Assembly (NCBI RefSeq): GCF_900091605.1
Contig: NZ_FMCQ01000003.1
Span: 370,495 to 434,494 of the forward strand
Source: Micromonospora tulbaghiae
Lineage (GTDB): Bacteria > Actinomycetota > Actinomycetes > Mycobacteriales > Micromonosporaceae
Reading direction: 5' to 3'
Length of the DNA stretch: 64,000 nt
Position numbers and translations under genes: made by a program. The notes beneath the pieces are model-generated. The model did not search any database, was not told the origin of the DNA, and saw nothing but the letters and a program-made list of their open reading frames with translations. Each line of letters opens with the position of its first letter. Within the stretch, counting starts at the first letter, position 1. Below, one piece after another: positions 1 through 64,000 of the stretch.

Positions 1-1
1 C

Positions 2-34
2 CCGCGGATCCTGGACGAGGATGTGGCCTCATGA
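2..34 (+). CDS. gatC: GatC C-terminus (partial)
   Basis: The last ten codons of a reading frame entering from the left edge read [10 protein letters not shown] and end in TGA. The stop overlaps the gatA start in an ATGA arrangement (31-34), which is the usual translationally coupled gatC-gatA junction. GatC is the small subunit of the GatCAB amidotransferase. Only the tail is visible, so the call rests on position immediately before gatA. Confidence 0.75.
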
Positions 35-1506
35 CCGACCTGAGCAAGCTGACCGCCGTTGAGATCGCCGGACTGGTGGCGAGCGGCGAGACCTCCGCGG
101 TCGAGGTCACCCAGGCCCACCTGGACCGCATCGGCGCCGTCGACGACCGGGTGCACGCGTTCCTGCACGTCGACACCGAGGGGGCGCTGACGGCCGCGCG
201 TGCCGTGGACGAGCGTCGCGCCGCCGGTGAGGAGCTGGGCCCGCTCGCCGGTGTGCCGGTCGCGGTGAAGGACGTCCTCACCACGAAGGGCGTGCCGACC
301 ACTGTCGGGTCGAAGATCCTGGAGGGCTGGCGCCCGCCGTACGACTCGACCATCGTCGAGCGGCTGCGCGCCGCCGGCACGGTGATGCTCGGCAAGACGA
401 ACATGGACGAGTTCGCGATGGGCTCCTCCACCGAGTACTCGGCGTACGGGCCGACCCGCAACCCGTGGGACCTGGAGCGGATCCCGGGCGGCTCCGGCGG
501 TGGCAGCGCGGCGGCGCTGGCCGCGTACGAGGCGCCGCTGTCGATCGGCTCGGACACCGGCGGCTCGATCCGCCAGCCCGGCGCGGTCACCGGCACCGTC
601 GGCGCGAAGCCCACCTACGGCGGCACCTCCCGCTACGGCCTGGTCGCGTTCTCCTCGTCGCTGGACACGCCCGGCCCGTGCGCGCGTACCGTGCTCGACG
701 CCGCGTTGCTGCACGAGGTGATCGGCGGTCACGACCCGCGCGACTCCACCTCGATCCCGGCCCCGGTGCCGGACGTGGTGGCCGCGGCGCGGCGCGGCGC
801 GACCGGCGACCTGACCGGCGTGAAACTCGGCGTGGTCACCGAGTTCACCGGTGAGGGCGCGGAGCCGGGCGTGATGGCCGCGTTCCGCGAGTCGGTCGAG
901 GCGCTGGCGAAGCTGGGCGCCGAGATCGTCGAGATCTCCTGCCCGCACTTCAAGTACGCGCTGCCGGCCTACTACCTGATCGCGCCGAGCGAGTGCTCCT
1001 CCAACCTGGCCCGGTTCGACGGCGTCCGGTTCGGCCTACGGGTCGGCGACGACGGCAACCGGTCGCTGGAGGAGGTCATGTCGCTGACCCGCGAGGCCGG
1101 CTTCGGCCCCGAGGTCAAGCGGCGCATCATGATCGGCACGTACGCGCTCTCGTCGGGTTACTACGACGCCTACTACGGCCAGGCGCAGAAGGTCCGCACG
1201 CTGATCACGCGGGACTTCACCAGCGCGTTCGAGCAGGTCGACGCGCTGATCTCGCCGACCACGCCGTTCGTGGCGTTCCCGATCGGGTCGCGCACCGCCG
1301 ACCCGTACCAGATGTACCTGGCCGACCTGTTCACCATCCCGACGAACCTGTACGGCGGCCCGGCCATCTCGGTGCCGTGCGGCCTGTCCGACGGGCTCCC
1401 GGTCGGCTTCCAGATCATGGCGCCGACCATGGCCGACGACCGGATGTACCGGGTCGCCGCCGCGCTGGAGAGCGCCGTCGGCACGCTCACCCCGCCGACG
1501 CTCTGA
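31..1506 (+). CDS. gatA: Asp-tRNA(Asn)/Glu-tRNA(Gln) amidotransferase subunit A
   Basis: GatA is the glutamine amidohydrolase of the cytoplasmic GatCAB complex. It releases ammonia that GatB uses to convert mischarged Glu-tRNA(Gln) or Asp-tRNA(Asn) to the correct aminoacyl-tRNA. The 491-residue protein is normal length for the family. The amidase-signature triad is visible: Lys80 (PVAVKD), cis-Ser155 in the Gly/Ser-rich stretch GGSGGGSA, and nucleophile Ser179 in [10 protein letters not shown]. The ATG overlaps the gatC stop, so the two are coupled. A strong hairpin follows the stop and gatB lies 1.5 kb away behind an unrelated surface-protein gene, so gatB is probably transcribed separately here. 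Confidence 0.97.
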
Positions 1507-1511
1507 ACCCG

Positions 1512-1546
1512 CCGGTACGGAGGAGGGTCGCCCGCCTCCGTACCGG
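1512..1546 (+). terminator. Hairpin terminator after gatA
   Basis: A perfect 12-bp stem (CCGGTACGGAGG at 1512-1523 with CCTCCGTACCGG at 1535-1546) closes an 11-nt loop six bases after the gatA stop. There is no U-tract, as is common in actinomycetes. A second GC-rich stem follows around 1556-1592. Together they probably end the gatCA transcript. Confidence 0.7.
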
Positions 1547-1739
1547 GAGACGTCCCGCGCCCGGTGCGGTCACCACGACCGCGCCGGGCGCGGCTGTCGT
1601 CGCGGCGACACGGTGATCACCGATCAGTGGATTGCCCGGGGTGACTGGCACTGGTCGAATAAACTGCGAGTCTGCTGGATCGACTGGACTGTGGCCCGCT
1701 GGCGGACGCGAGCGGTTCCGACCGAGAGCTGGATGTGCG

Positions 1740-2915
1740 ATGGGGACACTTCGCCCGGTCATGGCCCTGACGCTGGTTGCCGCATTGCTGCTGGGCGCCG
1801 CGCAACCCGCCGCCGCGCAACCGGCCACCGCCGCCACCGAGACCGTCACCATCACCTCGGGCAAGCCCCGGTCGGTCATGGACATCGGGCAGGTCTACGC
1901 GATCCACACCGTCGAGGCGACCGGTGGCTCCGGGCCGTACCGGTTGTCGGTGGCCTCGGGCGCTCTGCCGCCGGGCATGCTCGTGGTGGGGAACTCGCTC
2001 GGGGGCGCCCCCACGACGCCTGGCACGTACACGTTCACGCTGCGGATGACCGACCAGAACGACCTCTTCGACGAGCAGACGGCGACCATCGAGGCACGCG
2101 AACCGAAGGTCGTCATCACGTCGGGCAAGCCCCGGTCACCCATGTACCTCGGGCGGGTGTACGCGATCCACACCGTCGAGGCGACCGGTGGCTCCGGGCC
2201 GTACCGGTTGTCGGTGGCCTCGGGCGCTCTGCCGCCGGGCATGCTCGTGGTGGGGACGTCGCTCGGGGGCGCGCCGACCACCCCCGGCACGTACACGTTC
2301 ACGCTACGGATGACCGACAAGAACGACCGCTTCGACGAGCAGAACGCCACAGTCGTCGTCGCCGCGGCGGCGACCGCGTTCACCTCCGGCGAACCGTCAG
2401 CCGCCACCGTCGGCAAGCCGTACTCGTTCCGGTTCACCGCCGACGGTGACTCGGACATCGCGTTCGCCCTGGCCGCCGGGGCCCTGCCGGACGGCCTGAC
2501 CCTCGACGAGAAGGGCCGGCTCAGCGGCACCCCCGGCAGCGCCGGCACGTTCACCTTCACCGTCGCGGCGAAGGGGTACAGCACCAGCGCCACGAAGCAG
2601 GTGTCGCTGACCGTCGCCGCCCCGGCCCCGAGCACCCCCACGGCGACCCCGGCCGACCCGACGGCCACGCCCACCCCGGCAGACCCGACGGCCACGCCGA
2701 CGCCGAGCGATCCGGCCGGCACGCCGTCGGAGAGCAGCACCGCGGCGCCCCAGCCGACGCCCTCGCCGTCGAAGGTGAGTGGCGCGTGGCTGCCGATCAC
2801 CGGACCGGGTTCGCCGCTCGTACTGCTGCTGTTGAGCGTCGTGGCCTTCTCCGTCGGCGGCATCCTGCTCGTGCTGGCCTACAACCGTCGGCGGAGCTTC
2901 ACCACGCCCGAGTGA
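1740..2915 (+). CDS. Sortase-anchored Ig-like (putative Ig/He_PIG) repeat surface protein
   Basis: This 391-residue protein is predicted to be secreted and covalently attached to the wall. From the ATG at 1740 it begins with a hydrophobic signal peptide ending near AAAQPA. Two near-identical 88-residue modules follow, then a third diverged module of the same Ig-like fold (phrases such as [14 protein letters not shown] and [12 protein letters not shown] are typical of putative-Ig repeats). A Pro/Thr/Ser-rich spacer comes next. At residues 351-355 is LPITG, followed by a hydrophobic helix and an Arg-rich tail, a complete sortase sorting signal. No catalytic domain is seen, so adhesion or a structural role is inferred. 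It sits between gatA and gatB on the same strand. An upstream in-frame start at 1632 exists but would bury the signal peptide. Confidence 0.8.
1847..2374 (+). repeat. Intragenic 264-bp tandem repeat (two units)
   Basis: Two direct units with a 264-bp (88-codon) period encode the first two Ig-like modules. The stretch 1896-1992 is identical base for base to 2160-2256 (97 bp), synonymous sites included, while flanking parts of the unit differ. This indicates recent duplication or local gene conversion. Confidence 0.85.
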
Positions 2916-3012
2916 CGCCCGGCCGAGGCCGGGTAGGCGGAGCGGTAGGCTTGGCGGCGTTGTGTCCGGATGCCGCCGTGGGCCGGCTACCGCCTGCAAA
3001 GCTGGAGTTCTC

Positions 3013-4506
3013 ATGACCACGACGCTGCCCGCGTACGACGAGGTCGTCGCGCGCTTCGAACCGGTGATCGGCCTGGAGACCCACGTCGAACTGGGCACGA
3101 ACACCAAGATGTGGTGCGGCTGCCCGACCGACTTCGGCGGCGAGCCGAACACCCGGGTCTGCCCGGTCTGCCTCGGCCTGCCCGGCTCGCTGCCGGTGGC
3201 GAACAAGGCCGCCATCGAGGCGACCATCCGGATCGGGCTGGCGCTGAACTGCTCGATCGCCGAATGGTGCCGGTTCGCCCGGAAGAACTACTTCTACCCG
3301 GACATGCCGAAGAACTTCCAGATCAGCCAGTACGACGAGCCGCTGTGCTTCGACGGCTACCTGGACGTCGAGGTCAACGGCGAGATGGTGCGCATCGGCA
3401 TCGAGCGGGTGCACCTGGAGGAGGACACCGGCAAGACGCTGCACGTCGGCGGCGCCACCGGCCGCATCCACGGCGCCACCGAGTCGCTCGTCGACTACAA
3501 CCGGGCCGGCATCCCGCTCGTCGAGATCGTCACCAAGCCCATCCCCGGCACCGGCGCGCTCGCGCCCGAGGTCGCCCGCGCGTACGTCGCCGAGCTGCGT
3601 GACGTGATCCGCTCGCTCGGCGTCTCCGACGTGCGGATGGAGGAGGGCTCGCTGCGCTGCGACGTCAACACGTCGCTGAACCGGCCGGGTGAGGAGTGGG
3701 GCACCCGCACCGAGACGAAGAACGTCAACTCGCTGCGCTCGGTCGAGCGGGCGGTCCGCTCGGAGATGCTGCGCCAGGCGTCGGTGCTGGAGGCGGGCGG
3801 CCGGATCACCCAGGAGACCCGGCACTTCCACGAGGACACCGGCGACACCACGTCGGGCCGGTCCAAGGAGACCGCCACCGACTACCGGTACTTCCCGGAG
3901 CCGGACCTGGTGCCGCTGGCCCCGGACACCGCGTGGGTGGCCGAGCTGAAGGCCGCCCTGCCGGAGCTGCCGCGGCTGCGCCGCAAGCGGATCCAGCAGG
4001 ACTGGGGCCTGTCCGACCTCGACATGCAGTCGGTGGTCAACGCCGGCGCGGTCGAGCTGATCGAGGCGACTGTGGCCGCGGGCGCCACCCCGGCCGCCGC
4101 CCGCAAGTGGTGGCTGGGCGAGCTGTCCCGCCGCGCCAACGAGACCGGCGTGGAGCTGGCCGACGTGGGCGCGACCCCGGCCCAGGTCGCCGAGCTCCAG
4201 GGTCTTGTCGACGCCGGCAAGCTCAACGACAAGCTGGCCCGTACCGTGCTGGAGGGCGTGGTGGCCGGCGAGGGCTCGCCGACCGAGATCATGACCAACC
4301 GCAACCTGGAGGTCGTGTCGGACACCGGCGCGCTCACCGCCGCCGTGGACGAGGCGATCGCCGCCAACCCGGACGTCGCCGACAAGATCCGCAGCGGCAA
4401 GGTCGCGGCGGCCGGCGCGCTCGTCGGCGCGGTCATGAAGACCACCCGCGGCCAGGCGGACGCGAAGACCGTCCGCGAGCTGATCCTGGCGCGGCTCGGC
4501 GCCTGA
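3013..4506 (+). CDS. gatB: Asp-tRNA(Asn)/Glu-tRNA(Gln) amidotransferase subunit B
   Basis: GatB is the tRNA-binding and transamidating subunit of GatCAB. It phosphorylates the mischarged Glu/Asp-tRNA and accepts ammonia channelled from GatA. The 497-residue protein starts with the family hallmark [15 protein letters not shown], carries a Cys cluster near residues 36-56 (WCGCP, CPVCLG) typical of zinc-binding GatB, and ends with the GatB/YqeY helical tail ([15 protein letters not shown]). The ATG at 3013 follows a GGAG at 3004-3007; a longer in-frame start upstream adds residues not typical of GatB. Confidence 0.96.
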
Positions 4507-4517
4507 CCCGGTCGTGT

Positions 4518-4545
4518 GGGCCCTTTCCCGGCAGGGGAGGGGCCC
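4518..4545 (+). terminator. Hairpin after gatB
   Basis: The arm GGGCCCTTTCCC pairs, with one mismatch and wobbles, with GGGGAGGGGCCC across a four-base loop beginning 12 bases after the gatB stop. The 3' arm runs into TTCG. Likely gatB terminator. Confidence 0.6.
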
Positions 4546-4602
4546 TTCGTCCGCTCCTCACCCCGCAGAGGGCGTCAACGGCGACGCCCGGATGGAGTCA
4601 CC

Positions 4603-6960
4603 GTGAACCAGCACGACCTCGACGTCCTCGACGAGATCCAGCGCCGGGTGCTCTGGCTCGCCACCCGCATCGTCGACGCGGCCAACCACGACCGCGACAC
4701 CGGTGACGGGGTCAAGGTCGGCGGCCACCAGGCGTCCAGCGCCTCCCTGGTCACCGCGATGACCGCGCTCTGGTTCCACCACCTGGACGCCGAGGACCGG
4801 GTCGCGGTGAAGCCGCACGCCTCGCCGGTGTTCCACGCGATCCAGTACCTGCTCGGCAACCTCGACAAGTCGTACCTGCCGAAGCTGCGGGCGCGCGGCG
4901 GGCTCCAGTCGTACCCCTCGCGCACCAAGGACCCGGACGAGGTGGACTTCTCCACCGGCTCGGTCGGCCTGGGCGCCGCCGCGCCGCTGTTCGCCGCCGT
5001 CACCCGCCGCTACGTCGACGCGCACTTCGGCCCGCGCCCGCACTCCCGGTTCGTCGCCATTCTCGGCGACGCCGAGCTGGACGAGGGCAACATCTGGGAG
5101 GCGGTCGCCGACCCGGCCACCACCGGGCTGGGCAACGTGATGTGGCTCGTCGACTTCAACCGCCAGTCGCTGGACCGGGTCGTACCGGGCATCCGGATCA
5201 ACCAGTGGCGCGGCCAGTTCGAGGCCGGCGGCTGGCACGTCGTGGAGGTCAAGTACGGCCGCAAGCTCGCCGAGGCGTACGCCCGGCCGGGCGGCGAGGC
5301 GCTGCGCGACTGGATCGACCGGATGCCGAACGAGCAGTACCAGTCGCTGTTCGGGCTGACCGGGCCGGCGCTGCGCAAGCAGTTCCTGGACGGCGCGCCG
5401 GCCGAGGTGGCCGCCATCGTCGCCGACATCGGCGACGACGAGCTGGGCCCGCTCGTCACCGACCTGGGCGGGCACGACGCGCAGGCCATGCTCGACGCGT
5501 ACGCCCAGTGCGACGCGGTCACCGACCGGCCCAGCGTGGTCTTCGCGTACACCGTGAAGGGCTGGGGCCTGCCGATCGCCGGCAACCCGCGCAACCACTC
5601 GGCGCTGCTCACCACCGAACAGGTCGACGTGCTGCGCGCCGCGCAGGGCCTCACCGCCGAGACCGAGTGGGACCGCCTCGACCCGGCGTCCCCGGCCGGC
5701 ATCCGGGCCGGCGAACGCCGGGAGGCGCTGTCCCGCCCGCCGCGCGAGCGGGCGCTGGGCGTCACCGTTCCGGAGACCACGCGGGTACGCGCGAACAAGC
5801 CGGTCTCCACCCAGGAGGTCTTCGGCCGGGTGCTCGTCGACCTGGCCCGCGATCCGCAGGTGGCGCCCTACCTGGTGACCACCGCGCCGGACGTGGCGAC
5901 CTCGACCAACCTGGCCGGATTCATCAACAAGACGGGGGTCTTCGCCCCGACCGAGCAGCGTTCCTGGACCGAGGACCGGATGCTGCGGTGGACCGAGAGC
6001 CCCGCCGGGCAGCACATCGAACTGGGCATCTCGGAGATGAACCTGTTCCTGCTGCTGGGCCAGCTCGGCCTGTCGTGGGACCTGTCCGGCCAGCCGCTGC
6101 TGCCGATCGGAACCGTCTACGACCCGTTCGTGCTGCGCGGTCTCGACGCGTTCCTCTACGGCACGTACTCCGGTTCCCGGTTCGTGGTGGCCGGCACCCC
6201 GTCGGGCATCACGCTGGCCCCCGAGGGCGGGGCACACCAGTCCACGATCACCGCCTCGGTCGGCCTGGAGCTGCCAGGGGTGACGTTCCTGGAGCCCGCG
6301 TACGCCGGCAGCCTCGACTGGCTGCTCTGCGACGCGCTCGGGCAGATCGCCGGCGGGTCCGCGCCCGCAGCGACCGCCGCGCCGGCCGAGGACGGGGCGT
6401 ACTACTTCCGCCTCAGCACCCGGCCGATCGACCAGGCGCCGTTCGAGGCGGCCCGGGCGCGACTCGGGGACGCCGTGCTGCGGCGGCAGGTGGTGGCCGG
6501 CGCGTACCGGCTCGTCGACGCGCACCAGGCGTACCCCGATCTGGCTGATGCCCCGGTCGTGCAGCTCGCCGCCTCCGGCGCGGTGCTGCCGGAGGTGCTC
6601 GCGGCCGCCGCGGAGCTGGCGGAGGAGGGCGTGGCCGCGCACGTGGTCGACGTGACCAGCCTGGACCGGCTCTACCGCGCGTGGCAGCGGACGCTGCGTC
6701 AGGGCGTGCGGACCGCGACCGTGCCGAGCGTGCCCGGCGCGCTGCGGTCGGCGTTCGCCGACCGGGTGCCGGTGGTCACCGTGCACGACGCGGCCTCGCA
6801 CGCGATGGCGTGGCTCGGCTCGGCGGTCGGCGCCCCGGCGGTGCCGCTCGGCGTGGACGAGTTCGGCCAGTCCGGCAGCGTCCGGGAGCTGTACGAGCTG
6901 CACGACCTGCTGCCCGGCAGCATCGTCAACGCCGCGCTGGCCGCGATCGCGCTGCGCTGA
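4603..6960 (+). CDS. AceE/transketolase-like thiamine-diphosphate enzyme
   Basis: The 785-residue protein resembles single-chain 2-oxoacid dehydrogenase E1 (AceE-type) and transketolases. The N-terminal part holds GDAELDE...WLVDFN, the ThDP/Mg-binding motif of the GDG-x(n)-N type, preceded by GGLQSYP and SVGLGAA, both characteristic of AceE. The middle contains a pyrimidine-binding region (EQRSWTEDRM, LGISEMNLFLLLGQLGLS) and the end is a transketolase C-domain (VDVTSLDRLY, DEFGQSG). It is shorter than typical AceE (about 890 residues). The exact substrate, pyruvate or another 2-keto compound, cannot be read from sequence. The GTG at 4603 has GGAG at 4594-4597. It appears monocistronic between gatB and a non-coding region. 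Confidence 0.8.
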   Translation: MNQHDLDVLDEIQRRVLWLATRIVDAANHDRDTGDGVKVGGHQASSASLVTAMTALWFHHLDAEDRVAVKPHASPVFHAIQYLLGNLDKSYLPKLRARGGLQSYPSRTKDPDEVDFSTGSVGLGAAAPLFAAVTRRYVDAHFGPRPHSRFVAILGDAELDEGNIWEAVADPATTGLGNVMWLVDFNRQSLDRVVPGIRINQWRGQFEAGGWHVVEVKYGRKLAEAYARPGGEALRDWIDRMPNEQYQSLFGLTGPALRKQFLDGAPAEVAAIVADIGDDELGPLVTDLGGHDAQAMLDAYAQCDAVTDRPSVVFAYTVKGWGLPIAGNPRNHSALLTTEQVDVLRAAQGLTAETEWDRLDPASPAGIRAGERREALSRPPRERALGVTVPETTRVRANKPVSTQEVFGRVLVDLARDPQVAPYLVTTAPDVATSTNLAGFINKTGVFAPTEQRSWTEDRMLRWTESPAGQHIELGISEMNLFLLLGQLGLSWDLSGQPLLPIGTVYDPFVLRGLDAFLYGTYSGSRFVVAGTPSGITLAPEGGAHQSTITASVGLELPGVTFLEPAYAGSLDWLLCDALGQIAGGSAPAATAAPAEDGAYYFRLSTRPIDQAPFEAARARLGDAVLRRQVVAGAYRLVDAHQAYPDLADAPVVQLAASGAVLPEVLAAAAELAEEGVAAHVVDVTSLDRLYRAWQRTLRQGVRTATVPSVPGALRSAFADRVPVVTVHDAASHAMAWLGSAVGAPAVPLGVDEFGQSGSVRELYELHDLLPGSIVNAALAAIALR

Positions 6961-7070
6961 GGCTTCTCCGTTGCGCTGAGCGCATCGTGTCAAGGGGCCG
7001 CCGCGGTCCGCGTCTCGGTCGAGCCTAGGCAGTGTTCCTCACGGAACGTCACCGCCGATCCGGTTGCGGG

Positions 7071-7238
7071 GAGTAACCGCCTCTCGCAGCCGAAGGGGTT
7101 GCCTCGCGGCCCCTTTGCTCTGCAGCCATATCCGCAGCACCCCTTCTGAGCTGGGGTGGAGCGGTCCGCGTCGCTGCTCTGCAGCCACCCATGCGGTTAC
7201 TCTCGGTGTCTGCTGCGCCGATGGGTGCAGAGCAAAGG
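7071..7238. repeat. Interleaved inverted repeats in a 400-bp gene-free stretch
   Basis: The gap 6961-7363 has no convincing gene. GAGTAACCGC (7071-7080) is the exact reverse complement of GCGGTTACTC (7193-7202). CCTTTGCTCTGCAGCCAT (7112-7129) matches the reverse complement of 7221-7238 with one mismatch. A third, direct copy of the CTCTGCAGCCA core lies at 7178-7188 and can also pair with 7221-7236. The A-B-A'-B' order would give a pseudoknot if both stems formed in one RNA. Function is unknown; it may be a dispersed repeat or a structured RNA. Confidence 0.6.
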
Positions 7239-7363
7239 CCGCGGCGGGGCATCCCGGTGCCCGACAGTTTCATGACGCCGAGTGACCGGGTGCCTCGCGT
7301 GGCAAGGGGCCGGGCGTGAGGGACCGCGAGAAGCAGGGAAGAACGGGAGCAGGCGCGGGACGG

Positions 7364-8977
7364 TCAGCTGGTGGGTGTGGGGCTCAGGGTCGTCGTACCT
7401 GGCGACGGCGACTCCGAAGGGCCGCGGGTCGGGGTCGGGGTGACCGGCACCTGGTCGCCCTTGGCCGGGTCGCGGATGACGTGCCGCTCCAGGTTGACCT
7501 GCGACTGCCCGGTGCCGCCCACGGTGATCTCGTCGTACGCCTGGAGCAGCTTCTGCTGGTCGAAGTAGAGCACCGTCATGGTCAGCGGGGTCGGCTTCTC
7601 GCCCTCCAGGCCCCGCAGCCCGGCCCCGCCGGTCGAGCCCTGCACCATCAGCGTGGTCGGCTGTTTGCCCTCGACCTGCGGCAGCTTCGACACCTGCCGG
7701 GAGTGGGTGTGCCCGGAGAGCACCAGCGGGCAGGTGCCGGAGAGCGGACCCGCCGAGGCGGGGTCGTGGATGAGCGCGATGTCCACCTTGCGCGGCGACT
7801 TCTCGATCGTGGCGGCCAGCTGTTCACCGGCGCCGATCACCTGGTCGGCGACGGCCGAGGTGAGACCGCTGCCGGCCGGTGAGGTCTCCTTGTCCGGGGT
7901 GAAGCGGGGATCGCCGATGCCGGCGATGGTCAGGCCGCCGACCGTCGTGACCGAGTTGTTCAGCACGATCGCGTTCGGCTGCTGCGCCACGGCGGCGGCG
8001 GTGCGCGGCGAGTCGTGGTTGCCGCGGATGAACACGTACGGCTTCTTGAGCAGGCCGATCGAGCCGACGAACGACGCCTCCGGCTCGCTGCCCCAGTCGG
8101 TCATGTCGCCGGTGTCGACCACCACGTCGATGCCGAACTGCTCGACCACGGTACGGATCAGCTGCCACCCGGTCGGGTTGAGGTGGATGTCCGACACGTG
8201 CAGCACCCGGGTGGTGCCGGGCGACGGTTGCACCACGGGCAGGGCGGAGACGGTGGTGTAGAGCTTGCTGACGTTGCCGACCAGCCGCTGGAGCTGCTCG
8301 GCGTACTTGGTGTAGTCGTTCGCGATCCGCCGCGCGTCACCGACGATCGCCGGCGCGTTGACCAGCAGGCCCTCGTACCGGGGCTCCTCGATGGCCTGCG
8401 GGCGTAGGGTGCTGGCGGCGGTCCCGAGGCTGCCAGCCGTGATGACGAGCGCCATGCCGCCGGCCCACGCGGTACGCCGGACGTCCCGGAAGACGAGCGC
8501 CGCCAGGATCAGCGTGGCCAGCACCACCGAGGCGAGCGTACGCAGCCCGAGCCGCATCACGCCGTCGCGGACGTCCTGGACCGCCGACTGGCTGGCCCGG
8601 CTGATGCTGGCCGGGTCGTCGATGAGCGCCTCGGTGCGCCCCTGGTCGAGCGAACCCACCTCGACGGTCAGGTACGCCGGGCCGTCGTGGCTGTCCAGCA
8701 GCAGCGCGCCCAGCGGCGGGATGTCGACGGTCGTGCCGCCGGACAGCGACGGGCTGAGCTTCAGCTCGGCCCGGAACGGGCCGATGTCGGTGCCGACGTG
8801 GCCGCCCGCGTACGTGCCGACGACGATGCCGCCGAGCGTGACCGCGAGCAGAGCCAGGACGACACCCAGCCGGCGCAGCCGGTGACCGGGACGCCAGGCC
8901 GCCCAGCGGCGGGCGCGCCCGCGCTCCGGAGACGTCTCGTCCCCGGTGCGGTGCTGTTCGTTCTCGTGCCCGTCCAT
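7364..8977 (-). CDS. Membrane-anchored metallophosphoesterase
   Basis: The 537-residue protein is a calcineurin-like metal-dependent phosphoesterase tethered to the membrane. Hydrophobic helices lie near residues 37-58 and 148-190 with a probably extracytoplasmic domain between them. The catalytic domain begins near residue 256 with all metal-ligand motifs: D263-x-H265 (SDIHLNPTG), GD at 290-291 (TGDMTDWG), GNHD at 319-322, and GHTHSR further on. The tail is Pro/Ser/Thr-rich. The substrate is unknown; the family includes nucleotide, phospholipid and protein phosphatases. It lies 53 bp downstream of the PQQ-type dehydrogenase gene on the same strand and could be co-transcribed with it. Confidence 0.85.
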   Translation of the reverse strand: MDGHENEQHRTGDETSPERGRARRWAAWRPGHRLRRLGVVLALLAVTLGGIVVGTYAGGHVGTDIGPFRAELKLSPSLSGGTTVDIPPLGALLLDSHDGPAYLTVEVGSLDQGRTEALIDDPASISRASQSAVQDVRDGVMRLGLRTLASVVLATLILAALVFRDVRRTAWAGGMALVITAGSLGTAASTLRPQAIEEPRYEGLLVNAPAIVGDARRIANDYTKYAEQLQRLVGNVSKLYTTVSALPVVQPSPGTTRVLHVSDIHLNPTGWQLIRTVVEQFGIDVVVDTGDMTDWGSEPEASFVGSIGLLKKPYVFIRGNHDSPRTAAAVAQQPNAIVLNNSVTTVGGLTIAGIGDPRFTPDKETSPAGSGLTSAVADQVIGAGEQLAATIEKSPRKVDIALIHDPASAGPLSGTCPLVLSGHTHSRQVSKLPQVEGKQPTTLMVQGSTGGAGLRGLEGEKPTPLTMTVLYFDQQKLLQAYDEITVGGTGQSQVNLERHVIRDPAKGDQVPVTPTPTRGPSESPSPGTTTLSPTPTS

Positions 8978-9030
8978 GCTGAGATCCTGACCTGCCCCTT
9001 GAGCGATCTTGACAAACCCGGTGGGCTGGA

Positions 9031-10206
9031 TCAGCTCCGGCCGGCGCCCCCGTCGGCGAAGACGAGTCGCAGGATGCGGTCGTCCTCGGCGGTGGGCGTA
9101 CCCCGCCCGTCGCGGTTCGAGGTGCTCACCCAGAGCGAGCCGTCCGGCGCCGCCGCGACGGCCCGTAGCCGACCGTACCGGCCGGTGAGCAGGTCGCGGG
9201 GCTGACCGAGGACGGTGCCGTTGCCCGCCAGCTCCACCAGCCAGAGCCGCTGGCCACGCAGGCAGGCGGCGACGAGCAGACGGTCCGCCGCCGCCAGGCC
9301 GGAACAGGAGGCGTCACCGGTGGGCCACTGCGTGATCGGGTTCACGTAGCGCTTGTCGTCGCCGCGCCCCTCCACCCGGGGCCACCCGTAGTTGCCGCCC
9401 TTGTTGATCTGGTTGATCTCGTCCCAGGTGTTCTGGCCGAACTCCACCGCGTACATCTTCTTGTCCGGCGTCCAGGCGAAGCCCTGGACGTTGCGGTGAC
9501 CCGTCGACCAGACCGGCGACCCGGCGGTGGGGTTGCCCGGCGCCGGTTTGCCGTCCGGGGTGATCCGCAGGATCTTGCCGCCGAGGCTCTTGGCGTCCTG
9601 GGCGTTCTCGGTGCGCCCCGCGTCCCCGGTGCTGGCGTAGAGGTGGCCGTCCGGGCCGAAGCCCAGCCCGCCGCCGTTGTGCGTGCCCGACTTCGGGATG
9701 CCGGTCAGGATCGGCTCCGGCGCCTGCCCGAGCTGCATCTTCGCGATCCGGTTGTCGTCCTCGGCCGTGTAGTAGACGAAGACCGTGCGGTCCCGGGCGT
9801 ACGCGGGGGAGACCGCGATGCCCAGCAGGCCGCCCTCCCCGCCGGCGGCCACGTCCGGCACGGTCTGTACCGGCCGGACGGCCAGCCCGTCCGGGCCCGA
9901 CTCCGGGCCGACCTGGAGGATCCGTCCCTTGTCCCGCTCGGTCACCAGCGCCCCGCCGTCGGGCAGGAACGCGATGGCCCACGGCACCTCCAGCCCCTTG
10001 GCCAGCACGGTGGCCACCACCTGCTGGCCGGCCCCGCCGGGACTCGCGGTGCCGGACGGTGTCGGCAGGTTGGGCGGTGCGCCGGCCGGGTCCGGCTCGG
10101 GCTCGCCGAGGGCGCAACCGGCGGTGGCCAGCAGCAGCGCCGCACAGGACACCGCCAGCGCCGTCCGGAGGCGGAGGACACGGGGGTACGCAAGACGCGG
10201 GCTCAC
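9031..10206 (-). CDS. PQQ-dependent sugar dehydrogenase-like lipoprotein
   Basis: The 391-residue secreted protein belongs to the glucose/sorbosone dehydrogenase beta-propeller family, whose members oxidise aldoses using bound PQQ. The chosen GTG at 10206 gives a short basic N-terminus, a hydrophobic stretch and a lipobox-like LATAGC with Cys31. It should therefore be a surface lipoprotein. Family motifs include GLEVPWAIAFLPDG, GGEGGLLGIA, SGTHNGGGLGFGPDG, GHRNVQGFAW and GNYGWP. The reading frame continues upstream for about 139 codons without family similarity, so that extension was dropped. Many actinobacterial homologues have no known substrate and some may not bind PQQ. Confidence 0.85.
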   Translation of the reverse strand: MSPRLAYPRVLRLRTALAVSCAALLLATAGCALGEPEPDPAGAPPNLPTPSGTASPGGAGQQVVATVLAKGLEVPWAIAFLPDGGALVTERDKGRILQVGPESGPDGLAVRPVQTVPDVAAGGEGGLLGIAVSPAYARDRTVFVYYTAEDDNRIAKMQLGQAPEPILTGIPKSGTHNGGGLGFGPDGHLYASTGDAGRTENAQDAKSLGGKILRITPDGKPAPGNPTAGSPVWSTGHRNVQGFAWTPDKKMYAVEFGQNTWDEINQINKGGNYGWPRVEGRGDDKRYVNPITQWPTGDASCSGLAAADRLLVAACLRGQRLWLVELAGNGTVLGQPRDLLTGRYGRLRAVAAAPDGSLWVSTSNRDGRGTPTAEDDRILRLVFADGGAGRS

Positions 10207-10292
10207 CCGCCCAACCCTAGCCGGGCGGACCGGCGAACCGGGCGCGTCGCGCGCACGCCTGCCCGCGTCCGGCCGTTCGGGGGAGTGCCGGT

Positions 10293-12104
10293 TCAGCCGG
10301 CCCGCAGCGCGAGCAGAGCGACGTCGTCCTCCCACTGGTGCGCGGCGGCGAGCAGCCGGTCGCAGAGCAGGTCCAGCGGTACGCCCGGCCCGCCGGCCCG
10401 GAGGTGGGCGAGCAGGTCGGCCTGCCCCTCGTCGATCGGCTGGTCCCGGCGCTCGATCAGCCCGTCGGTGTGCAGCAGCAGCGTGTCGCCGGGGGCGAGG
10501 GTCAGCGTCCGGCCGGTGCGCCGGGGCGGCCGGGCCAGGCCGAGCAGCGGCCCGCGACCGTCCGCCACCGAGACCGTGCCGTCGGCGCGTACCAGCAACG
10601 GCGGCGGATGCCCCGCGTTGCACCAGGAGACGCGCAACGCGCCGTCGGCCGGGCGGATCCGGGCCAGCACGGCGGTGGCGACAGTGGGCACCCGCAGCCC
10701 GCCCATGGCCCGGTCGAGGTGGGCCACCAGATCCTCCACCGGGTCGTTACGCCCGTACGCGTTTCCGCGCACCAGGTTGCGCAACTGACCCATGGTGGCC
10801 GCCGCCTCGATGTCGTGCCCGGCGACGTCGCCGATCGCGGCGATCAACTCGCCGTCGGGCTGGACGAAGGCGTCGTACCAGTCGCCGCCCACCTCCACCC
10901 GGTCGGCGGCCGGCAGGTAGCGGGCGGCCAGCTCGATCCCCGGCACGGCCGGCAGGGCGGGCAGCATGCTGTGCTGGAGCACCTCGGCGACGTGGCGCTG
11001 CTCGCCGTAGAGGCGGCTGTTGCCGACCGCCTGTCCGGCGCGTACCCCGATGTCCTGCGCGGTGCGCAGGTCGCTCGCGTCGAAACCGCGCCGCCCCTGG
11101 CGGTTGACCAGCGTGACGGCCCCGATCACCCGGTCCCCGGCGGCGGTGATCGGCACGGTCAGGTGGGAACCCACGCCGAGCCGGTCGGCGAGCGGCACCA
11201 GGTCCGGATGCGTGGTGCCGCGCGCCACGTCGTCCAGGCCGGCCACTGCGCGCACCGCCGGCCGCCCGGTACGCAGCACCGACCGGATCTGCGACTCCCC
11301 GCTGAGCCCGGTGGTCAGCAGCTCGGCGAAGCGGGCCAGGTCGGCCTCGCGCTCGGCGTCCCGGTGTACGCCGGTGACGGTGCGCGGCCGGCCGGCCGGG
11401 TCGACGAGCGTGATCAGGCACCAGTCGGCGAGCAGCGGCACCATCGCGTGCCCGAGCCGGTCGACGGCCGTGGTCACGTCGAGTGTGCCCCCGAGCGTCT
11501 CGCTCATCCCGGCCAGCATGGCGAGCCGGCCGTGCGCCTCCTCCGCGCGGCGGCGGGCCTGCTCGGCGCCGCGGAGCGCGATGCGCAGCCGCAACTCCGA
11601 GGAGCACGCGGCGGCCAGGTCGGCGAGCGTCCGCAGCTGCTCCTTGGTCCAGGCCCGGGGCTTGCTGTCGATCGCGCACAGCGAGCCGAGCACCCGCCCG
11701 TCCAGGTCGGTCAGCGGCATGCCCGCGTACGCGACCACGCCCAGGTCCTCGATGGCCAGGTTGAGGCGTACCCGGGGGTAGAGGCGGGCGTCGGGCAGCA
11801 CCAGCGGCATCTCGATGTCGACGACGTGCTGGCAGAACGAGTGGCTCAGCGGCGTCTCCCGGCGTGCCGCCCACGGCTCCGGCAGGCCGGTCGCTCCGGG
11901 GAAGAACTGACGCTCGGCGTCCACCAGGGAGACGAGTGCGACGGGTACGTCCAGCAGGTCGCCGACCAGCCGCGCGAACCTGTCGAACGCCTCGTCCGGT
12001 ACGGCGTCGAGCCGCGTCTCGTCGAGTGAGCGCAACCGGTCGGGATCGGCGAGCGCCGGAATCGGCACGGACACCCGTCCCCGGCCGTGCTCGCTCATCG
12101 CCAT
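10293..12104 (-). CDS. GAF-GAF-SpoIIE (PP2C-type) protein phosphatase
   Basis: This 603-residue protein looks like a stress- or development-linked serine phosphatase of the RsbU/SpoIIE type, which typically dephosphorylates an anti-sigma-factor antagonist. An N-terminal GAF domain (about residues 25-170; ends near LGSLCAIDSKPR) and a second GAF (about 195-350; VTLVNRQGRRGF) precede a PP2C-SpoIIE domain (about 370-600). The metal-site motifs VGGDWYDAF, GDVAGHDIEAA and HTDGLIERR are intact, so activity is expected. No kinase-like HATPase domain or adjacent anti-sigma gene is seen. The start could be the ATG at 12104 or the in-frame ATG two codons later. Confidence 0.9.
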   Translation of the reverse strand: MAMSEHGRGRVSVPIPALADPDRLRSLDETRLDAVPDEAFDRFARLVGDLLDVPVALVSLVDAERQFFPGATGLPEPWAARRETPLSHSFCQHVVDIEMPLVLPDARLYPRVRLNLAIEDLGVVAYAGMPLTDLDGRVLGSLCAIDSKPRAWTKEQLRTLADLAAACSSELRLRIALRGAEQARRRAEEAHGRLAMLAGMSETLGGTLDVTTAVDRLGHAMVPLLADWCLITLVDPAGRPRTVTGVHRDAEREADLARFAELLTTGLSGESQIRSVLRTGRPAVRAVAGLDDVARGTTHPDLVPLADRLGVGSHLTVPITAAGDRVIGAVTLVNRQGRRGFDASDLRTAQDIGVRAGQAVGNSRLYGEQRHVAEVLQHSMLPALPAVPGIELAARYLPAADRVEVGGDWYDAFVQPDGELIAAIGDVAGHDIEAAATMGQLRNLVRGNAYGRNDPVEDLVAHLDRAMGGLRVPTVATAVLARIRPADGALRVSWCNAGHPPPLLVRADGTVSVADGRGPLLGLARPPRRTGRTLTLAPGDTLLLHTDGLIERRDQPIDEGQADLLAHLRAGGPGVPLDLLCDRLLAAAHQWEDDVALLALRAG

Positions 12105-12243
12105 CGCCCCCCGGGAACCGGGAACGCCCGGCCGACGTTCCGTCCTCGGTTATACCCCGCTGGGGCGCCACTCCATTCCCGGCGCGGTGTTCGTCACGGG
12201 TCACGCCGCGCCGGCCGGTCCGGGGCCGATATCGTCGGCGGTC

Positions 12244-13170
12244 GTGAAGGTATGGATCCCGCATTCGGAGGGCCGCCGGCTGCTCGGCGAGCTGCCGCCC
12301 GGCGTCACCGTGGAGCTGCTGGACGACCCGCGTCGGCTCCCGTCGTCCCCGTCCGGGGTGCGGTTCTGGGTGCCACCGTTCCTGTCCGGCCCGGACGCCG
12401 GAGCGCTCCTGGCCGAGCTGCCCGACGTCGAGGTGGTGCAACTGCTCTCCGCCGGGGCGGACGCCTGGGTGGGACGGATCCCCGACGGCGTGACGCTCTG
12501 TGACGCCCGGGGCGTGCACGACTCGCCCACCGCCGAATGGGTGGTCGCCGCGATCCTCTCCTCGCTGCGCGGGTTCGCGCCGCTGGCCCGCGCCCAGGCG
12601 CGGCGCGAGTGGGCGTACGACGAGGTGGCGCCCACCGACGAGCTGGCCGGCAAGCGGGTGCTGATCGTCGGCGCCGGCTCGATCGGCACCGCGGTACGCG
12701 ACCGGCTCGCCCCGTTCGAGGTGAGCTTCACGCTCGTGGCCCGTACGCCGCGCCCCGACCAGGGCGTGCACGGGGTCGACGAGCTGCCCGCGCTGCTGCC
12801 GGAGGCGGACGTGGTGGTGCTGCTGGTGCCGCTGACCGAGCAGACTCGGGGCATGGTCGACGAACGTTTCCTCGCCGCGATGCCGGACGGCGCGTTGCTC
12901 GTCAACGCGGCCCGAGGGCCGGTGGCCCGCACCTCGGCGCTGGTCGCCGAGCTGACCTCGGGCCGCCTGCGCGCGGCGATGGACGTCACCGACCCGGAAC
13001 CACTGCCCGCCGACCATCCCCTGTGGGAGTTGCCGAACGTGCTGCTCACCCCGCACGTCGCCGGCTCGGTACGCGGGCTGCTGCCCCGCGCCTACCGCCT
13101 GGTGGGCGAGCAGTTGCGCCGGTACGCGGCCGGGGAGGAGCTGACGAACCGGGTGGTCGACGGCTACTGA
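12244..13170 (+). CDS. D-isomer-specific 2-hydroxyacid dehydrogenase
   Basis: The 308-residue protein is an NAD(P)-dependent 2-hydroxyacid dehydrogenase related to glyoxylate/hydroxypyruvate and phosphoglycerate dehydrogenases. The Rossmann motif VLIVGAGSIGTAV sits mid-protein. The catalytic Arg is in NAARGPVART, the Glu in DVTDPEPLP and the His in TPHVAGS. It has no ACT domain, so it is not a second SerA. The GTG at 12244 gives the N-terminus MKVWIPHSEG, which looks native. The gene tail-overlaps the convergent PH-domain-like gene by 7 bp. Substrate is not assignable. Confidence 0.88.
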   Translation: MKVWIPHSEGRRLLGELPPGVTVELLDDPRRLPSSPSGVRFWVPPFLSGPDAGALLAELPDVEVVQLLSAGADAWVGRIPDGVTLCDARGVHDSPTAEWVVAAILSSLRGFAPLARAQARREWAYDEVAPTDELAGKRVLIVGAGSIGTAVRDRLAPFEVSFTLVARTPRPDQGVHGVDELPALLPEADVVVLLVPLTEQTRGMVDERFLAAMPDGALLVNAARGPVARTSALVAELTSGRLRAAMDVTDPEPLPADHPLWELPNVLLTPHVAGSVRGLLPRAYRLVGEQLRRYAAGEELTNRVVDGY

Positions 13171-13562
13171 TCGCCGGTTTGCTGATCGTTGCCGGCGTCC
13201 GGTAGCTCCTGGCCGGTGACGGCGACCAGCCGGGGCAGTTCGGTGGCGCGTACCGCCGGCAGCACCACGACCTCGCCGTCGTCGAGCCGGGCGACCGCCC
13301 TTCCCTTGGGGTCACCGGCGAGTTCGGCGACCCGGTTCCACGGCACCCGGCGCTGCCCGACGAGCGCCCGCAGCCGCAGCTCCCGGGCGTCGGCGTCGGT
13401 GCCGGCCCGCCACGCCCAGACCGCGGCGGCGAGCGGCACGAGCAGCACCCAGAGCAGCCACCAGCGGGCGGAGGCCAGGGGCAGCGCGCCGATGAAGGCG
13501 ACGATCGCGGCGACCAGGATGGCCTGGTTGTGACGGAAACGGACGGTATCGGCGCGGCTCAC
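13164..13562 (-). CDS. Small membrane protein with bacterial PH-like domain
   Basis: The 132-residue protein has two hydrophobic helices at about residues 13-45 (ILVAAIVAFIGALPLA, LLWVLLVPLAAAVWAW) followed by a cytoplasmic domain (VPWNRVAELAGDPKGRAVARL) resembling the bacterial PH domain common in actinomycete membrane proteins. The GTG at 13562 is preceded on its strand by a run of G suitable as a ribosome site. The frame stays open further upstream into the repeat region, but that part is non-coding in style. Function is unknown. Confidence 0.75.
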   Translation of the reverse strand: MSRADTVRFRHNQAILVAAIVAFIGALPLASARWWLLWVLLVPLAAAVWAWRAGTDADARELRLRALVGQRRVPWNRVAELAGDPKGRAVARLDDGEVVVLPAVRATELPRLVAVTGQELPDAGNDQQTGDQ

Positions 13563-13711
13563 CCCCCGATGATCCCATCCGGCCAGTCCACGCCACCCCC
13601 CGGGCGTCCGCACCCCCGGGTCGGACCACCCGAGCGCGCCCGCCCTCCCGCGCCCGGCCACTCCGCCGCAGCCCTCCCCGCCCTCCCCGCGTCCGCGTCG
13701 TGCCCGCCGAC

Positions 13712-13759
13712 GATCTTGGTACGGATTCGCCCCTTGCGGGGCGGTCCGGTACCAAGATC
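13712..13759. repeat. GATCTTGG-type long hairpin, copy 1
   Basis: The arm beginning GATCTTGGTAC at 13712 pairs with the arm ending GTACCAAGATC at 13759. An inner GCCCC/GGGGC stem caps it. It shares its outer GATCTTGG/CCAAGATC arms with the two hairpins in the adjacent tandem duplication (13772-13823, 13987-14038), but its inner sequence differs. Confidence 0.75.
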
Positions 13760-13768
13760 TCGCTCGAG

Positions 13769-14198
13769 TTGGAGATCTTGGAAGCGTTGGGCCCCTCTGG
13801 GGGCCGTTTCCTTCCAAGATCTCGGGCAGAGAGGCCGACGCGGGACGCGATGCGTCGATCTCGAGGGTGAGCCGTGCCGTGGAGACTGCTGGTGTGACGG
13901 ATGTCACTGTGGCGGTGACGTCACCGGGCGCTTCCGGGATCGTTTCTAGGCGTGGCCGCAGCGGTCCCCGCCGATGCGTCCTCTTGGAGATCTTGGAAGC
14001 GTTGGGCCCCTCTGGGGGCCGTTTCCTTCCAAGATCTCGGGCAGAGAGGCCGACGCGGGACGCGATGCGTCGATCTCGAGGGTGAGCCGTGCCGTGGAGA
14101 CTGCTGGTGTGACGGATGTCACTGTGGCGGTGACGTCACCGGGCGCTTCCGGGATCGTTTCTAGGCGTGGCCGCAGCGGTCCCCGCCGATGCGTCCTC
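13769..14198. repeat. Perfect 215-bp tandem duplication
   Basis: Positions 13769-13983 and 13984-14198 appear identical throughout. Each unit contains a hairpin with a 12-bp outer stem (GAGATCTTGGAA at 13772/13987 with TTCCAAGATCTC ending 13823/14038) and a GGCCCC/GGGGCC inner stem. Each unit ends with the GTG and first 11 codons of the downstream EAL gene frame (GTG at 13952 and 14167). The first copy therefore carries a start-codon remnant that leads into a different, short frame. Confidence 0.92.
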
Positions 14199-16599
14199 GC
14201 CCGCCCCGACCCCGCACGTCGCCCCGACCCCGCACGTCGCCCCGACCCCGCACGTCGCCCCGACCCCGCACGTCGCCCCGACCCCGCACGTCGTACCGCG
14301 CACCGCAACCGCACCGCCCCCGTGCCCCCTCACGAAGGCGACCGCCGTGCCCGTCCCCCCTCCCGCCGTTCCCCGTCGGCGATCGATCCTGCCCGATGTC
14401 GCCGTGTCGCTCACCGGCGCGGCCTTCCTCCTCGCCGGCGTCGCCGGTGCCCTGCCCGGCCCGGCCGCCGCCGCGCTCGCCGTCGCCGGAGGCTTCGCCC
14501 TCGCCTGCGTCCGGCTCGCCTGGCTGGCCGGAGCCGCCACACCGACCCACATGCCCGCAGCCAACGGGCGGCGGGCGCGCCGGGCCGCCCTGTCCCGCCG
14601 GGTCGCCGCCATCCTCGACAGCGCCGTCCTGGTCGCCGGGCTCACCGTCGCGGTGCTGCCACTGAGCGACGCCGCCCACCGGCTGCCGATCGCGCTCGCC
14701 GGGCTGTGCCTCACCGGGGCGCTGCACGTGACGGCCCTGCTGCGCCTACCCGGCCGCTCCCGGCTGTCCGGCCCGGAGCTGGTGCGCCGTACCGTCGACG
14801 TGCTCGCGCTCGGCGTCAGCCTGGTCTTCGCGGGCTGGATGCTGCTGCCGGACGGCCCGGTCCCGGCCGTCGCCGGGGTCGCCGCGGCGGGCGGCGCCGC
14901 GGTGCTCGCCGTGCTCGCGGTGGCGGCCGCCGCCGAACGCCGCCGCCGGCCGGGTGCCGCGCGCTGCCACGCCGGCGCGGCCCTGACGCTCGGCGGGCTG
15001 ACACTGCTCGTGGTGTTGCTGGCCTACGGTGCGCCGGACCGGGCGCTGCCGCTCGTCGCGGCGCCGCTGGTGGTCGGGGCGCTGCTCACCGCCGCAGGCG
15101 CCCGGCGTACCTCGGGCGGCGAACGGCCGGGCCTGGAGGTGGCGCCGGCCGCCTGGCCCCGCCTCACCGCGCCGGCCGGGATCGCCGCGCTGGCCGCCGG
15201 GATCCACCTGGGTACGGCGGGGCAGTTCAGCACCGGCGCGATGGCCCTGGGTCTGACCGTCATTCCGCCGATCATGGTGGGTGAGCTGCTCGCCGCCGCC
15301 GACCAGCGCCGCCGGGTGCAACGGCTCGCGGCCCGTGAGGCGTGGTTGCGGCGCCGGCTCGGACCGGACGGTCGGACAATCGACCCGGTGCCGCTGACGC
15401 GCGCGGATCTGATCCGGGCGATGGCGGAACGCAGTGGTGGCGCGCTGCTCGTCGTTGACCTGCACGGAATGGGGGGCGCTGTGCCGGAGGGACCGGTGCT
15501 CACCGAGGCCGCGCGCCGGCTGCGGGCGGGCTCCGAGACACACGATCTGGTCGCCCGGCTCGGCGACACCGAGTACGCGGTCCTCACCGATGCCGGGCCG
15601 GTGCTCGCGTACGCGCTCGGCCTGCGGCTGCTGGCGGCGTTGGGCGAGCCGTATCCCCGGCCCGGCGGCGTCGCCCGGCTGGGGGTGAGCGTCGGGCTGG
15701 CCGAGACCAGCGGCGGCGATCCGGAGGACGTGCTGCGGCAGGCGGACCTGGCCCGCCGCCGGGCGGTGCAGCTCGGCCGGGACCGGGTCGAGTGGTACGA
15801 CGCCTACCTGGAGGAGCAACTGGTCCGGCGCCTGGATCTGGAGCGGGAGCTGCCCGGCGCGGTGGCGCGCGGCGAGCTGGACCTGGTCTACCAGCCGGTG
15901 GTGGCGCTCGCCGACCGGATGCCTGTAGGTACGGAGGCGTTGCTGCGCTGGCGCAGCCCGGCGCTGGGCACCGTGCTCCCGGCCGAGTTGCTGCCGGTGG
16001 CGGCCGACCTCGACCTGACCGGCGAGATCGGGCGGTGGGTGCTGGACCGGGCCTGCCGGCAGGCCGCCGCGTGGTCGGAGGGCGGCCGTGAGCTGTGGAT
16101 GGCGGTCAACGTGACGCCGCGCGAGCTGGCCGCGCCGGACTTCGTGGCGCGTACCGCGACCGCGCTGGCCGCGTACGACGTGGCGCCGGAACGGCTGGTG
16201 GTGGAGGTGGCCGAGCCGGTGGTGGGCGCGGAGCCCTCCACCGTGGTGGCCCGGCTGGCCGGTCTGCGGTCGATCGGCGTGCGGATCGCGCTCGACGACT
16301 TCCGGGCCGAGCACGCCTCGCTCGCGCAGCTCCGCCGGCTGCCGATCGACCTGCTCAAGGTGGGGCCGCACCTGGTCGGCCCGGGCGGGGACGGGCAGCG
16401 TCCGCTGATCGACGTGGTGGCGAACCTGGCCGACCGGCTCGGCGTGGAGCTGGTGGTCGAGGAGCTGGAGTCGGAGGGGCAGGTGGCGGGCGCGCGGCGG
16501 GCCGGCTGCCGGTACGGCCAGGGCTTCGCGCTGGCCCGCCCGGCGACCGCCGAGCGGGTCGAGGCGTGGTTCGAGGAGTACCCGTCCACGGCTCGGTGA
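14167..16599 (+). CDS. Membrane protein with degenerate GGDEF and EAL domains
   Basis: Up to 810 residues. After an (APTPHV)x5 stretch and a Pro-rich segment come about eight hydrophobic helices (residues ~75-400), a degenerate GGDEF domain and an EAL domain. The GGDEF signature is replaced by GDTEY (466-470), so no cyclase activity is expected. The EAL motif is present at 590-592 with NVTPREL, but the catalytic loop DFG-GYSS is altered to DFRAEHAS, so phosphodiesterase activity is doubtful. It may be a c-di-GMP receptor or an inactive scaffold. The start is uncertain: GTG 14167 lies at the end of the duplicated unit, while GTG 14347, preceded by GAAGG, would leave the 18-bp repeats untranslated. 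A paralogous, intact-looking protein is encoded at 32025. Confidence 0.85.
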   Translation: MAAAVPADASSPAPTPHVAPTPHVAPTPHVAPTPHVAPTPHVVPRTATAPPPCPLTKATAVPVPPPAVPRRRSILPDVAVSLTGAAFLLAGVAGALPGPAAAALAVAGGFALACVRLAWLAGAATPTHMPAANGRRARRAALSRRVAAILDSAVLVAGLTVAVLPLSDAAHRLPIALAGLCLTGALHVTALLRLPGRSRLSGPELVRRTVDVLALGVSLVFAGWMLLPDGPVPAVAGVAAAGGAAVLAVLAVAAAAERRRRPGAARCHAGAALTLGGLTLLVVLLAYGAPDRALPLVAAPLVVGALLTAAGARRTSGGERPGLEVAPAAWPRLTAPAGIAALAAGIHLGTAGQFSTGAMALGLTVIPPIMVGELLAAADQRRRVQRLAAREAWLRRRLGPDGRTIDPVPLTRADLIRAMAERSGGALLVVDLHGMGGAVPEGPVLTEAARRLRAGSETHDLVARLGDTEYAVLTDAGPVLAYALGLRLLAALGEPYPRPGGVARLGVSVGLAETSGGDPEDVLRQADLARRRAVQLGRDRVEWYDAYLEEQLVRRLDLERELPGAVARGELDLVYQPVVALADRMPVGTEALLRWRSPALGTVLPAELLPVAADLDLTGEIGRWVLDRACRQAAAWSEGGRELWMAVNVTPRELAAPDFVARTATALAAYDVAPERLVVEVAEPVVGAEPSTVVARLAGLRSIGVRIALDDFRAEHASLAQLRRLPIDLLKVGPHLVGPGGDGQRPLIDVVANLADRLGVELVVEELESEGQVAGARRAGCRYGQGFALARPATAERVEAWFEEYPSTAR
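14203..14292 (+). repeat. 18-bp tandem repeat, five units
   Basis: The unit GCCCCGACCCCGCACGTC is repeated five times without interruption. Because 18 is a multiple of three, it encodes APTPHV five times in the frame of the EAL gene. It directly follows the 215-bp duplication. Copy number is likely to vary between strains by slippage. Confidence 0.93.
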
Positions 16600-16610
16600 G
16601 CTGAACCGGT

Positions 16611-17636
16611 TCAGCGGGCCGTCGTACGAGGTGGGGCGGTGCTGCCGCGCGGCGTCAGGTGCGCCGTCTCGTCCTGCACGACGGCGGCTGGTTCGCCCGC
16701 GATCACGGCCAGGAGCTGCCGGGCGGCGTGCGCGCCGTACGCCGGGATGTCCCGGCCCAGTGCGGTCAGCGGCGGGTGCACCAGGCGGCAGAGCGGTGAG
16801 TCGTCCCAGGCCACGATGGACAGGTCGCCGGGTACGGTCAGGCCCATCTCCTGGGCCACGGACAGCCCGGCGATCGCCATCACGTCGTTGTCGTAGATCA
16901 CCGCGGTGGGGCGGCCGGCGGAGCTGAGCAGCCGGCGGGTGGCCCGCGCGCCCTCCTCGCCGGTGTAGTCGGACCAGACGGTCGTGGCCTCGTCCAGCCC
17001 GAGCCGCCGGCACACGCCGGTGAACGCCTCGGTGCGGATCTCGGTGTGCAGCAGCGAGGGCAGCCCGCCGACCCGGGCGATGCGCCGGTGGCCGAGCGCG
17101 ACCAGGTACTCCACGGTCTCGACCAGGGCCGCCGCGTCGTCGGACCAGACGCTCGCCAGGCCGCCGGTGTGTCCGGGCCCGCCGATCACCACCGCGGGTA
17201 GTTGCAGTTCCTCCAGCGCCGGCACCCGCCGGTCGTCGGTGCGCAGGTCGCACACGAGCACGCCGTCCACCCGGCGTTCGGCCCACCACCGCCGGTAGAC
17301 CGCGATCTCGGCCTCCTGGTCGCTGACCACCTGGAGCGTCAGCGCGTACGAGCGGGCCGACAGTTCGGCCTCGACGCCGCTGATCAGCTCCATGAAGAAC
17401 GGCTCGATGCCGAGTATCCGCGCGGGGCGGCACAGCGCCAGCCCGACGGCCTTGGCGGTGGCGCCGGACAGCGCGCGGGCGGCGCTGCTCGGACGGAACC
17501 CGATCTCGGCGGCGATGGCGAGGATCCGTTGCCGGGTCGCCTCGGAGACGCCGGGCTGCCCGTTGAGGGCGTACGACACCGCGCCCTTGGAGACCCCGGC
17601 GCGCCGGGCGACGTCGGCGATGGTCGGCCGCTTCAC
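16611..17636 (-). CDS. LacI-family transcriptional repressor of the sugar locus
   Basis: The 341-residue protein has an N-terminal LacI helix-turn-helix and hinge (TIADVARRAGVSKGAVSYALNG; RALSGATAKAVGLA) and a periplasmic-binding-protein-like effector domain (VIGGPGHTG, GHRRIARVGG, YDNDVMAIAG, VAWDDSPLCRLV). It is divergent from the sugar ABC/beta-mannosidase operon at 17986-23648, which has LacI-type sites in its promoter region. It probably represses that operon until a manno-oligosaccharide or similar inducer binds. The inducer is inferred from context. Confidence 0.92.
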   Translation of the reverse strand: MKRPTIADVARRAGVSKGAVSYALNGQPGVSEATRQRILAIAAEIGFRPSSAARALSGATAKAVGLALCRPARILGIEPFFMELISGVEAELSARSYALTLQVVSDQEAEIAVYRRWWAERRVDGVLVCDLRTDDRRVPALEELQLPAVVIGGPGHTGGLASVWSDDAAALVETVEYLVALGHRRIARVGGLPSLLHTEIRTEAFTGVCRRLGLDEATTVWSDYTGEEGARATRRLLSSAGRPTAVIYDNDVMAIAGLSVAQEMGLTVPGDLSIVAWDDSPLCRLVHPPLTALGRDIPAYGAHAARQLLAVIAGEPAAVVQDETAHLTPRGSTAPPRTTAR

Positions 17637-17885
17637 CGGAGCGTTCCTCCACTGTGTCCGGCCCTCGCGGGCGTTCTCGGTCGCCGGATCACCGGCGTCT
17701 GGTGACGCTACTGCACGCCGCGCCGGGCCCGGGTGTCACCGGCCGCGTCGATGGACGACATCCGGCGGCGGTCGCTTGTGCGGTTCAGCTTAGATCGCGG
17801 GCCCGTCGGCGGCCGTCGCGAGCGGCCCGGAACGCGGTCGTGAGCGGCGGCGAGGTTACCGGGCGGGCACATCAGTAACCGACCG

Positions 17886-17914
17886 TTGACAGTCATGAAT
17901 GGGAACCGTACGGT
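17886..17914 (+). promoter_or_regulatory. Promoter of the sugar ABC / mannosidase operon
   Basis: TTGACA (17886-17891) is separated by exactly 17 bases from TACGGT (17909-17914), a good housekeeping sigma promoter. A half-site GAATGGGAAC lies inside the spacer. Transcription would start near 17921, leaving a ~65-nt leader before the binding-protein ATG. Confidence 0.7.
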
Positions 17915-17970
17915 GGCGTCACTTATCCGGTTCAGTCAACGTCTCTCGATATTCGGGAGCGTTCCCATTC
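17897..17970. promoter_or_regulatory. LacI-type operator sites
   Basis: GAATGGGAAC (17897-17906, in the promoter spacer) is the exact inverse of GTTCCCATTC (17961-17970). Overlapping the second arm, CGGGAGCGTTCCCA (17954-17967) is a near-palindrome with a central CG, closely resembling the known actinobacterial CebR-type LacI site TGGGAGCGCTCCCA. A repressor on both sites could block or loop the promoter. The divergent LacI gene at 16611 is the obvious binder. Confidence 0.65.
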
Positions 17971-17985
17971 GGCGCGGAGGATGAG

Positions 17986-19269
17986 ATGAGACGGTCCTGG
18001 ACGCACCTGGCGCGCGTGGTCGCCGTCGGTGCCGTCAGCCTGGTCATGGTCGCCGCCTGCAGCGGCAGGAGCACCACCGGCGGCTCGGACTCGGCCGGCG
18101 GGCAGGTCACGCTGAAAATCAACTTCTGGGGTGACTTCGGCCTCCAGGACCTGAAGGCCAGGTACGAGGCCGAGCACCCGAACGTCAAGATCCAGCTCAA
18201 CTCCGGCGAGTACAACGCCCAGCACGAGGACCTGCAGAAGAAGCTGGTCGCGGGCAACGGAGCGCCGGACATCGCGGCGATCGACGAGGGCTTCATGGTC
18301 CAGTTCCGCAGCCAGTCCGACAAGTTCGTCAACCTGCTCGACAAGGGCGCCGGCTCGTACGAGAGCAAGTACCTGCCCTGGAAGTGGAAGCAGTCGCTGT
18401 CGGCGGACGGCAAGACGCAGATCGGCCTCGGCACCGACGTCGGCGGCCTGGCCATGTGCTACCGCACCGACCTGTTCAAGGCCGCCGGCCTGCCCACCGG
18501 ACGCGACCAGGTGTCCGCACTCTGGCCCACCTGGGACAGGTTCATCGAGGTCGGCCAGCAGTACACCGCCACGACCAGGAAGAAGTTCATCGACGCCGGC
18601 ACCAACCTGTTCAACCCGATCCTCGGCCAGCAGCCGGTCGGGTTCTACGACGAGCAGGACCAGCTCCGGATGGAGCAGGGCCCGAAGGTGGCGTTCGACT
18701 ACACGGTCAAGGCCGTCGGCGCCGGGCTCTCGGCCAACCTGGTCAGCTTCCAGGCCGACTGGGACAAGGGCTTCACCAGCGGCGCGTTCGCGGTGCTCGC
18801 CTGCCCGGCCTGGATGCTCGGCCACATCAAGGACACCGCGCCCGGCACCCAGGGCAAGTGGGACATCGCCGCGGTACCCGGTGGCGGCGGCAACTGGGGC
18901 GGCTCCTTCCTGACCCTGCCCAAGCAGGGCAAGAACGTCGACGAGGCGTACAAGCTGCTGACCTGGCTGGTCGCGCCGGAACAGCAGATCGAGATCTTCA
19001 AGAAGGTCGGCAACCTGCCGTCGCAGCCGGCGCTGTACGCCGACCCGGCCATCGCCGACTTCAAGAACCCGTTCTTCAACGACGCCCCGGTCGGCCAGAT
19101 CTTCCCCAAGATGGCGCAGGGCCTCACCCCGCAGTACCTGGGCCGCAGGAACGGCCCGACCCGGGTGGCGGTGGAGAACGTGATCCGGCGGGTGGAGAAC
19201 AAGTCGCTCAAGTCCGACGCCGCCTGGTCCGAGGCGGTCAAGGAGGCCGAGAAGGCCGCCAAGTCCTGA
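17986..19269 (+). CDS. Sugar ABC transporter substrate-binding lipoprotein
   Basis: The 427-residue protein is a family 1-type extracellular solute-binding protein. The ATG at 17986 follows GGAGG and gives a signal peptide with lipobox VAAC (Cys25), so it is lipid-anchored outside the membrane. The mature part shows typical carbohydrate-binding features (INFWGDFGLQDLKARYEAEHPNVKI, IAAIDEGFMVQF, WDKGFTSGAFAV). It opens an operon with two permeases and a beta-mannosidase, so beta-mannosides or related oligosaccharides are the inferred ligand. Confidence 0.92.
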   Translation: MRRSWTHLARVVAVGAVSLVMVAACSGRSTTGGSDSAGGQVTLKINFWGDFGLQDLKARYEAEHPNVKIQLNSGEYNAQHEDLQKKLVAGNGAPDIAAIDEGFMVQFRSQSDKFVNLLDKGAGSYESKYLPWKWKQSLSADGKTQIGLGTDVGGLAMCYRTDLFKAAGLPTGRDQVSALWPTWDRFIEVGQQYTATTRKKFIDAGTNLFNPILGQQPVGFYDEQDQLRMEQGPKVAFDYTVKAVGAGLSANLVSFQADWDKGFTSGAFAVLACPAWMLGHIKDTAPGTQGKWDIAAVPGGGGNWGGSFLTLPKQGKNVDEAYKLLTWLVAPEQQIEIFKKVGNLPSQPALYADPAIADFKNPFFNDAPVGQIFPKMAQGLTPQYLGRRNGPTRVAVENVIRRVENKSLKSDAAWSEAVKEAEKAAKS

Positions 19270-19339
19270 CGTGTCAGCGGTGACGGGGCGGCCCGGTCCG
19301 CCCCGTCACCGTCCGATCTCCCGGCCCTGGAGCGAACCG

Positions 19340-20347
19340 ATGTCCAGCACCCGTGCCGCGCCGCCCGACCGTCCACCCGCGCGCAGGCGCGGCCGTACCG
19401 GAGCAGCCGACCGGCGGATGACCTGGCGCGACCGGCTGTACCGCTTCGACATGCGGTACGTGCCGTACCTGATGATCGCGCCGTTCTTCCTGCTCTTCGT
19501 GGTGTTCGGGCTGTTCCCGCTGCTGTTCAACGCGGTCGTGTCGCTGCGCAACTACCGGCTGGACGACCCGACGCTGCCGTACTGGGCCGGCGCCGAGAAC
19601 TTCAGCCGCCTGATCGCCGACGAGGACTTCTGGAACGCCCTGGCCAACACGTTCGGCATCTTCCTGCTCTCCACCGTCCCGCAACTGCTGCTCGCGCTGC
19701 TGGTCGCGTCGCTGCTCAACCGCAAGCTGCGGGCGCAGACGTGGTGGCGGGTGGGCGTGCTGCTGCCGTACGTGACACCGATCGTGGCCTCGACGATGGT
19801 GTTCAGCGTCTTCTTCTCCCGCGACTTCGGCATGGCCAACTGGGCGCTGGGTCTGCTCGGCATCGGCGGCGCGGACGATCCGATCGACTGGCGGGCGGAC
19901 AAGCTGCACGCCTGGATCGCCATCGCCACCATGGTCAACTGGAAGTGGATCGGTTACAACGCGCTGCTCTACCTGGCCGCCATGCAGTCCATCCCGCGTG
20001 ACGTCTACGAGGCCGCGGCGATCGACGGCGCCGGGCCGTGGAAGCAGCTCTGGCGGATCACCGTGCCGATGATCCAGCCGGTGGTCCTGTTCACAGTCAT
20101 CCTGTCGACCATCGGCGGGTTGCAGCTGTTCACCGAGCCGATGCTGTTCGACCCGAACGCGCAGGCCGCCACCGGCGGGCCGGACGGCGAGTGGCAGACC
20201 ATCGCCCAGCTCATCTACAAGGTCGGCTGGAAGGACCTCAACCTGGGGTACGCGGCCGCGATGTCCTGGGCGCTGTTCCTGATCATCCTGATCGTGGCCG
20301 GCCTCAACTACCTGCTGACCAACCGACTCTCCGGAGGGCGCCGGTGA
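19340..20347 (+). CDS. Sugar ABC transporter permease (MalF-like)
   Basis: The 335-residue inner-membrane permease has a basic N-terminus and six predicted helices starting YLMIAPFFLLFVVFGLFPLL. The cytoplasmic EAA loop reads VYEAAAIDGAGPWKQLWRIT and would contact the ATPase. The ATG at 19340 has GGAG upstream. The stop overlaps the start of the next permease (GTGA), so the two are coupled and likely form a heterodimer. Confidence 0.93.
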   Translation: MSSTRAAPPDRPPARRRGRTGAADRRMTWRDRLYRFDMRYVPYLMIAPFFLLFVVFGLFPLLFNAVVSLRNYRLDDPTLPYWAGAENFSRLIADEDFWNALANTFGIFLLSTVPQLLLALLVASLLNRKLRAQTWWRVGVLLPYVTPIVASTMVFSVFFSRDFGMANWALGLLGIGGADDPIDWRADKLHAWIAIATMVNWKWIGYNALLYLAAMQSIPRDVYEAAAIDGAGPWKQLWRITVPMIQPVVLFTVILSTIGGLQLFTEPMLFDPNAQAATGGPDGEWQTIAQLIYKVGWKDLNLGYAAAMSWALFLIILIVAGLNYLLTNRLSGGRR

Positions 20348-21204
20348 CGACGCGACGTGTGGTGGCCCGCGCGCCACAGGACACCCCGGCCGGGCTCTGG
20401 ACCTACCTGCTCCTCGCGGTGAGCATGCTGTTCGCCGCGTTCCCGCTCTACTGGATGTTCGTCATCGCCACCAGCGACGACGAGGCGCTGGCGAAGCTGC
20501 CACCAGCCGTCGTACCGGGCGACCGGTTCCTCACGAACGTCGACGAGGTCTTCTCCCTCCAGGACGTCTACTTCGCCGCCTCCCTCGTCAACAGCGTCAT
20601 CGTCTCCGTGGTCGTGACCGCCTCGGTGCTGTTCTTCTGCTCGCTGGCCGGGTTCGCCTTCGCCAAGCTGCGCTTCCGGGGCAGCCGCGCGCTGATGCTG
20701 TTCGTGGTGCTCACGCTCACCGTCCCCAACCAGCTCGGCATCGTCGCGCTGTACATCGTGATGGGCAAGCTCGGCTGGAACGGCACGCTGCTCGCGGTCA
20801 TCGCGCCCGGCCTGGTCACCGCGTTCGGCGTGTTCTACATGCGGCAGTTCATCGTGAACACCGTCCCGGACGAGCTGATCGAGTCGGCCCGGGTCGACGG
20901 CGCCACGACCATGCGGGTGTACGCCACGATCGTGCTGCCCGCGATCCGCCCGGCCCTGGCGGTGCTCGGGCTGCTCACGTTCGTGGCCACCTGGAACGAC
21001 TTCCAGTGGCCGCTGATCACGCTCAGCGGCACCGACTACCCGACGTCGATGGTGGCGGTCTCCGACCTGGCCAGCGGCAACTACGTGATCTACCGGCGGG
21101 TGCTCGCGGGCGCGTTCATCGCCACCGTCCCCCTGCTGGTCATGCTGTTCATCGGTGGACGTCAGATCGTCCGCGGAATCATGGAAGGCGCGGTGAAGTC
21201 GTGA
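20344..21204 (+). CDS. Sugar ABC transporter permease (MalG-like)
   Basis: The 286-residue protein is the second permease subunit, with six helices and the EAA loop ELIESARVDGATTMRVYATIV. The GTG at 20344 overlaps the upstream stop by four bases. It also overlaps the following mannosidase start by four bases (21201-21204). No ATPase gene is present in the locus; in actinomycetes such transporters usually share a common ATPase such as MsiK encoded elsewhere. Confidence 0.92.
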   Translation: MTTRRVVARAPQDTPAGLWTYLLLAVSMLFAAFPLYWMFVIATSDDEALAKLPPAVVPGDRFLTNVDEVFSLQDVYFAASLVNSVIVSVVVTASVLFFCSLAGFAFAKLRFRGSRALMLFVVLTLTVPNQLGIVALYIVMGKLGWNGTLLAVIAPGLVTAFGVFYMRQFIVNTVPDELIESARVDGATTMRVYATIVLPAIRPALAVLGLLTFVATWNDFQWPLITLSGTDYPTSMVAVSDLASGNYVIYRRVLAGAFIATVPLLVMLFIGGRQIVRGIMEGAVKS

Positions 21205-23648
21205 GCCGTCGAACGCTGCTGCACGAGGGGTGGACGCTGCGGGCCGAGGCCGGTCCGGCGGTGCCGCCGGAGATCGCCGGGGTGGCGGTGCCGGCGACAG
21301 TGCCCGGATGCGTGCACACCGATCTGCTCGCGGCGGGCCTCATCCCCGACCCGTACCTGGACGACAACGAGAACCGCCTCACCTGGATCGGCCGCACCGA
21401 CTGGCTCTACGAGACCACGTTCGACCGGCAGCCCGGCGACGACGACCGGGTCGACCTGGTCTGCGCCGGGCTGGACACGGTCGCCACGATCACGCTCAAC
21501 GGCGTCGAGATCGGCCGCACCGAGAACCAGCACCGCTCGTACCGCTTCGACGTCCGCGCGCTGCTGCGCCCGGACACCAACACAGTGGCCGTACGCTTCG
21601 ACTCCCCGTACCGGTACGCCGAGGCGCATCGGGACCGGCTCGGTGACCGGCCCAACGCGTACCCGGAGCCGTTCCACTTCATCCGCAAGACCGCCTGCAA
21701 CTTCGGCTGGGACTGGGGACCGACACTCGTCACCGCCGGCATCTGGCAGGAGATCGGCCTGCACGCCTGGTCCACCGCCCGGCTCGCCTCGGTCCGGCCG
21801 CTGGTCACGGTGGTCGACGGCACCGGCCGGGTGGAACTGCGCGCCGAGGTCGAGCGGGCCGGCGACGAGCCGCTGACCGTACGCGCCGCCGTCGCCGGGG
21901 TCATCGCCGAGGCCGCCGTACCGGCGGGGAAGCGGACCGCCGTCGTGACGCTCACCGTCGCGGATCCCGCGCTGTGGTGGCCGATCGGATACGGCGACCA
22001 GCCGCTGTACGACCTCGACGTGAGCCTGCACGGCGCCGACGGCCGGGAGCTGGACGCCGCGTCCCGGCGGATCGGGTTCCGCTCGGTACGGCTGGACACC
22101 ACGCCCGACGCCCACGGCACCCCGTTCACGCTGCACGTCAACGACGTGCCGGTGTTCGTCAAGGGCGTCAACTGGATCCCCGACGACGCGTTCGGAAACC
22201 GGGTCACCCGGGAGCGCCTGGCGCAGCGGTTCGCCCAGGCGGCCGGCGCGAACGTCAACCTGCTGCGCGTCTGGGGCGGCGGCCGGTACGAGTCGGACGA
22301 CTTCTACCGGCTCGCCGACGAGATCGGGTTGCTGGTGCAGCAGGACTTCCTGTTCGCCTGCGCGGCGTACCCGGAGGAGGAGCCGTTCCGCACCGAGGTC
22401 GAGGCGGAGGCCCGGGAGCAGGTGACGCGGCTGGCCGGGCACCCCTCGCTGGTGCTGTGGACCGGCAACAACGAGAACATCTGGGGCTGGCACGACTGGG
22501 ACTGGCAGGAACCCCTGGCCGGGCGCACCTGGGGACGCGGCTACTACCTGGAGCTGCTCCCCGCGATCGTCGGCGAGCTGGACCCCACGGTCCCGTACTG
22601 GCCGGGTAGCCCCTGGTCCGGCAGCGAGGACGTCCACCCCAACGACCCGGCGCACGGCACCACGCACATCTGGGACGTGTGGAACACCGACGACTACACC
22701 CGCTACCGGGACTACGTGCCCCGGTTCGTGGCCGAGTTCGGCTACCAGGCGCCGCCCGCGTACGCGACGCTGCGCCGGGCCCTCTCCGACGACCCGCTCG
22801 CGCACGACTCGCCGGGTATGGCCCACCACCAGAAGGCGGCCGACGGGGACCGCAAGCTCCGGCGCGGGCTGGACGCGCACCTGCCGCCGCCCGCCGACTT
22901 CGACGACTGGCACTACCTGACCCAGCTCAACCAGGCCCGCGCCATCCAGCTCGGCGTGGAGCACTTCCGCTCGCACCGGCCGGTCTGCACGGGCACCGTC
23001 GTGTGGCAGCTCAACGACTGCTGGCCGGTCACGTCCTGGTCGGCGATCGACGGCGACGGGCGTCGCAAACCCCTGTGGTACGCGCTGCGCCGCGCCTACG
23101 CCGACCGGCTGCTCACCGTGCAGCCGCGTGACGGCGGGCTGGCGCTGGTGGCGGTGAACGACACCGCCGACGCGTGGAGCGGGCCGGCCACCGTCACCCG
23201 GCTGACGGTCACCGGGGAGCCGAGGGCGAAGACCTCGGTCGACCTCGACGTCCCCGCGTACTCCTCGGTGGTGCTGGCGCTGCCGGCGGAGCTGGCGCGG
23301 CCGGACGACGGCCGTGCCGAACTGCTGGTCGCGGACGCCGGGGACGCCGCGGAGCGCGCGCTGTGGTTCTTCGCCGAGGACCGCGACGTGCGGTGGCCGG
23401 CGGCGCAGTGGGACGCGACCGCCGAGCCGGCCGACGGCGGCCTGCGGGTCCGGGTGACCGCGCGGACCGTGCTGCGCGACCTGACGCTGTTCCCGGACCG
23501 CCTCGATCCGGCCGCGCAGGTGGACCGGGCGCTGGTGACGCTGCTGCCGGGAGAGAGCGCGACGTTCACCGTGCACGCGCCCGGCCCGCTCGACGCCGAC
23601 GCGCTCACCCGCCGCCCGGTGCTGCGCTGCGTCAACGACCTGCGCTGA
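21201..23648 (+). CDS. Glycoside hydrolase family 2 beta-mannosidase
   Basis: The 815-residue cytoplasmic enzyme should release terminal beta-mannose from imported oligosaccharides. The N-terminal GH2 sugar-binding domain includes GCVHTDLLAAGLIPDPYLDDN and FHFIRKTACNFGWDWGP, strongly characteristic of beta-mannosidases. In the barrel, WGGGRYESDDFY is followed by the acid/base Glu425 (TGNNENIW) and the nucleophile Glu512 (FVAEFGYQ). There is no signal peptide, so it acts on transported substrate. It is the last gene of the LacI-controlled operon and starts at a GTG overlapping the permease stop. Confidence 0.92.
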   Translation: MSRRTLLHEGWTLRAEAGPAVPPEIAGVAVPATVPGCVHTDLLAAGLIPDPYLDDNENRLTWIGRTDWLYETTFDRQPGDDDRVDLVCAGLDTVATITLNGVEIGRTENQHRSYRFDVRALLRPDTNTVAVRFDSPYRYAEAHRDRLGDRPNAYPEPFHFIRKTACNFGWDWGPTLVTAGIWQEIGLHAWSTARLASVRPLVTVVDGTGRVELRAEVERAGDEPLTVRAAVAGVIAEAAVPAGKRTAVVTLTVADPALWWPIGYGDQPLYDLDVSLHGADGRELDAASRRIGFRSVRLDTTPDAHGTPFTLHVNDVPVFVKGVNWIPDDAFGNRVTRERLAQRFAQAAGANVNLLRVWGGGRYESDDFYRLADEIGLLVQQDFLFACAAYPEEEPFRTEVEAEAREQVTRLAGHPSLVLWTGNNENIWGWHDWDWQEPLAGRTWGRGYYLELLPAIVGELDPTVPYWPGSPWSGSEDVHPNDPAHGTTHIWDVWNTDDYTRYRDYVPRFVAEFGYQAPPAYATLRRALSDDPLAHDSPGMAHHQKAADGDRKLRRGLDAHLPPPADFDDWHYLTQLNQARAIQLGVEHFRSHRPVCTGTVVWQLNDCWPVTSWSAIDGDGRRKPLWYALRRAYADRLLTVQPRDGGLALVAVNDTADAWSGPATVTRLTVTGEPRAKTSVDLDVPAYSSVVLALPAELARPDDGRAELLVADAGDAAERALWFFAEDRDVRWPAAQWDATAEPADGGLRVRVTARTVLRDLTLFPDRLDPAAQVDRALVTLLPGESATFTVHAPGPLDADALTRRPVLRCVNDLR

Positions 23649-23673
23649 GGCGGCCACCTCCATCTCCATCGAT

Positions 23674-23704
23674 TTGAAGATTTCTGCAAGTGCTAAAGTC
23701 TTCA
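23674..23704. promoter_or_regulatory. Candidate ArsR operator
   Basis: An imperfect inverted repeat TTGAAGATTT...AAAGTCTTCA (23674-23704) lies just before the ArsR-type gene in a locally AT-rich patch. ArsR/SmtB repressors typically bind such AT-rich dyads over their own promoter. Assignment is by position only. Confidence 0.45.
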
Positions 23705-23725
23705 GAGTCGTCGGAGGGGTGGGTC

Positions 23726-24064
23726 ATGTCGGTGCCGCTGTACCAGGCCAAGGCGGAGCTGTTCCGCACCCTCGGGCACCCGGTGCGCATCCGGGTGCTC
23801 GAGCTGCTCCAGGACGGGCCGTTGCCGGTCCGCGACCTGCTCGCCGCCATCGACGTGGAGGCGTCCAACCTCTCCCAGCAGCTCGCCGTGCTGCGCCGCG
23901 CCGGCATGGTCACCTCGTACCGGGACGGCCCCCTGGTCATGTACGCGCTCAGCACCCCCGACGTGGCCGACCTGCTCGCCGCCGGGCGGCGCATCCTCGG
24001 CGCGGTCCTCACCGACCGGGACGCCCTGCTGGACGAACTGCGGGCCTCGGGGACGGACCGGTGA
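23726..24064 (+). CDS. ArsR-family transcriptional regulator
   Basis: The 112-residue winged-helix protein has the ArsR core: LFRTLGHPVRIRVLELL, then the recognition region ASNLSQQLAVLRRAGMV and a wing SYRDGPLVMYAL. The usual metal-binding Cys motif (ELCVCDL) is replaced by LPVRDLL, so it may sense something other than soft metals. The ATG at 23726 follows GGAGG with ideal spacing. The stop overlaps the SulP start (GTGA at 24061-24064), making this a regulator-transporter pair. Confidence 0.9.
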   Translation: MSVPLYQAKAELFRTLGHPVRIRVLELLQDGPLPVRDLLAAIDVEASNLSQQLAVLRRAGMVTSYRDGPLVMYALSTPDVADLLAAGRRILGAVLTDRDALLDELRASGTDR

Positions 24065-25755
24065 GCGCGGCGGCTGCCGCTCGCGCCGGTGACGTCGTAC
24101 GGCGGGCGGGCCGGCTGTTCGGCGGGCTGCTGCCCGGCCGGGCCGACTGGGCGGCCGCGCGCCGCTCGCCCCGGCGCGACCTGCTCGCCGGACTCACCGT
24201 CGCGGTGGTGGCGCTGCCGCTGGCACTCGCCTTCGGCGTCACCTCCGGGCTCGGCGCGCAGGCCGGCCTGGTCACCGCCGTCGTCGCCGGGGCAGTCGCG
24301 GCGGTTTTCGGCGGCTCGAACCTCCAGGTCTCCGGTCCCACCGGGGCCATGACTGTCGTGCTGGTGCCGGTGGTGCAGCAGTTCGGCGCCGGTGGTGTGC
24401 TGATGGTCGGCGCGCTGGCCGGGCTGATCCTGATCGCGCTCGCCCTGGCCCGCCTCGGCCGGTACGTCCGCTACCTGCCGGCCCCGGTCATCGAGGGCTT
24501 CACCGCCGGCATCGCCGTGGTTATCGCGCTGCAACAGGTGCCGGCCGCGCTCGGCGTCACCGGCGCGCACGGCGAGAAGGTGTGGGCGGTCGCAGCCGAC
24601 GCGGTCGCCCGGTTCGCCGCGCACCCCCGGCCCGCCGCGATCGCCGTGGCGCTCGGCGTGGCGGCGCTGATGCTGCTCGGCGGCCGGTGGCGCCCCGCCG
24701 TGCCGTTCTCCCTGGTCGGGGTGGCCGCCGCGACGCTCCTCGCCGAGCTGGCTCCGATCGACCTGGCCCGGATCGGCGAGCTGCCGCAAGGGCTGCCCGC
24801 GCCGTCGCTGGACTTCGTGGACCTCGGCGCGCTGGGCGTACTGCTGCCGAGCGCCCTCGCCGTGGCCGCGCTCGCCGCCCTGGAGAGCCTGCTCTCCGCC
24901 ACGGTGGCGGACGGCATGACCGTCGGCGAGCGGCACGACCCGGACCGGGAACTGTTCGGTCAGGGCCTGGCCAACCTCGCCTCCCCGGTCTTCGGCGGCA
25001 TCCCGGCGACCGCCGCCATCGCCCGTACGGCGGTGAACGTGCGCGCCGGGGCGTCCTCGAAGTTGGCCGCGCTCACCCACGCGGTAGCCCTCGCCGCGAT
25101 CGTGCTCGCCGCCGCCCCGCTGGTCGGCCGCATCCCGCTGGCCGCACTGGCCGGGGTGCTGCTCGCCACCACGGTCCGGATGGTGGAGGCGGCCTCCCTG
25201 CTGGCGCTCATGCGGGCCACCCGGGCCGACGCGGTGGTGCTGGTGCTGACGTTCGCCGTCACTGTCATCTGGGACCTGGTTACCGCCGTGGTCGTCGGGC
25301 TCGCCGTGGCTGTCGTCCTGGCGCTGCGCGCGGTGGCCCGCAGCGCCAAGCTGGAACAGGTGCCGCTGGACACCGGCGAGCACAGCGCCGAGGAGCACGC
25401 GCTGCTCGCCGAGCACATCGTCGCGTACCGGCTGGACGGGCCGCTCTTCTTCGCCGCCGCGCACACGTTCCTGCTGGAGCTGGCCGAGGTGGCCGACGTG
25501 CGGGTGGTGATCCTGCGGATGTCCCGCGTCTCCACCATCGACGCCACCGGCGCGCAGGTGCTCGGCGACTCCATCGTCCGGCTGCGGGCTCGGGGGATCA
25601 CCGTGCTGCTCTCCGGCATCACCCCGGGCCACGACCAGGTGCTCAGCACGCTCGGCGTCGCCGACGAGCTGCGCCGCGAGGGCCTGGTGTTCCCGGACAC
25701 CCCGGCCGCCATCCGGTACGCCCGGGGTGTCGCCCTCGCCGCGAGCCCCGCCTAG
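24061..25755 (+). CDS. SulP-family anion transporter with STAS domain
   Basis: The 564-residue membrane protein belongs to the SulP (SLC26) group that moves sulfate, bicarbonate or other anions. It has about 10-12 helices with the SulP signatures DLLAGLTVAVVALPLALAFG and GSNLQVSGPTGAMTV, followed by ESLLSATVADGM, and a C-terminal cytoplasmic STAS domain (about residues 445-555; DGPLFFAAAHTF, RVSTIDATGAQ). It is translationally coupled to the ArsR gene, which probably controls it. The transported ion cannot be deduced. Its 3' end overlaps the convergent DUF4386 gene by 4 bp. Confidence 0.92.
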   Translation: MSAAAAARAGDVVRRAGRLFGGLLPGRADWAAARRSPRRDLLAGLTVAVVALPLALAFGVTSGLGAQAGLVTAVVAGAVAAVFGGSNLQVSGPTGAMTVVLVPVVQQFGAGGVLMVGALAGLILIALALARLGRYVRYLPAPVIEGFTAGIAVVIALQQVPAALGVTGAHGEKVWAVAADAVARFAAHPRPAAIAVALGVAALMLLGGRWRPAVPFSLVGVAAATLLAELAPIDLARIGELPQGLPAPSLDFVDLGALGVLLPSALAVAALAALESLLSATVADGMTVGERHDPDRELFGQGLANLASPVFGGIPATAAIARTAVNVRAGASSKLAALTHAVALAAIVLAAAPLVGRIPLAALAGVLLATTVRMVEAASLLALMRATRADAVVLVLTFAVTVIWDLVTAVVVGLAVAVVLALRAVARSAKLEQVPLDTGEHSAEEHALLAEHIVAYRLDGPLFFAAAHTFLLELAEVADVRVVILRMSRVSTIDATGAQVLGDSIVRLRARGITVLLSGITPGHDQVLSTLGVADELRREGLVFPDTPAAIRYARGVALAASPA

Positions 25756-26426
25756 GCTGCGGTCCCTTCGAGTGCCCGCCTGCGCACGCCGAAGACGATC
25801 AGGTAGCCGAGGATCCACACCTCGCCCACGGTGGCCGGCACCACCAGCAGGTCACCGGCGATGCCGGCGCCGGGGGCGAGGTACGCGACGAACGTCATGA
25901 GCACGTAGCCGACGCCGCCGGCGACGAGGATCCAGCCGAGAGCGCGGGGCAGCCAGCCCGACCGGAGCACGCACCAGCCCATCGGCACCAGCCAGAGGCC
26001 GAAGAAGAGGCCGCCCACCTCCCACAGGTTTCCGCTGACCAGGTAGAGCAACTGGACGGTGTCGGCGTCGCCCGGCCCGCCGGTCGCCACCCCCAGGGCT
26101 GTCGCGAGGACGGCGGCGCTGCCGAGGATCGCGACGGCGTTGACGAGCCCGAAGGCGGCGATGCTGCCCGCGGCAGTGCCGTCGACAGTGCGGAACAGGC
26201 GGTAGAACCAGACGGCGGTGAGCGTCTGGCTGAGGACGACCAACAGTTCGAGCGCGATGCCGGCGCGTGCCAGCGACTCGTGGGCCACCAGGTTGGCGAG
26301 CGTCGTGCCCGCGTCGTCGGCGTCGAAGATCATGGGGCGGACGGTGAGGAACCCCAGAGCGCCGGTGACGGCGAGCCCGAGGTAGAACAGCCCGGTCACG
26401 CGGGCGGTACGGATCAACTGGTGCAT
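25752..26426 (-). CDS. DUF4386-family membrane protein
   Basis: The 224-residue protein has six hydrophobic helices and the DUF4386 pattern (RTARVTGLFYLGLAVTGALGF near the N-terminus; LVSGNLWEVGGLFFGLWLVPMG in the middle; LPRALGWILV). The biochemical role of the family is unknown. It is divergent from a TetR-type regulator with two palindromic sites between them, so it is probably the regulator's main target. Confidence 0.88.
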   Translation of the reverse strand: MHQLIRTARVTGLFYLGLAVTGALGFLTVRPMIFDADDAGTTLANLVAHESLARAGIALELLVVLSQTLTAVWFYRLFRTVDGTAAGSIAAFGLVNAVAILGSAAVLATALGVATGGPGDADTVQLLYLVSGNLWEVGGLFFGLWLVPMGWCVLRSGWLPRALGWILVAGGVGYVLMTFVAYLAPGAGIAGDLLVVPATVGEVWILGYLIVFGVRRRALEGTAA

Positions 26427-26468
26427 GGCGGCTCCTCGGGGGTGATCGACGTGCTGTGGCTGAGCTTG

Positions 26469-26502
26469 CCTTACGTCGTAAGGCCAACCATACGTTGTAA
26501 GG
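26469..26502. promoter_or_regulatory. Tandem TetR-type operators
   Basis: CCTTACGTCGTAAGG (26469-26483) is a perfect 15-bp palindrome. CCATACGTTGTAAGG (26488-26502) is a second, two-mismatch copy centred 19 bp away. Both lie between the DUF4386 gene and the TetR gene and would cover both promoters, consistent with autoregulation and co-repression. Confidence 0.75.
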
Positions 26503-26512
26503 TCAAGGGGAG

Positions 26513-27217
26513 ATGGGGAGCCGGATGGAAGCGAGGAAACCTCGGGAGCCGCTGAGCCGCGAGCGAGCCCTCGCCAGCGCGATCGCCCTTGTCGACGCCG
26601 AGGGGATGGTGGCGCTCACGATGCGCCGGCTCGCCGCCGAACTCGGCGTCGAGGCCATGTCGCTCTACCACCACCTGCCCGGCAAGGCCGGGCTGCTCGA
26701 CGGCCTCGTGGACGCCGTCGCCGCGGAGATCACCTCAGCCGCCGAGCAGGCCGAGGCGGACGCGCCCGGCGTCGACTGGCGAACCCGGCTGCGACTGCGC
26801 TTCCTCGCCGCGCGCACGGTCATGCTGCGGCACCCGTGGGCCCCGGCGCTGCTCAGCTCCCGCCCGACCGTCCCCGCCGGGGTGTACGCCTACTACGACG
26901 GGATCCTCGCCACCCTCGTCGACGGCGGCTTCTCGTACCGGATCGCCCACCGGGCGCTGCACGCCTTCGGCAGCCTGGCGCTCGGCTTCGCGCAGGAGGT
27001 GTTCCGGCCGGACGCGGGCGGGGAGGCGGACGCGGAGGCCGCGGAGGCCGCGATGGTGGCGCTGGCCGAACGACTGCCGCACCTGGCCGCGATGGTCGCC
27101 GCCGAGACCCACGACGCGACGGATCCGACGCTCGGGTGGTGCGACAGCCAGACCGAGTTCGAGTTCACCCTCGACCTGCTCTTCGACGGCCTGGAACGAC
27201 ACCGGTCCAGCGCCTGA
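26513..27217 (+). CDS. TetR/AcrR-family regulator
   Basis: The 234-residue protein has a TetR helix-turn-helix (ALASAIALVDAEGMVALTMRRLAAELGVEAMSLYHHLPGK, residues ~18-62) and a C-terminal ligand/dimerisation domain of the TetR_C type (RHPWAPALLSSRP, FGSLALGFAQE). A second in-frame ATG at 26525 has the better spaced ribosome site and may be the true start. It likely represses itself and the divergent DUF4386 gene through the palindromes at 26469-26502. The ligand is unknown. Confidence 0.9.
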   Translation: MGSRMEARKPREPLSRERALASAIALVDAEGMVALTMRRLAAELGVEAMSLYHHLPGKAGLLDGLVDAVAAEITSAAEQAEADAPGVDWRTRLRLRFLAARTVMLRHPWAPALLSSRPTVPAGVYAYYDGILATLVDGGFSYRIAHRALHAFGSLALGFAQEVFRPDAGGEADAEAAEAAMVALAERLPHLAAMVAAETHDATDPTLGWCDSQTEFEFTLDLLFDGLERHRSSA

Positions 27218-27458
27218 ACCCCGTTGGGGCAGCACCGGGAAGGGCTGCGCCATTCGCAGTCAGGTATCGGACTTGAGAGCCGACGAAAGCCGAACTGATG
27301 ACATGGCCTATCCGTCCGGCATTCGGTTTCGACCGGGACGGATCGCTCGACATCCGACTGGTCAGCTCTTTCCGGTCGTACGCGCCAATTGTCGCGCCGC
27401 TTTCCGGCCGGGCTCGCGAGTAACTTCTCGTACCACCGCATTCACGAGGAGTCACTTT

Positions 27459-28853
27459 ATGTCTGAGGAAACCTGGCTCGCGGCCCGCCTGATTCCCACT
27501 TCCGGGATCAACGGCGCGGACGAGCAGGAACGCCGGGCGACATCCGCCCTGCTGGCGGTGATGAGCGCGGTCCGGGAGTTCGGACGTGTCCTGACCCAGT
27601 CCGTCGGCGCACCGGCCGGAGTGGTGCAGACCTTCATCGAGGTTCCCTTCAAACTCGGAAATCAGCAGCTCTTCCCGGACGGTCTCATCCGCGTCACCAG
27701 GGGGCAGCGCCAGTGGACCGCACTCCTGGAGGTGAAGACCGGCAGCAACCCGCTGCGGTCCGAGCAGTTGGAGGCCTATCTGGACATCGCACGGGAACAG
27801 GGATTCGACGCCCTCATCACGATCTCCAACGAGATAGCCCCCGTCCCGGGCCAGCACCCGACGACCGTCGATCGGCGAAAACTACGCAAGGTCGCCCTGT
27901 ACCACCTGCCCTGGACGGAGATCCTCACCCAGGCGGTGATCCAGAAGGAGTACCGCGGCGTCGCAGACCCGGATCAGGCATGGGTTCTGGGCGAGCTGAT
28001 CCGATACCTCGAACACCCGCGCTCGGGCGCTCTTGAGTTCAGCGACATGGGGCCGGCGTGGGTGCAGGTTCGGGATGGGGTGTCGGCCGGGACACTACGG
28101 ACGGGCGACGGTGCGGCAGCGCAGGTCGCCGGACGCTTCGACGCCCTGATCCGTTACGCATGCCTCCGACTCGGTCGACAGCTCGGCACCGACGTGACTC
28201 CCGCGCTGAGCCGCCGCGACCTCGCCGATCCGGCCGCGCGCACCCAGTCGCTCGCCAACCAACTCGCCAGTGCCGGCACCCTGACCGGCAGCATCCGGAT
28301 CCCGGGTGCGGTCGGCCACCTTCACGTCACGGCCGACCTGCGGGCAGGGCAGATCGTCTGCCATGTCGATGTCGACGCCCCACGGTCTGGCCGACCGACC
28401 ACGCGGGTGAACTGGCTGGTCCGTCAACTGAAGGACGCCCCGGACACAGTCCGGATCGAGGCATTCGCCATGCACGCCCGAGGCGGCGGCGCCACGGATC
28501 TCCTCCGCCAGGTCCGCGCCGAGCCGACGACGCTCATCAGCGATCCCACGCGCGAACTGCGGGCATTCCGCATCGCCCAGAGCACGGCCGCGGGAACCAA
28601 GCGTGGCAGCGGCCGTGGTGCCTTCATCGACTCCGTGCTGCACGCCGTCGACGGCTTCTACGAGCAGATCATCCAGAACCTCAAGCCGTGGATGCCCGCG
28701 CCGCCCCGGTTGCGTACGCCGGAGGACGTGATCCCCGTACAGCCGGTCGCCTCCAGCCTCGTCTCCACCGCCATCTCCTCCCAGGACAGCCCCGAGTTCG
28801 ACACCCAGGGAACGCCCGGCGGATCTGGTTCCTCGGACAGCTCCGGCGAGTGA
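27459..28853 (+). CDS. PD-(D/E)XK nuclease-like protein of unknown role
   Basis: The 464-residue protein has no recognised name. Residues 60-110 show a PD-(D/E)XK-like core: Glu61, then Pro73-Asp74 in LFPDG, Glu91-x-Lys93 in LLEVKTG after a beta-hairpin gap, and Gln103 on the following helix (SEQLEAYLDIARE). This order is the catalytic layout of restriction-like nucleases. The remaining 350 residues form a mixed domain with conserved-looking pieces (NWLVRQLKDAPDTVRIEAFAMHARG, RGAFIDSVLHAVDGFYEQIIQNLKPW) and a Ser/Gly-rich tail. There is no signal peptide or membrane segment. The ATG at 27459 follows GAGGAG. Codon use and the upstream region are slightly less GC-extreme than neighbours. Nuclease activity and any defence or repair role are inference. 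Confidence 0.75.
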   Translation: MSEETWLAARLIPTSGINGADEQERRATSALLAVMSAVREFGRVLTQSVGAPAGVVQTFIEVPFKLGNQQLFPDGLIRVTRGQRQWTALLEVKTGSNPLRSEQLEAYLDIAREQGFDALITISNEIAPVPGQHPTTVDRRKLRKVALYHLPWTEILTQAVIQKEYRGVADPDQAWVLGELIRYLEHPRSGALEFSDMGPAWVQVRDGVSAGTLRTGDGAAAQVAGRFDALIRYACLRLGRQLGTDVTPALSRRDLADPAARTQSLANQLASAGTLTGSIRIPGAVGHLHVTADLRAGQIVCHVDVDAPRSGRPTTRVNWLVRQLKDAPDTVRIEAFAMHARGGGATDLLRQVRAEPTTLISDPTRELRAFRIAQSTAAGTKRGSGRGAFIDSVLHAVDGFYEQIIQNLKPWMPAPPRLRTPEDVIPVQPVASSLVSTAISSQDSPEFDTQGTPGGSGSSDSSGE

Positions 28854-29014
28854 TGCCGCCGATCCGCCCGTAGTGGGGGCGGCCGGCTGGACCCCGGCCC
28901 GGCCGGGCCTGCTCGACGACTTGAAGAATGTTCGGCCCTGACGGACAGTCGCGGCGTCGCTCGACGGCCCGCGGCCGAGCGGTTCGGGCGGCGCCGGGCG
29001 GGTACCAGCACGGC

Positions 29015-29188
29015 ATGACTGATCCGGTTGAGCTTTCCGAACTGCACGCCGGAGGCGCCGACCCCGACGACGTCACCCCGGACGAGCCGCACGCGGACCT
29101 GGACGGCACCGACGAGAACTCACCGGCGGAGTTCGGCCTGCCGACAGACGGCACCGCCCCGGCCGGGGAGGACCCGGCCCAGTCCTGA
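29015..29188 (+). CDS. Small acidic hypothetical protein
   Basis: A 57-residue, highly acidic, Asp/Glu/Pro-rich peptide (DPDDVTPDEPHADLDGTDEN) without hydrophobic segments, probably disordered. The ATG at 29015 has only weak upstream G-richness. Codon choice fits coding. It is followed after 18 bp by a strong hairpin (29207-29257). No function is recognised. Confidence 0.5.
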   Translation: MTDPVELSELHAGGADPDDVTPDEPHADLDGTDENSPAEFGLPTDGTAPAGEDPAQS

Positions 29189-29206
29189 CGCGCCGCTGCG
29201 CCGTGA

Positions 29207-29257
29207 GTGGAACGTCATGGGTGTCTACGGCACCGTTTGACACCCATGATGTTCCAC
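29207..29257. repeat. Long intergenic hairpin (GTCATGGGTGTC type)
   Basis: A 19-base arm at 29207-29225 (core TCATGGGTGTC) pairs with 29239-29257 (core GACACCCATGA) with a single G-T wobble, enclosing a 13-nt loop. It lies between two converging genes and could act as a bidirectional terminator or be a dispersed repeat. Confidence 0.75.
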
Positions 29258-29282
29258 CCGACGGTTGTGAGGGCCGAGAGCG

Positions 29283-30005
29283 CTAGTTGGGCAGGGCGGC
29301 GAGACCGGCCAGCAGTTCCCACCGCTCGGCCTCGGTGAGCACCGCGTACGCCGGTTCGTCGCGGCGGTCGGTGTCCGCCTCGATCGCCGTGCGTTCCGGG
29401 CCGTCCGGCAGCGCGCGGATCTCGTCGGCGGTCAGCCCGGCGGCCCGCCACGCGGCCCGGTGCGCGTCCGCGCGGTGGTGGCGCAGCGAGCCCAGCCGGG
29501 TGACGAGCAGCAGCGCCGGGGAGGCGCCCTCCGGCTCGTACGGCGGGGACATCGCCCGGAACGCCGGCCCGCCGGTGGCCTGCGCGTGCGTCAGCACCCG
29601 GCCGACCAGGTCGGCGAGGCGGGGCACGACGCTCAGACCGGGCAGCGCGTCGGGCAGCATGGTCCACAGTTCCTCGGCGGCCTCGCCGGTGGCCCGCTGG
29701 GCGAACAGTGTCAGCTCGCGGCCGAGGTCGGTGAGGTGCCAGGCGCCCTCGGCGTCCCGGACGACGATGCCCTGCTCCAGCTCCTCGTCCATGCTTCCGG
29801 AGGTGTAGATCAGGCCGTCGGCCAGCGCCTCGGCCGGGATCGGCCGGGCCAGCACACCGGAGAAGAAGCTGTTCTCCGCGCCGAGTGTGCAGCCCCGCTC
29901 GGCGTAGAACGCCTCCATCCGGGCGCGGGCTCCCCAGCGGGCACCCACGTAGACCCGGTCGATCGCCGGCCTTACGAGTCGCGCGTAGCTCACCGTCGTC
30001 TCCAC
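29283..30005 (-). CDS. Uncharacterised protein, possible winged-helix type
   Basis: The 240-residue soluble protein is not recognised. It has an N-terminal helical part (YARLVRPAIDRVYVGARWGAR), a region that could form a winged helix (MDEELEQGIVVRDAEGAWHLTDLGRELT, reminiscent of MarR-like domains with a wing before TxxGRxL), and a helical C-terminal half (SLRHHRADAHRAAWRAAGLTADEIRALP). No metal or catalytic motif stands out. It reads convergently to the small acidic gene and is separated by 61 bp from ilvD on the same strand. Confidence 0.7.
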   Translation of the reverse strand: METTVSYARLVRPAIDRVYVGARWGARARMEAFYAERGCTLGAENSFFSGVLARPIPAEALADGLIYTSGSMDEELEQGIVVRDAEGAWHLTDLGRELTLFAQRATGEAAEELWTMLPDALPGLSVVPRLADLVGRVLTHAQATGGPAFRAMSPPYEPEGASPALLLVTRLGSLRHHRADAHRAAWRAAGLTADEIRALPDGPERTAIEADTDRRDEPAYAVLTEAERWELLAGLAALPN

Positions 30006-30066
30006 GCCGCCGGACCCTACCGGCGGCGGGCGACGCGCGGGGCCCCGTAGCAGGGCCCCGCGCTGC

Positions 30067-31914
30067 TCACTCCGGGACGCGGCGGTAGGCGCCGTCGCTG
30101 GCCGAGGTCGCCATCGACGCGTACGCGCGCAGCGCCGCCGACACCGGACGCTGCCGGTCGACCGGGGTGTACGGGCGGTCCCGCTTCTCCTCGGCCACCC
30201 GGCGTGCCTCCAGCTCGTCGGCGGGCACGTTCAGCTCGATCGACCGGCCCGGGATGTCGATGACGATCTCGTCGCCGTCTCGCACCAGCGCGATCAGCCC
30301 GCCGGAGGCAGCCTCCGGGGAGACGTGCCCGATGGACAGGCCGGAGGTGCCGCCGGAGAACCGGCCATCGGTCAGCAGTGCGCAGGAACGGCCCAGCCCG
30401 CGGCCCTTGAGGAACGAGGTGGGGTAGAGCATCTCCTGCATGCCGGGACCGCCCTTCGGGCCCTCGTACCGGATCACCACCACGTCCCCGGCGACGATCT
30501 CCTTGGCGAGGATCGCGGTCACCGCGTCGTCCTGCGACTCGTAGACCTTGGCCGGGCCGCGGAACGTCAGGCACTCCTCGGGCACGCCGGCGGTCTTCAC
30601 CACGCAGCCGGCCGGCGCGAGGTTGCCGTGCAGGATGGCCAGGCCGCCGTCCGCGCTGTACGCGTTCTCCCGGTCCCGGATGCAGCCGCCGGCCGCGTCG
30701 GTGTCCAGCGACGACCAGCGGTTGGTGGTGGAGAACGGCTCGGTGGTGCGCACCCCGCCCGGCGCGGCGTGGAACAGCTCGACCGCCTCCCGCGTGGCCG
30801 AGCCGCTCCGGACGTCCCAGTCGGCCAGCCACTTGTCGAGGCTGGGGGAGTGCACCGCGCGCACGTCGCGGTGCAGCAGCCCGGCGCGGTCCAGTTCACC
30901 GAGGATGGCCGGGATGCCGCCGGCCCGGTGCACGTCCTCCATGTGGTAGTTCGGCGAGTTCGGGGCGACCTTGGCCAGGCACGGCACCCGGCGCGAGATC
31001 GCGTCGATGTCGGCGACGCCGAAGTCCAGCTCCGCCTCGCGGGCGGCGGCGAGCAGGTGCAGCACGGTGTTCGTGGAGCCGCCCATCGCCACGTCGAGGG
31101 CGACCGCGTTCTCGAACGCCTCCCGGCCGGCGATCGAGCGCGGCAGCACCGAGGCGTCGTCGTTGGCGTACCACTGCTTGGCGATCTCGACGACGGTGCG
31201 CCCGGCCTCGACGAACAGCGACCGCCGCGCGGCGTGGGTGGCGAGCGTCGACCCGTTGCCGGGCAGCGCCAGGCCGATGGCCTCGGTGAGGCAGTTCATC
31301 GAGTTGGCGGTGAACATGCCGGAGCAGGAGCCGCAGGTCGGGCACGCGGAGCGCTCGATCTCGCCGAGCTGGTCGTCGGTGACCGCCTCGTTCGAGGAGG
31401 CGATCATGGCGTCGATCAGGTCGATCTTGGAGTGCACGACGCCCTCGATCGCCACCGTCTTGCCGGCCTCCATCGGGCCGCCGGAGACGAAGACGGTCGG
31501 GATGTTGAGCCGCAGCGCGGCCAGCAGCATGCCCGGGGTGATCTTGTCGCAGTTGGAGATGCAGACCAGGGCGTCCGCGCAGTGCGCGTTGACCATGTAC
31601 TCCACCGCGTCGGCGATCAGCTCCCGGCTGGGCAGGGAGTAGAGCATGCCGCCGTGGCCCATGGCGATGCCGTCGTCCACGGCGATCGTGTTGAACTCCC
31701 GGCCGACGCCGCCGGCCTCGGCCACCGCGTCGGCGACCAGGCCACCGAGGTCCTTGAGGTGGACGTGACCGGGTACGAACTGGGTGAAACTGTTCGCGAT
31801 GGCGACGATCGGCTTGCCGAAGTCGTCGTCGGTCATCCCGGTGGCCCGCCACAGGGCACGGGCGCCGGCCATCGTCCGACCGTGGGTGGAGGTCCTCGAC
31901 CGCAGCTCAGGCAT
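30067..31914 (-). CDS. ilvD: Dihydroxy-acid dehydratase
   Basis: IlvD dehydrates 2,3-dihydroxy-isovalerate and -methylvalerate to the 2-keto acids in valine/leucine and isoleucine synthesis, using an Fe-S cluster and Mg. The 615-residue protein matches the Escherichia coli type closely in length and motifs: [13 protein letters not shown] (without the extra Cys of the TPCN type), Cys122 in [10 protein letters not shown], and [11 protein letters not shown] (191-201) followed by NSMNCLTEA. The ATG at 31914 gives the expected start [13 protein letters not shown]; an upstream in-frame GTG-type extension lacks similarity. It is separated from the other ilv genes and divergent from the GGDEF-EAL gene. 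Confidence 0.96.
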
Positions 31915-32024
31915 GACAACCAGTCTGACACCATCCGCGCGGCGATCCTCCGGCCCGCACCCTGTGTCCCAACAGTTGCACACCCGGTGCCCCACGGGAG
32001 GCGCTCATCCGGCAGAGTTGACGC

Positions 32025-34472
32025 GTGCAGTCGTCCCCGGGGATGGTCACCGTCGCGGTGTTGAGCGGGATCGCCGCGGCCGGTGCCGCAGTGCTGCTCG
32101 CCGCGTCGGTGCGGCGCCGCACCGGCCCCCGCCGGCCGGCCCACCTGCTGCTCGCGGTCGCCGCCGGTGCCGCCCTGTTCAGCCTCCTGGTCGGTCTCGG
32201 CGGACTGCTGGCAGCCGGCGACCACTGGGCGCACCGGCAGGGCCAGCGGACCGGGTGGGCGGTCCTCGTCTCCGTCGGTACGACGCTCGCGGCGCTCGGC
32301 CTCGGCGCCGCCGTCCTGCGGCTGCCCGGCGCCGCCGCGACCCGGGCCGCCACCGCCCGGCTGCTGCTCGACGGCCTGATCATGGGCAGCGCGCTCTGGT
32401 TCGTCGGCTGGGTGGCGTTCAGCGAGCCGACCCGGCTGCTCGGCGACGCCACCCCGGTCGCCTGCCTGCCGATCGTGCTGGCCACCGTCAGCGCGGCGCT
32501 CACCACCGGGCTCACGATGATCGTCGTGCTGCGGGTCGCGCCGCCGCGCGGGTGGCTGACGCTGCTCGCCGCCGGCGCGATAGCGGTGACGGCCGGCGGG
32601 CTGGCCGTGTCCGCCGGGCTCTGCCAGGCCGGCCCGGGCATGGTGGTCACCGGCGCGGTGCTGACCGCCGCCGGTCTGCTGGCCACCGCCGTGGCCGGGC
32701 GCCGGGCCGACCTGACGCAGCTCGACGTCGACTTCATCCGCCGCGACGGCGAGTACGCCTTCGTGCCGATGTTCGCCATGGCGGCATCCGCGATGTACCA
32801 CCTGGTGCAGGGCGGCGGGTTCGACGGGTACGCCATCGTGGCCGGCACCGTCGAGGGGTTCGCCCTGGTGACCCGGCAGTACCTGGCCCTCAACGACGTG
32901 CGCGGCTACGCCGTCCGGCTCGCCGAGCGGGAGGCGCACTTCCGCGAGCTGGCGCACACCGACCCGCTGACCGGGCTGGCGAACCGGCGCGGACTGCTGC
33001 GTGCCCTGCACCGCAGTGCCGAGGCGGGCGTGCCGTGCGTGCTGCTCGGGCTCGACCTCGACGGCTTCAAGAACGTCAACGACATGCGCGGGCACGACGT
33101 CGGCGACGCGGTGCTGGTCGAGGTGGGGCGGCGGCTGCGGGGCAACCTGCGCCCGGGTGACCTGGCCGCCCGGCTCGGCGGCGACGAGTTCGCGGTGCTG
33201 ATGCACGGGGCGGCCGACCCCGGTCCGGTCGCCGACCGCCTGCTCGGGGTGCTCGGCCGGCCGTACGAGCAGGGGGACGGGCCGGTCTTCCTGTCGGTGA
33301 GCATCGGAGTGGCCGCCGGGCACGGTGAACAGGACGTCGAGCTGCTGCTGCGCTACGCCGACCTGGCGCTGCGGTACGCCAAGCAGCGGGGCAAGAACCG
33401 CATCGAGCGCTACGACGCCACGTACGACCAGTTGCTGAGCCGGCGTACCCGGATGGAGCACGAGCTGCGCGGCGCGATCGAGCGGGACGAGCTGCGGCTG
33501 GTCTTCCAGCCGGTGGCCTCGCTGCCGTCGGTGCGGCCGGTCGGCGCGGAGGCGCTGCTGCGCTGGCGGCACCCGGAGCTGGGCAACGTCCGGCCGGACG
33601 AGTTCATCCCGCTCGCCGAGGAGTGCGGGATGATCGCCAAGCTCGGCGCGTGGGTGCTGCACCAGGCCTGCTACCAGCTCTCCCGCTGGCTGGCCGACGG
33701 GCACGACGTCTGGGTGTCGGTGAACGTCTCGCCGCGAGAGCTGCACGCTCCGGAGTACGTGGTCCAGGTCGCCGACGCGCTGCGCGCGCACCACGTGCCG
33801 CCGCAGCGGCTGGTGCTGGAGGTGACCGAGCACGCGGTCGCCACCGACCTGGACGAGCTGATCCGGCGGCTCACCGCGCTGCGGCTGACCGGCGTCCGGA
33901 TCGCGCTTGACGACTTCGGCGCCGGCTACTCGTCCCTCGGCCAGCTCCGGCGGCTGCCGATCGACATTCTCAAGATCGACCACAGTCTGGTCGCCGAGCA
34001 CGAGCCGGTGCGGCCGGTCGGTCGGGACGGCCCGGCGTTCGCCCCGATGGTCGACATCGTCATGCGCCTGGGTCACCAGCTCGGGCTGGAGGTGATCGCC
34101 GAGGGCGTCACCAACCCGACCGAGCTGGCCGCCGTGGTGGCCGCCGGGTGCCGGTTCGGCCAGGGCGCGCTGTTCGGCTGGGGCGTACCGGCCGAGCACC
34201 TGGAGGCGATGCTGGAGGCGGCGACGGCGCCCGGCAACCGGCACACCGCGATGCCGCCGGCGCCCCCGCCCGCGCCGACGCGCGCCCCGTCGCCGCTGCT
34301 GCCCCGGCTGCGCAACAATCCGCCCGCCGCGGTGCCCGCCCAGCGTCCCCCGATGGAGGGATCTTCGCAGGTGGCGCCGGGTGTGGAGGGGTTGCCGGTG
34401 ACCGACACGCCCACGTCCGTGAACCAAAATGTGGGATCAGTTGACTCATCGCGTGAGATGCGTCAGGCTTAG
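32025..34472 (+). CDS. Membrane GGDEF-EAL c-di-GMP signalling protein
   Basis: This 815-residue protein probably makes and/or degrades cyclic di-GMP. About eight membrane helices (residues ~5-270) precede a canonical GGDEF domain (TDPLTGLANRRGL; GGDEF at 385-389) with an intact inhibitory I-site RxxD five residues upstream (RPGD). An EAL domain follows (EALLRW from 509; NVSPREL; DDFGAGYSS; EGVTN) with its catalytic acids intact. A Pro-rich tail ends the protein. It has the same architecture as the degenerate copy at 14167. Starts at GTG 32025 or ATG 32043 are both possible. It lies directly upstream of the ilvB leader but is not expected to be co-regulated. Confidence 0.92.
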   Translation: MQSSPGMVTVAVLSGIAAAGAAVLLAASVRRRTGPRRPAHLLLAVAAGAALFSLLVGLGGLLAAGDHWAHRQGQRTGWAVLVSVGTTLAALGLGAAVLRLPGAAATRAATARLLLDGLIMGSALWFVGWVAFSEPTRLLGDATPVACLPIVLATVSAALTTGLTMIVVLRVAPPRGWLTLLAAGAIAVTAGGLAVSAGLCQAGPGMVVTGAVLTAAGLLATAVAGRRADLTQLDVDFIRRDGEYAFVPMFAMAASAMYHLVQGGGFDGYAIVAGTVEGFALVTRQYLALNDVRGYAVRLAEREAHFRELAHTDPLTGLANRRGLLRALHRSAEAGVPCVLLGLDLDGFKNVNDMRGHDVGDAVLVEVGRRLRGNLRPGDLAARLGGDEFAVLMHGAADPGPVADRLLGVLGRPYEQGDGPVFLSVSIGVAAGHGEQDVELLLRYADLALRYAKQRGKNRIERYDATYDQLLSRRTRMEHELRGAIERDELRLVFQPVASLPSVRPVGAEALLRWRHPELGNVRPDEFIPLAEECGMIAKLGAWVLHQACYQLSRWLADGHDVWVSVNVSPRELHAPEYVVQVADALRAHHVPPQRLVLEVTEHAVATDLDELIRRLTALRLTGVRIALDDFGAGYSSLGQLRRLPIDILKIDHSLVAEHEPVRPVGRDGPAFAPMVDIVMRLGHQLGLEVIAEGVTNPTELAAVVAAGCRFGQGALFGWGVPAEHLEAMLEAATAPGNRHTAMPPAPPPAPTRAPSPLLPRLRNNPPAAVPAQRPPMEGSSQVAPGVEGLPVTDTPTSVNQNVGSVDSSREMRQA
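34441..34469 (+). promoter_or_regulatory. Candidate ilvB promoter
   Basis: TTGACT (34441-34446) and CAGGCT (34464-34469) are 17 bases apart. They predict transcription starting at about 34476-34477, right at the ATG of the short leader peptide, i.e. a leaderless message. The -35 box overlaps the end of the GGDEF-EAL gene. Confidence 0.55.
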
Positions 34473-34476
34473 CCGC

Positions 34477-34512
34477 ATGTCGTCGAACCGGTCGCCGCGA
34501 GTACTTACCTGA
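34477..34512 (+). CDS. Putative ilvB leader peptide
   Basis: An 11-codon frame encodes MSSNRSPRVLT and stops at the foot of the first leader hairpin. Val and Leu codons sit next to the stop, where a stalled ribosome would cover the hairpin. An in-frame GTG at 34453 would lengthen it to include further Val and Leu codons, but would start before the predicted transcript. The role in attenuation is inferred from position, the two hairpins and the downstream ilvBNC operon. Confidence 0.5.
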   Translation: MSSNRSPRVLT

Positions 34513-34569
34513 GCGCACTCTCCCACCGAGAGTGCGCTGGCCCCGTGCATCCTGCACGTGGGCTTTTTT
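34512..34569 (+). promoter_or_regulatory. ilvBNC attenuator (two hairpins, U-tract)
   Basis: The first hairpin has a perfect 11-bp stem (AGCGCACTCTC 34512-34522 with GAGAGTGCGCT 34528-34538). The second, about 34540-34563 (GTGCA/TGCAC core flanked by GCCC/GGGC), is followed by six T at 34564-34569, a classical intrinsic terminator rare in this GC-rich genome. It sits 84 bp before ilvB, so it must be read through for expression. This is the architecture expected for branched-chain amino acid attenuation. Confidence 0.7.
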
Positions 34570-34652
34570 GTTGCCGTCGGACCATCGCCGGGACCTCCCC
34601 GTCCCATCCTGAGAAGCGCGTCACCCACTCACTTCCGAAGGCTTGAACCGCC

Positions 34653-36547
34653 ATGACGAGACCCACGCCAGAGACCCTCGCCCACTCCGCCCGCCGTGCC
34701 CGTTCCGGCACCGGCGCGGCCGGTGACTCCGACCCCGCCGCCCGCCCCGGCCGTACCGCCGCGGCGGCCACCACCACCGAGACGCCCGTACGGGAGCCCG
34801 CCACCGCGCAGGTCTCGGGCGCCGGTTCGCTCGTGCGGTCGCTCGAGGCGCTCGGCGTCGACGTGGTCTTCGGCATTCCGGGCGGCGCGATCCTGCCCGC
34901 CTACGACCCGCTCTACGACTCCACCGTCCGGCACATCCTGGTCCGGCACGAGCAGGGCGCCGGGCACGCGGCCACCGGTTACGCGCAGGCGACCGGCCGG
35001 GTCGGCGTCTGCATCGCCACCTCCGGGCCGGGCGCGACGAACCTGGTGACCCCGATCGCGGACGCGTACATGGACTCGGTCCCGATGGTGGCGATCACCG
35101 GGCAGGTGGCCCGGCCGTCGATCGGCACCGACGCCTTCCAAGAGGCGGACATCCAGGGCATCACGCTGCCCATCACGAAGCACAACTTCCTGGTGCAGAC
35201 CGCCGACGAGATCCCGCGCGTGCTGGCCGAGGCGTTCCACCTGGCGGCGACCGGTCGGCCCGGCCCGGTGCTGGTCGACATCCCGAAGGACGTGCTCCAG
35301 GCGCCGGCCACCTTCTCCTGGCCGCCCACGCTCGACCTGCCCGGCTACCGGCCCACGCTGCACCCGCACGGCAAGCAGATCCGCGAGGCGGCCCGGCTGA
35401 TGACCTCGGCCCGCCGTCCGGTCCTCTACGTCGGCGGCGGCGTGCTCAAGGCCGGCGCCACCGAGGGGCTGCGCAAGCTGGCCGAGCAGACCGGCATCCC
35501 GGTGGTCACCACGCTGATGGCGCTGGGCGCGTTCCCCGACTCGCACCGCCAGCACCTGGGCATGCCCGGCATGCACGGCACCGTCGCCGCGGTCTACGGC
35601 CTGCAGAAGGCCGACCTGATCGTGGCGCTGGGCGCCCGCTTCGACGACCGGGTGACCGGCAAGCTCGACTCGTTCGCGCCCGACGCGACAGTGGTGCACG
35701 CCGACATCGACCCGGCCGAGATCGGCAAGAACCGGCACGCCGACGTCCCGATCGTGGGTGACGCGCGGCACGTGATCGACGAGCTGATCGCGGCCGTCAC
35801 CGCCGAGCAGGCCGCGCACCCGTCGGTGGACCTGACCGACTGGTGGGCCCAGCTCGACGACCTGCGCGAGCGCTACCCGCTCGGCTTCGAGGAGCCGGCC
35901 GACGGCACGCTCTCCCCGCAGTACGTGATCAAGCGGCTGGGCGAGATCGCCGGCCCGGACGCGGTCTACGTGGCGGGCGTCGGCCAGCACCAGATGTGGG
36001 CCAGCCAGTTCATCTCGTACGAGAAGCCGCACACCTGGCTCAACTCCGGTGGCCTGGGCACCATGGGTTACGCCGTCCCGGCCGCGATGGGCGCCAAGGT
36101 CGGCAAGCCGGACACCACGGTGTGGGCGGTCGACGGCGACGGCTGCTTCCAGATGACCAACCAGGAGCTGGCCACCTGCGCGCTGGAGGGTATCCCGATC
36201 AAGGTCGCCGTGATCAACAACGGCAACCTCGGCATGGTCCGGCAGTGGCAGACGCTGTTCTACGGGGAGCGCTACTCCAACACCGAGCTGGGCACGCACA
36301 AGCACCGCATCCCGGACTTCGTCAAGCTCGCCGAGGCGCTCGGCTGCGTCGGACTGCGCTGCGAGAACGCCGCCGACGTGGACAAGACCATCGAGGCGGC
36401 CATGGCGATCAACGACGCGCCGGTGGTCGTCGACTTCGTGGTCGGCAAGGACGCGATGGTCTGGCCGATGGTCGCCGCCGGCACCAGCAACGACGAGATC
36501 ATGTTCGCCAGGGGTGTGCGCCCCGCGTTCGACGAGGACGAACTCTA

Positions 36548-36548
<1 letters not shown>
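34653..36548 (+). CDS. ilvB: Acetolactate synthase large subunit
   Basis: IlvB is the ThDP/FAD-dependent catalytic subunit that condenses pyruvate with pyruvate or 2-ketobutyrate in the first common step of Val/Leu/Ile synthesis. The 631-residue protein has a disordered N-terminal extension (~50 residues), then the pyrimidine domain with catalytic Glu in [11 protein letters not shown], the FAD region ([16 protein letters not shown]) and the ThDP motif [14 protein letters not shown]...VINNGN. The GAAGG ribosome site precedes the ATG. Its stop overlaps the ilvN start by one base. A leader with a terminator hairpin lies directly upstream. Confidence 0.97.
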
Positions 36549-38135
<1,587 letters not shown>

Positions 38136-38148
38136 GCCTCCCCAAGTG

Positions 38149-38194
38149 CGGCCCGCGACCCGACGCTCTCCCCGGCGTCGGGCCGCGGGCCGCA
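38149..38194 (+). terminator. ilvBNC terminator
   Basis: A long GC-rich stem joins GCGGCCCGCGACCCGACGC (from 38149) to GCGTCGGGCCGCGGGCCGC (ending 38194) with small offsets. It starts 13 bases after the ilvC stop. The rest of the 315-bp gap to serA (38195-38450) shows no gene and no clear promoter. Confidence 0.7.
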
Positions 38195-38450
38195 GTCCGT
38201 TCACGTCCTGGGACACGGTGAGTAACGCCTCGTCCCGTACCGCCCCCGGTGAACGGGGGATGACAGGCGTGCGACGGGCCTGTGTGAGGGCCCTCACCCC
38301 GCAGTCCGGGACACGCCGGGCGGGCGGCCCCCTACCATCCTTGGTGTGGTGCCCGAGCGCACCCGACGGCCGTGGCACGGATCGGCGCAGGGCGCAGCGC
38401 GGCGTCCCGGCGCCCCAGGCCGAACCATTACCGAGCGTCTACGAGGACCG

Positions 38451-40049
38451 ATGAATCCTGTCGTACTGATCGCCGAAGAACTCGCCCCCGCCGCCATTGA
38501 GGTGCTCGCGCACGACTTCGACGTGCGCCACGTGGACGGCACCGACCGCCCCGCTCTGCTCTCCGCCCTCTCCGAGGCCGACGCGGTGATCGTACGCAGC
38601 GCCACCCAGATCGACGCCGAGGCGATCGCCGCCGCGCCGCGGCTGAAGGTGGTCGCCCGGGCCGGCGTCGGCCTGGACAACGTCGAGGTGCCGGCCGCCA
38701 CCGCGCGTGGCGTCATGGTCGTCAACGCGCCCACCTCGAACATCGTCTCCGCCGCCGAGCAGGCCGTCGCGCTGCTGCTCGCGGTCGCCCGCAACACCGC
38801 CAGCGCCAGCGCCGCGCTCAAGGCGGGGGAGTGGAAGCGGTCCAAGTACACCGGCGTCGAGATCCAGGGCAAGACCGTGGGCGTGGTCGGCCTCGGCCGC
38901 ATCGGCGTGCTCTTCGCGCAGCGCATCGCCGCGTTCGGCACCCGGCTGATCGCGTACGACCCGTACATCCAGCCGGCCCGCGCCGCGCAGCTCGGCGTCC
39001 GCCTGGTCGGGCTGGAGGAGCTGCTGCGGGAGAGCGACTTCATCTCGATCCACCTGCCGAAGACGCCGGAGACGGTCGGCCTGATCGGCGAGAAGGAGCT
39101 GGCGATCGTCAAGCCGGGCGTCCGGATCGTCAACGCCGCCCGCGGCGGTCTGGTCGACGAGCAGGCGCTCGCCGACGCGATCGCGGAGGGCAGGGTCGCC
39201 GGCGCCGGCGTCGACGTGTACGCCAAGGAGCCGTGCACCTCCTCGCCGCTGTTCGCCTTCGACAACGTGGTGGCCACCCCGCACCTGGGCGCCTCCACCA
39301 ACGAGGCGCAGGACAAGGCCGGTCTCGCGGTGGCCAAGAGCGTCAAGCTCGCGCTCCAGGGCGAGTTCGTCCCGGACGCGGTGAACGTGCAGGCCGGCGG
39401 CGTGGTCGCCGAGGACGTCCGCCCGCTGCTGCCGCTGGCCGAGCGGCTGGGTCGGGCGTTCACCGCCCTGGCCGGCGGGGTGGCCGCCAGCGTCACCGTC
39501 GAGGTGCGCGGTGAGATCGCCGCCCACGACGTGTCGGTGCTCAAGCTCGCCGCGACCAAGGGCCTGTTCAGCTCCGTGGTGGAGGAGCAGGTCACCTACG
39601 TCAACGCGCCGCACCTGGCCGCCGAGCGGGGCGTCGAGGTCACGCTCGCCACGCCGGGCGAGAGCGTCGACCACCCGAACCTGGTGACCGTGCGCGGGGC
39701 GCTGCCGGACGGGCGCACCGTCCGCGTCTCCGGCACCGTGGCGCACACCGGCACCCGGGACGTGTTCAAGCTGACCGAGGTGGACGGTTTCGACGTGGAG
39801 ATCGGCGCGGAGGGCATCCTGGTCTTCCTGCGCTACGCCGACCGGCCCGGCGTGGTCGGCACCGTCGGCACGCTGCTCGGCGAGGCCGGCGTCAACATCG
39901 CCGCCATGCAGGTGGCCCGCCGCGAGGCCGGTGGCGAGACGCTGATGACGCTCACCGTCGACCAGGCGCTCGGCGCCGACCTGCTGACCTCCGCCGCCGA
40001 CTCGATCGGCGCGGTCGCGGCCAGCGCGGCCGACCTGCGCGACGTGTAG
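38451..40049 (+). CDS. serA: D-3-phosphoglycerate dehydrogenase with ASB and ACT domains
   Basis: SerA oxidises 3-phosphoglycerate in the first step of serine synthesis. The 532-residue protein is the long type I form. The substrate/NAD catalytic core (1-315) includes GLGRIG at 147-152, Arg in NAARGGLVDEQAL and His in PHLGASTNEAQ. It is followed by the allosteric substrate-binding domain and a C-terminal ACT domain (FLRYADRPGVVGTVGTLLGEAGVNIAAMQVARR) that binds serine for feedback. The ATG at 38451 follows ACGAGGA. It lies between ilvC and leuB, a common actinobacterial arrangement. Confidence 0.97.
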   Translation: MNPVVLIAEELAPAAIEVLAHDFDVRHVDGTDRPALLSALSEADAVIVRSATQIDAEAIAAAPRLKVVARAGVGLDNVEVPAATARGVMVVNAPTSNIVSAAEQAVALLLAVARNTASASAALKAGEWKRSKYTGVEIQGKTVGVVGLGRIGVLFAQRIAAFGTRLIAYDPYIQPARAAQLGVRLVGLEELLRESDFISIHLPKTPETVGLIGEKELAIVKPGVRIVNAARGGLVDEQALADAIAEGRVAGAGVDVYAKEPCTSSPLFAFDNVVATPHLGASTNEAQDKAGLAVAKSVKLALQGEFVPDAVNVQAGGVVAEDVRPLLPLAERLGRAFTALAGGVAASVTVEVRGEIAAHDVSVLKLAATKGLFSSVVEEQVTYVNAPHLAAERGVEVTLATPGESVDHPNLVTVRGALPDGRTVRVSGTVAHTGTRDVFKLTEVDGFDVEIGAEGILVFLRYADRPGVVGTVGTLLGEAGVNIAAMQVARREAGGETLMTLTVDQALGADLLTSAADSIGAVAASAADLRDV

Positions 40050-40067
40050 TCCGAACAGGACACATCG

Positions 40068-40093
40068 GGGCCCGGCCGGATGCGGCCGGGCCC
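40068..40093. terminator. serA terminator (bidirectional hairpin)
   Basis: A perfect 11-bp stem, GGGCCCGGCCG (40068-40078) with CGGCCGGGCCC (40083-40093), encloses a GATG loop and is followed by TTCGTCG. It separates serA from the convergent hypothetical gene at 40111. Confidence 0.85.
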
Positions 40094-40110
40094 TTCGTCG
40101 TCCCGGTGGG

Positions 40111-40467
40111 TCAGGAACGGACGCGGGCCGGTGGCGGGTAGACCGAGCCGTCCTGCGCGTCGAAGAGCATCAGGTCGTGCTCGCCGGCCAGCCGCTCGAT
40201 GTCCAGCAGGACCTGGTCCGGGCAGGCCGGATACAGGTTCATCTCGATGTGGTCGGCGGCCGTGTGCAGCGGCGCCACCTCCCACGGCGTACCGGGCCGG
40301 GCCGGGCGGTCCGGGTAGCTCGCCGTGATCGCCCGGTAGAAGGCGACGAGTCGCGGGTCGGGGTGCTGCTTGCCGTGCCAGCCGTCGCGGCACTGCTGCA
40401 CGGCCGCCCGTACCTGCTCCGGTGTCGCCCCGTTCGGCAGGGCCCACACGCTCAGATCGAAACTCAC
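40111..40467 (-). CDS. Conserved-looking small hypothetical protein
   Basis: The 118-residue soluble protein from GTG 40467 begins MSFDLSVWALPNGATPEQVRAAV and ends with FDAQDGSVYPPPARVRS. The composition, including several Trp and Tyr, suggests a small folded domain. No known family is recognised, though the N-terminal pattern resembles small actinobacterial proteins annotated only as hypothetical. The gap 40468-40716 upstream contains no further gene; it has a short direct repeat TGCGTCGA around 40573-40592. Confidence 0.65.
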   Translation of the reverse strand: MSFDLSVWALPNGATPEQVRAAVQQCRDGWHGKQHPDPRLVAFYRAITASYPDRPARPGTPWEVAPLHTAADHIEMNLYPACPDQVLLDIERLAGEHDLMLFDAQDGSVYPPPARVRS

Positions 40468-40716
40468 GGCGGACAGCGTGCCATCCCGGGCCCGGCCCGT
40501 CACCTCTGCCCCACCGTGCGTTCACCGCTGATTGCCGACATCGTTCACCCGGCGTCCGCTGTGGAGACTCTTGCGTCGAGTTGCGTCGATTCGCTAGCGT
40601 ACCGGTGCGGTTTCCGCTGAGTCGATCCCCGGCCCGTCTTCGGGTGGCGCGGTCGGGCGCCCGGCCCCTCGGCCCGCACCCCTCGATTGCGCGAGCCACG
40701 CGCACTCGTCGCTGAC

Positions 40717-40752
40717 CGGCCCTCACGGTCGTTGCCGAGACCGTGGGGGCCG
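40717..40752 (-). terminator. Terminator after apbE
   Basis: CGGCCCTCACGGTC (40717-40730) pairs with GACCGTGGGGGCCG (40739-40752) with one wobble across an 8-nt loop. It lies 25 bp past the apbE stop on the minus strand. Confidence 0.7.
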
Positions 40753-40777
40753 ATCGCGCTCCGCGCCGAGCAGCAGG

Positions 40778-41650
40778 TCAGCGCCGGTGGTGCGCGAACA
40801 GGGGGCGGTAGTCCGCGTCGTGGCGGAACCAGGCCAGCCCCGCCGGTCCGGCGGCGTACAGGGCGGTGGCGTAGGCGTCGGCGACTGCGAGGTTCGGGCC
40901 GAGCACGGTGGCGGCCACCAGCCGGTCGGTCGGCTCGCCGGTGTGCGGGTCGACGACGTGTCCCCGCCGGCCGGTGACGCCGGAGGTACCGACCGCGCCC
41001 GTCGTCATCTCCAGCACCACCGGTGTCCGGCGGGTTTCGGTGGGATGGTGCACCGCGACGCGCCACGGCCCGCCGTGCGCCGCGTGTCCGCGTACCGTCA
41101 GGTCGGCGCCGCTGAGCACGGCGTAGTCGTGGATGCCGGCGGCGCGCAACCGCGCCGCGGCCCGCTCCACCGCCCAGCCACCGAGCAGGCCGCCCGGGTC
41201 GAAGCCGCCGGGCACGGCCCAGGCGTCGAACCAGCCGTCGGTGGCCGCACGCATCGCGGCGCAGAGGTCGATCAGGTCGGCCAGCGGGGGGTACGAGTCG
41301 GGGCTGATCTCGTCGCGGCGCAGCCGGGAGACGAGGCTGTCCGGCCGGTTCGGGCCGTAGGTGAGGTCGACGGCGCGCAGCTCGGCGACGGCGTCGCGCA
41401 GCGCCTCGCTCACGGCCCGGTGGCCGAACCACTCCGGCGCGTTGAGCAGCATGGTGTAGTCGGCGGTCGAGGTGGTGACGGTGTGGCGGACGCTGATCCG
41501 GCCGGACGCGGCGGCGCCGGACCGCTCGACGCGGTGGTTCGTGGCACCCAGATGCAGGTCCAGGCGGGCCGGGCGGAACGCGGACTGGTCGACCCAGCGG
41601 GTACGTGGCTGTTCGTCCGCCCAGTGGGTCCGCCGGTGCTCGATCCGCAT
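40778..41650 (-). CDS. apbE: FAD:protein FMN transferase (ApbE family)
   Basis: ApbE proteins covalently attach FMN to Thr/Ser of target flavoproteins using FAD and Mg. The 290-residue protein shows the family pattern: FDAWAVPGGFDPGGLLGGWAVERAA, a glycine-containing nucleotide loop (LSGADLTVRG), TGAVGTSG and HVVDPHTGEPT, and a metal-site ADAYATALYAAG near the C-terminus. No signal peptide is evident from ATG 41650, unlike the lipoprotein forms, so it is probably cytoplasmic. No obvious flavinylation target, Nqr/Rnf or FMN-binding-domain gene is nearby. Confidence 0.85.
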   Translation of the reverse strand: MRIEHRRTHWADEQPRTRWVDQSAFRPARLDLHLGATNHRVERSGAAASGRISVRHTVTTSTADYTMLLNAPEWFGHRAVSEALRDAVAELRAVDLTYGPNRPDSLVSRLRRDEISPDSYPPLADLIDLCAAMRAATDGWFDAWAVPGGFDPGGLLGGWAVERAAARLRAAGIHDYAVLSGADLTVRGHAAHGGPWRVAVHHPTETRRTPVVLEMTTGAVGTSGVTGRRGHVVDPHTGEPTDRLVAATVLGPNLAVADAYATALYAAGPAGLAWFRHDADYRPLFAHHRR

Positions 41651-41868
41651 GACACCTGCCCCCTCGATGGTCGCCGCCGCGTCGCGGCGGTGCCGGATTC
41701 CGGGCCCCCGTCGGCCCGTGACCCCGACCCTAAGCAGTGGAGATGACCGCACCATGAGTGTCGGCTGGGAGCCTCCTGTGATTCACCGTCCCGGATGTTG
41801 GAAGATTCGTACCGGGGGCCGGGACGGCGACGTACGGTTGCGCCTAACGACGAGACGAGGAGCCTCAG

Positions 41869-42900
41869 GTGGCACACATCGCGGTGGTGGCCGGCGACGG
41901 CATCGGACCCGAGGTGGTCGCGCAGGCCCGCAAGGTCCTCGACGCGGTGGTGCCCGGCATCGAGGCCACCGAGTACGACCTGGGCGCGGCGCGCTATCAC
42001 CGTACCGGTGAGGTGCTGCCCGACTCCGTCCTCGACGAGCTGGCCAATCACGACGCCATCCTGCTCGGCGCGGTGGGCGACCCGACCGTGCCGCCGGGTG
42101 TGCTGGAGCGCGGTCTGCTGCTCAAGCTCCGGTTCGCCTTCGACCAGTACGTCAACCTGCGCCCGTCCCGGCTCTGGCCCGGTGTGGCCGGTCCGCTGGC
42201 CGCGGTCAAGCCCGGCGAGGTCGACCTCGTGGTGGTCCGTGAGGGCACCGAAGGGCTGTACGCGGGCGCCGGCGGCGCGCTGCACCGGGACACCCCGGCC
42301 GAGGTGGCCACCGAGGAGAGCCTGAACACCCGGCACGGCGTCGAGCGGGTGATCCGCGACGCGTTCGCCCGCGCCGCCCGCCGGGAGCGGCGCAAGGTCA
42401 CGCTCGTGCACAAGACCAACGTGCTCACCCACGCCGGGTCGCTCTGGGCGCGCGCCTTCGCCGCGGTGGCCGCCGAGCACCCGGACGTGACCACGGAATA
42501 CCAGCACATCGACGCAGCCGCGATGTTCCTGGTGACGAACCCGTCGCGGTACGACGTGGTGGTCACCGACAACCTCTTCGGCGACATCCTCACCGACATC
42601 GCCGCCGCCGTGACCGGTGGCATCGGGCTGGCGGCCAGCGGCTGCATCAACCCCGAGGGGCGCTACCCGTCGATGTTCGAGCCGGTGCACGGCTCGGCGC
42701 CGGACATCGCCGGCCAGGGCGTCGCCGACCCGGTCGCCGCCGTGCTGTCCGCCGCGCTGCTGCTGGACCAGCTCGGCCACCCCGACGCCGCCGCCCGGGT
42801 CACCGCCGCGGTCGGCACCGAGCTGGCCGGGCGTACGCCGGGGGCGCCGCTGCGCACCGAGGAAGTCGGCGACCGGCTCGCCGCGCTCTCCGTAGCCTGA
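41869..42900 (+). CDS. leuB: 3-isopropylmalate dehydrogenase
   Basis: LeuB oxidatively decarboxylates 3-isopropylmalate in leucine synthesis and 3-methylmalate in the citramalate route to isoleucine. The 343-residue protein opens with [17 protein letters not shown] and contains the NAD/metal motif [25 protein letters not shown] and the nucleotide-binding [15 protein letters not shown]. It is the short actinobacterial form. The GTG at 41869 follows GAGGAG at ideal spacing. It is divergent from apbE and followed by a perfect hairpin before ilvE. Because cimA is in the same window, it may serve two pathways. Confidence 0.95.
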
Positions 42901-42914
42901 CCGGGCCGACCTTC

Positions 42915-42940
42915 CTGGCGGCCCGGTACCGGGCCGCCAG
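42915..42940 (+). terminator. leuB terminator palindrome
   Basis: A perfect 26-bp palindrome, CTGGCGGCCCGGT followed by its own reverse complement, sits 14 bases after the leuB stop. It would form an 11-bp stem with a small loop. ilvE begins 148 bp further on. Confidence 0.75.
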
Positions 42941-43088
42941 ACCCGTCACCGGGCCCACCCGACCGTCCGGCGCGTCGCATCCGCCGGGGCGGAGCTATCC
43001 GCTGAACGACCGTTCGGGGTAAGTTTCTGGCACCAGTGACGTCGGCGTGCGATCCCGCATGCCGTCAACCCGCAGGGAGGTCAGCGCG

Positions 43089-44183
43089 ATGAGCGGTGGT
43101 GACATGCTCGATTTCGAGATCCGTCCGAATCCCGCGCCGGTATCCGCCGCCGACCGGGCCGCCCTGCTGGCGAACCCGGGCTTCGGCCGGGTGTTCACCG
43201 ATCACATGGTCACCATCCGCTACGCCGAGGGCAAGGGCTGGTACGACGCCCGCCTGGAGGCGCGGGCGCCGATCCCGATGGACCCGGCCGCGGCGGTGCT
43301 GCACTACGCGCAGGAGATCTTCGAAGGACTGAAGGCGTACCGCACCGGTGACGCGGTGACGATGTTCCGCCCGGAGGCCAACGCGGCCCGGTTCAACGCG
43401 TCCGCCCGCCGGCTGGCGATGCCGGAGCTGCCGGAGCAGACGTTCGTGGAGTCGCTGCGCAGCCTGGTCGAGATCGACCAGGCGTGGATCCCCGAGCACG
43501 AGGACGCCAGCCTCTACCTGCGTCCGTTCATGTTCGCCAGCGAGGTCTTCCTCGGTGTCCGGCCGGCGAACGAGTACCTCTACTGCGTGATCGCCTCGCC
43601 GGCCGGCGCGTACTTCGCCGGTGGCGTGAAGCCGGTGACGGTGTGGGTCTCGCCGGACTACACCCGGGCCGCACCCGGCGGCACCGGCGCGGCCAAGTGC
43701 GGCGGCAACTACGCCGCCTCGCTGGCGGCCCAGGCCGAGGCGATCGAGGCCGGGTGCGACCAGGTGGTGTTCCTGGACGCGGTGCAGCGGCGGTACGTCG
43801 ACGAGCTGGGCGGCATGAACGTCTTCTTCGTCTACGACGACGGCAGCATCGTCACCCCGCCGCTGGGCGGCACGATCCTGCCGGGCATCACCCGCGACGC
43901 GATCCTCGCGCTGGCCGCCGAGGCCGGGCACGAGGTGCGGGAGGGGCCGGTCAGCTTCGCCGACTGGCAGGCGGACGCGGCGAGCGGGCGGCTGCGCGAG
44001 GTGTTCGCGTGCGGCACCGCCGCCGTGATCACCCCGATCGGCGGCGTGCGCTTCCCGGACGGCGAGTTCCTCATCGGCGGGGGCGAGCCGGGCCGGACCA
44101 CCATGGCCCTGCGCCAGACGCTGGTGGACATCCAGCGCGGCCGCGCCGCCGACCCCCACGGCTGGGTGACCCGGGTCCTCTGA
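43089..44183 (+). CDS. ilvE: Branched-chain amino acid aminotransferase
   Basis: IlvE transaminates the 2-keto acids to Leu, Ile and Val using PLP and glutamate. The 364-residue protein is the fold-type IV class, BCAT long form. It has YAQEIFEGLKAYRT, YLRPFMFA, and the PLP-lysine Lys203 in TGAAKCGGNYAASL. Downstream elements are ELGGMNVFFV and GTAAVITPIG. The ATG at 43089 follows GGGAGG with 8-base spacing. A short dyad GAACG/CGTTC at 43004-43015 in the leader could be a regulatory site. Confidence 0.96.
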   Translation: MSGGDMLDFEIRPNPAPVSAADRAALLANPGFGRVFTDHMVTIRYAEGKGWYDARLEARAPIPMDPAAAVLHYAQEIFEGLKAYRTGDAVTMFRPEANAARFNASARRLAMPELPEQTFVESLRSLVEIDQAWIPEHEDASLYLRPFMFASEVFLGVRPANEYLYCVIASPAGAYFAGGVKPVTVWVSPDYTRAAPGGTGAAKCGGNYAASLAAQAEAIEAGCDQVVFLDAVQRRYVDELGGMNVFFVYDDGSIVTPPLGGTILPGITRDAILALAAEAGHEVREGPVSFADWQADAASGRLREVFACGTAAVITPIGGVRFPDGEFLIGGGEPGRTTMALRQTLVDIQRGRAADPHGWVTRVL

Positions 44184-44193
44184 CGGCCCGCAC

Positions 44194-44227
44194 GCGGTGA
44201 TCAAGGAGTTCGGTCCTTGATCACCGC
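44194..44227. terminator. Perfect 14-bp intergenic hairpin (GATCAAGGA type)
   Basis: GCGGTGATCAAGGA (44194-44207) is exactly complementary to 44214-44227 around the loop GTTCGG. It lies 10 bases past the ilvE stop and overlaps the last codons of the convergent phosphatase gene, so it probably terminates both. Its GATC-containing arms recall other long hairpins in this window. Confidence 0.8.
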
Positions 44228-44976
44228 TGGGCGGGCTCGTCCAGGAGGTGGGTGCGGAGGGACTCCAGCTGCGCCTCGGTGACGCCGGCGTGGGTCAGGT
44301 AGCCCTCGACGGAGCCGTAGCCGCCGCGCAGCTCGGCGAGGAACAGTTCCATCGCCTCGGCCGGGGAGGCCAGGAACGGCGGCGGCGGTTCCTCCGCGTC
44401 CGGCAGCGTGGCGCGTACCCACTCGGCGAAGCGCTGCGACGCGGCGCTGCTGAGGGCGTAGTCGGCGACCACGTCCTCGTCGGGCACCCCGAGCACCGCC
44501 AGCGTGAGCGCGCAGACGATGCCGGTGCGGTCCTTGCCGGCGACGCAGTGCACCACCACCGGGGCGTTGGCGCTGTCCGCGATCAACCCGACCGCCTCGG
44601 CGAGCCCGGCCGTGCCGGTCCGCGCCAGGTCGGCGTAGCGGTCGGCCAGGTAGCGGGCCAGGCTGACGCCGGAGGAGTCGAACCGGTTCGCGGCCCAGTC
44701 GGCGTGCTCGGGGTGGATGTGCCGGTAGGTCAGGCCGTCGTAGTCGGGCACCCGCCCGTCGCGTTCCACCTCGGACGGCCGGCGCAGGTCGATCACGGTA
44801 CGGATGCCGAGCGCGGTGAACGCCGTCCGGTCGGTGTCGTCGATGCGGTGCAGCGAGTCGGAGCGGTAGAGCCGGCCGCGGCGGACGGTGCGCCCGTCGC
44901 GAGCGGCGTATCCGCCGACGTCGCGGAAGTTGAACAGGGCGGGGAAGGGGCTCTCCGGGGCGTCCACAGCTGACAC
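44221..44976 (-). CDS. Tyrosine-protein phosphatase (DUF/Tyr-phosphatase family 3)
   Basis: The 251-residue protein belongs to the PtpB/Y_phosphatase3 group of bacterial tyrosine or lipid phosphatases. It opens with FNFRDVGGYAARDGR and contains the P-loop HCVAGKDRTG at 143-152 with nucleophile Cys144 and Arg150. VIDLRRPSEVERDG is also typical. No signal peptide is present. The GTG at 44976 or the in-frame GTG three codons later could be the start. Target is unknown. Confidence 0.9.
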   Translation of the reverse strand: MSAVDAPESPFPALFNFRDVGGYAARDGRTVRRGRLYRSDSLHRIDDTDRTAFTALGIRTVIDLRRPSEVERDGRVPDYDGLTYRHIHPEHADWAANRFDSSGVSLARYLADRYADLARTGTAGLAEAVGLIADSANAPVVVHCVAGKDRTGIVCALTLAVLGVPDEDVVADYALSSAASQRFAEWVRATLPDAEEPPPPFLASPAEAMELFLAELRGGYGSVEGYLTHAGVTEAQLESLRTHLLDEPAQR

Positions 44977-45027
44977 GGTAACGGCCGGCGGGGCGTCAGC
45001 ACGTCCCCGCCGGCCGTCGCCGAGGTG

Positions 45028-45492
45028 TCAGATGCGCGGCGGTACGTCCGGCGGCAGCGCCGAGTGGTTCTCGCCGTAGTAGCCGCCCAGCCGGTCCCGG
45101 TAGCCCGGGTCGGCGTGGCTGGACTCGTCGTACTCCGGGGCGGCCTTGATCTGGTCCTTCTCCCGGTCGACGTGCACGGTGCGGGCGTCGTGGTCGACGT
45201 GGTTCACGGTCCCGGCCGGGAGCATCACCTTCTTGCCGAAGACCCACGGCCCGGTGTCCACGACCAGGTAGCTGTCGTCCACCTCGTGGCTCGCCCGGTC
45301 GATCTTGCCGATGGCGCCGTCGGTGGCCTCGACCTTGTAGCCGGTCAGGTCGGCGCTCGCCACGCCCGCCTCGTCGCGGTAGCGCCACGGGTCGAAGGCG
45401 CCCGCCGGAGCGCCGCCGGCGACCGTGCCCCGGCCGTCGTCGAGGATCGGCTCGGTGCCGCCGTGCGTGGCGCGCGGGTCCAGTCCGTCCAT
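45028..45492 (-). CDS. PRC-barrel domain protein
   Basis: The 154-residue protein carries a PRC-barrel-like domain around residues 45-115 (LTGYKVEATDGAIGKIDRASHEVDDSYLVVDTG, VMLPAGTVNHVDHDARTVHVD) flanked by acidic, probably flexible ends. Such proteins are common in actinomycetes with no defined function, often linked to stress or RNA-related roles. The C-terminal part has YGENHSALPPDVPP. The gap 45493-45687 downstream of ahpD contains no gene. Confidence 0.85.
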   Translation of the reverse strand: MDGLDPRATHGGTEPILDDGRGTVAGGAPAGAFDPWRYRDEAGVASADLTGYKVEATDGAIGKIDRASHEVDDSYLVVDTGPWVFGKKVMLPAGTVNHVDHDARTVHVDREKDQIKAAPEYDESSHADPGYRDRLGGYYGENHSALPPDVPPRI

Positions 45493-45687
45493 GTGCCGCC
45501 TCCCGTCCCGAGGGCCGCGGCTGTCGCGGCGCCGTCATCAGTCGGGAGGGTTACCCACGCTGTCCGGGGGCCAACCGCCGAAGGGCCGGCGGACGGCCCG
45601 CAGACGCCGAGGCCGGCGCCACGCTGGTGACGCCGGCCCCTCGGGTCGTCGGCCCGCGCGGCGCCGGTCGGGCGCGCGGAGGGTGGA

Positions 45688-46218
45688 TCAGGCCAGTGCG
45701 GCCTCCGCGTCCAGGGTCACCGCGGCGGCGTGTACGACGGCGGCGATCCGCAGCCCCTCGTGCACCTGCTCACGACTGAACCCGGCGGCGCGCAGCGTCT
45801 TCTCGTGCGACTCCAGGCAGACGCCGCAGCCGGTGATCGCCGAGACGGCGAGGCACCACAGCTCGAAGTCGGTCTTCTCCACGCCGGGGCGGGCGATGAT
45901 CTGCATCCGCAGGCGGGCCGGCAGCGACGCGTACTGCTCGTCGCCGATCAGGTGCTTGGCCCGGTAGTAGACGTTGTTCATCGCCATGACCGCCGCCGCG
46001 CCCTTGGCCGCCTGGACCGCCTCGGGCGTGAGGTGACCGGCCGCCTCGGCGGCGATCTCCCGCAGCACCACCGGGTTGCGGGCCGCCACCGCGCAGGCCA
46101 GGGCGGTGCCCCACGCCTGCTCCGGCTTCAGCGTCGAGGTGGTGATGGTGGAGCCGAGGTTGAGCCGGATGTCCTTGGCGTACTCGGGCAGACCTGCCTT
46201 GATCACGTCCAGGCCCAT
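45688..46218 (-). CDS. ahpD: Alkyl hydroperoxidase AhpD
   Basis: AhpD is an alkylhydroperoxidase and thiol adaptor that recycles AhpC in actinobacteria. The 176-residue protein has the active-site Cys131-x-x-Cys134 (GCGVC) followed by His138 (ESHEKTLR), with the upstream proton-relay Glu119 region (KTDFELW). It starts one base after the ahpC stop, so the two genes form an operon. Length and order match the actinobacterial ahpCD pair. Confidence 0.96.
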   Translation of the reverse strand: MGLDVIKAGLPEYAKDIRLNLGSTITTSTLKPEQAWGTALACAVAARNPVVLREIAAEAAGHLTPEAVQAAKGAAAVMAMNNVYYRAKHLIGDEQYASLPARLRMQIIARPGVEKTDFELWCLAVSAITGCGVCLESHEKTLRAAGFSREQVHEGLRIAAVVHAAAVTLDAEAALA

Positions 46219-46219
46219 G

Positions 46220-46780
46220 TCAGGCCCCGGCGCCGGCGAGGAGCGCGTTGGCGTCGAGCGTCGCGCCGCCGGAGTTCCAGTTGCACGGGCACAGCTCGTC
46301 GGTCTGGAGCGCGTCGAGCACCCGCAGCACCTCGGAGACGTTGCGGCCGACCGAACCGGCGGTCACCATGGCGAACTGGATCTCGTTGTTCGGGTCCACG
46401 ATGAAGGTGGCCCGCTGCGCGACACCGTCGGAGCCGAGCACGCCGCAGGCGGAGGTCAGCTCACGCTTGATGTCGCTGAGCATCGGGAAGGGCAGCTCGC
46501 GCAGGTCCGGGTGGTCCTTGCGCCAGGCGTAGTGGACGAACTCGTTGTCGACGGAGACGCCGAGCACCTGGGCGTCCCGGTCGGCGAACTCGCCGTTGAG
46601 GCGGCCGAACTCGGCGATCTCGGTCGGGCAGATGAAGGTGAAGTCCTTCGGCCAGAAGAACACGACGCGCCACTGGCCCTCGTGGGACTTGTGGTTGATC
46701 GTCTCGAACGCCTTGTCGGCGTCGAGCGACACGCAGGCGGTGAGTTCGTACTCGGGGAAGTGGTCACCGACAGTGAGCAC
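46220..46780 (-). CDS. ahpC: Peroxiredoxin AhpC
   Basis: AhpC reduces hydrogen peroxide, organic peroxides and peroxynitrite. The 186-residue protein has peroxidatic Cys51 in FTFICPTE and the resolving-type cysteines Cys164 and Cys166 near the end (DELCPCNW), as in the three-cysteine actinobacterial form that uses AhpD. The GTG at 46780 is preceded by AAGGAGG. The 5' leader includes a perfect 9-bp stem (TGGCCCGGC/GCCGGGCCA, about 46797-46820). No oxyR gene is adjacent. It is divergent from cimA. Confidence 0.95.
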   Translation of the reverse strand: MLTVGDHFPEYELTACVSLDADKAFETINHKSHEGQWRVVFFWPKDFTFICPTEIAEFGRLNGEFADRDAQVLGVSVDNEFVHYAWRKDHPDLRELPFPMLSDIKRELTSACGVLGSDGVAQRATFIVDPNNEIQFAMVTAGSVGRNVSEVLRVLDALQTDELCPCNWNSGGATLDANALLAGAGA

Positions 46781-46969
46781 GGGTCCTCCTTGAGCGTGGC
46801 CCGGCAGCACCGCCGGGCCAGTAACTGGATCTGTTCAAGATTCTTCCGTAGGCCCGTTTGCGCTCGTGGCGGGCGTGCCCGGGTGTGAAGACGATCACCG
46901 GGCGGGTCGTCGTCCCGGAATATGGGTTACGCCTCCCAAAACCGGGGGCGGGGTGGCAGAGTACGGGTC

Positions 46970-47002
46970 GTGACCAGCTTCGTCCTGATCATTAGCAGCT
47001 AG
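46970..47002 (+). CDS. Putative cimA leader peptide (Val-Leu-Ile-Ile)
   Basis: A GTG-initiated 10-codon frame encodes MTSFVLIISS and ends in TAG. Four consecutive branched-chain codons (Val-Leu-Ile-Ile, 46982-46993) are exactly what ribosome-mediated attenuation needs. A CAGAGT at 46957-46962 could be a -10 box placing the transcript start at the GTG, so the message may be leaderless. A convincing -35 was not found. A stable hairpin and a terminator with a U-tract follow. Confidence 0.7.
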   Translation: MTSFVLIISS

Positions 47003-47061
47003 CGCGCCGGCCCTTCCCTCGCCGAGCGCGCAGACCTCCCGCATCCGCGGGGGGTCTTTTT
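47002..47061 (+). promoter_or_regulatory. cimA attenuator
   Basis: GCGCGC (47002-47007) pairs with 47026-47031, and GGC/GCC extends the stem. A terminator follows: AGACCTCCCGC (47032-47042) with GCGGGGGGTCT (47047-47057, one wobble) and five T at 47057-47061. It lies directly after the Val-Leu-Ile-Ile peptide and 34 bp before the cimA ATG. Stalling on scarce branched-chain tRNAs would be expected to favour read-through. Confidence 0.75.
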
Positions 47062-47094
47062 GTTTGCTCCCCAGGGCACGAGAAGAGGACTCCG

Positions 47095-48693
47095 ATGACG
47101 TTCCAGGTGTACGACACGACGCTGCGCGACGGCGCGCAGCGCGAAGGGCTCACGTACTCGGTGGTCGACAAGCTGGCGGTGGCCCGCCTGCTGGACGACC
47201 TCGGAGTCGGCTTCATCGAGGGCGGCTGGCCGGGCGCGGTGCCCAAGGACACCGAGTTCTTCCGCCGCGCCCGTACCGAGTTGGAGCTGCGGCACGCGAT
47301 CCTGGTCGCCTTCGGCGCCACCCGCAAGGCCGGCCTCGCGGTCGAGGACGACCCGCAGGTGCGCGGCCTGCTCGACGCGCAGACCCCGGCCGTGGCCCTG
47401 GTCGCCAAGGCGGACCTGCGGCACGTGGAGCGGGCGCTGCGCACCACCGCCGAGGAGAACCTCGCGATGATCCGCGACACCGTCTCGTACCTGGTGGCGC
47501 AGGGCCGGCGCGTCTTCGTCGACGGGGAGCACTGCTACGACGGGTTCCGCTTCGACCCGGGCTACACCTCCGCCGTGGCGGAGACCGCACTGGCCGCCGG
47601 CGCCGAGCGGTTCGTGCTCTGCGACACCAACGGCGGCATGCTGCCCTCCCAGGTCACCGCCGTGATCGAGGGACTGGTGGCGCGGACCGGGATCGCGCCG
47701 GAACGGCTCGGCATGCACGCGCAGAACGACACCGCCTGCGCGGTCGCGAACACGATCGCCGCGGTCGAGGCGGGCGTCCGGCACGTGCAGGGCACCGCCA
47801 ACGGGTACGGCGAGCGCCCCGGCAACGCCGACATCTTCGCGATCGTCGCCAACCTCCAGCTCAAGCTGGGCATGCCCGTCCTACCGGAGGGCTGCCTGGA
47901 ACAGATGGTGCGGGTCTCGCACGCCATCGCCGAGATCGCCAACATCGCCCCCGACACCCACCAGGCCTACGTCGGGGCCGCCGCCTTCGCTCACAAGGCC
48001 GGGCTGCACGCGAGCGCGATCAAGGTCGACCCGTTGCTCTACAACCACGTGGAACCCACTGTGGTGGGCAACGACATGCGGATCCTGGTGACCGAGATGG
48101 CCGGCCGGGCCAGCATCGAGCTCAAGAGCCGTGAGCTCGGTCTGGACCTGGCCGGCCATCCGGACACCCTGTCCCGGGTCACCGGGCGCGTGAAGGAACT
48201 GGAGGCCGACGGCTGGTCGTTCGAGGCCGCCGACGCCTCGTTCGAGCTGCTGGTCCGCTCCGAGCTGTCGGGCGCCGCGCCGGTCCGGCCGTTCGCGCTG
48301 GAGTCGTACCGGGTGATCGTCGAGCACCGCGAGGACGGCGCCGTGGTCTCCGAGGCCACAGTGAAGATTCGCGTACGAGGCGAGCGGGTGATCGCCACCG
48401 CCGAGGGCAACGGCCCGGTCAACGCGCTGGACGAGGCTCTGCGGGTGGGTCTGGCCCGCCACTACCCGGAGCTGCGCGAGTTCGAGCTGGCCGACTACAA
48501 GGTGCGCATCCTGGAGGGCAGCCACGGCACCGGCGCGGTCACGCGCGTGCTCGTGGAGACGGCCGGCGTCGGCCGCGACTGGACCACTGTGGGCGTGCAC
48601 CCGAACGTGGTCGAGGCGAGCTGGCACGCCCTGGTCGACGCGCTCACCTACGGCCTGGACCGGGCCCGGGTGCCGGGCGGGACGGCGGCCTGA
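47095..48693 (+). CDS. cimA: (R)-citramalate synthase
   Basis: CimA condenses pyruvate with acetyl-CoA to citramalate, the threonine-independent entry to isoleucine; LeuCD and LeuB then carry out the next steps. The 532-residue protein fits the long CimA group rather than LeuA. It has VYDTTLRDGAQREGLTYSV at the N-terminus, FVDGEHCYDGF, CDTNGGMLPSQV and the metal-site HAQNDTACAVANT, then the HKAGLHASAIKVDP motif and a C-terminal LeuA-type regulatory domain. The ATG at 47095 follows GAAGAGGA. It tail-abuts the convergent phosphatase-like gene with a one-base gap. Confidence 0.94.
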   Translation: MTFQVYDTTLRDGAQREGLTYSVVDKLAVARLLDDLGVGFIEGGWPGAVPKDTEFFRRARTELELRHAILVAFGATRKAGLAVEDDPQVRGLLDAQTPAVALVAKADLRHVERALRTTAEENLAMIRDTVSYLVAQGRRVFVDGEHCYDGFRFDPGYTSAVAETALAAGAERFVLCDTNGGMLPSQVTAVIEGLVARTGIAPERLGMHAQNDTACAVANTIAAVEAGVRHVQGTANGYGERPGNADIFAIVANLQLKLGMPVLPEGCLEQMVRVSHAIAEIANIAPDTHQAYVGAAAFAHKAGLHASAIKVDPLLYNHVEPTVVGNDMRILVTEMAGRASIELKSRELGLDLAGHPDTLSRVTGRVKELEADGWSFEAADASFELLVRSELSGAAPVRPFALESYRVIVEHREDGAVVSEATVKIRVRGERVIATAEGNGPVNALDEALRVGLARHYPELREFELADYKVRILEGSHGTGAVTRVLVETAGVGRDWTTVGVHPNVVEASWHALVDALTYGLDRARVPGGTAA

Positions 48694-48694
48694 C

Positions 48695-49687
48695 TCAGCC
48701 GGCGGGCAGGCGCAGCTCGGCCAGCAGCGCGCGGTGGTCGCTGCCCGGCACCGGGTGGGTGCCGGCGGCGTGCACCGCGATGCGCCGGTCCACGAGCACG
48801 TGGTCGATGGCGACCGGCGGGATCGGGTCGCCGTCGTACGGGCCCCAGGTGCCGCCGAACCCGGCCCCGGCCGCATCCGCCGCGTCGGTGTAGCCGGTGG
48901 CGATCAGGCGGCGCAGCGCCGCGTGGTCGAGCGTGGCGTTGAAGTCACCGGCCAGCACGCTCAGCCCGCCGTCCGGGGTGGCCGGTGGCTGGGCGCGCTG
49001 GTCGGTCCACCAGTCCGGCACCACGTCCGGGGCGTACGGCGCGGCCGGGTGCGCCGACTCCACCCGCAGCGGCGGCGCCCCCGGCACCGTCACCGTCGCG
49101 TACGCCTGGGTGAAGAAGAAGCCCTGGTTGCGCCGGTGACCGGCATCGCGCAGCGGGTGCCGGGCGTACACGCCGGAGCCGGTCGAGCCGACCTCGGGGC
49201 TCAGCGACCGGTGCGGCAGCAGCGTGGCCAGGCCGAGCCGGTCCAGCTCGGCCGCGAGCGCCGGGGTGAGTTCCTGCACCGTGAGCACGTCCACCCGCTG
49301 ATCGCGGACCAGGCCGACCAGCGCCGCCGGGTCGGCCGAGCCGAGGCGCAGGTTGGCGGTGAGCAGCCGCAGCGTCGGCCCGGCGGCGGCGGGCCGGTCG
49401 CCGGGAATCGCGCGGGGCGCCACCGCGACGATCAGCGCCACCGCGGCGAGGGCCGCGACCACCGCCGGGGCGCGGCGCCGCAGGGCGAGCGCCGCCACCG
49501 CCACGACCGGGGCCACGGCGGCGACGTACGGCGTGAACGCGAACGCCAGCACCAGCGGACCGCGTTCCAGTCCGGTCAGGCGTACCAGCGCCCACGCGGC
49601 GACCGGCGCGACCGCGAGCCAGCACGCGACGGTGGCCGGGCGGCCGCCCCGGGTGCCGGCCCGGGGCAGTGGCGGCAGGGTGATCAT
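48695..49687 (-). CDS. Membrane-anchored endonuclease/exonuclease/phosphatase-family protein
   Basis: The 330-residue protein has three to four N-terminal helices (residues ~18-105) followed by an extracytoplasmic EEP domain. Motifs include LTANLRLGSADP (metal Asn), VQELTP (metal Glu), AGDFNATLDHAALR and IDHVLVD, ending with SDHRALLAELRL. All catalytic positions are present. Family members cleave nucleic acids or phosphodiesters; the outside location suggests scavenging or lipid/nucleic-acid hydrolysis. The ATG at 49687 was chosen because sequence upstream is intergenic in style. Confidence 0.88.
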   Translation of the reverse strand: MITLPPLPRAGTRGGRPATVACWLAVAPVAAWALVRLTGLERGPLVLAFAFTPYVAAVAPVVAVAALALRRRAPAVVAALAAVALIVAVAPRAIPGDRPAAAGPTLRLLTANLRLGSADPAALVGLVRDQRVDVLTVQELTPALAAELDRLGLATLLPHRSLSPEVGSTGSGVYARHPLRDAGHRRNQGFFFTQAYATVTVPGAPPLRVESAHPAAPYAPDVVPDWWTDQRAQPPATPDGGLSVLAGDFNATLDHAALRRLIATGYTDAADAAGAGFGGTWGPYDGDPIPPVAIDHVLVDRRIAVHAAGTHPVPGSDHRALLAELRLPAG

Positions 49688-49731
49688 GATGGTGAGGCTA
49701 CCCGGAGCCGGGCGGACGCGACGTCCTCCGA

Positions 49732-49750
49732 AACAATTTCGCGAATTGTT
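49732..49750. promoter_or_regulatory. AT-rich dyad in a low-GC intergenic patch
   Basis: AACAATT (49732-49738) and AATTGTT (49744-49750) form an inverted repeat around TCGCG, in a stretch (about 49728-49830) markedly less GC-rich than the rest. It lies between the EEP gene and the secreted-protein promoter and may be an operator for either. Confidence 0.4.
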
Positions 49751-49802
49751 CCTCGCAATTTTGGGGCAACTTCGAGGATCGGTCGGACACGCAATAACAC
49801 TA

Positions 49803-49832
49803 TTGACCACCTGCATTTTACGGTGCTAGGTT
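49803..49832 (+). promoter_or_regulatory. Promoter of the secreted-protein gene
   Basis: TTGACC (49803-49808) and TAGGTT (49827-49832) are 18 bases apart. This predicts a start near 49839 and a leader of about 127 nt before the ATG at 49966. The leader shows no obvious strong hairpin. Confidence 0.6.
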
Positions 49833-49965
49833 CCACCTGGTTGAGACGTCGCGACTCTCTGTAGTAAGGCCAGCTCACGAGTGGTGCGCTCCCGGCGGAT
49901 ACCCGATGATCCGCAATTTGACGCGCGCAGTCGCCGTATCACCACGGCCCACAAAGGGAGAACTC

Positions 49966-50487
49966 ATGGCCACATTCTTCAAGCGAAAGGCGACGGTGGT
50001 GGCGCTCGCCGCGCTGTCGCTCAGCCTGGCCGGTGGCGGGATCGCCGCGGCCGCCCAGCCGGAGGCGAAGCCACAGCCCGGCGTCCGGCACTCCACGGCG
50101 CAGCCGCCGGTGACCGCCGTCGAGCGGCAGGCCGCCCGGACCGCGATGCGGGCCACCCTGGCCCCACCGGCCGCCGGCCAGGTCGCCTGGGCCGTCGTGG
50201 CGGCCAACGGGACGCTGTTGCAGCACTCCGGCAACGTGGTGTCCTCGTTCCGGTTCACCCCGGGCACCGGCGTGTCCGCCGGGCAGTACCAGGTGCTGCT
50301 GGACTACAACGTGTCCGCCAAGGCGTACGTGGCGACCATCGGCACGAACGACACGGCGAACGTGCCGCCCGCCGGTGAGGTGTCGGTCGCGCCTCGCACG
50401 CTGACCCCGAACGCGGTCTTCGTGCAGACCCGCAACTCCACCGGTGGCGCCGCCGACCGGCCGTTCCACCTGGTCATCGCCAACTGA
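49966..50487 (+). CDS. Secreted hypothetical protein
   Basis: The 173-residue protein has a classical signal peptide (FFKRKATVVALAALSLSLAGGGIAAAAQ). The mature part has a short Pro-rich segment and a beta-rich domain (QVAWAVVAANGTLLQHSGNVVSSFRF, YQVLLDYNVSAKAYVATIG, NAVFVQTRNSTGG), a pattern seen in small actinomycete secreted proteins with no assigned role. The ATG follows AAAGGGAG. It has its own promoter and a perfect downstream hairpin, so it is monocistronic and probably well expressed. Confidence 0.8.
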   Translation: MATFFKRKATVVALAALSLSLAGGGIAAAAQPEAKPQPGVRHSTAQPPVTAVERQAARTAMRATLAPPAAGQVAWAVVAANGTLLQHSGNVVSSFRFTPGTGVSAGQYQVLLDYNVSAKAYVATIGTNDTANVPPAGEVSVAPRTLTPNAVFVQTRNSTGGAADRPFHLVIAN

Positions 50488-50501
50488 CCCGTCCGGCCCC
50501 G

Positions 50502-50531
50502 CACCGGTCCCCGCTCCGGCGGGGACCGGTG
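50502..50531 (+). terminator. Hairpin terminator
   Basis: A perfect 12-bp stem, CACCGGTCCCCG (50502-50513) with CGGGGACCGGTG (50520-50531), loop CTCCGG, lies 14 bases after the secreted-protein stop. Confidence 0.85.
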
Positions 50532-50679
50532 TCGTGTTCCGTGCCGGTCCGGCCGGTGCCGCGCCGGTTCGTGCCGTTCCCGCCCGATCGGGGAGATGGT
50601 GCCCGTCCGTTGAGGGAACGGCCGCCCAGGGGCCGATAATCCGACGTTTGTCGGCGGTCCGGCACGGGAAGCAAGCACC

Positions 50680-51729
50680 GTGACGGACATCTCGGACACC
50701 CCGGCCAGCGTGCTCAGCCCGGTCGACGCCGACGCGAGCGGCGTCGAGCTGGAACAGACCCTCGCCGAGGTCAGACGCGTGATCGTCGGGCAGGATCGGC
50801 TCGTCGACCGCCTGCTCACCGCACTGATCGCCGACGGGCACTGCCTGCTGGAGGGCGTACCGGGAGTGGCCAAGACGCTGGCGGCGCAGACGCTCGCCAC
50901 AGTGGTCGGCGGCACGTTCTCCCGGATCCAGTTCACCCCCGACCTGGTCCCCTCCGACATCGTCGGCACCCGCATCTACCGCGCCTCGACCGAGCAGTTC
51001 GACGTGGAGCTGGGGCCGATCATGGCGAACCTGGTGCTCGCCGACGAGATCAACCGGGCCCCGGCCAAGGTGCAGTCGGCGCTGCTCGAGGCGATGGCCG
51101 AGCGGCAGGTCTCCATCGCCGGCCGGAGCTGGCCGGTGCCGGACCCGTTCCTGGTCCTGGCCACCCAGAACCCGATCGAGTCCGAGGGCGTCTACCAGCT
51201 CCCCGAGGCGCAGCGCGACCGCTTCCTGATGAAGGTCGTGGTCGACTACCCGAGCGACGCCGACGAACTGGCCATCCTCTACCGGATGAGCGCCGAACGC
51301 CCCACCGCGTGTACCGTGCTCGACCCGGCCCGGCTGCGCGAACTCCAGCGCCGCGCCACCGACGTGTTCGTCCACCACGCGCTCGCCGAGTACGTGGTAC
51401 GCCTCATCCTCGCCACCCGCGACCCGGAACGCTTCGGCCTGCCCGACGTCGCGCCCCTGCTGGCGTACGGGGCCAGCCCCCGGGCCACGCTCGGCCTGGT
51501 GGCCGCCGCCCGCGCCCAGGCGCTCGTCCACGGCCGGGACTACGTGCTCCCCGAGGACATCCGGGAACTGGCGGTGGACGTGCTGGCGCACCGGCTCGTG
51601 CTCTCCTTCGACGCGATCGCCGACGGGATCTCCGGCGAGGACGTGGTGCGCCGCGTGATCGAGGCGGTACCGCCACCCCGGCTGGTGAACGGGCCCACGG
51701 AGACGATGAACGACCTGGCGGCGGCATGA
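50680..51729 (+). CDS. MoxR-family AAA+ ATPase
   Basis: The 349-residue protein is a MoxR-type chaperone-like ATPase, with Walker A GVPGVAKT (59-66), Walker B LVLADEINRA (Asp122-Glu123), sensor motif LATQNPIESEGVYQLPEAQRDRF and a C-terminal lid domain. MoxR proteins are thought to help mature proteins handled by partner VWA-domain proteins. The GTG start is at 50680. The stop overlaps the DUF58 start (ATGA), opening a four-gene operon. Confidence 0.93.
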   Translation: MTDISDTPASVLSPVDADASGVELEQTLAEVRRVIVGQDRLVDRLLTALIADGHCLLEGVPGVAKTLAAQTLATVVGGTFSRIQFTPDLVPSDIVGTRIYRASTEQFDVELGPIMANLVLADEINRAPAKVQSALLEAMAERQVSIAGRSWPVPDPFLVLATQNPIESEGVYQLPEAQRDRFLMKVVVDYPSDADELAILYRMSAERPTACTVLDPARLRELQRRATDVFVHHALAEYVVRLILATRDPERFGLPDVAPLLAYGASPRATLGLVAAARAQALVHGRDYVLPEDIRELAVDVLAHRLVLSFDAIADGISGEDVVRRVIEAVPPPRLVNGPTETMNDLAAA

Positions 51730-52727
51730 CCGGCGCGGCCGAACCCGGGCTCGCCGATCTCGCCCCGGACCAGCGGCTGCGCCGGCTGGAGCTGACAGTG
51801 ACCCGACGGCTCGACGGCCTGCTGCACGGCCGGTACCGCGGCCTGCTGCCCGGACCCGGCAGCGAGGCGGCCGGCAGCCGCGAGTACCGCCCCGGCGAGG
51901 ACGAGGTACGCCGGATGGACTGGGCGGTCACCGCCCGGACCACAGTTCCGCACGTACGCGAGGTCGACGCGGACCGGGAACTGACCACCTGGCTGCTCGT
52001 CGACGCCAGTCCCAGCATGGAGTACGGGACGTCCACGCTGGACAAGCGGGAACTGGCGGTGGCCGCCGTGGCCGCGATCGGCTTCCTCACCGCCGGGGTC
52101 GGCAACCGGCTCGGCGCCCAGGTGCTCACGCCGGACGGGCTGCGCCGGTTCCCGGCCCGCAGCGGGCGTACCCATCTGCTCGGGCTGCTCCGCGCGCTGC
52201 TCGGCGCCCCGCGTACCGGAGACGGGCTGGACTCCGACGGCGCGGGACCGCGGGACGCGACGCCGGGCCTTGCCGAAGGGCTGGACGGTCTCCAGCGCGT
52301 CGCGACCCGGCGCGGGCTCGTGGTGATCGTCTCCGACTTCCTCGACGAGCTGCCCGACGACCCGGACGCCGCGCCGCCCCCGTGGGCCGCGGCGCTGCGC
52401 CGCCTCGCGGTACGGCACCAGGTGCTCGCGGTCGAGGTGACCGACCCGCGCGAGCTGGAACTGCCCGACGTCGGCCTGGTCACGCTCGTCGACCCGGAGA
52501 GCGGCCGGCACCGCGAGGTGTGGACCGGCGACCCGGGCCTGCGCGAGCGGTACGCGCGCGCCGCCGCCGAGCAGCGCGACCAGGTGCGCCGCACGCTGCG
52601 CCGGGCCGGGGCGACCCATCTGGCGCTGTGCACCGATCGGGACTGGTGCGCGGACGTCGTCCGGTACGTGCACGAGCAGCGCCGGCTGGCCACGGTGCCG
52701 GCCGCCGCCCGCGGAGGTGTCGCATGA
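51726..52727 (+). CDS. DUF58 domain protein (VWA-like fold)
   Basis: The 333-residue protein follows MoxR as in many bacteria. It has the DUF58 signature GSEAAGSREYRPGEDEVRRMDWAVTAR, here SREYRPGEDEVRRMDW, and a VWA-like core with LVDASPSMEYG (DxSxS MIDAS) and VVIVSDFLDE. No membrane helix is seen, so it is probably cytoplasmic. It is coupled to both neighbours by ATGA overlaps, suggesting a physical complex with MoxR. Confidence 0.92.
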   Translation: MTGAAEPGLADLAPDQRLRRLELTVTRRLDGLLHGRYRGLLPGPGSEAAGSREYRPGEDEVRRMDWAVTARTTVPHVREVDADRELTTWLLVDASPSMEYGTSTLDKRELAVAAVAAIGFLTAGVGNRLGAQVLTPDGLRRFPARSGRTHLLGLLRALLGAPRTGDGLDSDGAGPRDATPGLAEGLDGLQRVATRRGLVVIVSDFLDELPDDPDAAPPPWAAALRRLAVRHQVLAVEVTDPRELELPDVGLVTLVDPESGRHREVWTGDPGLRERYARAAAEQRDQVRRTLRRAGATHLALCTDRDWCADVVRYVHEQRRLATVPAAARGGVA

Positions 52728-53683
52728 CCTGGCAGTCACCTGCCCGCCTCTGGCTGCTGCTCGCCGTCGTCGCCCTGGTCGCCGGCTATCTGGTGCTGCA
52801 ACGGCGGCAGAGCAGGTACGCGGTGCGCTTCACCAACCTGCGCCTGCTGGACCGGGTCGCCCCGCGCCGCCCGGCCTGGCGGCGGCACGTCCCGGCGGGT
52901 CTGTTCCTCGCCATGCTGGCGCTGCTGGTGGTCGGGTTCGCCCGGCCCGAGGCGGAGGTGCGGGTGCCCCGGGAACGGGCCACCGTGATGGTCGCGGTGG
53001 ACGTCTCCACCTCGATGCTCGCCGGTGACGTGGACCCGGACCGGTTGAGCGCGGCCAAGGAGGCGGGCCGGCGGTTCGTCGACGGGCTGCCGGACGAGTT
53101 CAACGTCGGCCTCGTCGCGTTCGCCGGCAGCGCGGCGGTGCTGGTGCCGCCGAGCACCGACCGGGAGGCGCTGCACGACGGCATCGGGCGGCTCGCCGAG
53201 GGCATCACCGGTGTGCAGGGCACCGCCATCGGCGAGGCGATCAGCACGTCGCTCGGCGCGGTCAAGAGCCTGGACGCCACCGCCGCCAAGGATCCGCCGC
53301 CGGCCCGGATCATCATCCTCTCCGACGGCGCGAACACCTCCGGCATGGACCCGATGGAGGCCGCCGACCAGGCGGTCGCCGCGAAGGTGCCGGTGCACAC
53401 CATCTCCTTCGGCACGCCCGGCGGCTCGGTGGACCGGGGCGGCCGGGCGATCCAGGTGCCGGTGGACGGCCAGACGCTGCGGGCGGTCGCCGAGCAGACC
53501 GGCGGCGGCTTCCACGAGGCGTCCACCACCGCGGAGCTGAAGGACGTCTACGAGGACATCGGCACCTCGGTCGGCTACCGCACCGAACGGCAGGACATCT
53601 CGGCCCGCTTCATCGGCCTCGGGCTGGTCCTGGCGATGGGCGCCGCCGCCGGCTCGCTGCGGTGGTTCTCCCGGCTGCCCTGA
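52724..53683 (+). CDS. VWA-domain membrane protein (BatA-like)
   Basis: The 319-residue protein has two N-terminal helices (~10-25 and 55-75), a von Willebrand A domain with intact MIDAS (AVDVSTSML, and ILSDGANTSG), and a C-terminal helix (FIGLGLVLAMGAAAGSL). This is the BatA/Aerotolerance arrangement. The VWA domain may face the periplasm-equivalent side or the cytoplasm. It starts within the DUF58 stop. It is followed after 48 bp by the S1C protease gene. Confidence 0.92.
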   Translation: MTWQSPARLWLLLAVVALVAGYLVLQRRQSRYAVRFTNLRLLDRVAPRRPAWRRHVPAGLFLAMLALLVVGFARPEAEVRVPRERATVMVAVDVSTSMLAGDVDPDRLSAAKEAGRRFVDGLPDEFNVGLVAFAGSAAVLVPPSTDREALHDGIGRLAEGITGVQGTAIGEAISTSLGAVKSLDATAAKDPPPARIIILSDGANTSGMDPMEAADQAVAAKVPVHTISFGTPGGSVDRGGRAIQVPVDGQTLRAVAEQTGGGFHEASTTAELKDVYEDIGTSVGYRTERQDISARFIGLGLVLAMGAAAGSLRWFSRLP

Positions 53684-53731
53684 CCCCGCACACCACGACC
53701 GCACGACCGCACGACACGTGAGGAGCCAGGC

Positions 53732-54592
53732 ATGGCAGTGCAGACCGGACTCGGCGAGCCGCGCGGACCGTGGTTCGTCTCGCCGGAGCTGGACCCGGAC
53801 GGGCGCGGCTACCGGGACGTACCCGGGGGTGGGCCGGAGGCCGGGCGGCGCAGCCTGCGGCACCGGCTGCTGAGCGTGGCGGCGGTGGTGGCGCTGTCCA
53901 CCGTCTCCGGCGCGGCGGCCGGCACCTGGGCGGCCGACCGGGGCGCGCCGGGACCGACAGCGGCGTCCGCCGCGCCGGTGCCGGCCGAGCTGGTCACCGC
54001 CGCAGGCAAGACGGTGCCCGGGGTGGTCTCGGTGATGGTCGGGGGCCGCTCCGGCGCGTCCGCGTCAGGCTCCGGGTTCGCCATCGACAACGAGCAGCAC
54101 ATCGTCACCAACGACCACATCCTGGCCCGGGGCGGTTCCGGCGCGGTCACTGTGGAGACCTCGGACGGACGGCGTTTCCCGGCCGAGGTGGTGGGCCGGG
54201 AACCGGCCAGCGACCTGGCGGTTCTGAAGGTGCCCGTGTCGGCCGGGTTGCCGCCGTTGCCGCTGGCCAAGGCGAACTCGACGAGGGTGGGGGAGCCGGT
54301 GCTCGCGGTCGGGTCGCCGCTCGGGCTCGCCGGGACGGTCACCGCGGGCATCGTCAGCGCGCTCAACCGGCAGGTACGGATCGGCAACGGCCGGCACACG
54401 GCGGTGCAGACCGACGCCTCCATCAACCCGGGCAACTCCGGCGGGCCGCTGGTGAACGCGCGCGGCGAGGTGGTCGGCGTGAACACCGCGATCGCCACCA
54501 TCGACGGCAACGGCTCCATCGGCATCGGCTTCGCCATCCCGATCGACCAGGTCCAGCAGACCGCCGACACCATCATCGGCCGGGGCGGCTGA
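53732..54592 (+). CDS. S1C serine protease (DegP/HtrA-like, no PDZ)
   Basis: The 286-residue protein has a cytoplasmic N-terminal tail, one membrane helix (about 44-66) and an extracellular trypsin-like domain. The triad is visible: His129 (IVTNDHI), Asp161 (ASDLAVLKV) and Ser236 (NPGNSGGPL). It ends right after the protease domain, so it lacks the usual C-terminal PDZ domain. As the last gene of the MoxR-DUF58-VWA cluster it may work in cell-envelope quality control with them; that link is inferred from adjacency. Confidence 0.92.
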   Translation: MAVQTGLGEPRGPWFVSPELDPDGRGYRDVPGGGPEAGRRSLRHRLLSVAAVVALSTVSGAAAGTWAADRGAPGPTAASAAPVPAELVTAAGKTVPGVVSVMVGGRSGASASGSGFAIDNEQHIVTNDHILARGGSGAVTVETSDGRRFPAEVVGREPASDLAVLKVPVSAGLPPLPLAKANSTRVGEPVLAVGSPLGLAGTVTAGIVSALNRQVRIGNGRHTAVQTDASINPGNSGGPLVNARGEVVGVNTAIATIDGNGSIGIGFAIPIDQVQQTADTIIGRGG

Positions 54593-54609
54593 GCCGCCGG
54601 CGCGGCCAC

Positions 54610-54640
54610 CCGCGCGGGGTTGCTTCGGCGCCCCGCGCGG
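54610..54640 (+). terminator. Terminator after the protease gene
   Basis: CCGCGCGGGG (54610-54619) pairs perfectly with CCCCGCGCGG (54631-54640) across an 11-nt loop, 18 bases past the stop. It ends the MoxR operon. Confidence 0.8.
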
Positions 54641-54744
54641 CGCTGACCTGCACAGGCGTCGCAAGATCGGTGCGAAGTGTCGGATATCCGGCGTGGGATC
54701 ATTGGGGCATAGAAATATTACGCTGAGTATGGATACTGGCGGAG

Positions 54745-55041
54745 GTGGAGCAAGCTGTCATTGCGGCCCTCCTCGTGGTGGGCCTGATCATCGGCGCCGG
54801 TGTCGGCGCCTCCTACGCGCGGGCGAAACGCGGCTGGACGGACTACCAGACGATCCGGACCAGCGTCCCCGGCGCGCGGCGCAACGCCTGGCTCGCGATC
54901 CGGGGCGTGGTCCTCAAGCTCGCGGTGATCGCCCTGCTGCTCGTCGGTGCGGCCGCGTACGCGGCGTCCGGCGGCGGCGAGGAACGGGCCGGTCCCACGC
55001 CGAGCGCCACCCCCACCCCGAGTCACCGCGCCGGGCGCTAG
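54745..55041 (+). CDS. Small membrane protein of unknown function
   Basis: The 98-residue protein has two hydrophobic helices (AVIAALLVVGLIIGAGVGASYA; VLKLAVIALLLVGAAAYAA) separated by a basic cytoplasmic-type loop (RAKRGWTDYQTIR), and a Pro/Thr tail. The GTG at 54745 is immediately preceded by a GGAGG that is too close to act as its ribosome site, so the start is uncertain. It lies 9 bp upstream of arfB and may be co-transcribed with it. Confidence 0.65.
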   Translation: MEQAVIAALLVVGLIIGAGVGASYARAKRGWTDYQTIRTSVPGARRNAWLAIRGVVLKLAVIALLLVGAAAYAASGGGEERAGPTPSATPTPSHRAGR

Positions 55042-55050
55042 CCTCGGGGA

Positions 55051-55476
55051 GTGGACGACGGACTGCGGGTCACCGATCGGCTCGTGGTTCCCGCCGCCGA
55101 GCTGCGGGAGCGGTTCTCCCGCTCGTCCGGCCCGGGCGGGCAGGGAGTGAACACCACCGACTCCCGGGTGGAGCTGAGCTTCGACCTGGGCGGCTCGCCG
55201 AGCGTGCCGGAGACGCTGCGGGAACGGGCGCTGGCCCGGCTCGCCGGCCGCCTGGTCGACGGCGTGCTGACCGTGACCGCCAGTGAGCACCGCGCGCAAC
55301 TGGCCAACCGGGAGGCCGCCCGGGCACGGATGGCCGCGCTGCTGCGCGAGGCGGTCGCGCCGCCGCCGAAGCCACGTCGCCCGACCCGCCCGTCGCGCGG
55401 CGCCAAGGAACGCCGCCTGGCCGAGAAGAAGCGCCAGTCCCAGCGCAAACGCGACCGCCGGGTGGACGGCGACTGA
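55051..55476 (+). CDS. arfB: Peptidyl-tRNA hydrolase / ribosome-rescue factor ArfB
   Basis: ArfB enters stalled ribosomes lacking a stop codon and hydrolyses the peptidyl-tRNA. The 141-residue protein has the catalytic GGQ in SSGPGGQGVNTTDSRVEL and the essential basic C-terminal tail (RRPTRPSRGAKERRLAEKKRQSQRKRDRR) that inserts into the mRNA channel. Length and layout are typical. The GTG at 55051 follows GGGGA. Confidence 0.93.
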   Translation: MDDGLRVTDRLVVPAAELRERFSRSSGPGGQGVNTTDSRVELSFDLGGSPSVPETLRERALARLAGRLVDGVLTVTASEHRAQLANREAARARMAALLREAVAPPPKPRRPTRPSRGAKERRLAEKKRQSQRKRDRRVDGD

Positions 55477-55525
55477 CCGAAAATATGTTGAGCCGCCACG
55501 CGCGCCGCCCGGAGAATTTCGCCAC

Positions 55526-56098
55526 GTGATCGACTTCTCCGTCAAGCCCACGCTCACCGGCGAGCGCGTGGTGCTGCGCCCGTTCCACGACGACGACCTG
55601 CCGGCGCTCGCCACGATCCTGGCCGACCCGGAGGCGGTCCGGCTGACCGGCAGCCCGGCCGGCGAGACGTTCGAGCCGTCCCGGCTGCGCGCCTGGTACG
55701 GCACCCGCAACAGGCAGGACGACCGGCTCGACCTCGCGGTGGTGGACCGGGCCGGTGGCGCCTGCGTCGGCGAGGTGGTCCTCAACGAGTGGGACCGGGC
55801 CAACGCGAGCTGTAACTTCCGCACGCTCATCGGCCCCGGCGGCCGCGACCGCGGCCTCGGCACCGAGGCGGTCCGGCTCATCGTCGGGTACGGCTTCGAG
55901 CAGCTCGGCCTGCACCGCATCGGGCTGGAGGTGTTCGCGTTCAACCCCCGTGCCCGGCGCGCCTACGAGAAGGTGGGCTTCGTCGCCGAGGGGACGCTGC
56001 GCCAGGTGCTGCGCGACGGCGACGACTGGGTGGACGCCACCGTCATGTCGATCCTCGCCCCGGAGTGGAACCGCCATCGGGGGCACCCGGAGGGTTGA
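55526..56098 (+). CDS. GNAT-family N-acetyltransferase (RimJ/RimL type)
   Basis: The 190-residue enzyme transfers an acetyl group from acetyl-CoA, probably to a protein N-terminus or small amine. RimJ/L hallmarks are TGERVVLRPFHDDD at the N-terminus, the CoA-binding loop RDRGLGTEAVRL and the C-terminal LGLHRIGLEVFAFNPRARRAYEKVGF. The GTG at 55526 has GGAG at 55511-55514. Substrate cannot be assigned. Confidence 0.9.
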   Translation: MIDFSVKPTLTGERVVLRPFHDDDLPALATILADPEAVRLTGSPAGETFEPSRLRAWYGTRNRQDDRLDLAVVDRAGGACVGEVVLNEWDRANASCNFRTLIGPGGRDRGLGTEAVRLIVGYGFEQLGLHRIGLEVFAFNPRARRAYEKVGFVAEGTLRQVLRDGDDWVDATVMSILAPEWNRHRGHPEG

Positions 56099-56108
56099 GC
56101 CGGAGGCG

Positions 56109-56122
56109 TCGAAGCGCTTCAA
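56109..56122. promoter_or_regulatory. Candidate LacI-type operator before the esterase
   Basis: GAAGCGCTTC (56111-56120) is a perfect 10-bp palindrome with a central CGCG-like core (GCGC), flanked by TC/AA. This resembles LacI/CcpA-type sites that control secreted plant-polymer hydrolases. It lies about 65 bp before the ATG of the esterase. Confidence 0.5.
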
Positions 56123-56185
56123 TGCGTACGGGAGCTTCAGGGCCGTCACCGACCACCACGTCACCGTGACAGGAGTCCCTTCCGC

Positions 56186-57343
56186 ATGTCCCGAAACCCC
56201 CTGCGCGCCGCGCTGACCGCGCTCGCCGCGCTGCTGCCGGCCCTCGCCCTCGGCCTCGCCCTCACCGCCACCACACCCCCGGCCGCCGCGGCGGCCACCC
56301 CGGTCCGCGTCATGCCGCTCGGCGACTCCATCACCGGGTCGCCGGGCTGCTGGCGGGCAGTGCTCTGGAACCGCCTCCAGTCCACCGGCCACACCGACGT
56401 CGACTTCGTCGGTACGCTCGGGCCGCAGGGCTGCGGTGTGCCGTACGACGGCGACAACGAAGGGCACGGCGGCTACCTCGCGACGAACGTGGCGAACCAG
56501 AACCTGCTGCCGGGCTGGCTGGCCGCCACCCGGCCGGACGTCGTGCTCATGCACTTCGGCACCAACGACGTGTGGAGCAACATCGCGCCCGCCACGATCC
56601 TGGCCGCCTACTCGAAGCTGGTGGACCAGATGCGGGCCGCCAACCCGGCCATGACCGTGCTGGTCGCGAAGATCATCCCGATGAACCCGGCGAGCTGCCC
56701 CGAGTGCGGCCAGCGGACGGTGGCGCTCAACTCGCTCGTCGACGGCTGGGCGGCCGGGAAGACGACAGCCGCGTCGCCGATCGTGGTGGTCGACCAGTGG
56801 ACCGGGTTCAGCACCGCCACCGACACGTACGACGGCGTGCACCCGAACGCCGCCGGCGACCAGAAGATGTCCGACAGGTGGTACCCGGCGCTGGTCGCCG
56901 CGCTGGACCGGACCACGCCCGGCCCGACCGCGTCCCCGACCGGCAGCCCCACACCGTCGCCGACCGTCAGCCCGACGCCCACGACCAGCCCGTCACCGAC
57001 GACCAGCCCGTCACCCACCGCCAGCCCGACGCCCACGGCGGGCGGCTGCACCGCCACCTGGCGCCTCGCCGGTCAGTGGCCCGGCGGCTTCCAGGGGGAG
57101 GTGACGGTCCGCAACGGCGGCGCCGCGTCGATCGCCGGCTGGACCGTGCGCTTCCCGCTCACCGCCGGCCAGCGGATCAGCCAGGCGTGGAGCGCGGACG
57201 TGACGCAGAGCGGAACCACGGTGACCGCCCGGAACGCGAGCTGGAACGGCGCCCTGGCCCCGGCCGCCCAGACCACGTTCGGGTTCCTGGCCGACGGTGC
57301 CGTCCCGAACCCGGCGCCGGCGCTGACCTGCGCCGCGAACTGA
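56186..57343 (+). CDS. Secreted SGNH esterase with C-terminal CBM2
   Basis: The 385-residue protein is exported (signal peptide RNPLRAALTALAALLPALALG). The SGNH catalytic domain (about 32-245) has the nucleophile block MPLGDSITGS, the Asn block HFGTNDVWSN and Asp/His in YDGVHPNAAGD. This resembles carbohydrate-esterase family 3 acetyl esterases. A (S/T)P-rich linker follows, then a family 2 carbohydrate-binding module (about 286-385; CTATWRLAGQW...GWTVRF...SWNGALAP). The enzyme likely deacetylates plant polysaccharides while bound to cellulose or xylan. Confidence 0.93.
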   Translation: MSRNPLRAALTALAALLPALALGLALTATTPPAAAAATPVRVMPLGDSITGSPGCWRAVLWNRLQSTGHTDVDFVGTLGPQGCGVPYDGDNEGHGGYLATNVANQNLLPGWLAATRPDVVLMHFGTNDVWSNIAPATILAAYSKLVDQMRAANPAMTVLVAKIIPMNPASCPECGQRTVALNSLVDGWAAGKTTAASPIVVVDQWTGFSTATDTYDGVHPNAAGDQKMSDRWYPALVAALDRTTPGPTASPTGSPTPSPTVSPTPTTSPSPTTSPSPTASPTPTAGGCTATWRLAGQWPGGFQGEVTVRNGGAASIAGWTVRFPLTAGQRISQAWSADVTQSGTTVTARNASWNGALAPAAQTTFGFLADGAVPNPAPALTCAAN

Positions 57344-57348
57344 TCCCC

Positions 57349-57388
57349 GCGCCGGCCGGCCCCGCGCTCAGCGTCGGCCGGCCGGCGC
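57349..57388. terminator. Bidirectional hairpin between convergent genes
   Basis: GCGCCGGCCGGC (57349-57360) is exactly complementary to GCCGGCCGGCGC (57377-57388). It lies just past the esterase stop and overlaps the final codons of the convergent minus-strand gene, so it can end both transcripts. Confidence 0.75.
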
Positions 57389-58252
57389 GGCCCGGTCCAG
57401 CGCGGCCAGCAGCCGGGTACGCAACCCGGCGGCCCGCTCGGCGAACCCGCGCTGGGCGGCGGCGTACTCGGCCCGGCCCTCCGGCGTCTCCACCCGCACC
57501 GGCGGGTAACCCAGGTCGGCCAGGTCGTACGGGCTGGCCCGCATGTCCAGCTCCCGGATCTCCCGGGCCAGCGCGAAGCAGTCCGCCACCAGCTCCGACG
57601 GCACCAGCGGCGACAGCTTGTACGCCCACTTGTAGAGATCCATGTTGGCGTGCAGGCAGCCCGGCTGCTCCAGCGCGTGCTGACCCTCCCGGGTCGGCTG
57701 GAGCACGTTGAGCGGCCGGGCCGGCGCGGTGAAGAACCGGAACGCGTCGAAGTGGCTGCACCGCACGCCGCGCTCCTCGACCACCTCCGCCGTCGCCGCC
57801 GGGCTCAGCCGTAACGGCCAGGCGTTGTGCCGTACCTGCTCCTGGGTCTGCCGGTAGACCATCGCCCACTCGTGCATGCCGAAACAGCCGAACTGCGCCG
57901 GGCGCCCGGCGGTCGCCGCGAGCAGCGTACGGATCCAGGCGATCGACTCGGCGCGCCGCGCGCGTACCCGATCGGTGTCGAGCGTGAGCCCGGCGGCGCT
58001 CGCGGTGTAGTCCGGGCCGAAACCGGCCGGGTCGGCGTCGCGCAGCACCACGCCCGCACCCGGGTGCCAGCGGCGCAACTGCGCCGGGCGGTGCGAGTAG
58101 TAGGTGAACAGGAAGTCCTCCACCGGGTGCTTCACCCCGGAACGGCGGCGGGCCAGGTGCGGCGTCAGCCAGGCGTCCACCCGCGCCTCGTGGGCGTGCC
58201 GGCGCGCCCGCCAGTCGGCCAGGTCGAGCGCGGGGGCGAGGGCGGCGGTCAC
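57368..58252 (-). CDS. Protein of the type annotated as 3-methyladenine DNA glycosylase
   Basis: The 294-residue soluble protein (LADWRARRHAHEARVDAWLTPHLARRRSGVKHPVEDFLFTYYSHRPAQLRRWHPG at the N-terminal end, HEWAMVYR, GCLHANMDLYKWAYKLSPLV) matches from memory an actinobacterial family commonly named 3-methyladenine DNA glycosylase. I see none of the classical helix-hairpin-helix or AAG-fold motifs that would prove a glycosylase. It is rich in Trp, His and Tyr, suggesting an enzyme. Function should be treated as provisional. Confidence 0.6.
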   Translation of the reverse strand: MTAALAPALDLADWRARRHAHEARVDAWLTPHLARRRSGVKHPVEDFLFTYYSHRPAQLRRWHPGAGVVLRDADPAGFGPDYTASAAGLTLDTDRVRARRAESIAWIRTLLAATAGRPAQFGCFGMHEWAMVYRQTQEQVRHNAWPLRLSPAATAEVVEERGVRCSHFDAFRFFTAPARPLNVLQPTREGQHALEQPGCLHANMDLYKWAYKLSPLVPSELVADCFALAREIRELDMRASPYDLADLGYPPVRVETPEGRAEYAAAQRGFAERAAGLRTRLLAALDRAAPAGRR

Positions 58253-58286
58253 ACACCCCAGGGTACGACCGCCGCCCGTGCCCGGA

Positions 58287-59771
58287 TCACGCCACGTCCA
58301 CCCGCACGCCCGCGGAGAAGACGCCGCTGCGCAGCTCCAACCGCTTCGGCGGCTCGTCGCCGCGCATGGTGAACACCAGGGGTAGCAGCACCCGCCGCCC
58401 GGCGGCCACCGGCTGGGAGAAGACGTCCCGGCCCAGGTTCGCCACGCGGGTCGCGTCCTCGTCGGCTGCCACCCAGTTGCCGCTCGGCAGGTACGCCCGC
58501 TGCAACTGCCCGTGCCAGGTCTGGTCCTCGTTGGTGAGGTTGCGCACCCCGACCGTGGCCAGGCAGGGGCGTCCGCCGCCCGGCGCCGCCGGCAGGACGC
58601 CGGCGCCGCAGCTCACCCGGTAGACGGTGAACTCGAACGCGGTCTCGCGCAGCGGCTGGCCCAGCGCGCCGGTGACGCTGCTGCCCACCCACGCGCCGCT
58701 CGTCGGCTGCTTGGTGGTGTCCATCGCGGCCACCCGCTGCGTGGCCGACCAGGCGGCCGCGCCGACCACACCGGCGAGCACCGCGGCCGCCACGCCGACC
58801 ACGAGCCAGACCGGCGGCCGGCGACGGCGGCTCGCGGGCGACGGCACTGCCGTACGCGGATAGACGGTGCCGCGTTCGGGTGGTCCCTGGCCCGGTCCGG
58901 CTCCGCCCGGCATGCCTGCGCCGGGCACACCGCTTCCGGGGGTGCCGGTGTGCATGGCGCCGCCCACGGGCGTACCGGTGGGCGTCGCGCCGCCTCCGGG
59001 GGCGCCCGTCCCGCCGCGGGCCGTGCTGCCCGGCGCGGCGCTTCCCGCCGCGGTGCGTCGGCGGCGGCGCCACACCGCCCACCACAGCACACCTGCGGTG
59101 ACCACCAGCAGCGCGGTGAACGCGGCAAGCAGCACCGGGGGCCGCCGCCAGGCCGGGGCGGCGGTGACCTGTGCCGCCGGGGCCGTCGCGGCGCCCACCC
59201 AGGTCGCCGTGGCGCAGTCGAAGGGACGGGTGCCGTCCGTGCCGTAGACGCAGGTGGGTGCGGTCACCGAGCGGCCCGGACCGGGGACCGACAGCGCGGT
59301 GTGCAGGGTTGTGGTGCTCTTCGCCGGCAGCCGCAGCCGCCAGGTCACCTCACCGGCGCTCATCCCGGCGGGTCGGCTGGCCCGGCCACCGCCGGTCACC
59401 GTGGTGGCCCGCGAGCCGTTCGGCAGCTCCTGCCGGACCATCGTGTCGACGGGCGCCGAGCCGGCGTTGCGGACCTCGATCCGGTAGCCCGGCGCCGGGG
59501 TGCCCGACGCGCCCACCGCCACGCTGACCGGGGGCATCGACGGCCGGACCGGGGCCGGGCCGGTGGTCGGCACCGCCGGGGGCACCGCCGGTACGCCGGT
59601 CGGGATCGGGGTGGCCGCGGCACCGGGGATGACCGCCGGTGGTGGGGCCGGACGGGCGGGGGCGGCGGCCGCGCCTGGCGTCGCCGGGGACAGCGCCGGT
59701 ACGGCGGCGATGACGCCGAGGCAGTTCACGAACACTGCCAGGGCCCTGTGGTGTCGTCTCGATGCAGGCAT
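58287..59771 (-). CDS. Secreted/membrane protein with two transmembrane segments and Gly/Pro linker
   Basis: The 494-residue protein has a signal peptide, a Pro/Ala-rich stretch (residues ~35-80), a beta-rich extracellular domain (APGYRIEVRNAGSAPVDTMVRQELPNG; a DUF11-like look), a first membrane helix near 215-232, a Gly/Thr/Pro-rich linker, a second helix near 322-345 and a C-terminal domain resembling DUF4352 (VGVRNLTNEDQTWHG, LVFTMRGDEPPKRLELRSG). The architecture looks like a fusion of two surface modules. No catalytic motif or sorting signal is seen. Function is unknown. Confidence 0.75.
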   Translation of the reverse strand: MPASRRHHRALAVFVNCLGVIAAVPALSPATPGAAAAPARPAPPPAVIPGAAATPIPTGVPAVPPAVPTTGPAPVRPSMPPVSVAVGASGTPAPGYRIEVRNAGSAPVDTMVRQELPNGSRATTVTGGGRASRPAGMSAGEVTWRLRLPAKSTTTLHTALSVPGPGRSVTAPTCVYGTDGTRPFDCATATWVGAATAPAAQVTAAPAWRRPPVLLAAFTALLVVTAGVLWWAVWRRRRRTAAGSAAPGSTARGGTGAPGGGATPTGTPVGGAMHTGTPGSGVPGAGMPGGAGPGQGPPERGTVYPRTAVPSPASRRRRPPVWLVVGVAAAVLAGVVGAAAWSATQRVAAMDTTKQPTSGAWVGSSVTGALGQPLRETAFEFTVYRVSCGAGVLPAAPGGGRPCLATVGVRNLTNEDQTWHGQLQRAYLPSGNWVAADEDATRVANLGRDVFSQPVAAGRRVLLPLVFTMRGDEPPKRLELRSGVFSAGVRVDVA

Positions 59772-59986
59772 ACCAACGAACCTCCGGACCCGAAGCTATG
59801 GGCCGGGGGCCGCCGGGCGGGTACGAAGCCGCCATTCCCGCCCCGTCCGGCGCGATCGCGCGTACCCTGCTCGGCACTTGGCCGGTCCGGGGCCCGGCGG
59901 CGGTCGGCGAGGGCGTGGCGCGGCGGCCGGGCGTGCCGCCTGCCGGTGTCCGCCGGGCGGCACGCGGGCGGGGATAGATTGGCCGG

Positions 59987-60790
59987 GTGCGTATCGCTCG
60001 TTTTGCTCATGCCAAGGGAATGTCGTTCGGGGTCGTCGAGGGCGAGCCGGAGGCCGGGCCGCAGGGCCTGACCATCGCCGAGATCGAGGGCCACCCGTTC
60101 GGGCAGATCCAGTTCTCCGGTGCCCGTTGGGCGCTCTCCGACGTCCGGCTGCTGTCGCCGATCCTGCCCAGCAAGGTGGTCTGTGTCGGCCGTAACTACG
60201 CCGAGCACGCCGCCGAGCACGGCAGCGAGGTGCCCAAGGAGCCGCTGCTCTTCCTCAAGCCGTCCACCTCGGTGATCGGCCCGCGCGACGCCATCCGGCT
60301 GCCGATCTTCTCCAAGCAGGTCGAGCACGAGGCGGAACTCGCCGTGGTGATCGGCGCACCGGGCGCCCGCCGGGCCGACCGGGCCGCCGCCGAGCGGGCC
60401 ATCTTCGGCTACACCTGCGCCAACGACGTCACCGCGCGGGACCTTCAGCGCTCCGACGGGCAGTGGACCCGCGCCAAGGGCTTCGACTCGTTCTGCCCGA
60501 TCGGTCCCTGGATCACCACCGGTCTCGACGTCAGCGACCTGGAGATCCGGTGTGAGGTGGGCCGCAACCCGGAGGAGATGGAGGTACGCCAGCTCGGCCG
60601 GACCAAGGACATGGTGTTCGACGTTCCCGGCCTGGTGTCGTACATCTCGCACGTGATGACGTTGCTGCCCGGCGACGTGGTCCTGACCGGCACGCCGGCG
60701 GGGGTTAGCCCGCTCACCGAGGGGGATACGGTCACCGTGCGGATCCAGGGGATCGGGGAGCTGAGCAACCCGGTGGTCCCCGTCGCCTGA
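59987..60790 (+). CDS. Fumarylacetoacetate hydrolase-family protein
   Basis: The 267-residue enzyme belongs to the FAH superfamily of Mg-dependent C-C hydrolases, decarboxylases and isomerases. It has the short N-domain (RIARFAHAKGMSFGVVEG) and the catalytic fold with KVVCVGRNYAEHAAE, the metal ligands in VEHEAELAVVIG and YTCANDVTARDLQ, and a Lys in WTRAKGFDSFCPIGPW. The end TGTPAGVSPLTEGDTVTV is typical. Likely substrates are acylpyruvates or oxaloacetate; not decidable here. GTG 59987 gives the standard start. A tRNA cluster follows. Confidence 0.92.
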   Translation: MRIARFAHAKGMSFGVVEGEPEAGPQGLTIAEIEGHPFGQIQFSGARWALSDVRLLSPILPSKVVCVGRNYAEHAAEHGSEVPKEPLLFLKPSTSVIGPRDAIRLPIFSKQVEHEAELAVVIGAPGARRADRAAAERAIFGYTCANDVTARDLQRSDGQWTRAKGFDSFCPIGPWITTGLDVSDLEIRCEVGRNPEEMEVRQLGRTKDMVFDVPGLVSYISHVMTLLPGDVVLTGTPAGVSPLTEGDTVTVRIQGIGELSNPVVPVA

Positions 60791-60897
60791 TTCGCTCCGA
60801 TGCCTCGTTTCCGCTGGTCAGGTGGGTTTCGAGGGGTTGGATTTGGCCTGTCGGCACCGGGAGGGTAAAGTTCATTCCCGGCGCCGCAAGGGGCCAA

Positions 60898-60969
60898 TGG
60901 GGTATGGGGTAATTGGCAGCCCGACTGATTCTGGTTCAGTTAGTCTAGGTTCGAGTCCTGGTACCCCAG
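60898..60969 (+). tRNA. tRNA-Gln (anticodon CUG)
   Basis: A complete cloverleaf. The acceptor arms TGGGGTA (60898-60904) and TACCCCA (60962-60968) pair fully, with discriminator G at 60969. The anticodon arm is CTGA-TTCTGGT-TCAG with anticodon CTG, and the T-loop is TTCGAGT. No CCA is encoded. This species is present although GatCAB is also encoded nearby, so Gln-tRNA is presumably made by the indirect route. Confidence 0.95.
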
Positions 60970-61045
60970 CGCAGCCGCGGGTTCGCGAGAACCCTCGGAC
61001 GCTGGATTCCGGCAGCTCACGCTGACGGAGTGCAATGAAGGTTCT

Positions 61046-61118
61046 GGCCCCGTCGTCTAGCGGCCCAGGACGCCGCCCTCTCAAGGCGGTAGCGCCGGTT
61101 CGAATCCGGTCGGGGCTA
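61046..61118 (+). tRNA. tRNA-Glu (anticodon CUC), copy 1
   Basis: 73 nt; acceptor GGCCCCG (61046-61052) with CGGGGCT (61111-61117), with a G-U first pair and discriminator A at 61118. The anticodon loop is CTCTCAA with anticodon CTC. The T-arm is GCCGG-TTCGAAT-CCGGT. CCA is not encoded. An identical second copy lies at 61270. Confidence 0.95.
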
Positions 61119-61128
61119 CAGCACCGAC

Positions 61129-61155
61129 AGCCCGTCCCGTTTTCCGGGGCGGGCT
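61129..61155 (+). terminator. Terminator after first tRNA-Glu
   Basis: AGCCCGTCCCG (61129-61139) pairs with CGGGGCGGGCT (61145-61155) with one wobble, followed by TTTCTG. It separates the two tRNA-Glu units, implying separate transcripts or processing. Confidence 0.75.
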
Positions 61156-61269
61156 TTCTGCTGTCCTGGCCACGTGCGCAGGGGGTGGCCCCCCTCGGTG
61201 CTGCCGGACGGGATGCCGCTAGACTACTGCCACACCGCCCGGCAGGGTGGTGAAGCACGAAAAGTGCCT

Positions 61270-61342
61270 GGCCCCGTCGTCTAGCGGCCCAGGACGCCGC
61301 CCTCTCAAGGCGGTAGCGCCGGTTCGAATCCGGTCGGGGCTA
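61270..61342 (+). tRNA. tRNA-Glu (anticodon CUC), copy 2
   Basis: Identical to the copy at 61046-61118 over its full 73 nt; a recent duplication or ongoing gene conversion. It is followed by its own terminator hairpin at 61349-61385. Confidence 0.95.
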
Positions 61343-61348
61343 CACCCA

Positions 61349-61385
61349 GGAACGGCCCGTCTCGCCAAGCGAGGCGGGCCGTTCC
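61349..61385 (+). terminator. Terminator after second tRNA-Glu
   Basis: GGAACGGCCCG (from 61349) pairs perfectly with CGGGCCGTTCC (ending 61385), with an inner CTCG/CGAG stem around loop CCAAG. Confidence 0.85.
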
Positions 61386-61413
61386 GCATCCCCCACCCTC
61401 ACCCCCCTCACCC

Positions 61414-61476
61414 CGTTGATCATGAAGTTAGCGGTAGTTGGGGAGATCAAAAATGCCGCTAACTTCATGATCAACG
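61414..61476. repeat. Long perfect intergenic hairpin (GATCATGAAGTTAGCGG type)
   Basis: A 21-base arm at 61414-61434 (core GATCATGAAGTTAGCGG) is exactly complementary to 61456-61476, with a 21-nt loop. It lies between the tRNA cluster and the convergent 3' end of ndgR. It could terminate ndgR, but such length with no mismatch suggests a member of a repeat family. Confidence 0.85.
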
Positions 61477-61491
61477 CGATAGGAGGGTGGG

Positions 61492-62190
61492 TCAGAGGCC
61501 GGAGAGGCGCTGGCCGGCTCGGACCACGGCCATGGCGTGGCGTTCCCCGGGGCGGCGGCCGAGGCGCTCGATCGGGCCGGAGATGCTGATCGCGGCGATC
61601 ACCCGCCCGGTGCGGTCGCGGATCGGCGCCGAGACGCTCGCCACACCCGCCTCCCGCTCCGCGACGCTCTGCGCCCATCCGCGCCGCCGCACCTCGGCCA
61701 GCGTGCGGCCGGTGAACTTGGAGCGGGGGAGCAGCGGCATGACCGCCTCCGGCGGCTCCCAGGCGAGCAGGATCTGCGCCGCCGAACCGGCGGTCATCGG
61801 CAGCACCGAGCCGACCGGGACGGTGTCCCGAAGGCCGCTGGCACGCTCGGCGGCGGCCACACAGATCCGCTCGTCGGCGCGGCGCAGGTAGAGCTGGGCG
61901 CTTTCGCCGGTGGCGTCCCGTAGCGCGGCGAGCAGCGGCTCGGCGGCGGTCAGGAGCACGTCCGGGGCCGCGTTGGCCAGCTCGCCCAGGCGTGGACCCG
62001 GGCGCCAGCGCCCCTGGGTGTCCCGGACGAGCATCCGGTGGATCTCCAGCGCCTGTGCCAGCCGGTGCGCAGTGGCCCGGGGCAGCTTGGTGCGTTCAAC
62101 GAGTTCGGCCAGGCTGGCGCCGTCGACACAGGCGGCCAGGATGACCACCGCCTTGTCGAGAACGCCGACACCGCTCATACTGAGTCCCAC
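61492..62190 (-). CDS. ndgR: IclR-family regulator NdgR/LtbR
   Basis: NdgR controls leuCD and other amino acid genes in streptomycetes (LtbR in corynebacteria). The 232-residue protein has the N-terminal winged helix (GVGVLDKAVVILAAC; LPRATAHRLAQALEIHRML) and the IclR effector domain with near-signature stretches ATGESAQLYLRRADERICVAAAERASGLRDTVPVGS and RRGWAQSVAEREAGVASVSAPIRD. It is divergent from leuC with only ~37 bp between, the classic arrangement. The start may be the GTG at 62190, with GGGAGG upstream, or the ATG at 62178. Confidence 0.94.
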   Translation of the reverse strand: MGLSMSGVGVLDKAVVILAACVDGASLAELVERTKLPRATAHRLAQALEIHRMLVRDTQGRWRPGPRLGELANAAPDVLLTAAEPLLAALRDATGESAQLYLRRADERICVAAAERASGLRDTVPVGSVLPMTAGSAAQILLAWEPPEAVMPLLPRSKFTGRTLAEVRRRGWAQSVAEREAGVASVSAPIRDRTGRVIAAISISGPIERLGRRPGERHAMAVVRAGQRLSGL

Positions 62191-62197
62191 AAGCCGA

Positions 62198-62221
62198 AAT
62201 TTACCTCCCAGAATTTAGGAT
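62198..62221. promoter_or_regulatory. Overlapping ndgR/leuC promoters and candidate operator
   Basis: The tiny divergent region holds AAATT...AATTT arms (62198-62216) around CCTCCCAG, an AT-rich dyad in GC-rich DNA. TAGGAT (62216-62221) is a plausible -10 for leuC placing the start at its ATG. On the minus strand TAAATT (62204-62199) could be the ndgR -10. NdgR binding here is expected from known biology, not shown. Confidence 0.5.
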
Positions 62222-62227
62222 GTCCAG

Positions 62228-63670
62228 ATGGTGGGAGTCACTCAACCGAGGACCCTGGCCGAGAAGGTCTGGGACGCACACGTGGTCCGCTCCGCCGACG
62301 GCGAGCCGGACCTGCTCTTCATCGACCTGCACCTGCTGCACGAGGTGACCAGCCCGCAGGCGTTCGACGGGCTGCGTCTGGCCGGGCGCGGGGTCCGCCG
62401 TACCGACCTGACGATTGCGACCGAGGACCACAACACCCCGACCGGGTACGACGACCCGGCCTTCCGCTCCCGGCGCGGCGACCTGCTCACGATCGCGGAC
62501 CCCACCTCCCGCACCCAGATCGAGACGCTGCGCCGCAACTGCGCCGAGTTCGGCGTCCGCCTGCACCCGCTGGGCGACGAGAACCAGGGCATCGTGCACG
62601 TCATCGGCCCGCAGCTCGGCCTCACCCAGCCCGGCATGACGATCGTGTGCGGCGACTCGCACACCGCCACCCACGGCGCGTTCGGGGCGCTGGCGTTCGG
62701 CATCGGCACCAGTGAGGTCGAGCACGTGCTGGCCACGCAGACGCTGCCGCAGGCCCGCCCGAAGACCATGGCCGTGAACGTCGTCGGCGAGCTGGCGCCC
62801 GGCGTCACCGCCAAGGACCTGGTGCTCGCGCTGATCGCGCAGGTCGGCACCGGCGGCGGGCGCGGTCACATCGTCGAGTACCGGGGCGAGGCGATCCGCG
62901 ACCTCTCGATGGAGGGGCGGATGACGATCGCCAACATGTCCATCGAGTGGGGCGCCAAGGCCGGCATGATCGCGCCGGACGAGACCACGTTCGCGTACCT
63001 GAAGGGGCGGCCCAACGCGCCCCAGGGCGACGACTGGGACGCGGCGCTGGAGTACTGGCGGACGCTGCCGACCGACGAGGGCGCGACCTTCGACACCGAG
63101 GTCACGCTGGACGCGAGCCGGATCACGCCGTTCGTGACCTGGGGCACCAACCCCGGGCAGGGCGTGCCGCTGGGCGCCACCGTGCCGGACCCGGAGGAGT
63201 TCGTCACCGAGCCGGAGCGGGTCGCGGCCCGTCGCGCGCTGGAGTACATGGACCTCACCCCGGGCACCCCGATGCGCGACCTCGCCGTGGACGTGGTCTT
63301 CGTCGGCTCCTGCACCAACGGCCGCCTGGAGGACCTGCGGGCCGCCGCCGAGGTGCTGCGCGGGCGGCGGGTCGCCGACGGCGTACGCATGCTCGTGGTG
63401 CCCGGCTCCGCCGCGGTCCGCGAGGCGGCCGAGATCGAGGGGCTGGACAAGGTGTTCTCCGACGCCGGCGCCGAGTGGCGCTTCGCCGGCTGCTCCATGT
63501 GTCTGGGCATGAACCCGGACACGCTGAAGCCGGGCGAGCGCTCCGCCTCGACCTCCAACCGCAACTTCGAGGGCCGCCAGGGCCGGGGCGGGCGTACCCA
63601 CCTGGTGTCCCCGCCGGTCGCCGCCGCCACCGCCGTGGTCGGCCGGCTGGCCGCCCCCGCCGACCTGTAG
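62228..63670 (+). CDS. leuC: 3-isopropylmalate dehydratase large subunit
   Basis: LeuC, with LeuD, isomerises 2- to 3-isopropylmalate in leucine synthesis and citramalate to methylmalate in the CimA pathway. The 480-residue aconitase-family protein has [13 protein letters not shown], the substrate loop [28 protein letters not shown], and the three [4Fe-4S] cysteines: one in GSCTNGR and two in GCSMCLGMN. The ATG at 62228 has AGGA upstream, but the message may be leaderless. leuD follows after 15 bp. Confidence 0.97.
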
Positions 63671-63685
63671 AAGGGCAGCCGACAG

Positions 63686-64000
63686 ATGGACAAGTTCACC
63701 ACCCACACCGGCACGGCCGTGCCGCTGCGCCGATCCAACGTGGACACCGACCAGATCATCCCCGCCGTGTACCTCAAGCGGGTGACCCGGACCGGATTCG
63801 CAGATGGTCTGTTCAACGCGTGGCGGGAGGACCCGTCATTCGTCCTCAACGATCCCGTCCATTCGGGTGCGTCGATTCTGATCGCCGGCCCCGAGTTCGG
63901 CACCGGATCCTCCCGGGAGCACGCCGTCTGGGCGCTGCGGGACTGGGGCTTCCGGGCTGTCATCTCGCCTCGCTTCGGCGACATCTTCCGTGGCAACGCG
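63686..64000 (+). CDS. leuD: 3-isopropylmalate dehydratase small subunit (partial)
   Basis: The first 105 codons are present and run off the right edge. The start [32 protein letters not shown] and the motif [17 protein letters not shown] are diagnostic of LeuD, the swivelling small subunit that pairs with LeuC. The ATG follows AAGGGCAG. It forms an operon with leuC. Confidence 0.95.

Follow-up and report, generated by a model that had tools for sequence, protein, structure and literature searches.

A candidate isoleucine-responsive transcription attenuator with abutting hairpins upstream of the citramalate synthase gene cimA in Micromonospora tulbaghiae and other actinomycetes

The DNA just upstream of cimA, the citramalate synthase gene, raises three questions: whether it holds a regulatory leader, which amino acid such a leader would sense, and how it would act on transcription. 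We studied these questions in a 64,000-nucleotide stretch of the Micromonospora tulbaghiae genome (hereafter the window), for which the original prediction had proposed an attenuator that makes cimA sensitive to isoleucine, leucine and valine, built from a peptide, MTSFVLIISS, with four branched-chain codons, a stem and a U-tailed terminator. The peptide is indeed that of the upstream open reading frame (uORF) in this genome, and the stem and the terminator are in place ahead of cimA. The features that we assigned, in window positions, are as follows:

46954–46962, + strand: probable extended -10 element TGGCAGAGT, in which the hexamer CAGAGT (46957–46962) is preceded by TGG; assigned from sequence and mostly kept in the alignment
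46970–47002, + strand: leader uORF, GTG ACC AGC TTC GTC CTG ATC ATT AGC AGC TAG, encoding MTSFVLIISS and a stop; similar short uORFs lie at the same place in relatives
46988–46993, + strand: ATC ATT, an Ile-Ile codon pair with a putative regulatory role, 14 and 11 nt ahead of P1; assigned from Ile conservation and ATT codon bias
47002–47031, + strand: P1, a GC hairpin with its 5' arm at 47002–47011 and its 3' arm at 47021–47031; assigned from folding and covariation
47032–47065, + strand: intrinsic terminator T, a hairpin (47032–47057) followed by a T-rich tail; assigned from fold, pattern scan and covariation
47082–47089, + strand: GAAGAGGA, probable cimA ribosome-binding site, assigned by eye
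47095–48693, + strand: cimA, citramalate synthase, 532 aa (TIGR00977, 593.5 bits against a cut-off of 450)

Position 46957, at which the element had been predicted to begin, turned out to be the first base of the CAGAGT hexamer, the uORF itself beginning at 46970. Since this -10-like hexamer lies 7 nt ahead of the GTG, transcription probably starts at or beside the GTG, and the uORF is, judged from its sequence context, probably leaderless. The first base of P1 is the G of the uORF stop codon TAG, and the distance from P1 to T is 0 nt, such that the two hairpins abut; the original prediction named the stem but missed this placement between stop codon and terminator, on which the device centres. 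The 95-nt leader stretch folds as P1 plus T at -44.1 kcal/mol (z = -4.0; none of 200 dinucleotide shuffles was as stable), and an intrinsic terminator, i.e., a hairpin with a U tract, is predicted between the leader ORF and cimA. A terminator-pattern scan alone did not reach significance, with 1 site as against 1.1 expected from shuffles, and no curated Rfam model, T-box and riboswitch models included, matched near cimA at gathering score. The intergenic region is common to cimA and a divergent peroxiredoxin-like gene (46220–46780, - strand), which scores 134 bits with the AhpC model, below the cut-off of 272.

The attenuator-type leader is kept in relatives, as we found the element upstream of cimA in all 81 loci of a set that consists of the window and 80 genus-named relatives (Micromonospora, Verrucosispora, Salinispora, Phytohabitans, Virgisporangium, Catellatospora and one 'Micromonosporaceae bacterium'), the closest named relative being M. 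marina (cimA identity 97%). Conservation of codons and hairpins was the sequence-level check that the original prediction had named for itself, and the uORF, the Ile codons, P1 and T are all conserved. We then surveyed 61 genomes drawn from across the order and 98 drawn from across the class, which gave 51 order and 71 class cimA upstream regions (the order set includes five genomes from the window's own genus). Genomes that lacked a full cimA match, 23 from the class and 9 from the order, were left out before counting, as were two class cimA places at contig edges (G420 and G367). An exact pattern search across the phylum proved too strict, with only 3 of 296 genomes recovered, and therefore a detector and a covariance model, R1, were used instead. 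The detector requires an ORF with a stem at its stop codon or downstream of it, then a T-tract hairpin 0–6 nt further on, and at least one Ile codon 4–16 nt before the stem; its score favours small P1–T gaps, Ile and a -10 hexamer, and a rerun was made without the gap and Ile terms. Positive regions numbered 80 of 81 in the genus-named set, 34 of 51 in the order and 49 of 71 in the class (163 leaders), that is, 83 of the 122 order and class regions, while the same regions gave no positive as reverse complements (0 of 122) or as dinucleotide shuffles (0 of 366). Dropping the Ile rule and the gap penalty raised the number to 85 of the 122. The sole miss in the 81-locus set, L028, whose peptide ends in ALILSN, has a leader visible by eye. 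Similarly, six of the 39 order and class regions without a detected leader have an Ile leader by eye (L152, L153, L173, L178, L184 and L233), which brings the detector and by-eye leaders to 89 of 122. In the other 33 order and class regions we saw no leader either by detector or by eye, and in many of them the preceding sequence resembles, by its motifs, what may be the end of leuB or ilvE. An upstream open run of at least 74 codons, considered as a sign that cimA lies behind another gene, was present in 38 of 39 regions without a detected leader and in 68 of 83 with one, and was dropped as a weak discriminator. Among the detected leaders, a NANNNT hexamer 5–8 nt before the uORF start was present in all 80 of the genus-named set, in 31 of 34 from the order and in 46 of 49 from the class; these are upper values, since the detector's choice of start favoured a -10 hexamer.

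Searching with R1 gave matches in 60 of 61 genomes of the window's own family, a search nearly independent of the genomes used in building R1; cimA lay downstream in 10 of 10 fetched loci, three of them from genomes already sampled. R1 also matched at 57 of 75 cimA places in the class genomes, a figure that is partly so by construction because the 82 leaders in R1 include many class-sample genomes.

Next, we examined which amino acid the leader would sense. VLII-type peptides had been expected before cimA orthologues, and the Ile part of this expectation held while the full motif did not: VLII itself occurs in 31 of 81 loci, whereas adjacent Ile-Ile occurs in 78 and at least one Ile in all 81. 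A short ORF with codons for the end product, a feature of ribosome-mediated attenuators, is thus present throughout this set, its translation being putative. Among 78 distinct order and class peptides, which were taken from the detector run without the Ile rule and gap penalty, the residues encoded 4–16 nt before P1 are Ile in 114 of 228 cases, as against 13 Leu and 10 Val, numbers that do not bear out the predicted sensing of leucine and valine. At the position 11 nt before P1, 39 of 42 order and class peptides have Ile. Since only Ile is conserved among the branched-chain codons, we conclude that this would be an isoleucine attenuator, which fits cimA. The main Ile codon of the cimA leaders is the rare ATT, which makes up 148 of 158 leader Ile codons in the genus-named loci (as against 16 of 1203 Ile codons in the corresponding 80 cimA bodies) and 106 of 169 in the order and class loci (48 of 752 in 49 cimA bodies). 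We regard isoleucine-sensing attenuation as such at the cimA leader as very probable. That T is a constitutive terminator and the small ORF incidental, with no regulatory link between the two, is scarcely credible given that the uORF–P1–T geometry and the codon identity are both conserved. The leader Ile codons would, as far as sequence can tell, also lend independent support to the isoleucine role of TIGR00977 proteins.

Both helices covary. Of the 20 pairs, 14 showed changes in both partners across 82 diverse leaders (6 of 9 in P1 and 8 of 11 in T); all five covariation measures lay above every one of 500 shuffles, and the slid controls were all lower. In L053, which has the stop TGA instead of TAG, the partner base in P1 is changed too and the pair is kept. 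Outer P1 pairs 2–5 are near constant (the same pair in 82, 82, 81 and 75 of 82 rows), as might be expected if a trans-acting factor read them and the uORF were of little weight. A regulatory protein was proposed for the LEU element by Seliverstov et al., whose available text also states that mutated candidate codons in the Streptomyces coelicolor ilvB leader were without effect (PMC1262725), which counts against codon sensing. Nevertheless, the Ile codons near P1, the rare-codon bias and the target-matched codons of the sister elements described below point to codon sensing, and P1 of most leuS leaders opens with a different sequence, GCCGCG; we therefore hold a trans-acting reader of P1 to be highly improbable.

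The position of the uORF relative to P1 is consistent with gating by a ribosome. We distinguished two forms of the leader. In form A the ORF ends at the P1 base or directly beside it, and 79 of the 81 loci have the stop at the P1 base. In form B the ORF passes through the 5' arm of P1, coding RRAG, ERAG or RRVG, and stops inside P1 (10–16 nt into the hairpin in 6 of the 34 leaders from the order and 16 of the 49 from the class); in examples such as IIGRRAG and IIAERAG, each followed by a stop, the last Ile is still at a similar distance from P1. In both forms the last Ile codon begins 6–14 nt before P1, mostly 8 or 11, and with the stop at or inside P1 the geometry would fit gating by a ribosome. 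Within Catellatospora, L079 and L080 are of form B and have no stop at the P1 base, while L081–L083 keep it.

Based on these features, we propose that P1 is a ribosome-gated antiterminator. Transcription would begin at the leader start codon and a ribosome would load at the 5' end. With charged tRNA-Ile scarce, the ribosome would wait on the Ile codons just before P1, and P1, at the edge of the footprint or outside it, would fold and cimA would be transcribed (ON). With isoleucine plentiful, the ribosome would go on to the stop codon, situated at the P1 base or within P1, and cover the 5' arm; P1 would be opened, T would fold and transcription would end (OFF). With the footprint applied in the available text of PMC13236596, 26 nt with the codon at its centre, a ribosome on the last Ile codon would leave most or all of P1 free, and an advanced ribosome would cover its 5' arm. 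The sign of the response is taken by analogy from the Mycobacterium tuberculosis ilvB1 leader. According to the same text, that leader, which has LVVI codons, is induced upon inhibition of IlvB1, and its expression is low and uninducible when LVVI is changed to AAAA (PMC13236596). Provided that P1 is what stalling sets free, its folded state would be the ON state; we infer that the M. tuberculosis antiterminator is the equivalent of P1. Taken as the whole explanation, a ribosome-mediated, isoleucine-responsive transcription attenuator is, in our judgement, likely.

How would P1 keep T from forming? The distance between the two hairpins was 0 nt in 142, 1 nt in 19 and 2 nt in 2 of the 163 detected leaders, within a search range of 0–6 nt. 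Without the gap penalty and the amino-acid rule (n = 85), it was 0 in 62, 1 in 15, 2 in 5, and 3, 5 and 6 nt in one leader each. Even when P1 was extended outward, it did not reach into T in 161 of the 163 leaders; in the other 2 the overlap was 1 nt. By nearest-neighbour energies P1 and T coexist, and therefore folding energies alone predict no switch. Because the two helices share no bases, we propose steric blocking: P1, touching the base of T, would keep the lowest pairs of T open in the exit channel of RNA polymerase. This step comes from the geometry, and we regard it as a nearly balanced proposition, leaning slightly against. It is also at variance with the view, found in the available text of PMC8355165, that clusters of hairpins promote termination. 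In the literature searched, with subscription journals outside its scope, we found no description of steric antitermination by an abutting hairpin.

A classical attenuator would instead have a third helix that shares bases with T, either between a C-rich P1 loop and the G-rich 3' arm of T, as in Corynebacterium ilvB-II, or through an overlap at the boundary, as in C. glutamicum ilvBNC; pairings of these kinds are the published Corynebacterium models, as given in the available texts (PMC10272879; PMC11857589). We compared folds in 106 leaders, parsed out of 111 regions supplied. In favour of a third helix, masking the 5' arm of P1 brought the best fold without T to within 2.2–3.4 kcal/mol of T in L005, L016 and L081 and level with it in L105, the mean difference over the 106 leaders being 6.0 kcal/mol. 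Among ten leaders outside the genus-named set, however, this difference ranged from 0 (L105) to 12.6 kcal/mol (L089), so the alternative is not conserved, and the P1 loop varies among leaders in both sequence and length. Furthermore, with P1 free to form, folding without T cost at least 12.1 kcal/mol in every one of the 106 leaders; neither this folding nor the outward extension of P1 in the 163 leaders revealed a conserved antiterminator that shares bases with T. The sign would also be wrong, since such an alternative needs P1 open, which is the isoleucine-rich state. We consider a base-sharing third helix unlikely. Inspection by eye also led us to drop two other possible pairings, one between the uORF start and T and one between the P1 loop and the ribosome-binding site of cimA.

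The abutment of P1 and T could also be read in the opposite sense, with P1 helping T: tandem hairpins, or a pause stabilised by P1, would favour termination, and a ribosome that opens P1 would lower it. Adjacent hairpins have been reported to act jointly in termination (PMC8355165, available text). Such an arrangement, however, would turn the gene off under isoleucine starvation, and the ilvB1 leader of M. tuberculosis, which appears to be similar, responds with the opposite sign; it is, in our estimate, a decidedly unlikely account.

The element is not confined to cimA. In the 98 class genomes, R1 matched at 116 places, 57 upstream of cimA and 59 elsewhere, and 40 of these 59 were examined: they lie before 23 ilvB, 12 leuS, 2 leuA and 3 ilvA-like genes (targets assigned by BLAST against four reference loci, themselves identified with NCBIfam). 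The codons follow the target, with Leu 55, Val 47 and Ile 18 in the ilvB leaders and Leu 28 in the leuS leaders (11 of 12). The window itself holds one such sister element:

34477–34564, + strand: ilvB sister element, consisting of the uORF MSSNRSPRVLT and its stop (34477–34512), P1 (34512–34538) and T (34539–34564)

Here too P1 sits on the stop codon, TGA, and the terminator abuts it; the match to ilvB runs from about 34815 (G000:C10:405309). Over 46 ilvB leaders the distance from P1 to T was 0 in 31, 1 in 11 and 2–6 in 4, with a 1-nt overlap in 5 of 46, indicating that abutment is less strict in ilvB leaders than in cimA leaders. P1 also abuts T in three genomes of family f8 that have LVVI ilvB leaders (L158–L160). 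In two loci of family f92 (L259 and L262), the leader ahead of leuA has Leu codons and an intrinsic terminator, whereas the LEU element described for leuA has no terminator. The ilvA-like genes are those of three genomes of family f99 (L267, L272 and L273 in G388, G403 and G417), with the leaders MTVHEMAIT, MPLFLMVIT and MPQHLMVIT, each followed by a stop. Their best model is threonine ammonia-lyase, TIGR01127, at 277–282 bits, which is below the cut-off of 379, two of the three genes being incomplete in the stretch scored; the PALP domain is present. Since no cimA leader was detected in these three genomes (cimA regions L206, L215 and L216), the isoleucine switch may have moved between the isoleucine entry genes, cimA and, for the threonine route, the ilvA-like gene. 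More speculatively than for the steric step itself, we suggest that a separate type of attenuator could be common to the actinomycetes, whose antiterminator would lie flush against the base of the terminator and act sterically, with no competition for bases. It would be one architecture, of a leaderless uORF, a helix at or around its stop and an abutting terminator, with the codons swapped according to the target: Ile for cimA and the ilvA-like genes, Leu for leuS and leuA, and all three for ilvB.

Attenuation of branched-chain amino acid genes is known from several actinobacterial systems, which we compare here as they are described in the available texts. The M. tuberculosis ilvB1NC leader resembles the cimA leader in having a uORF with branched-chain codons, an intrinsic terminator and a stalled ribosome that leads to readthrough, and differs in the gene, in its Leu, Val and Ile codons and in its length of 166 nt; its authors describe the terminator and anti-terminator as mutually exclusive, and the correspondence of the latter with P1 is ours (PMC13236596). 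The 'fast' attenuator of C. glutamicum ilvBNC likewise has a branched-chain leader peptide, a terminator supported by mutations, and antiterminator and terminator adjacent at their bases. Its hairpins, however, overlap by a GCC trinucleotide which they exchange, and it additionally has an antiantiterminator (PMC11857589). No such boundary trinucleotide common to both hairpins is found in the cimA leaders, nor is the base-sharing of a textbook, trp-type attenuator, whose antiterminator takes nucleotides from the terminator, the overlap being 0 nt in 161 of 163. The Corynebacterium ilvB-II motif also consists of a uORF, a stem P1 and a terminator stem P2, but there the uORF spans most of P1, the antiterminator is proposed between the P1 loop and P2, and the motif is limited to the genus and to ilvB (PMC10272879). 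Seliverstov et al. (2005) described actinobacterial leaders of ilvB, leuS, trp and leuA, with short uORFs of amino-acid codons before ilvB and leuS as in the present survey; their available text leaves the mode of ilvB regulation unclear and does not describe an abutting stem on the stop codon (PMC1262725). Their LEU element of leuA is a pseudoknot in which Leu codons pair with the Shine-Dalgarno box and which has no terminator, whereas the cimA leader has a terminator and conserved Ile codons. Eight leader peptides, several of them leaderless, are described for S. lividans (PMC8079986), and the present element likewise precedes ilvB and leuS; cimA is named neither among these eight nor among the leaders of Seliverstov et al., as far as the available texts go (PMC8079986; PMC1262725). 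Literature that joins 'citramalate synthase' with 'leader peptide' concerned a methanogen only, in the parts accessible, and none was found that joins citramalate synthase, attenuation, isoleucine and Actinobacteria, subscription journals being outside the scope of this search. Attenuation is thus known as such, and cimA, in agreement with the original prediction, appears to be undescribed as its target in the searchable literature.

If our reading is true, the gateway of the citramalate route to isoleucine is under the direct control of charged tRNA-Ile across much of the class, and removal of the element would be a simple route to a deregulated supply of isoleucine precursors in antibiotic producers. 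The abutting, non-overlapping hairpins raise the question of whether a helix can switch off an intrinsic terminator with which it has no bases in common, and a steric switch, if true, could explain the apparently missing antiterminators of other actinobacterial leaders. In genomes of family f18, cimA is preceded by the peptide MLSFATIIGSRRAGPQ or close variants of it, and the ilvB leader peptide is identical to that of S. lividans. Finally, three clustered tRNA genes lie at 60898–61342 (+ strand) of the window.
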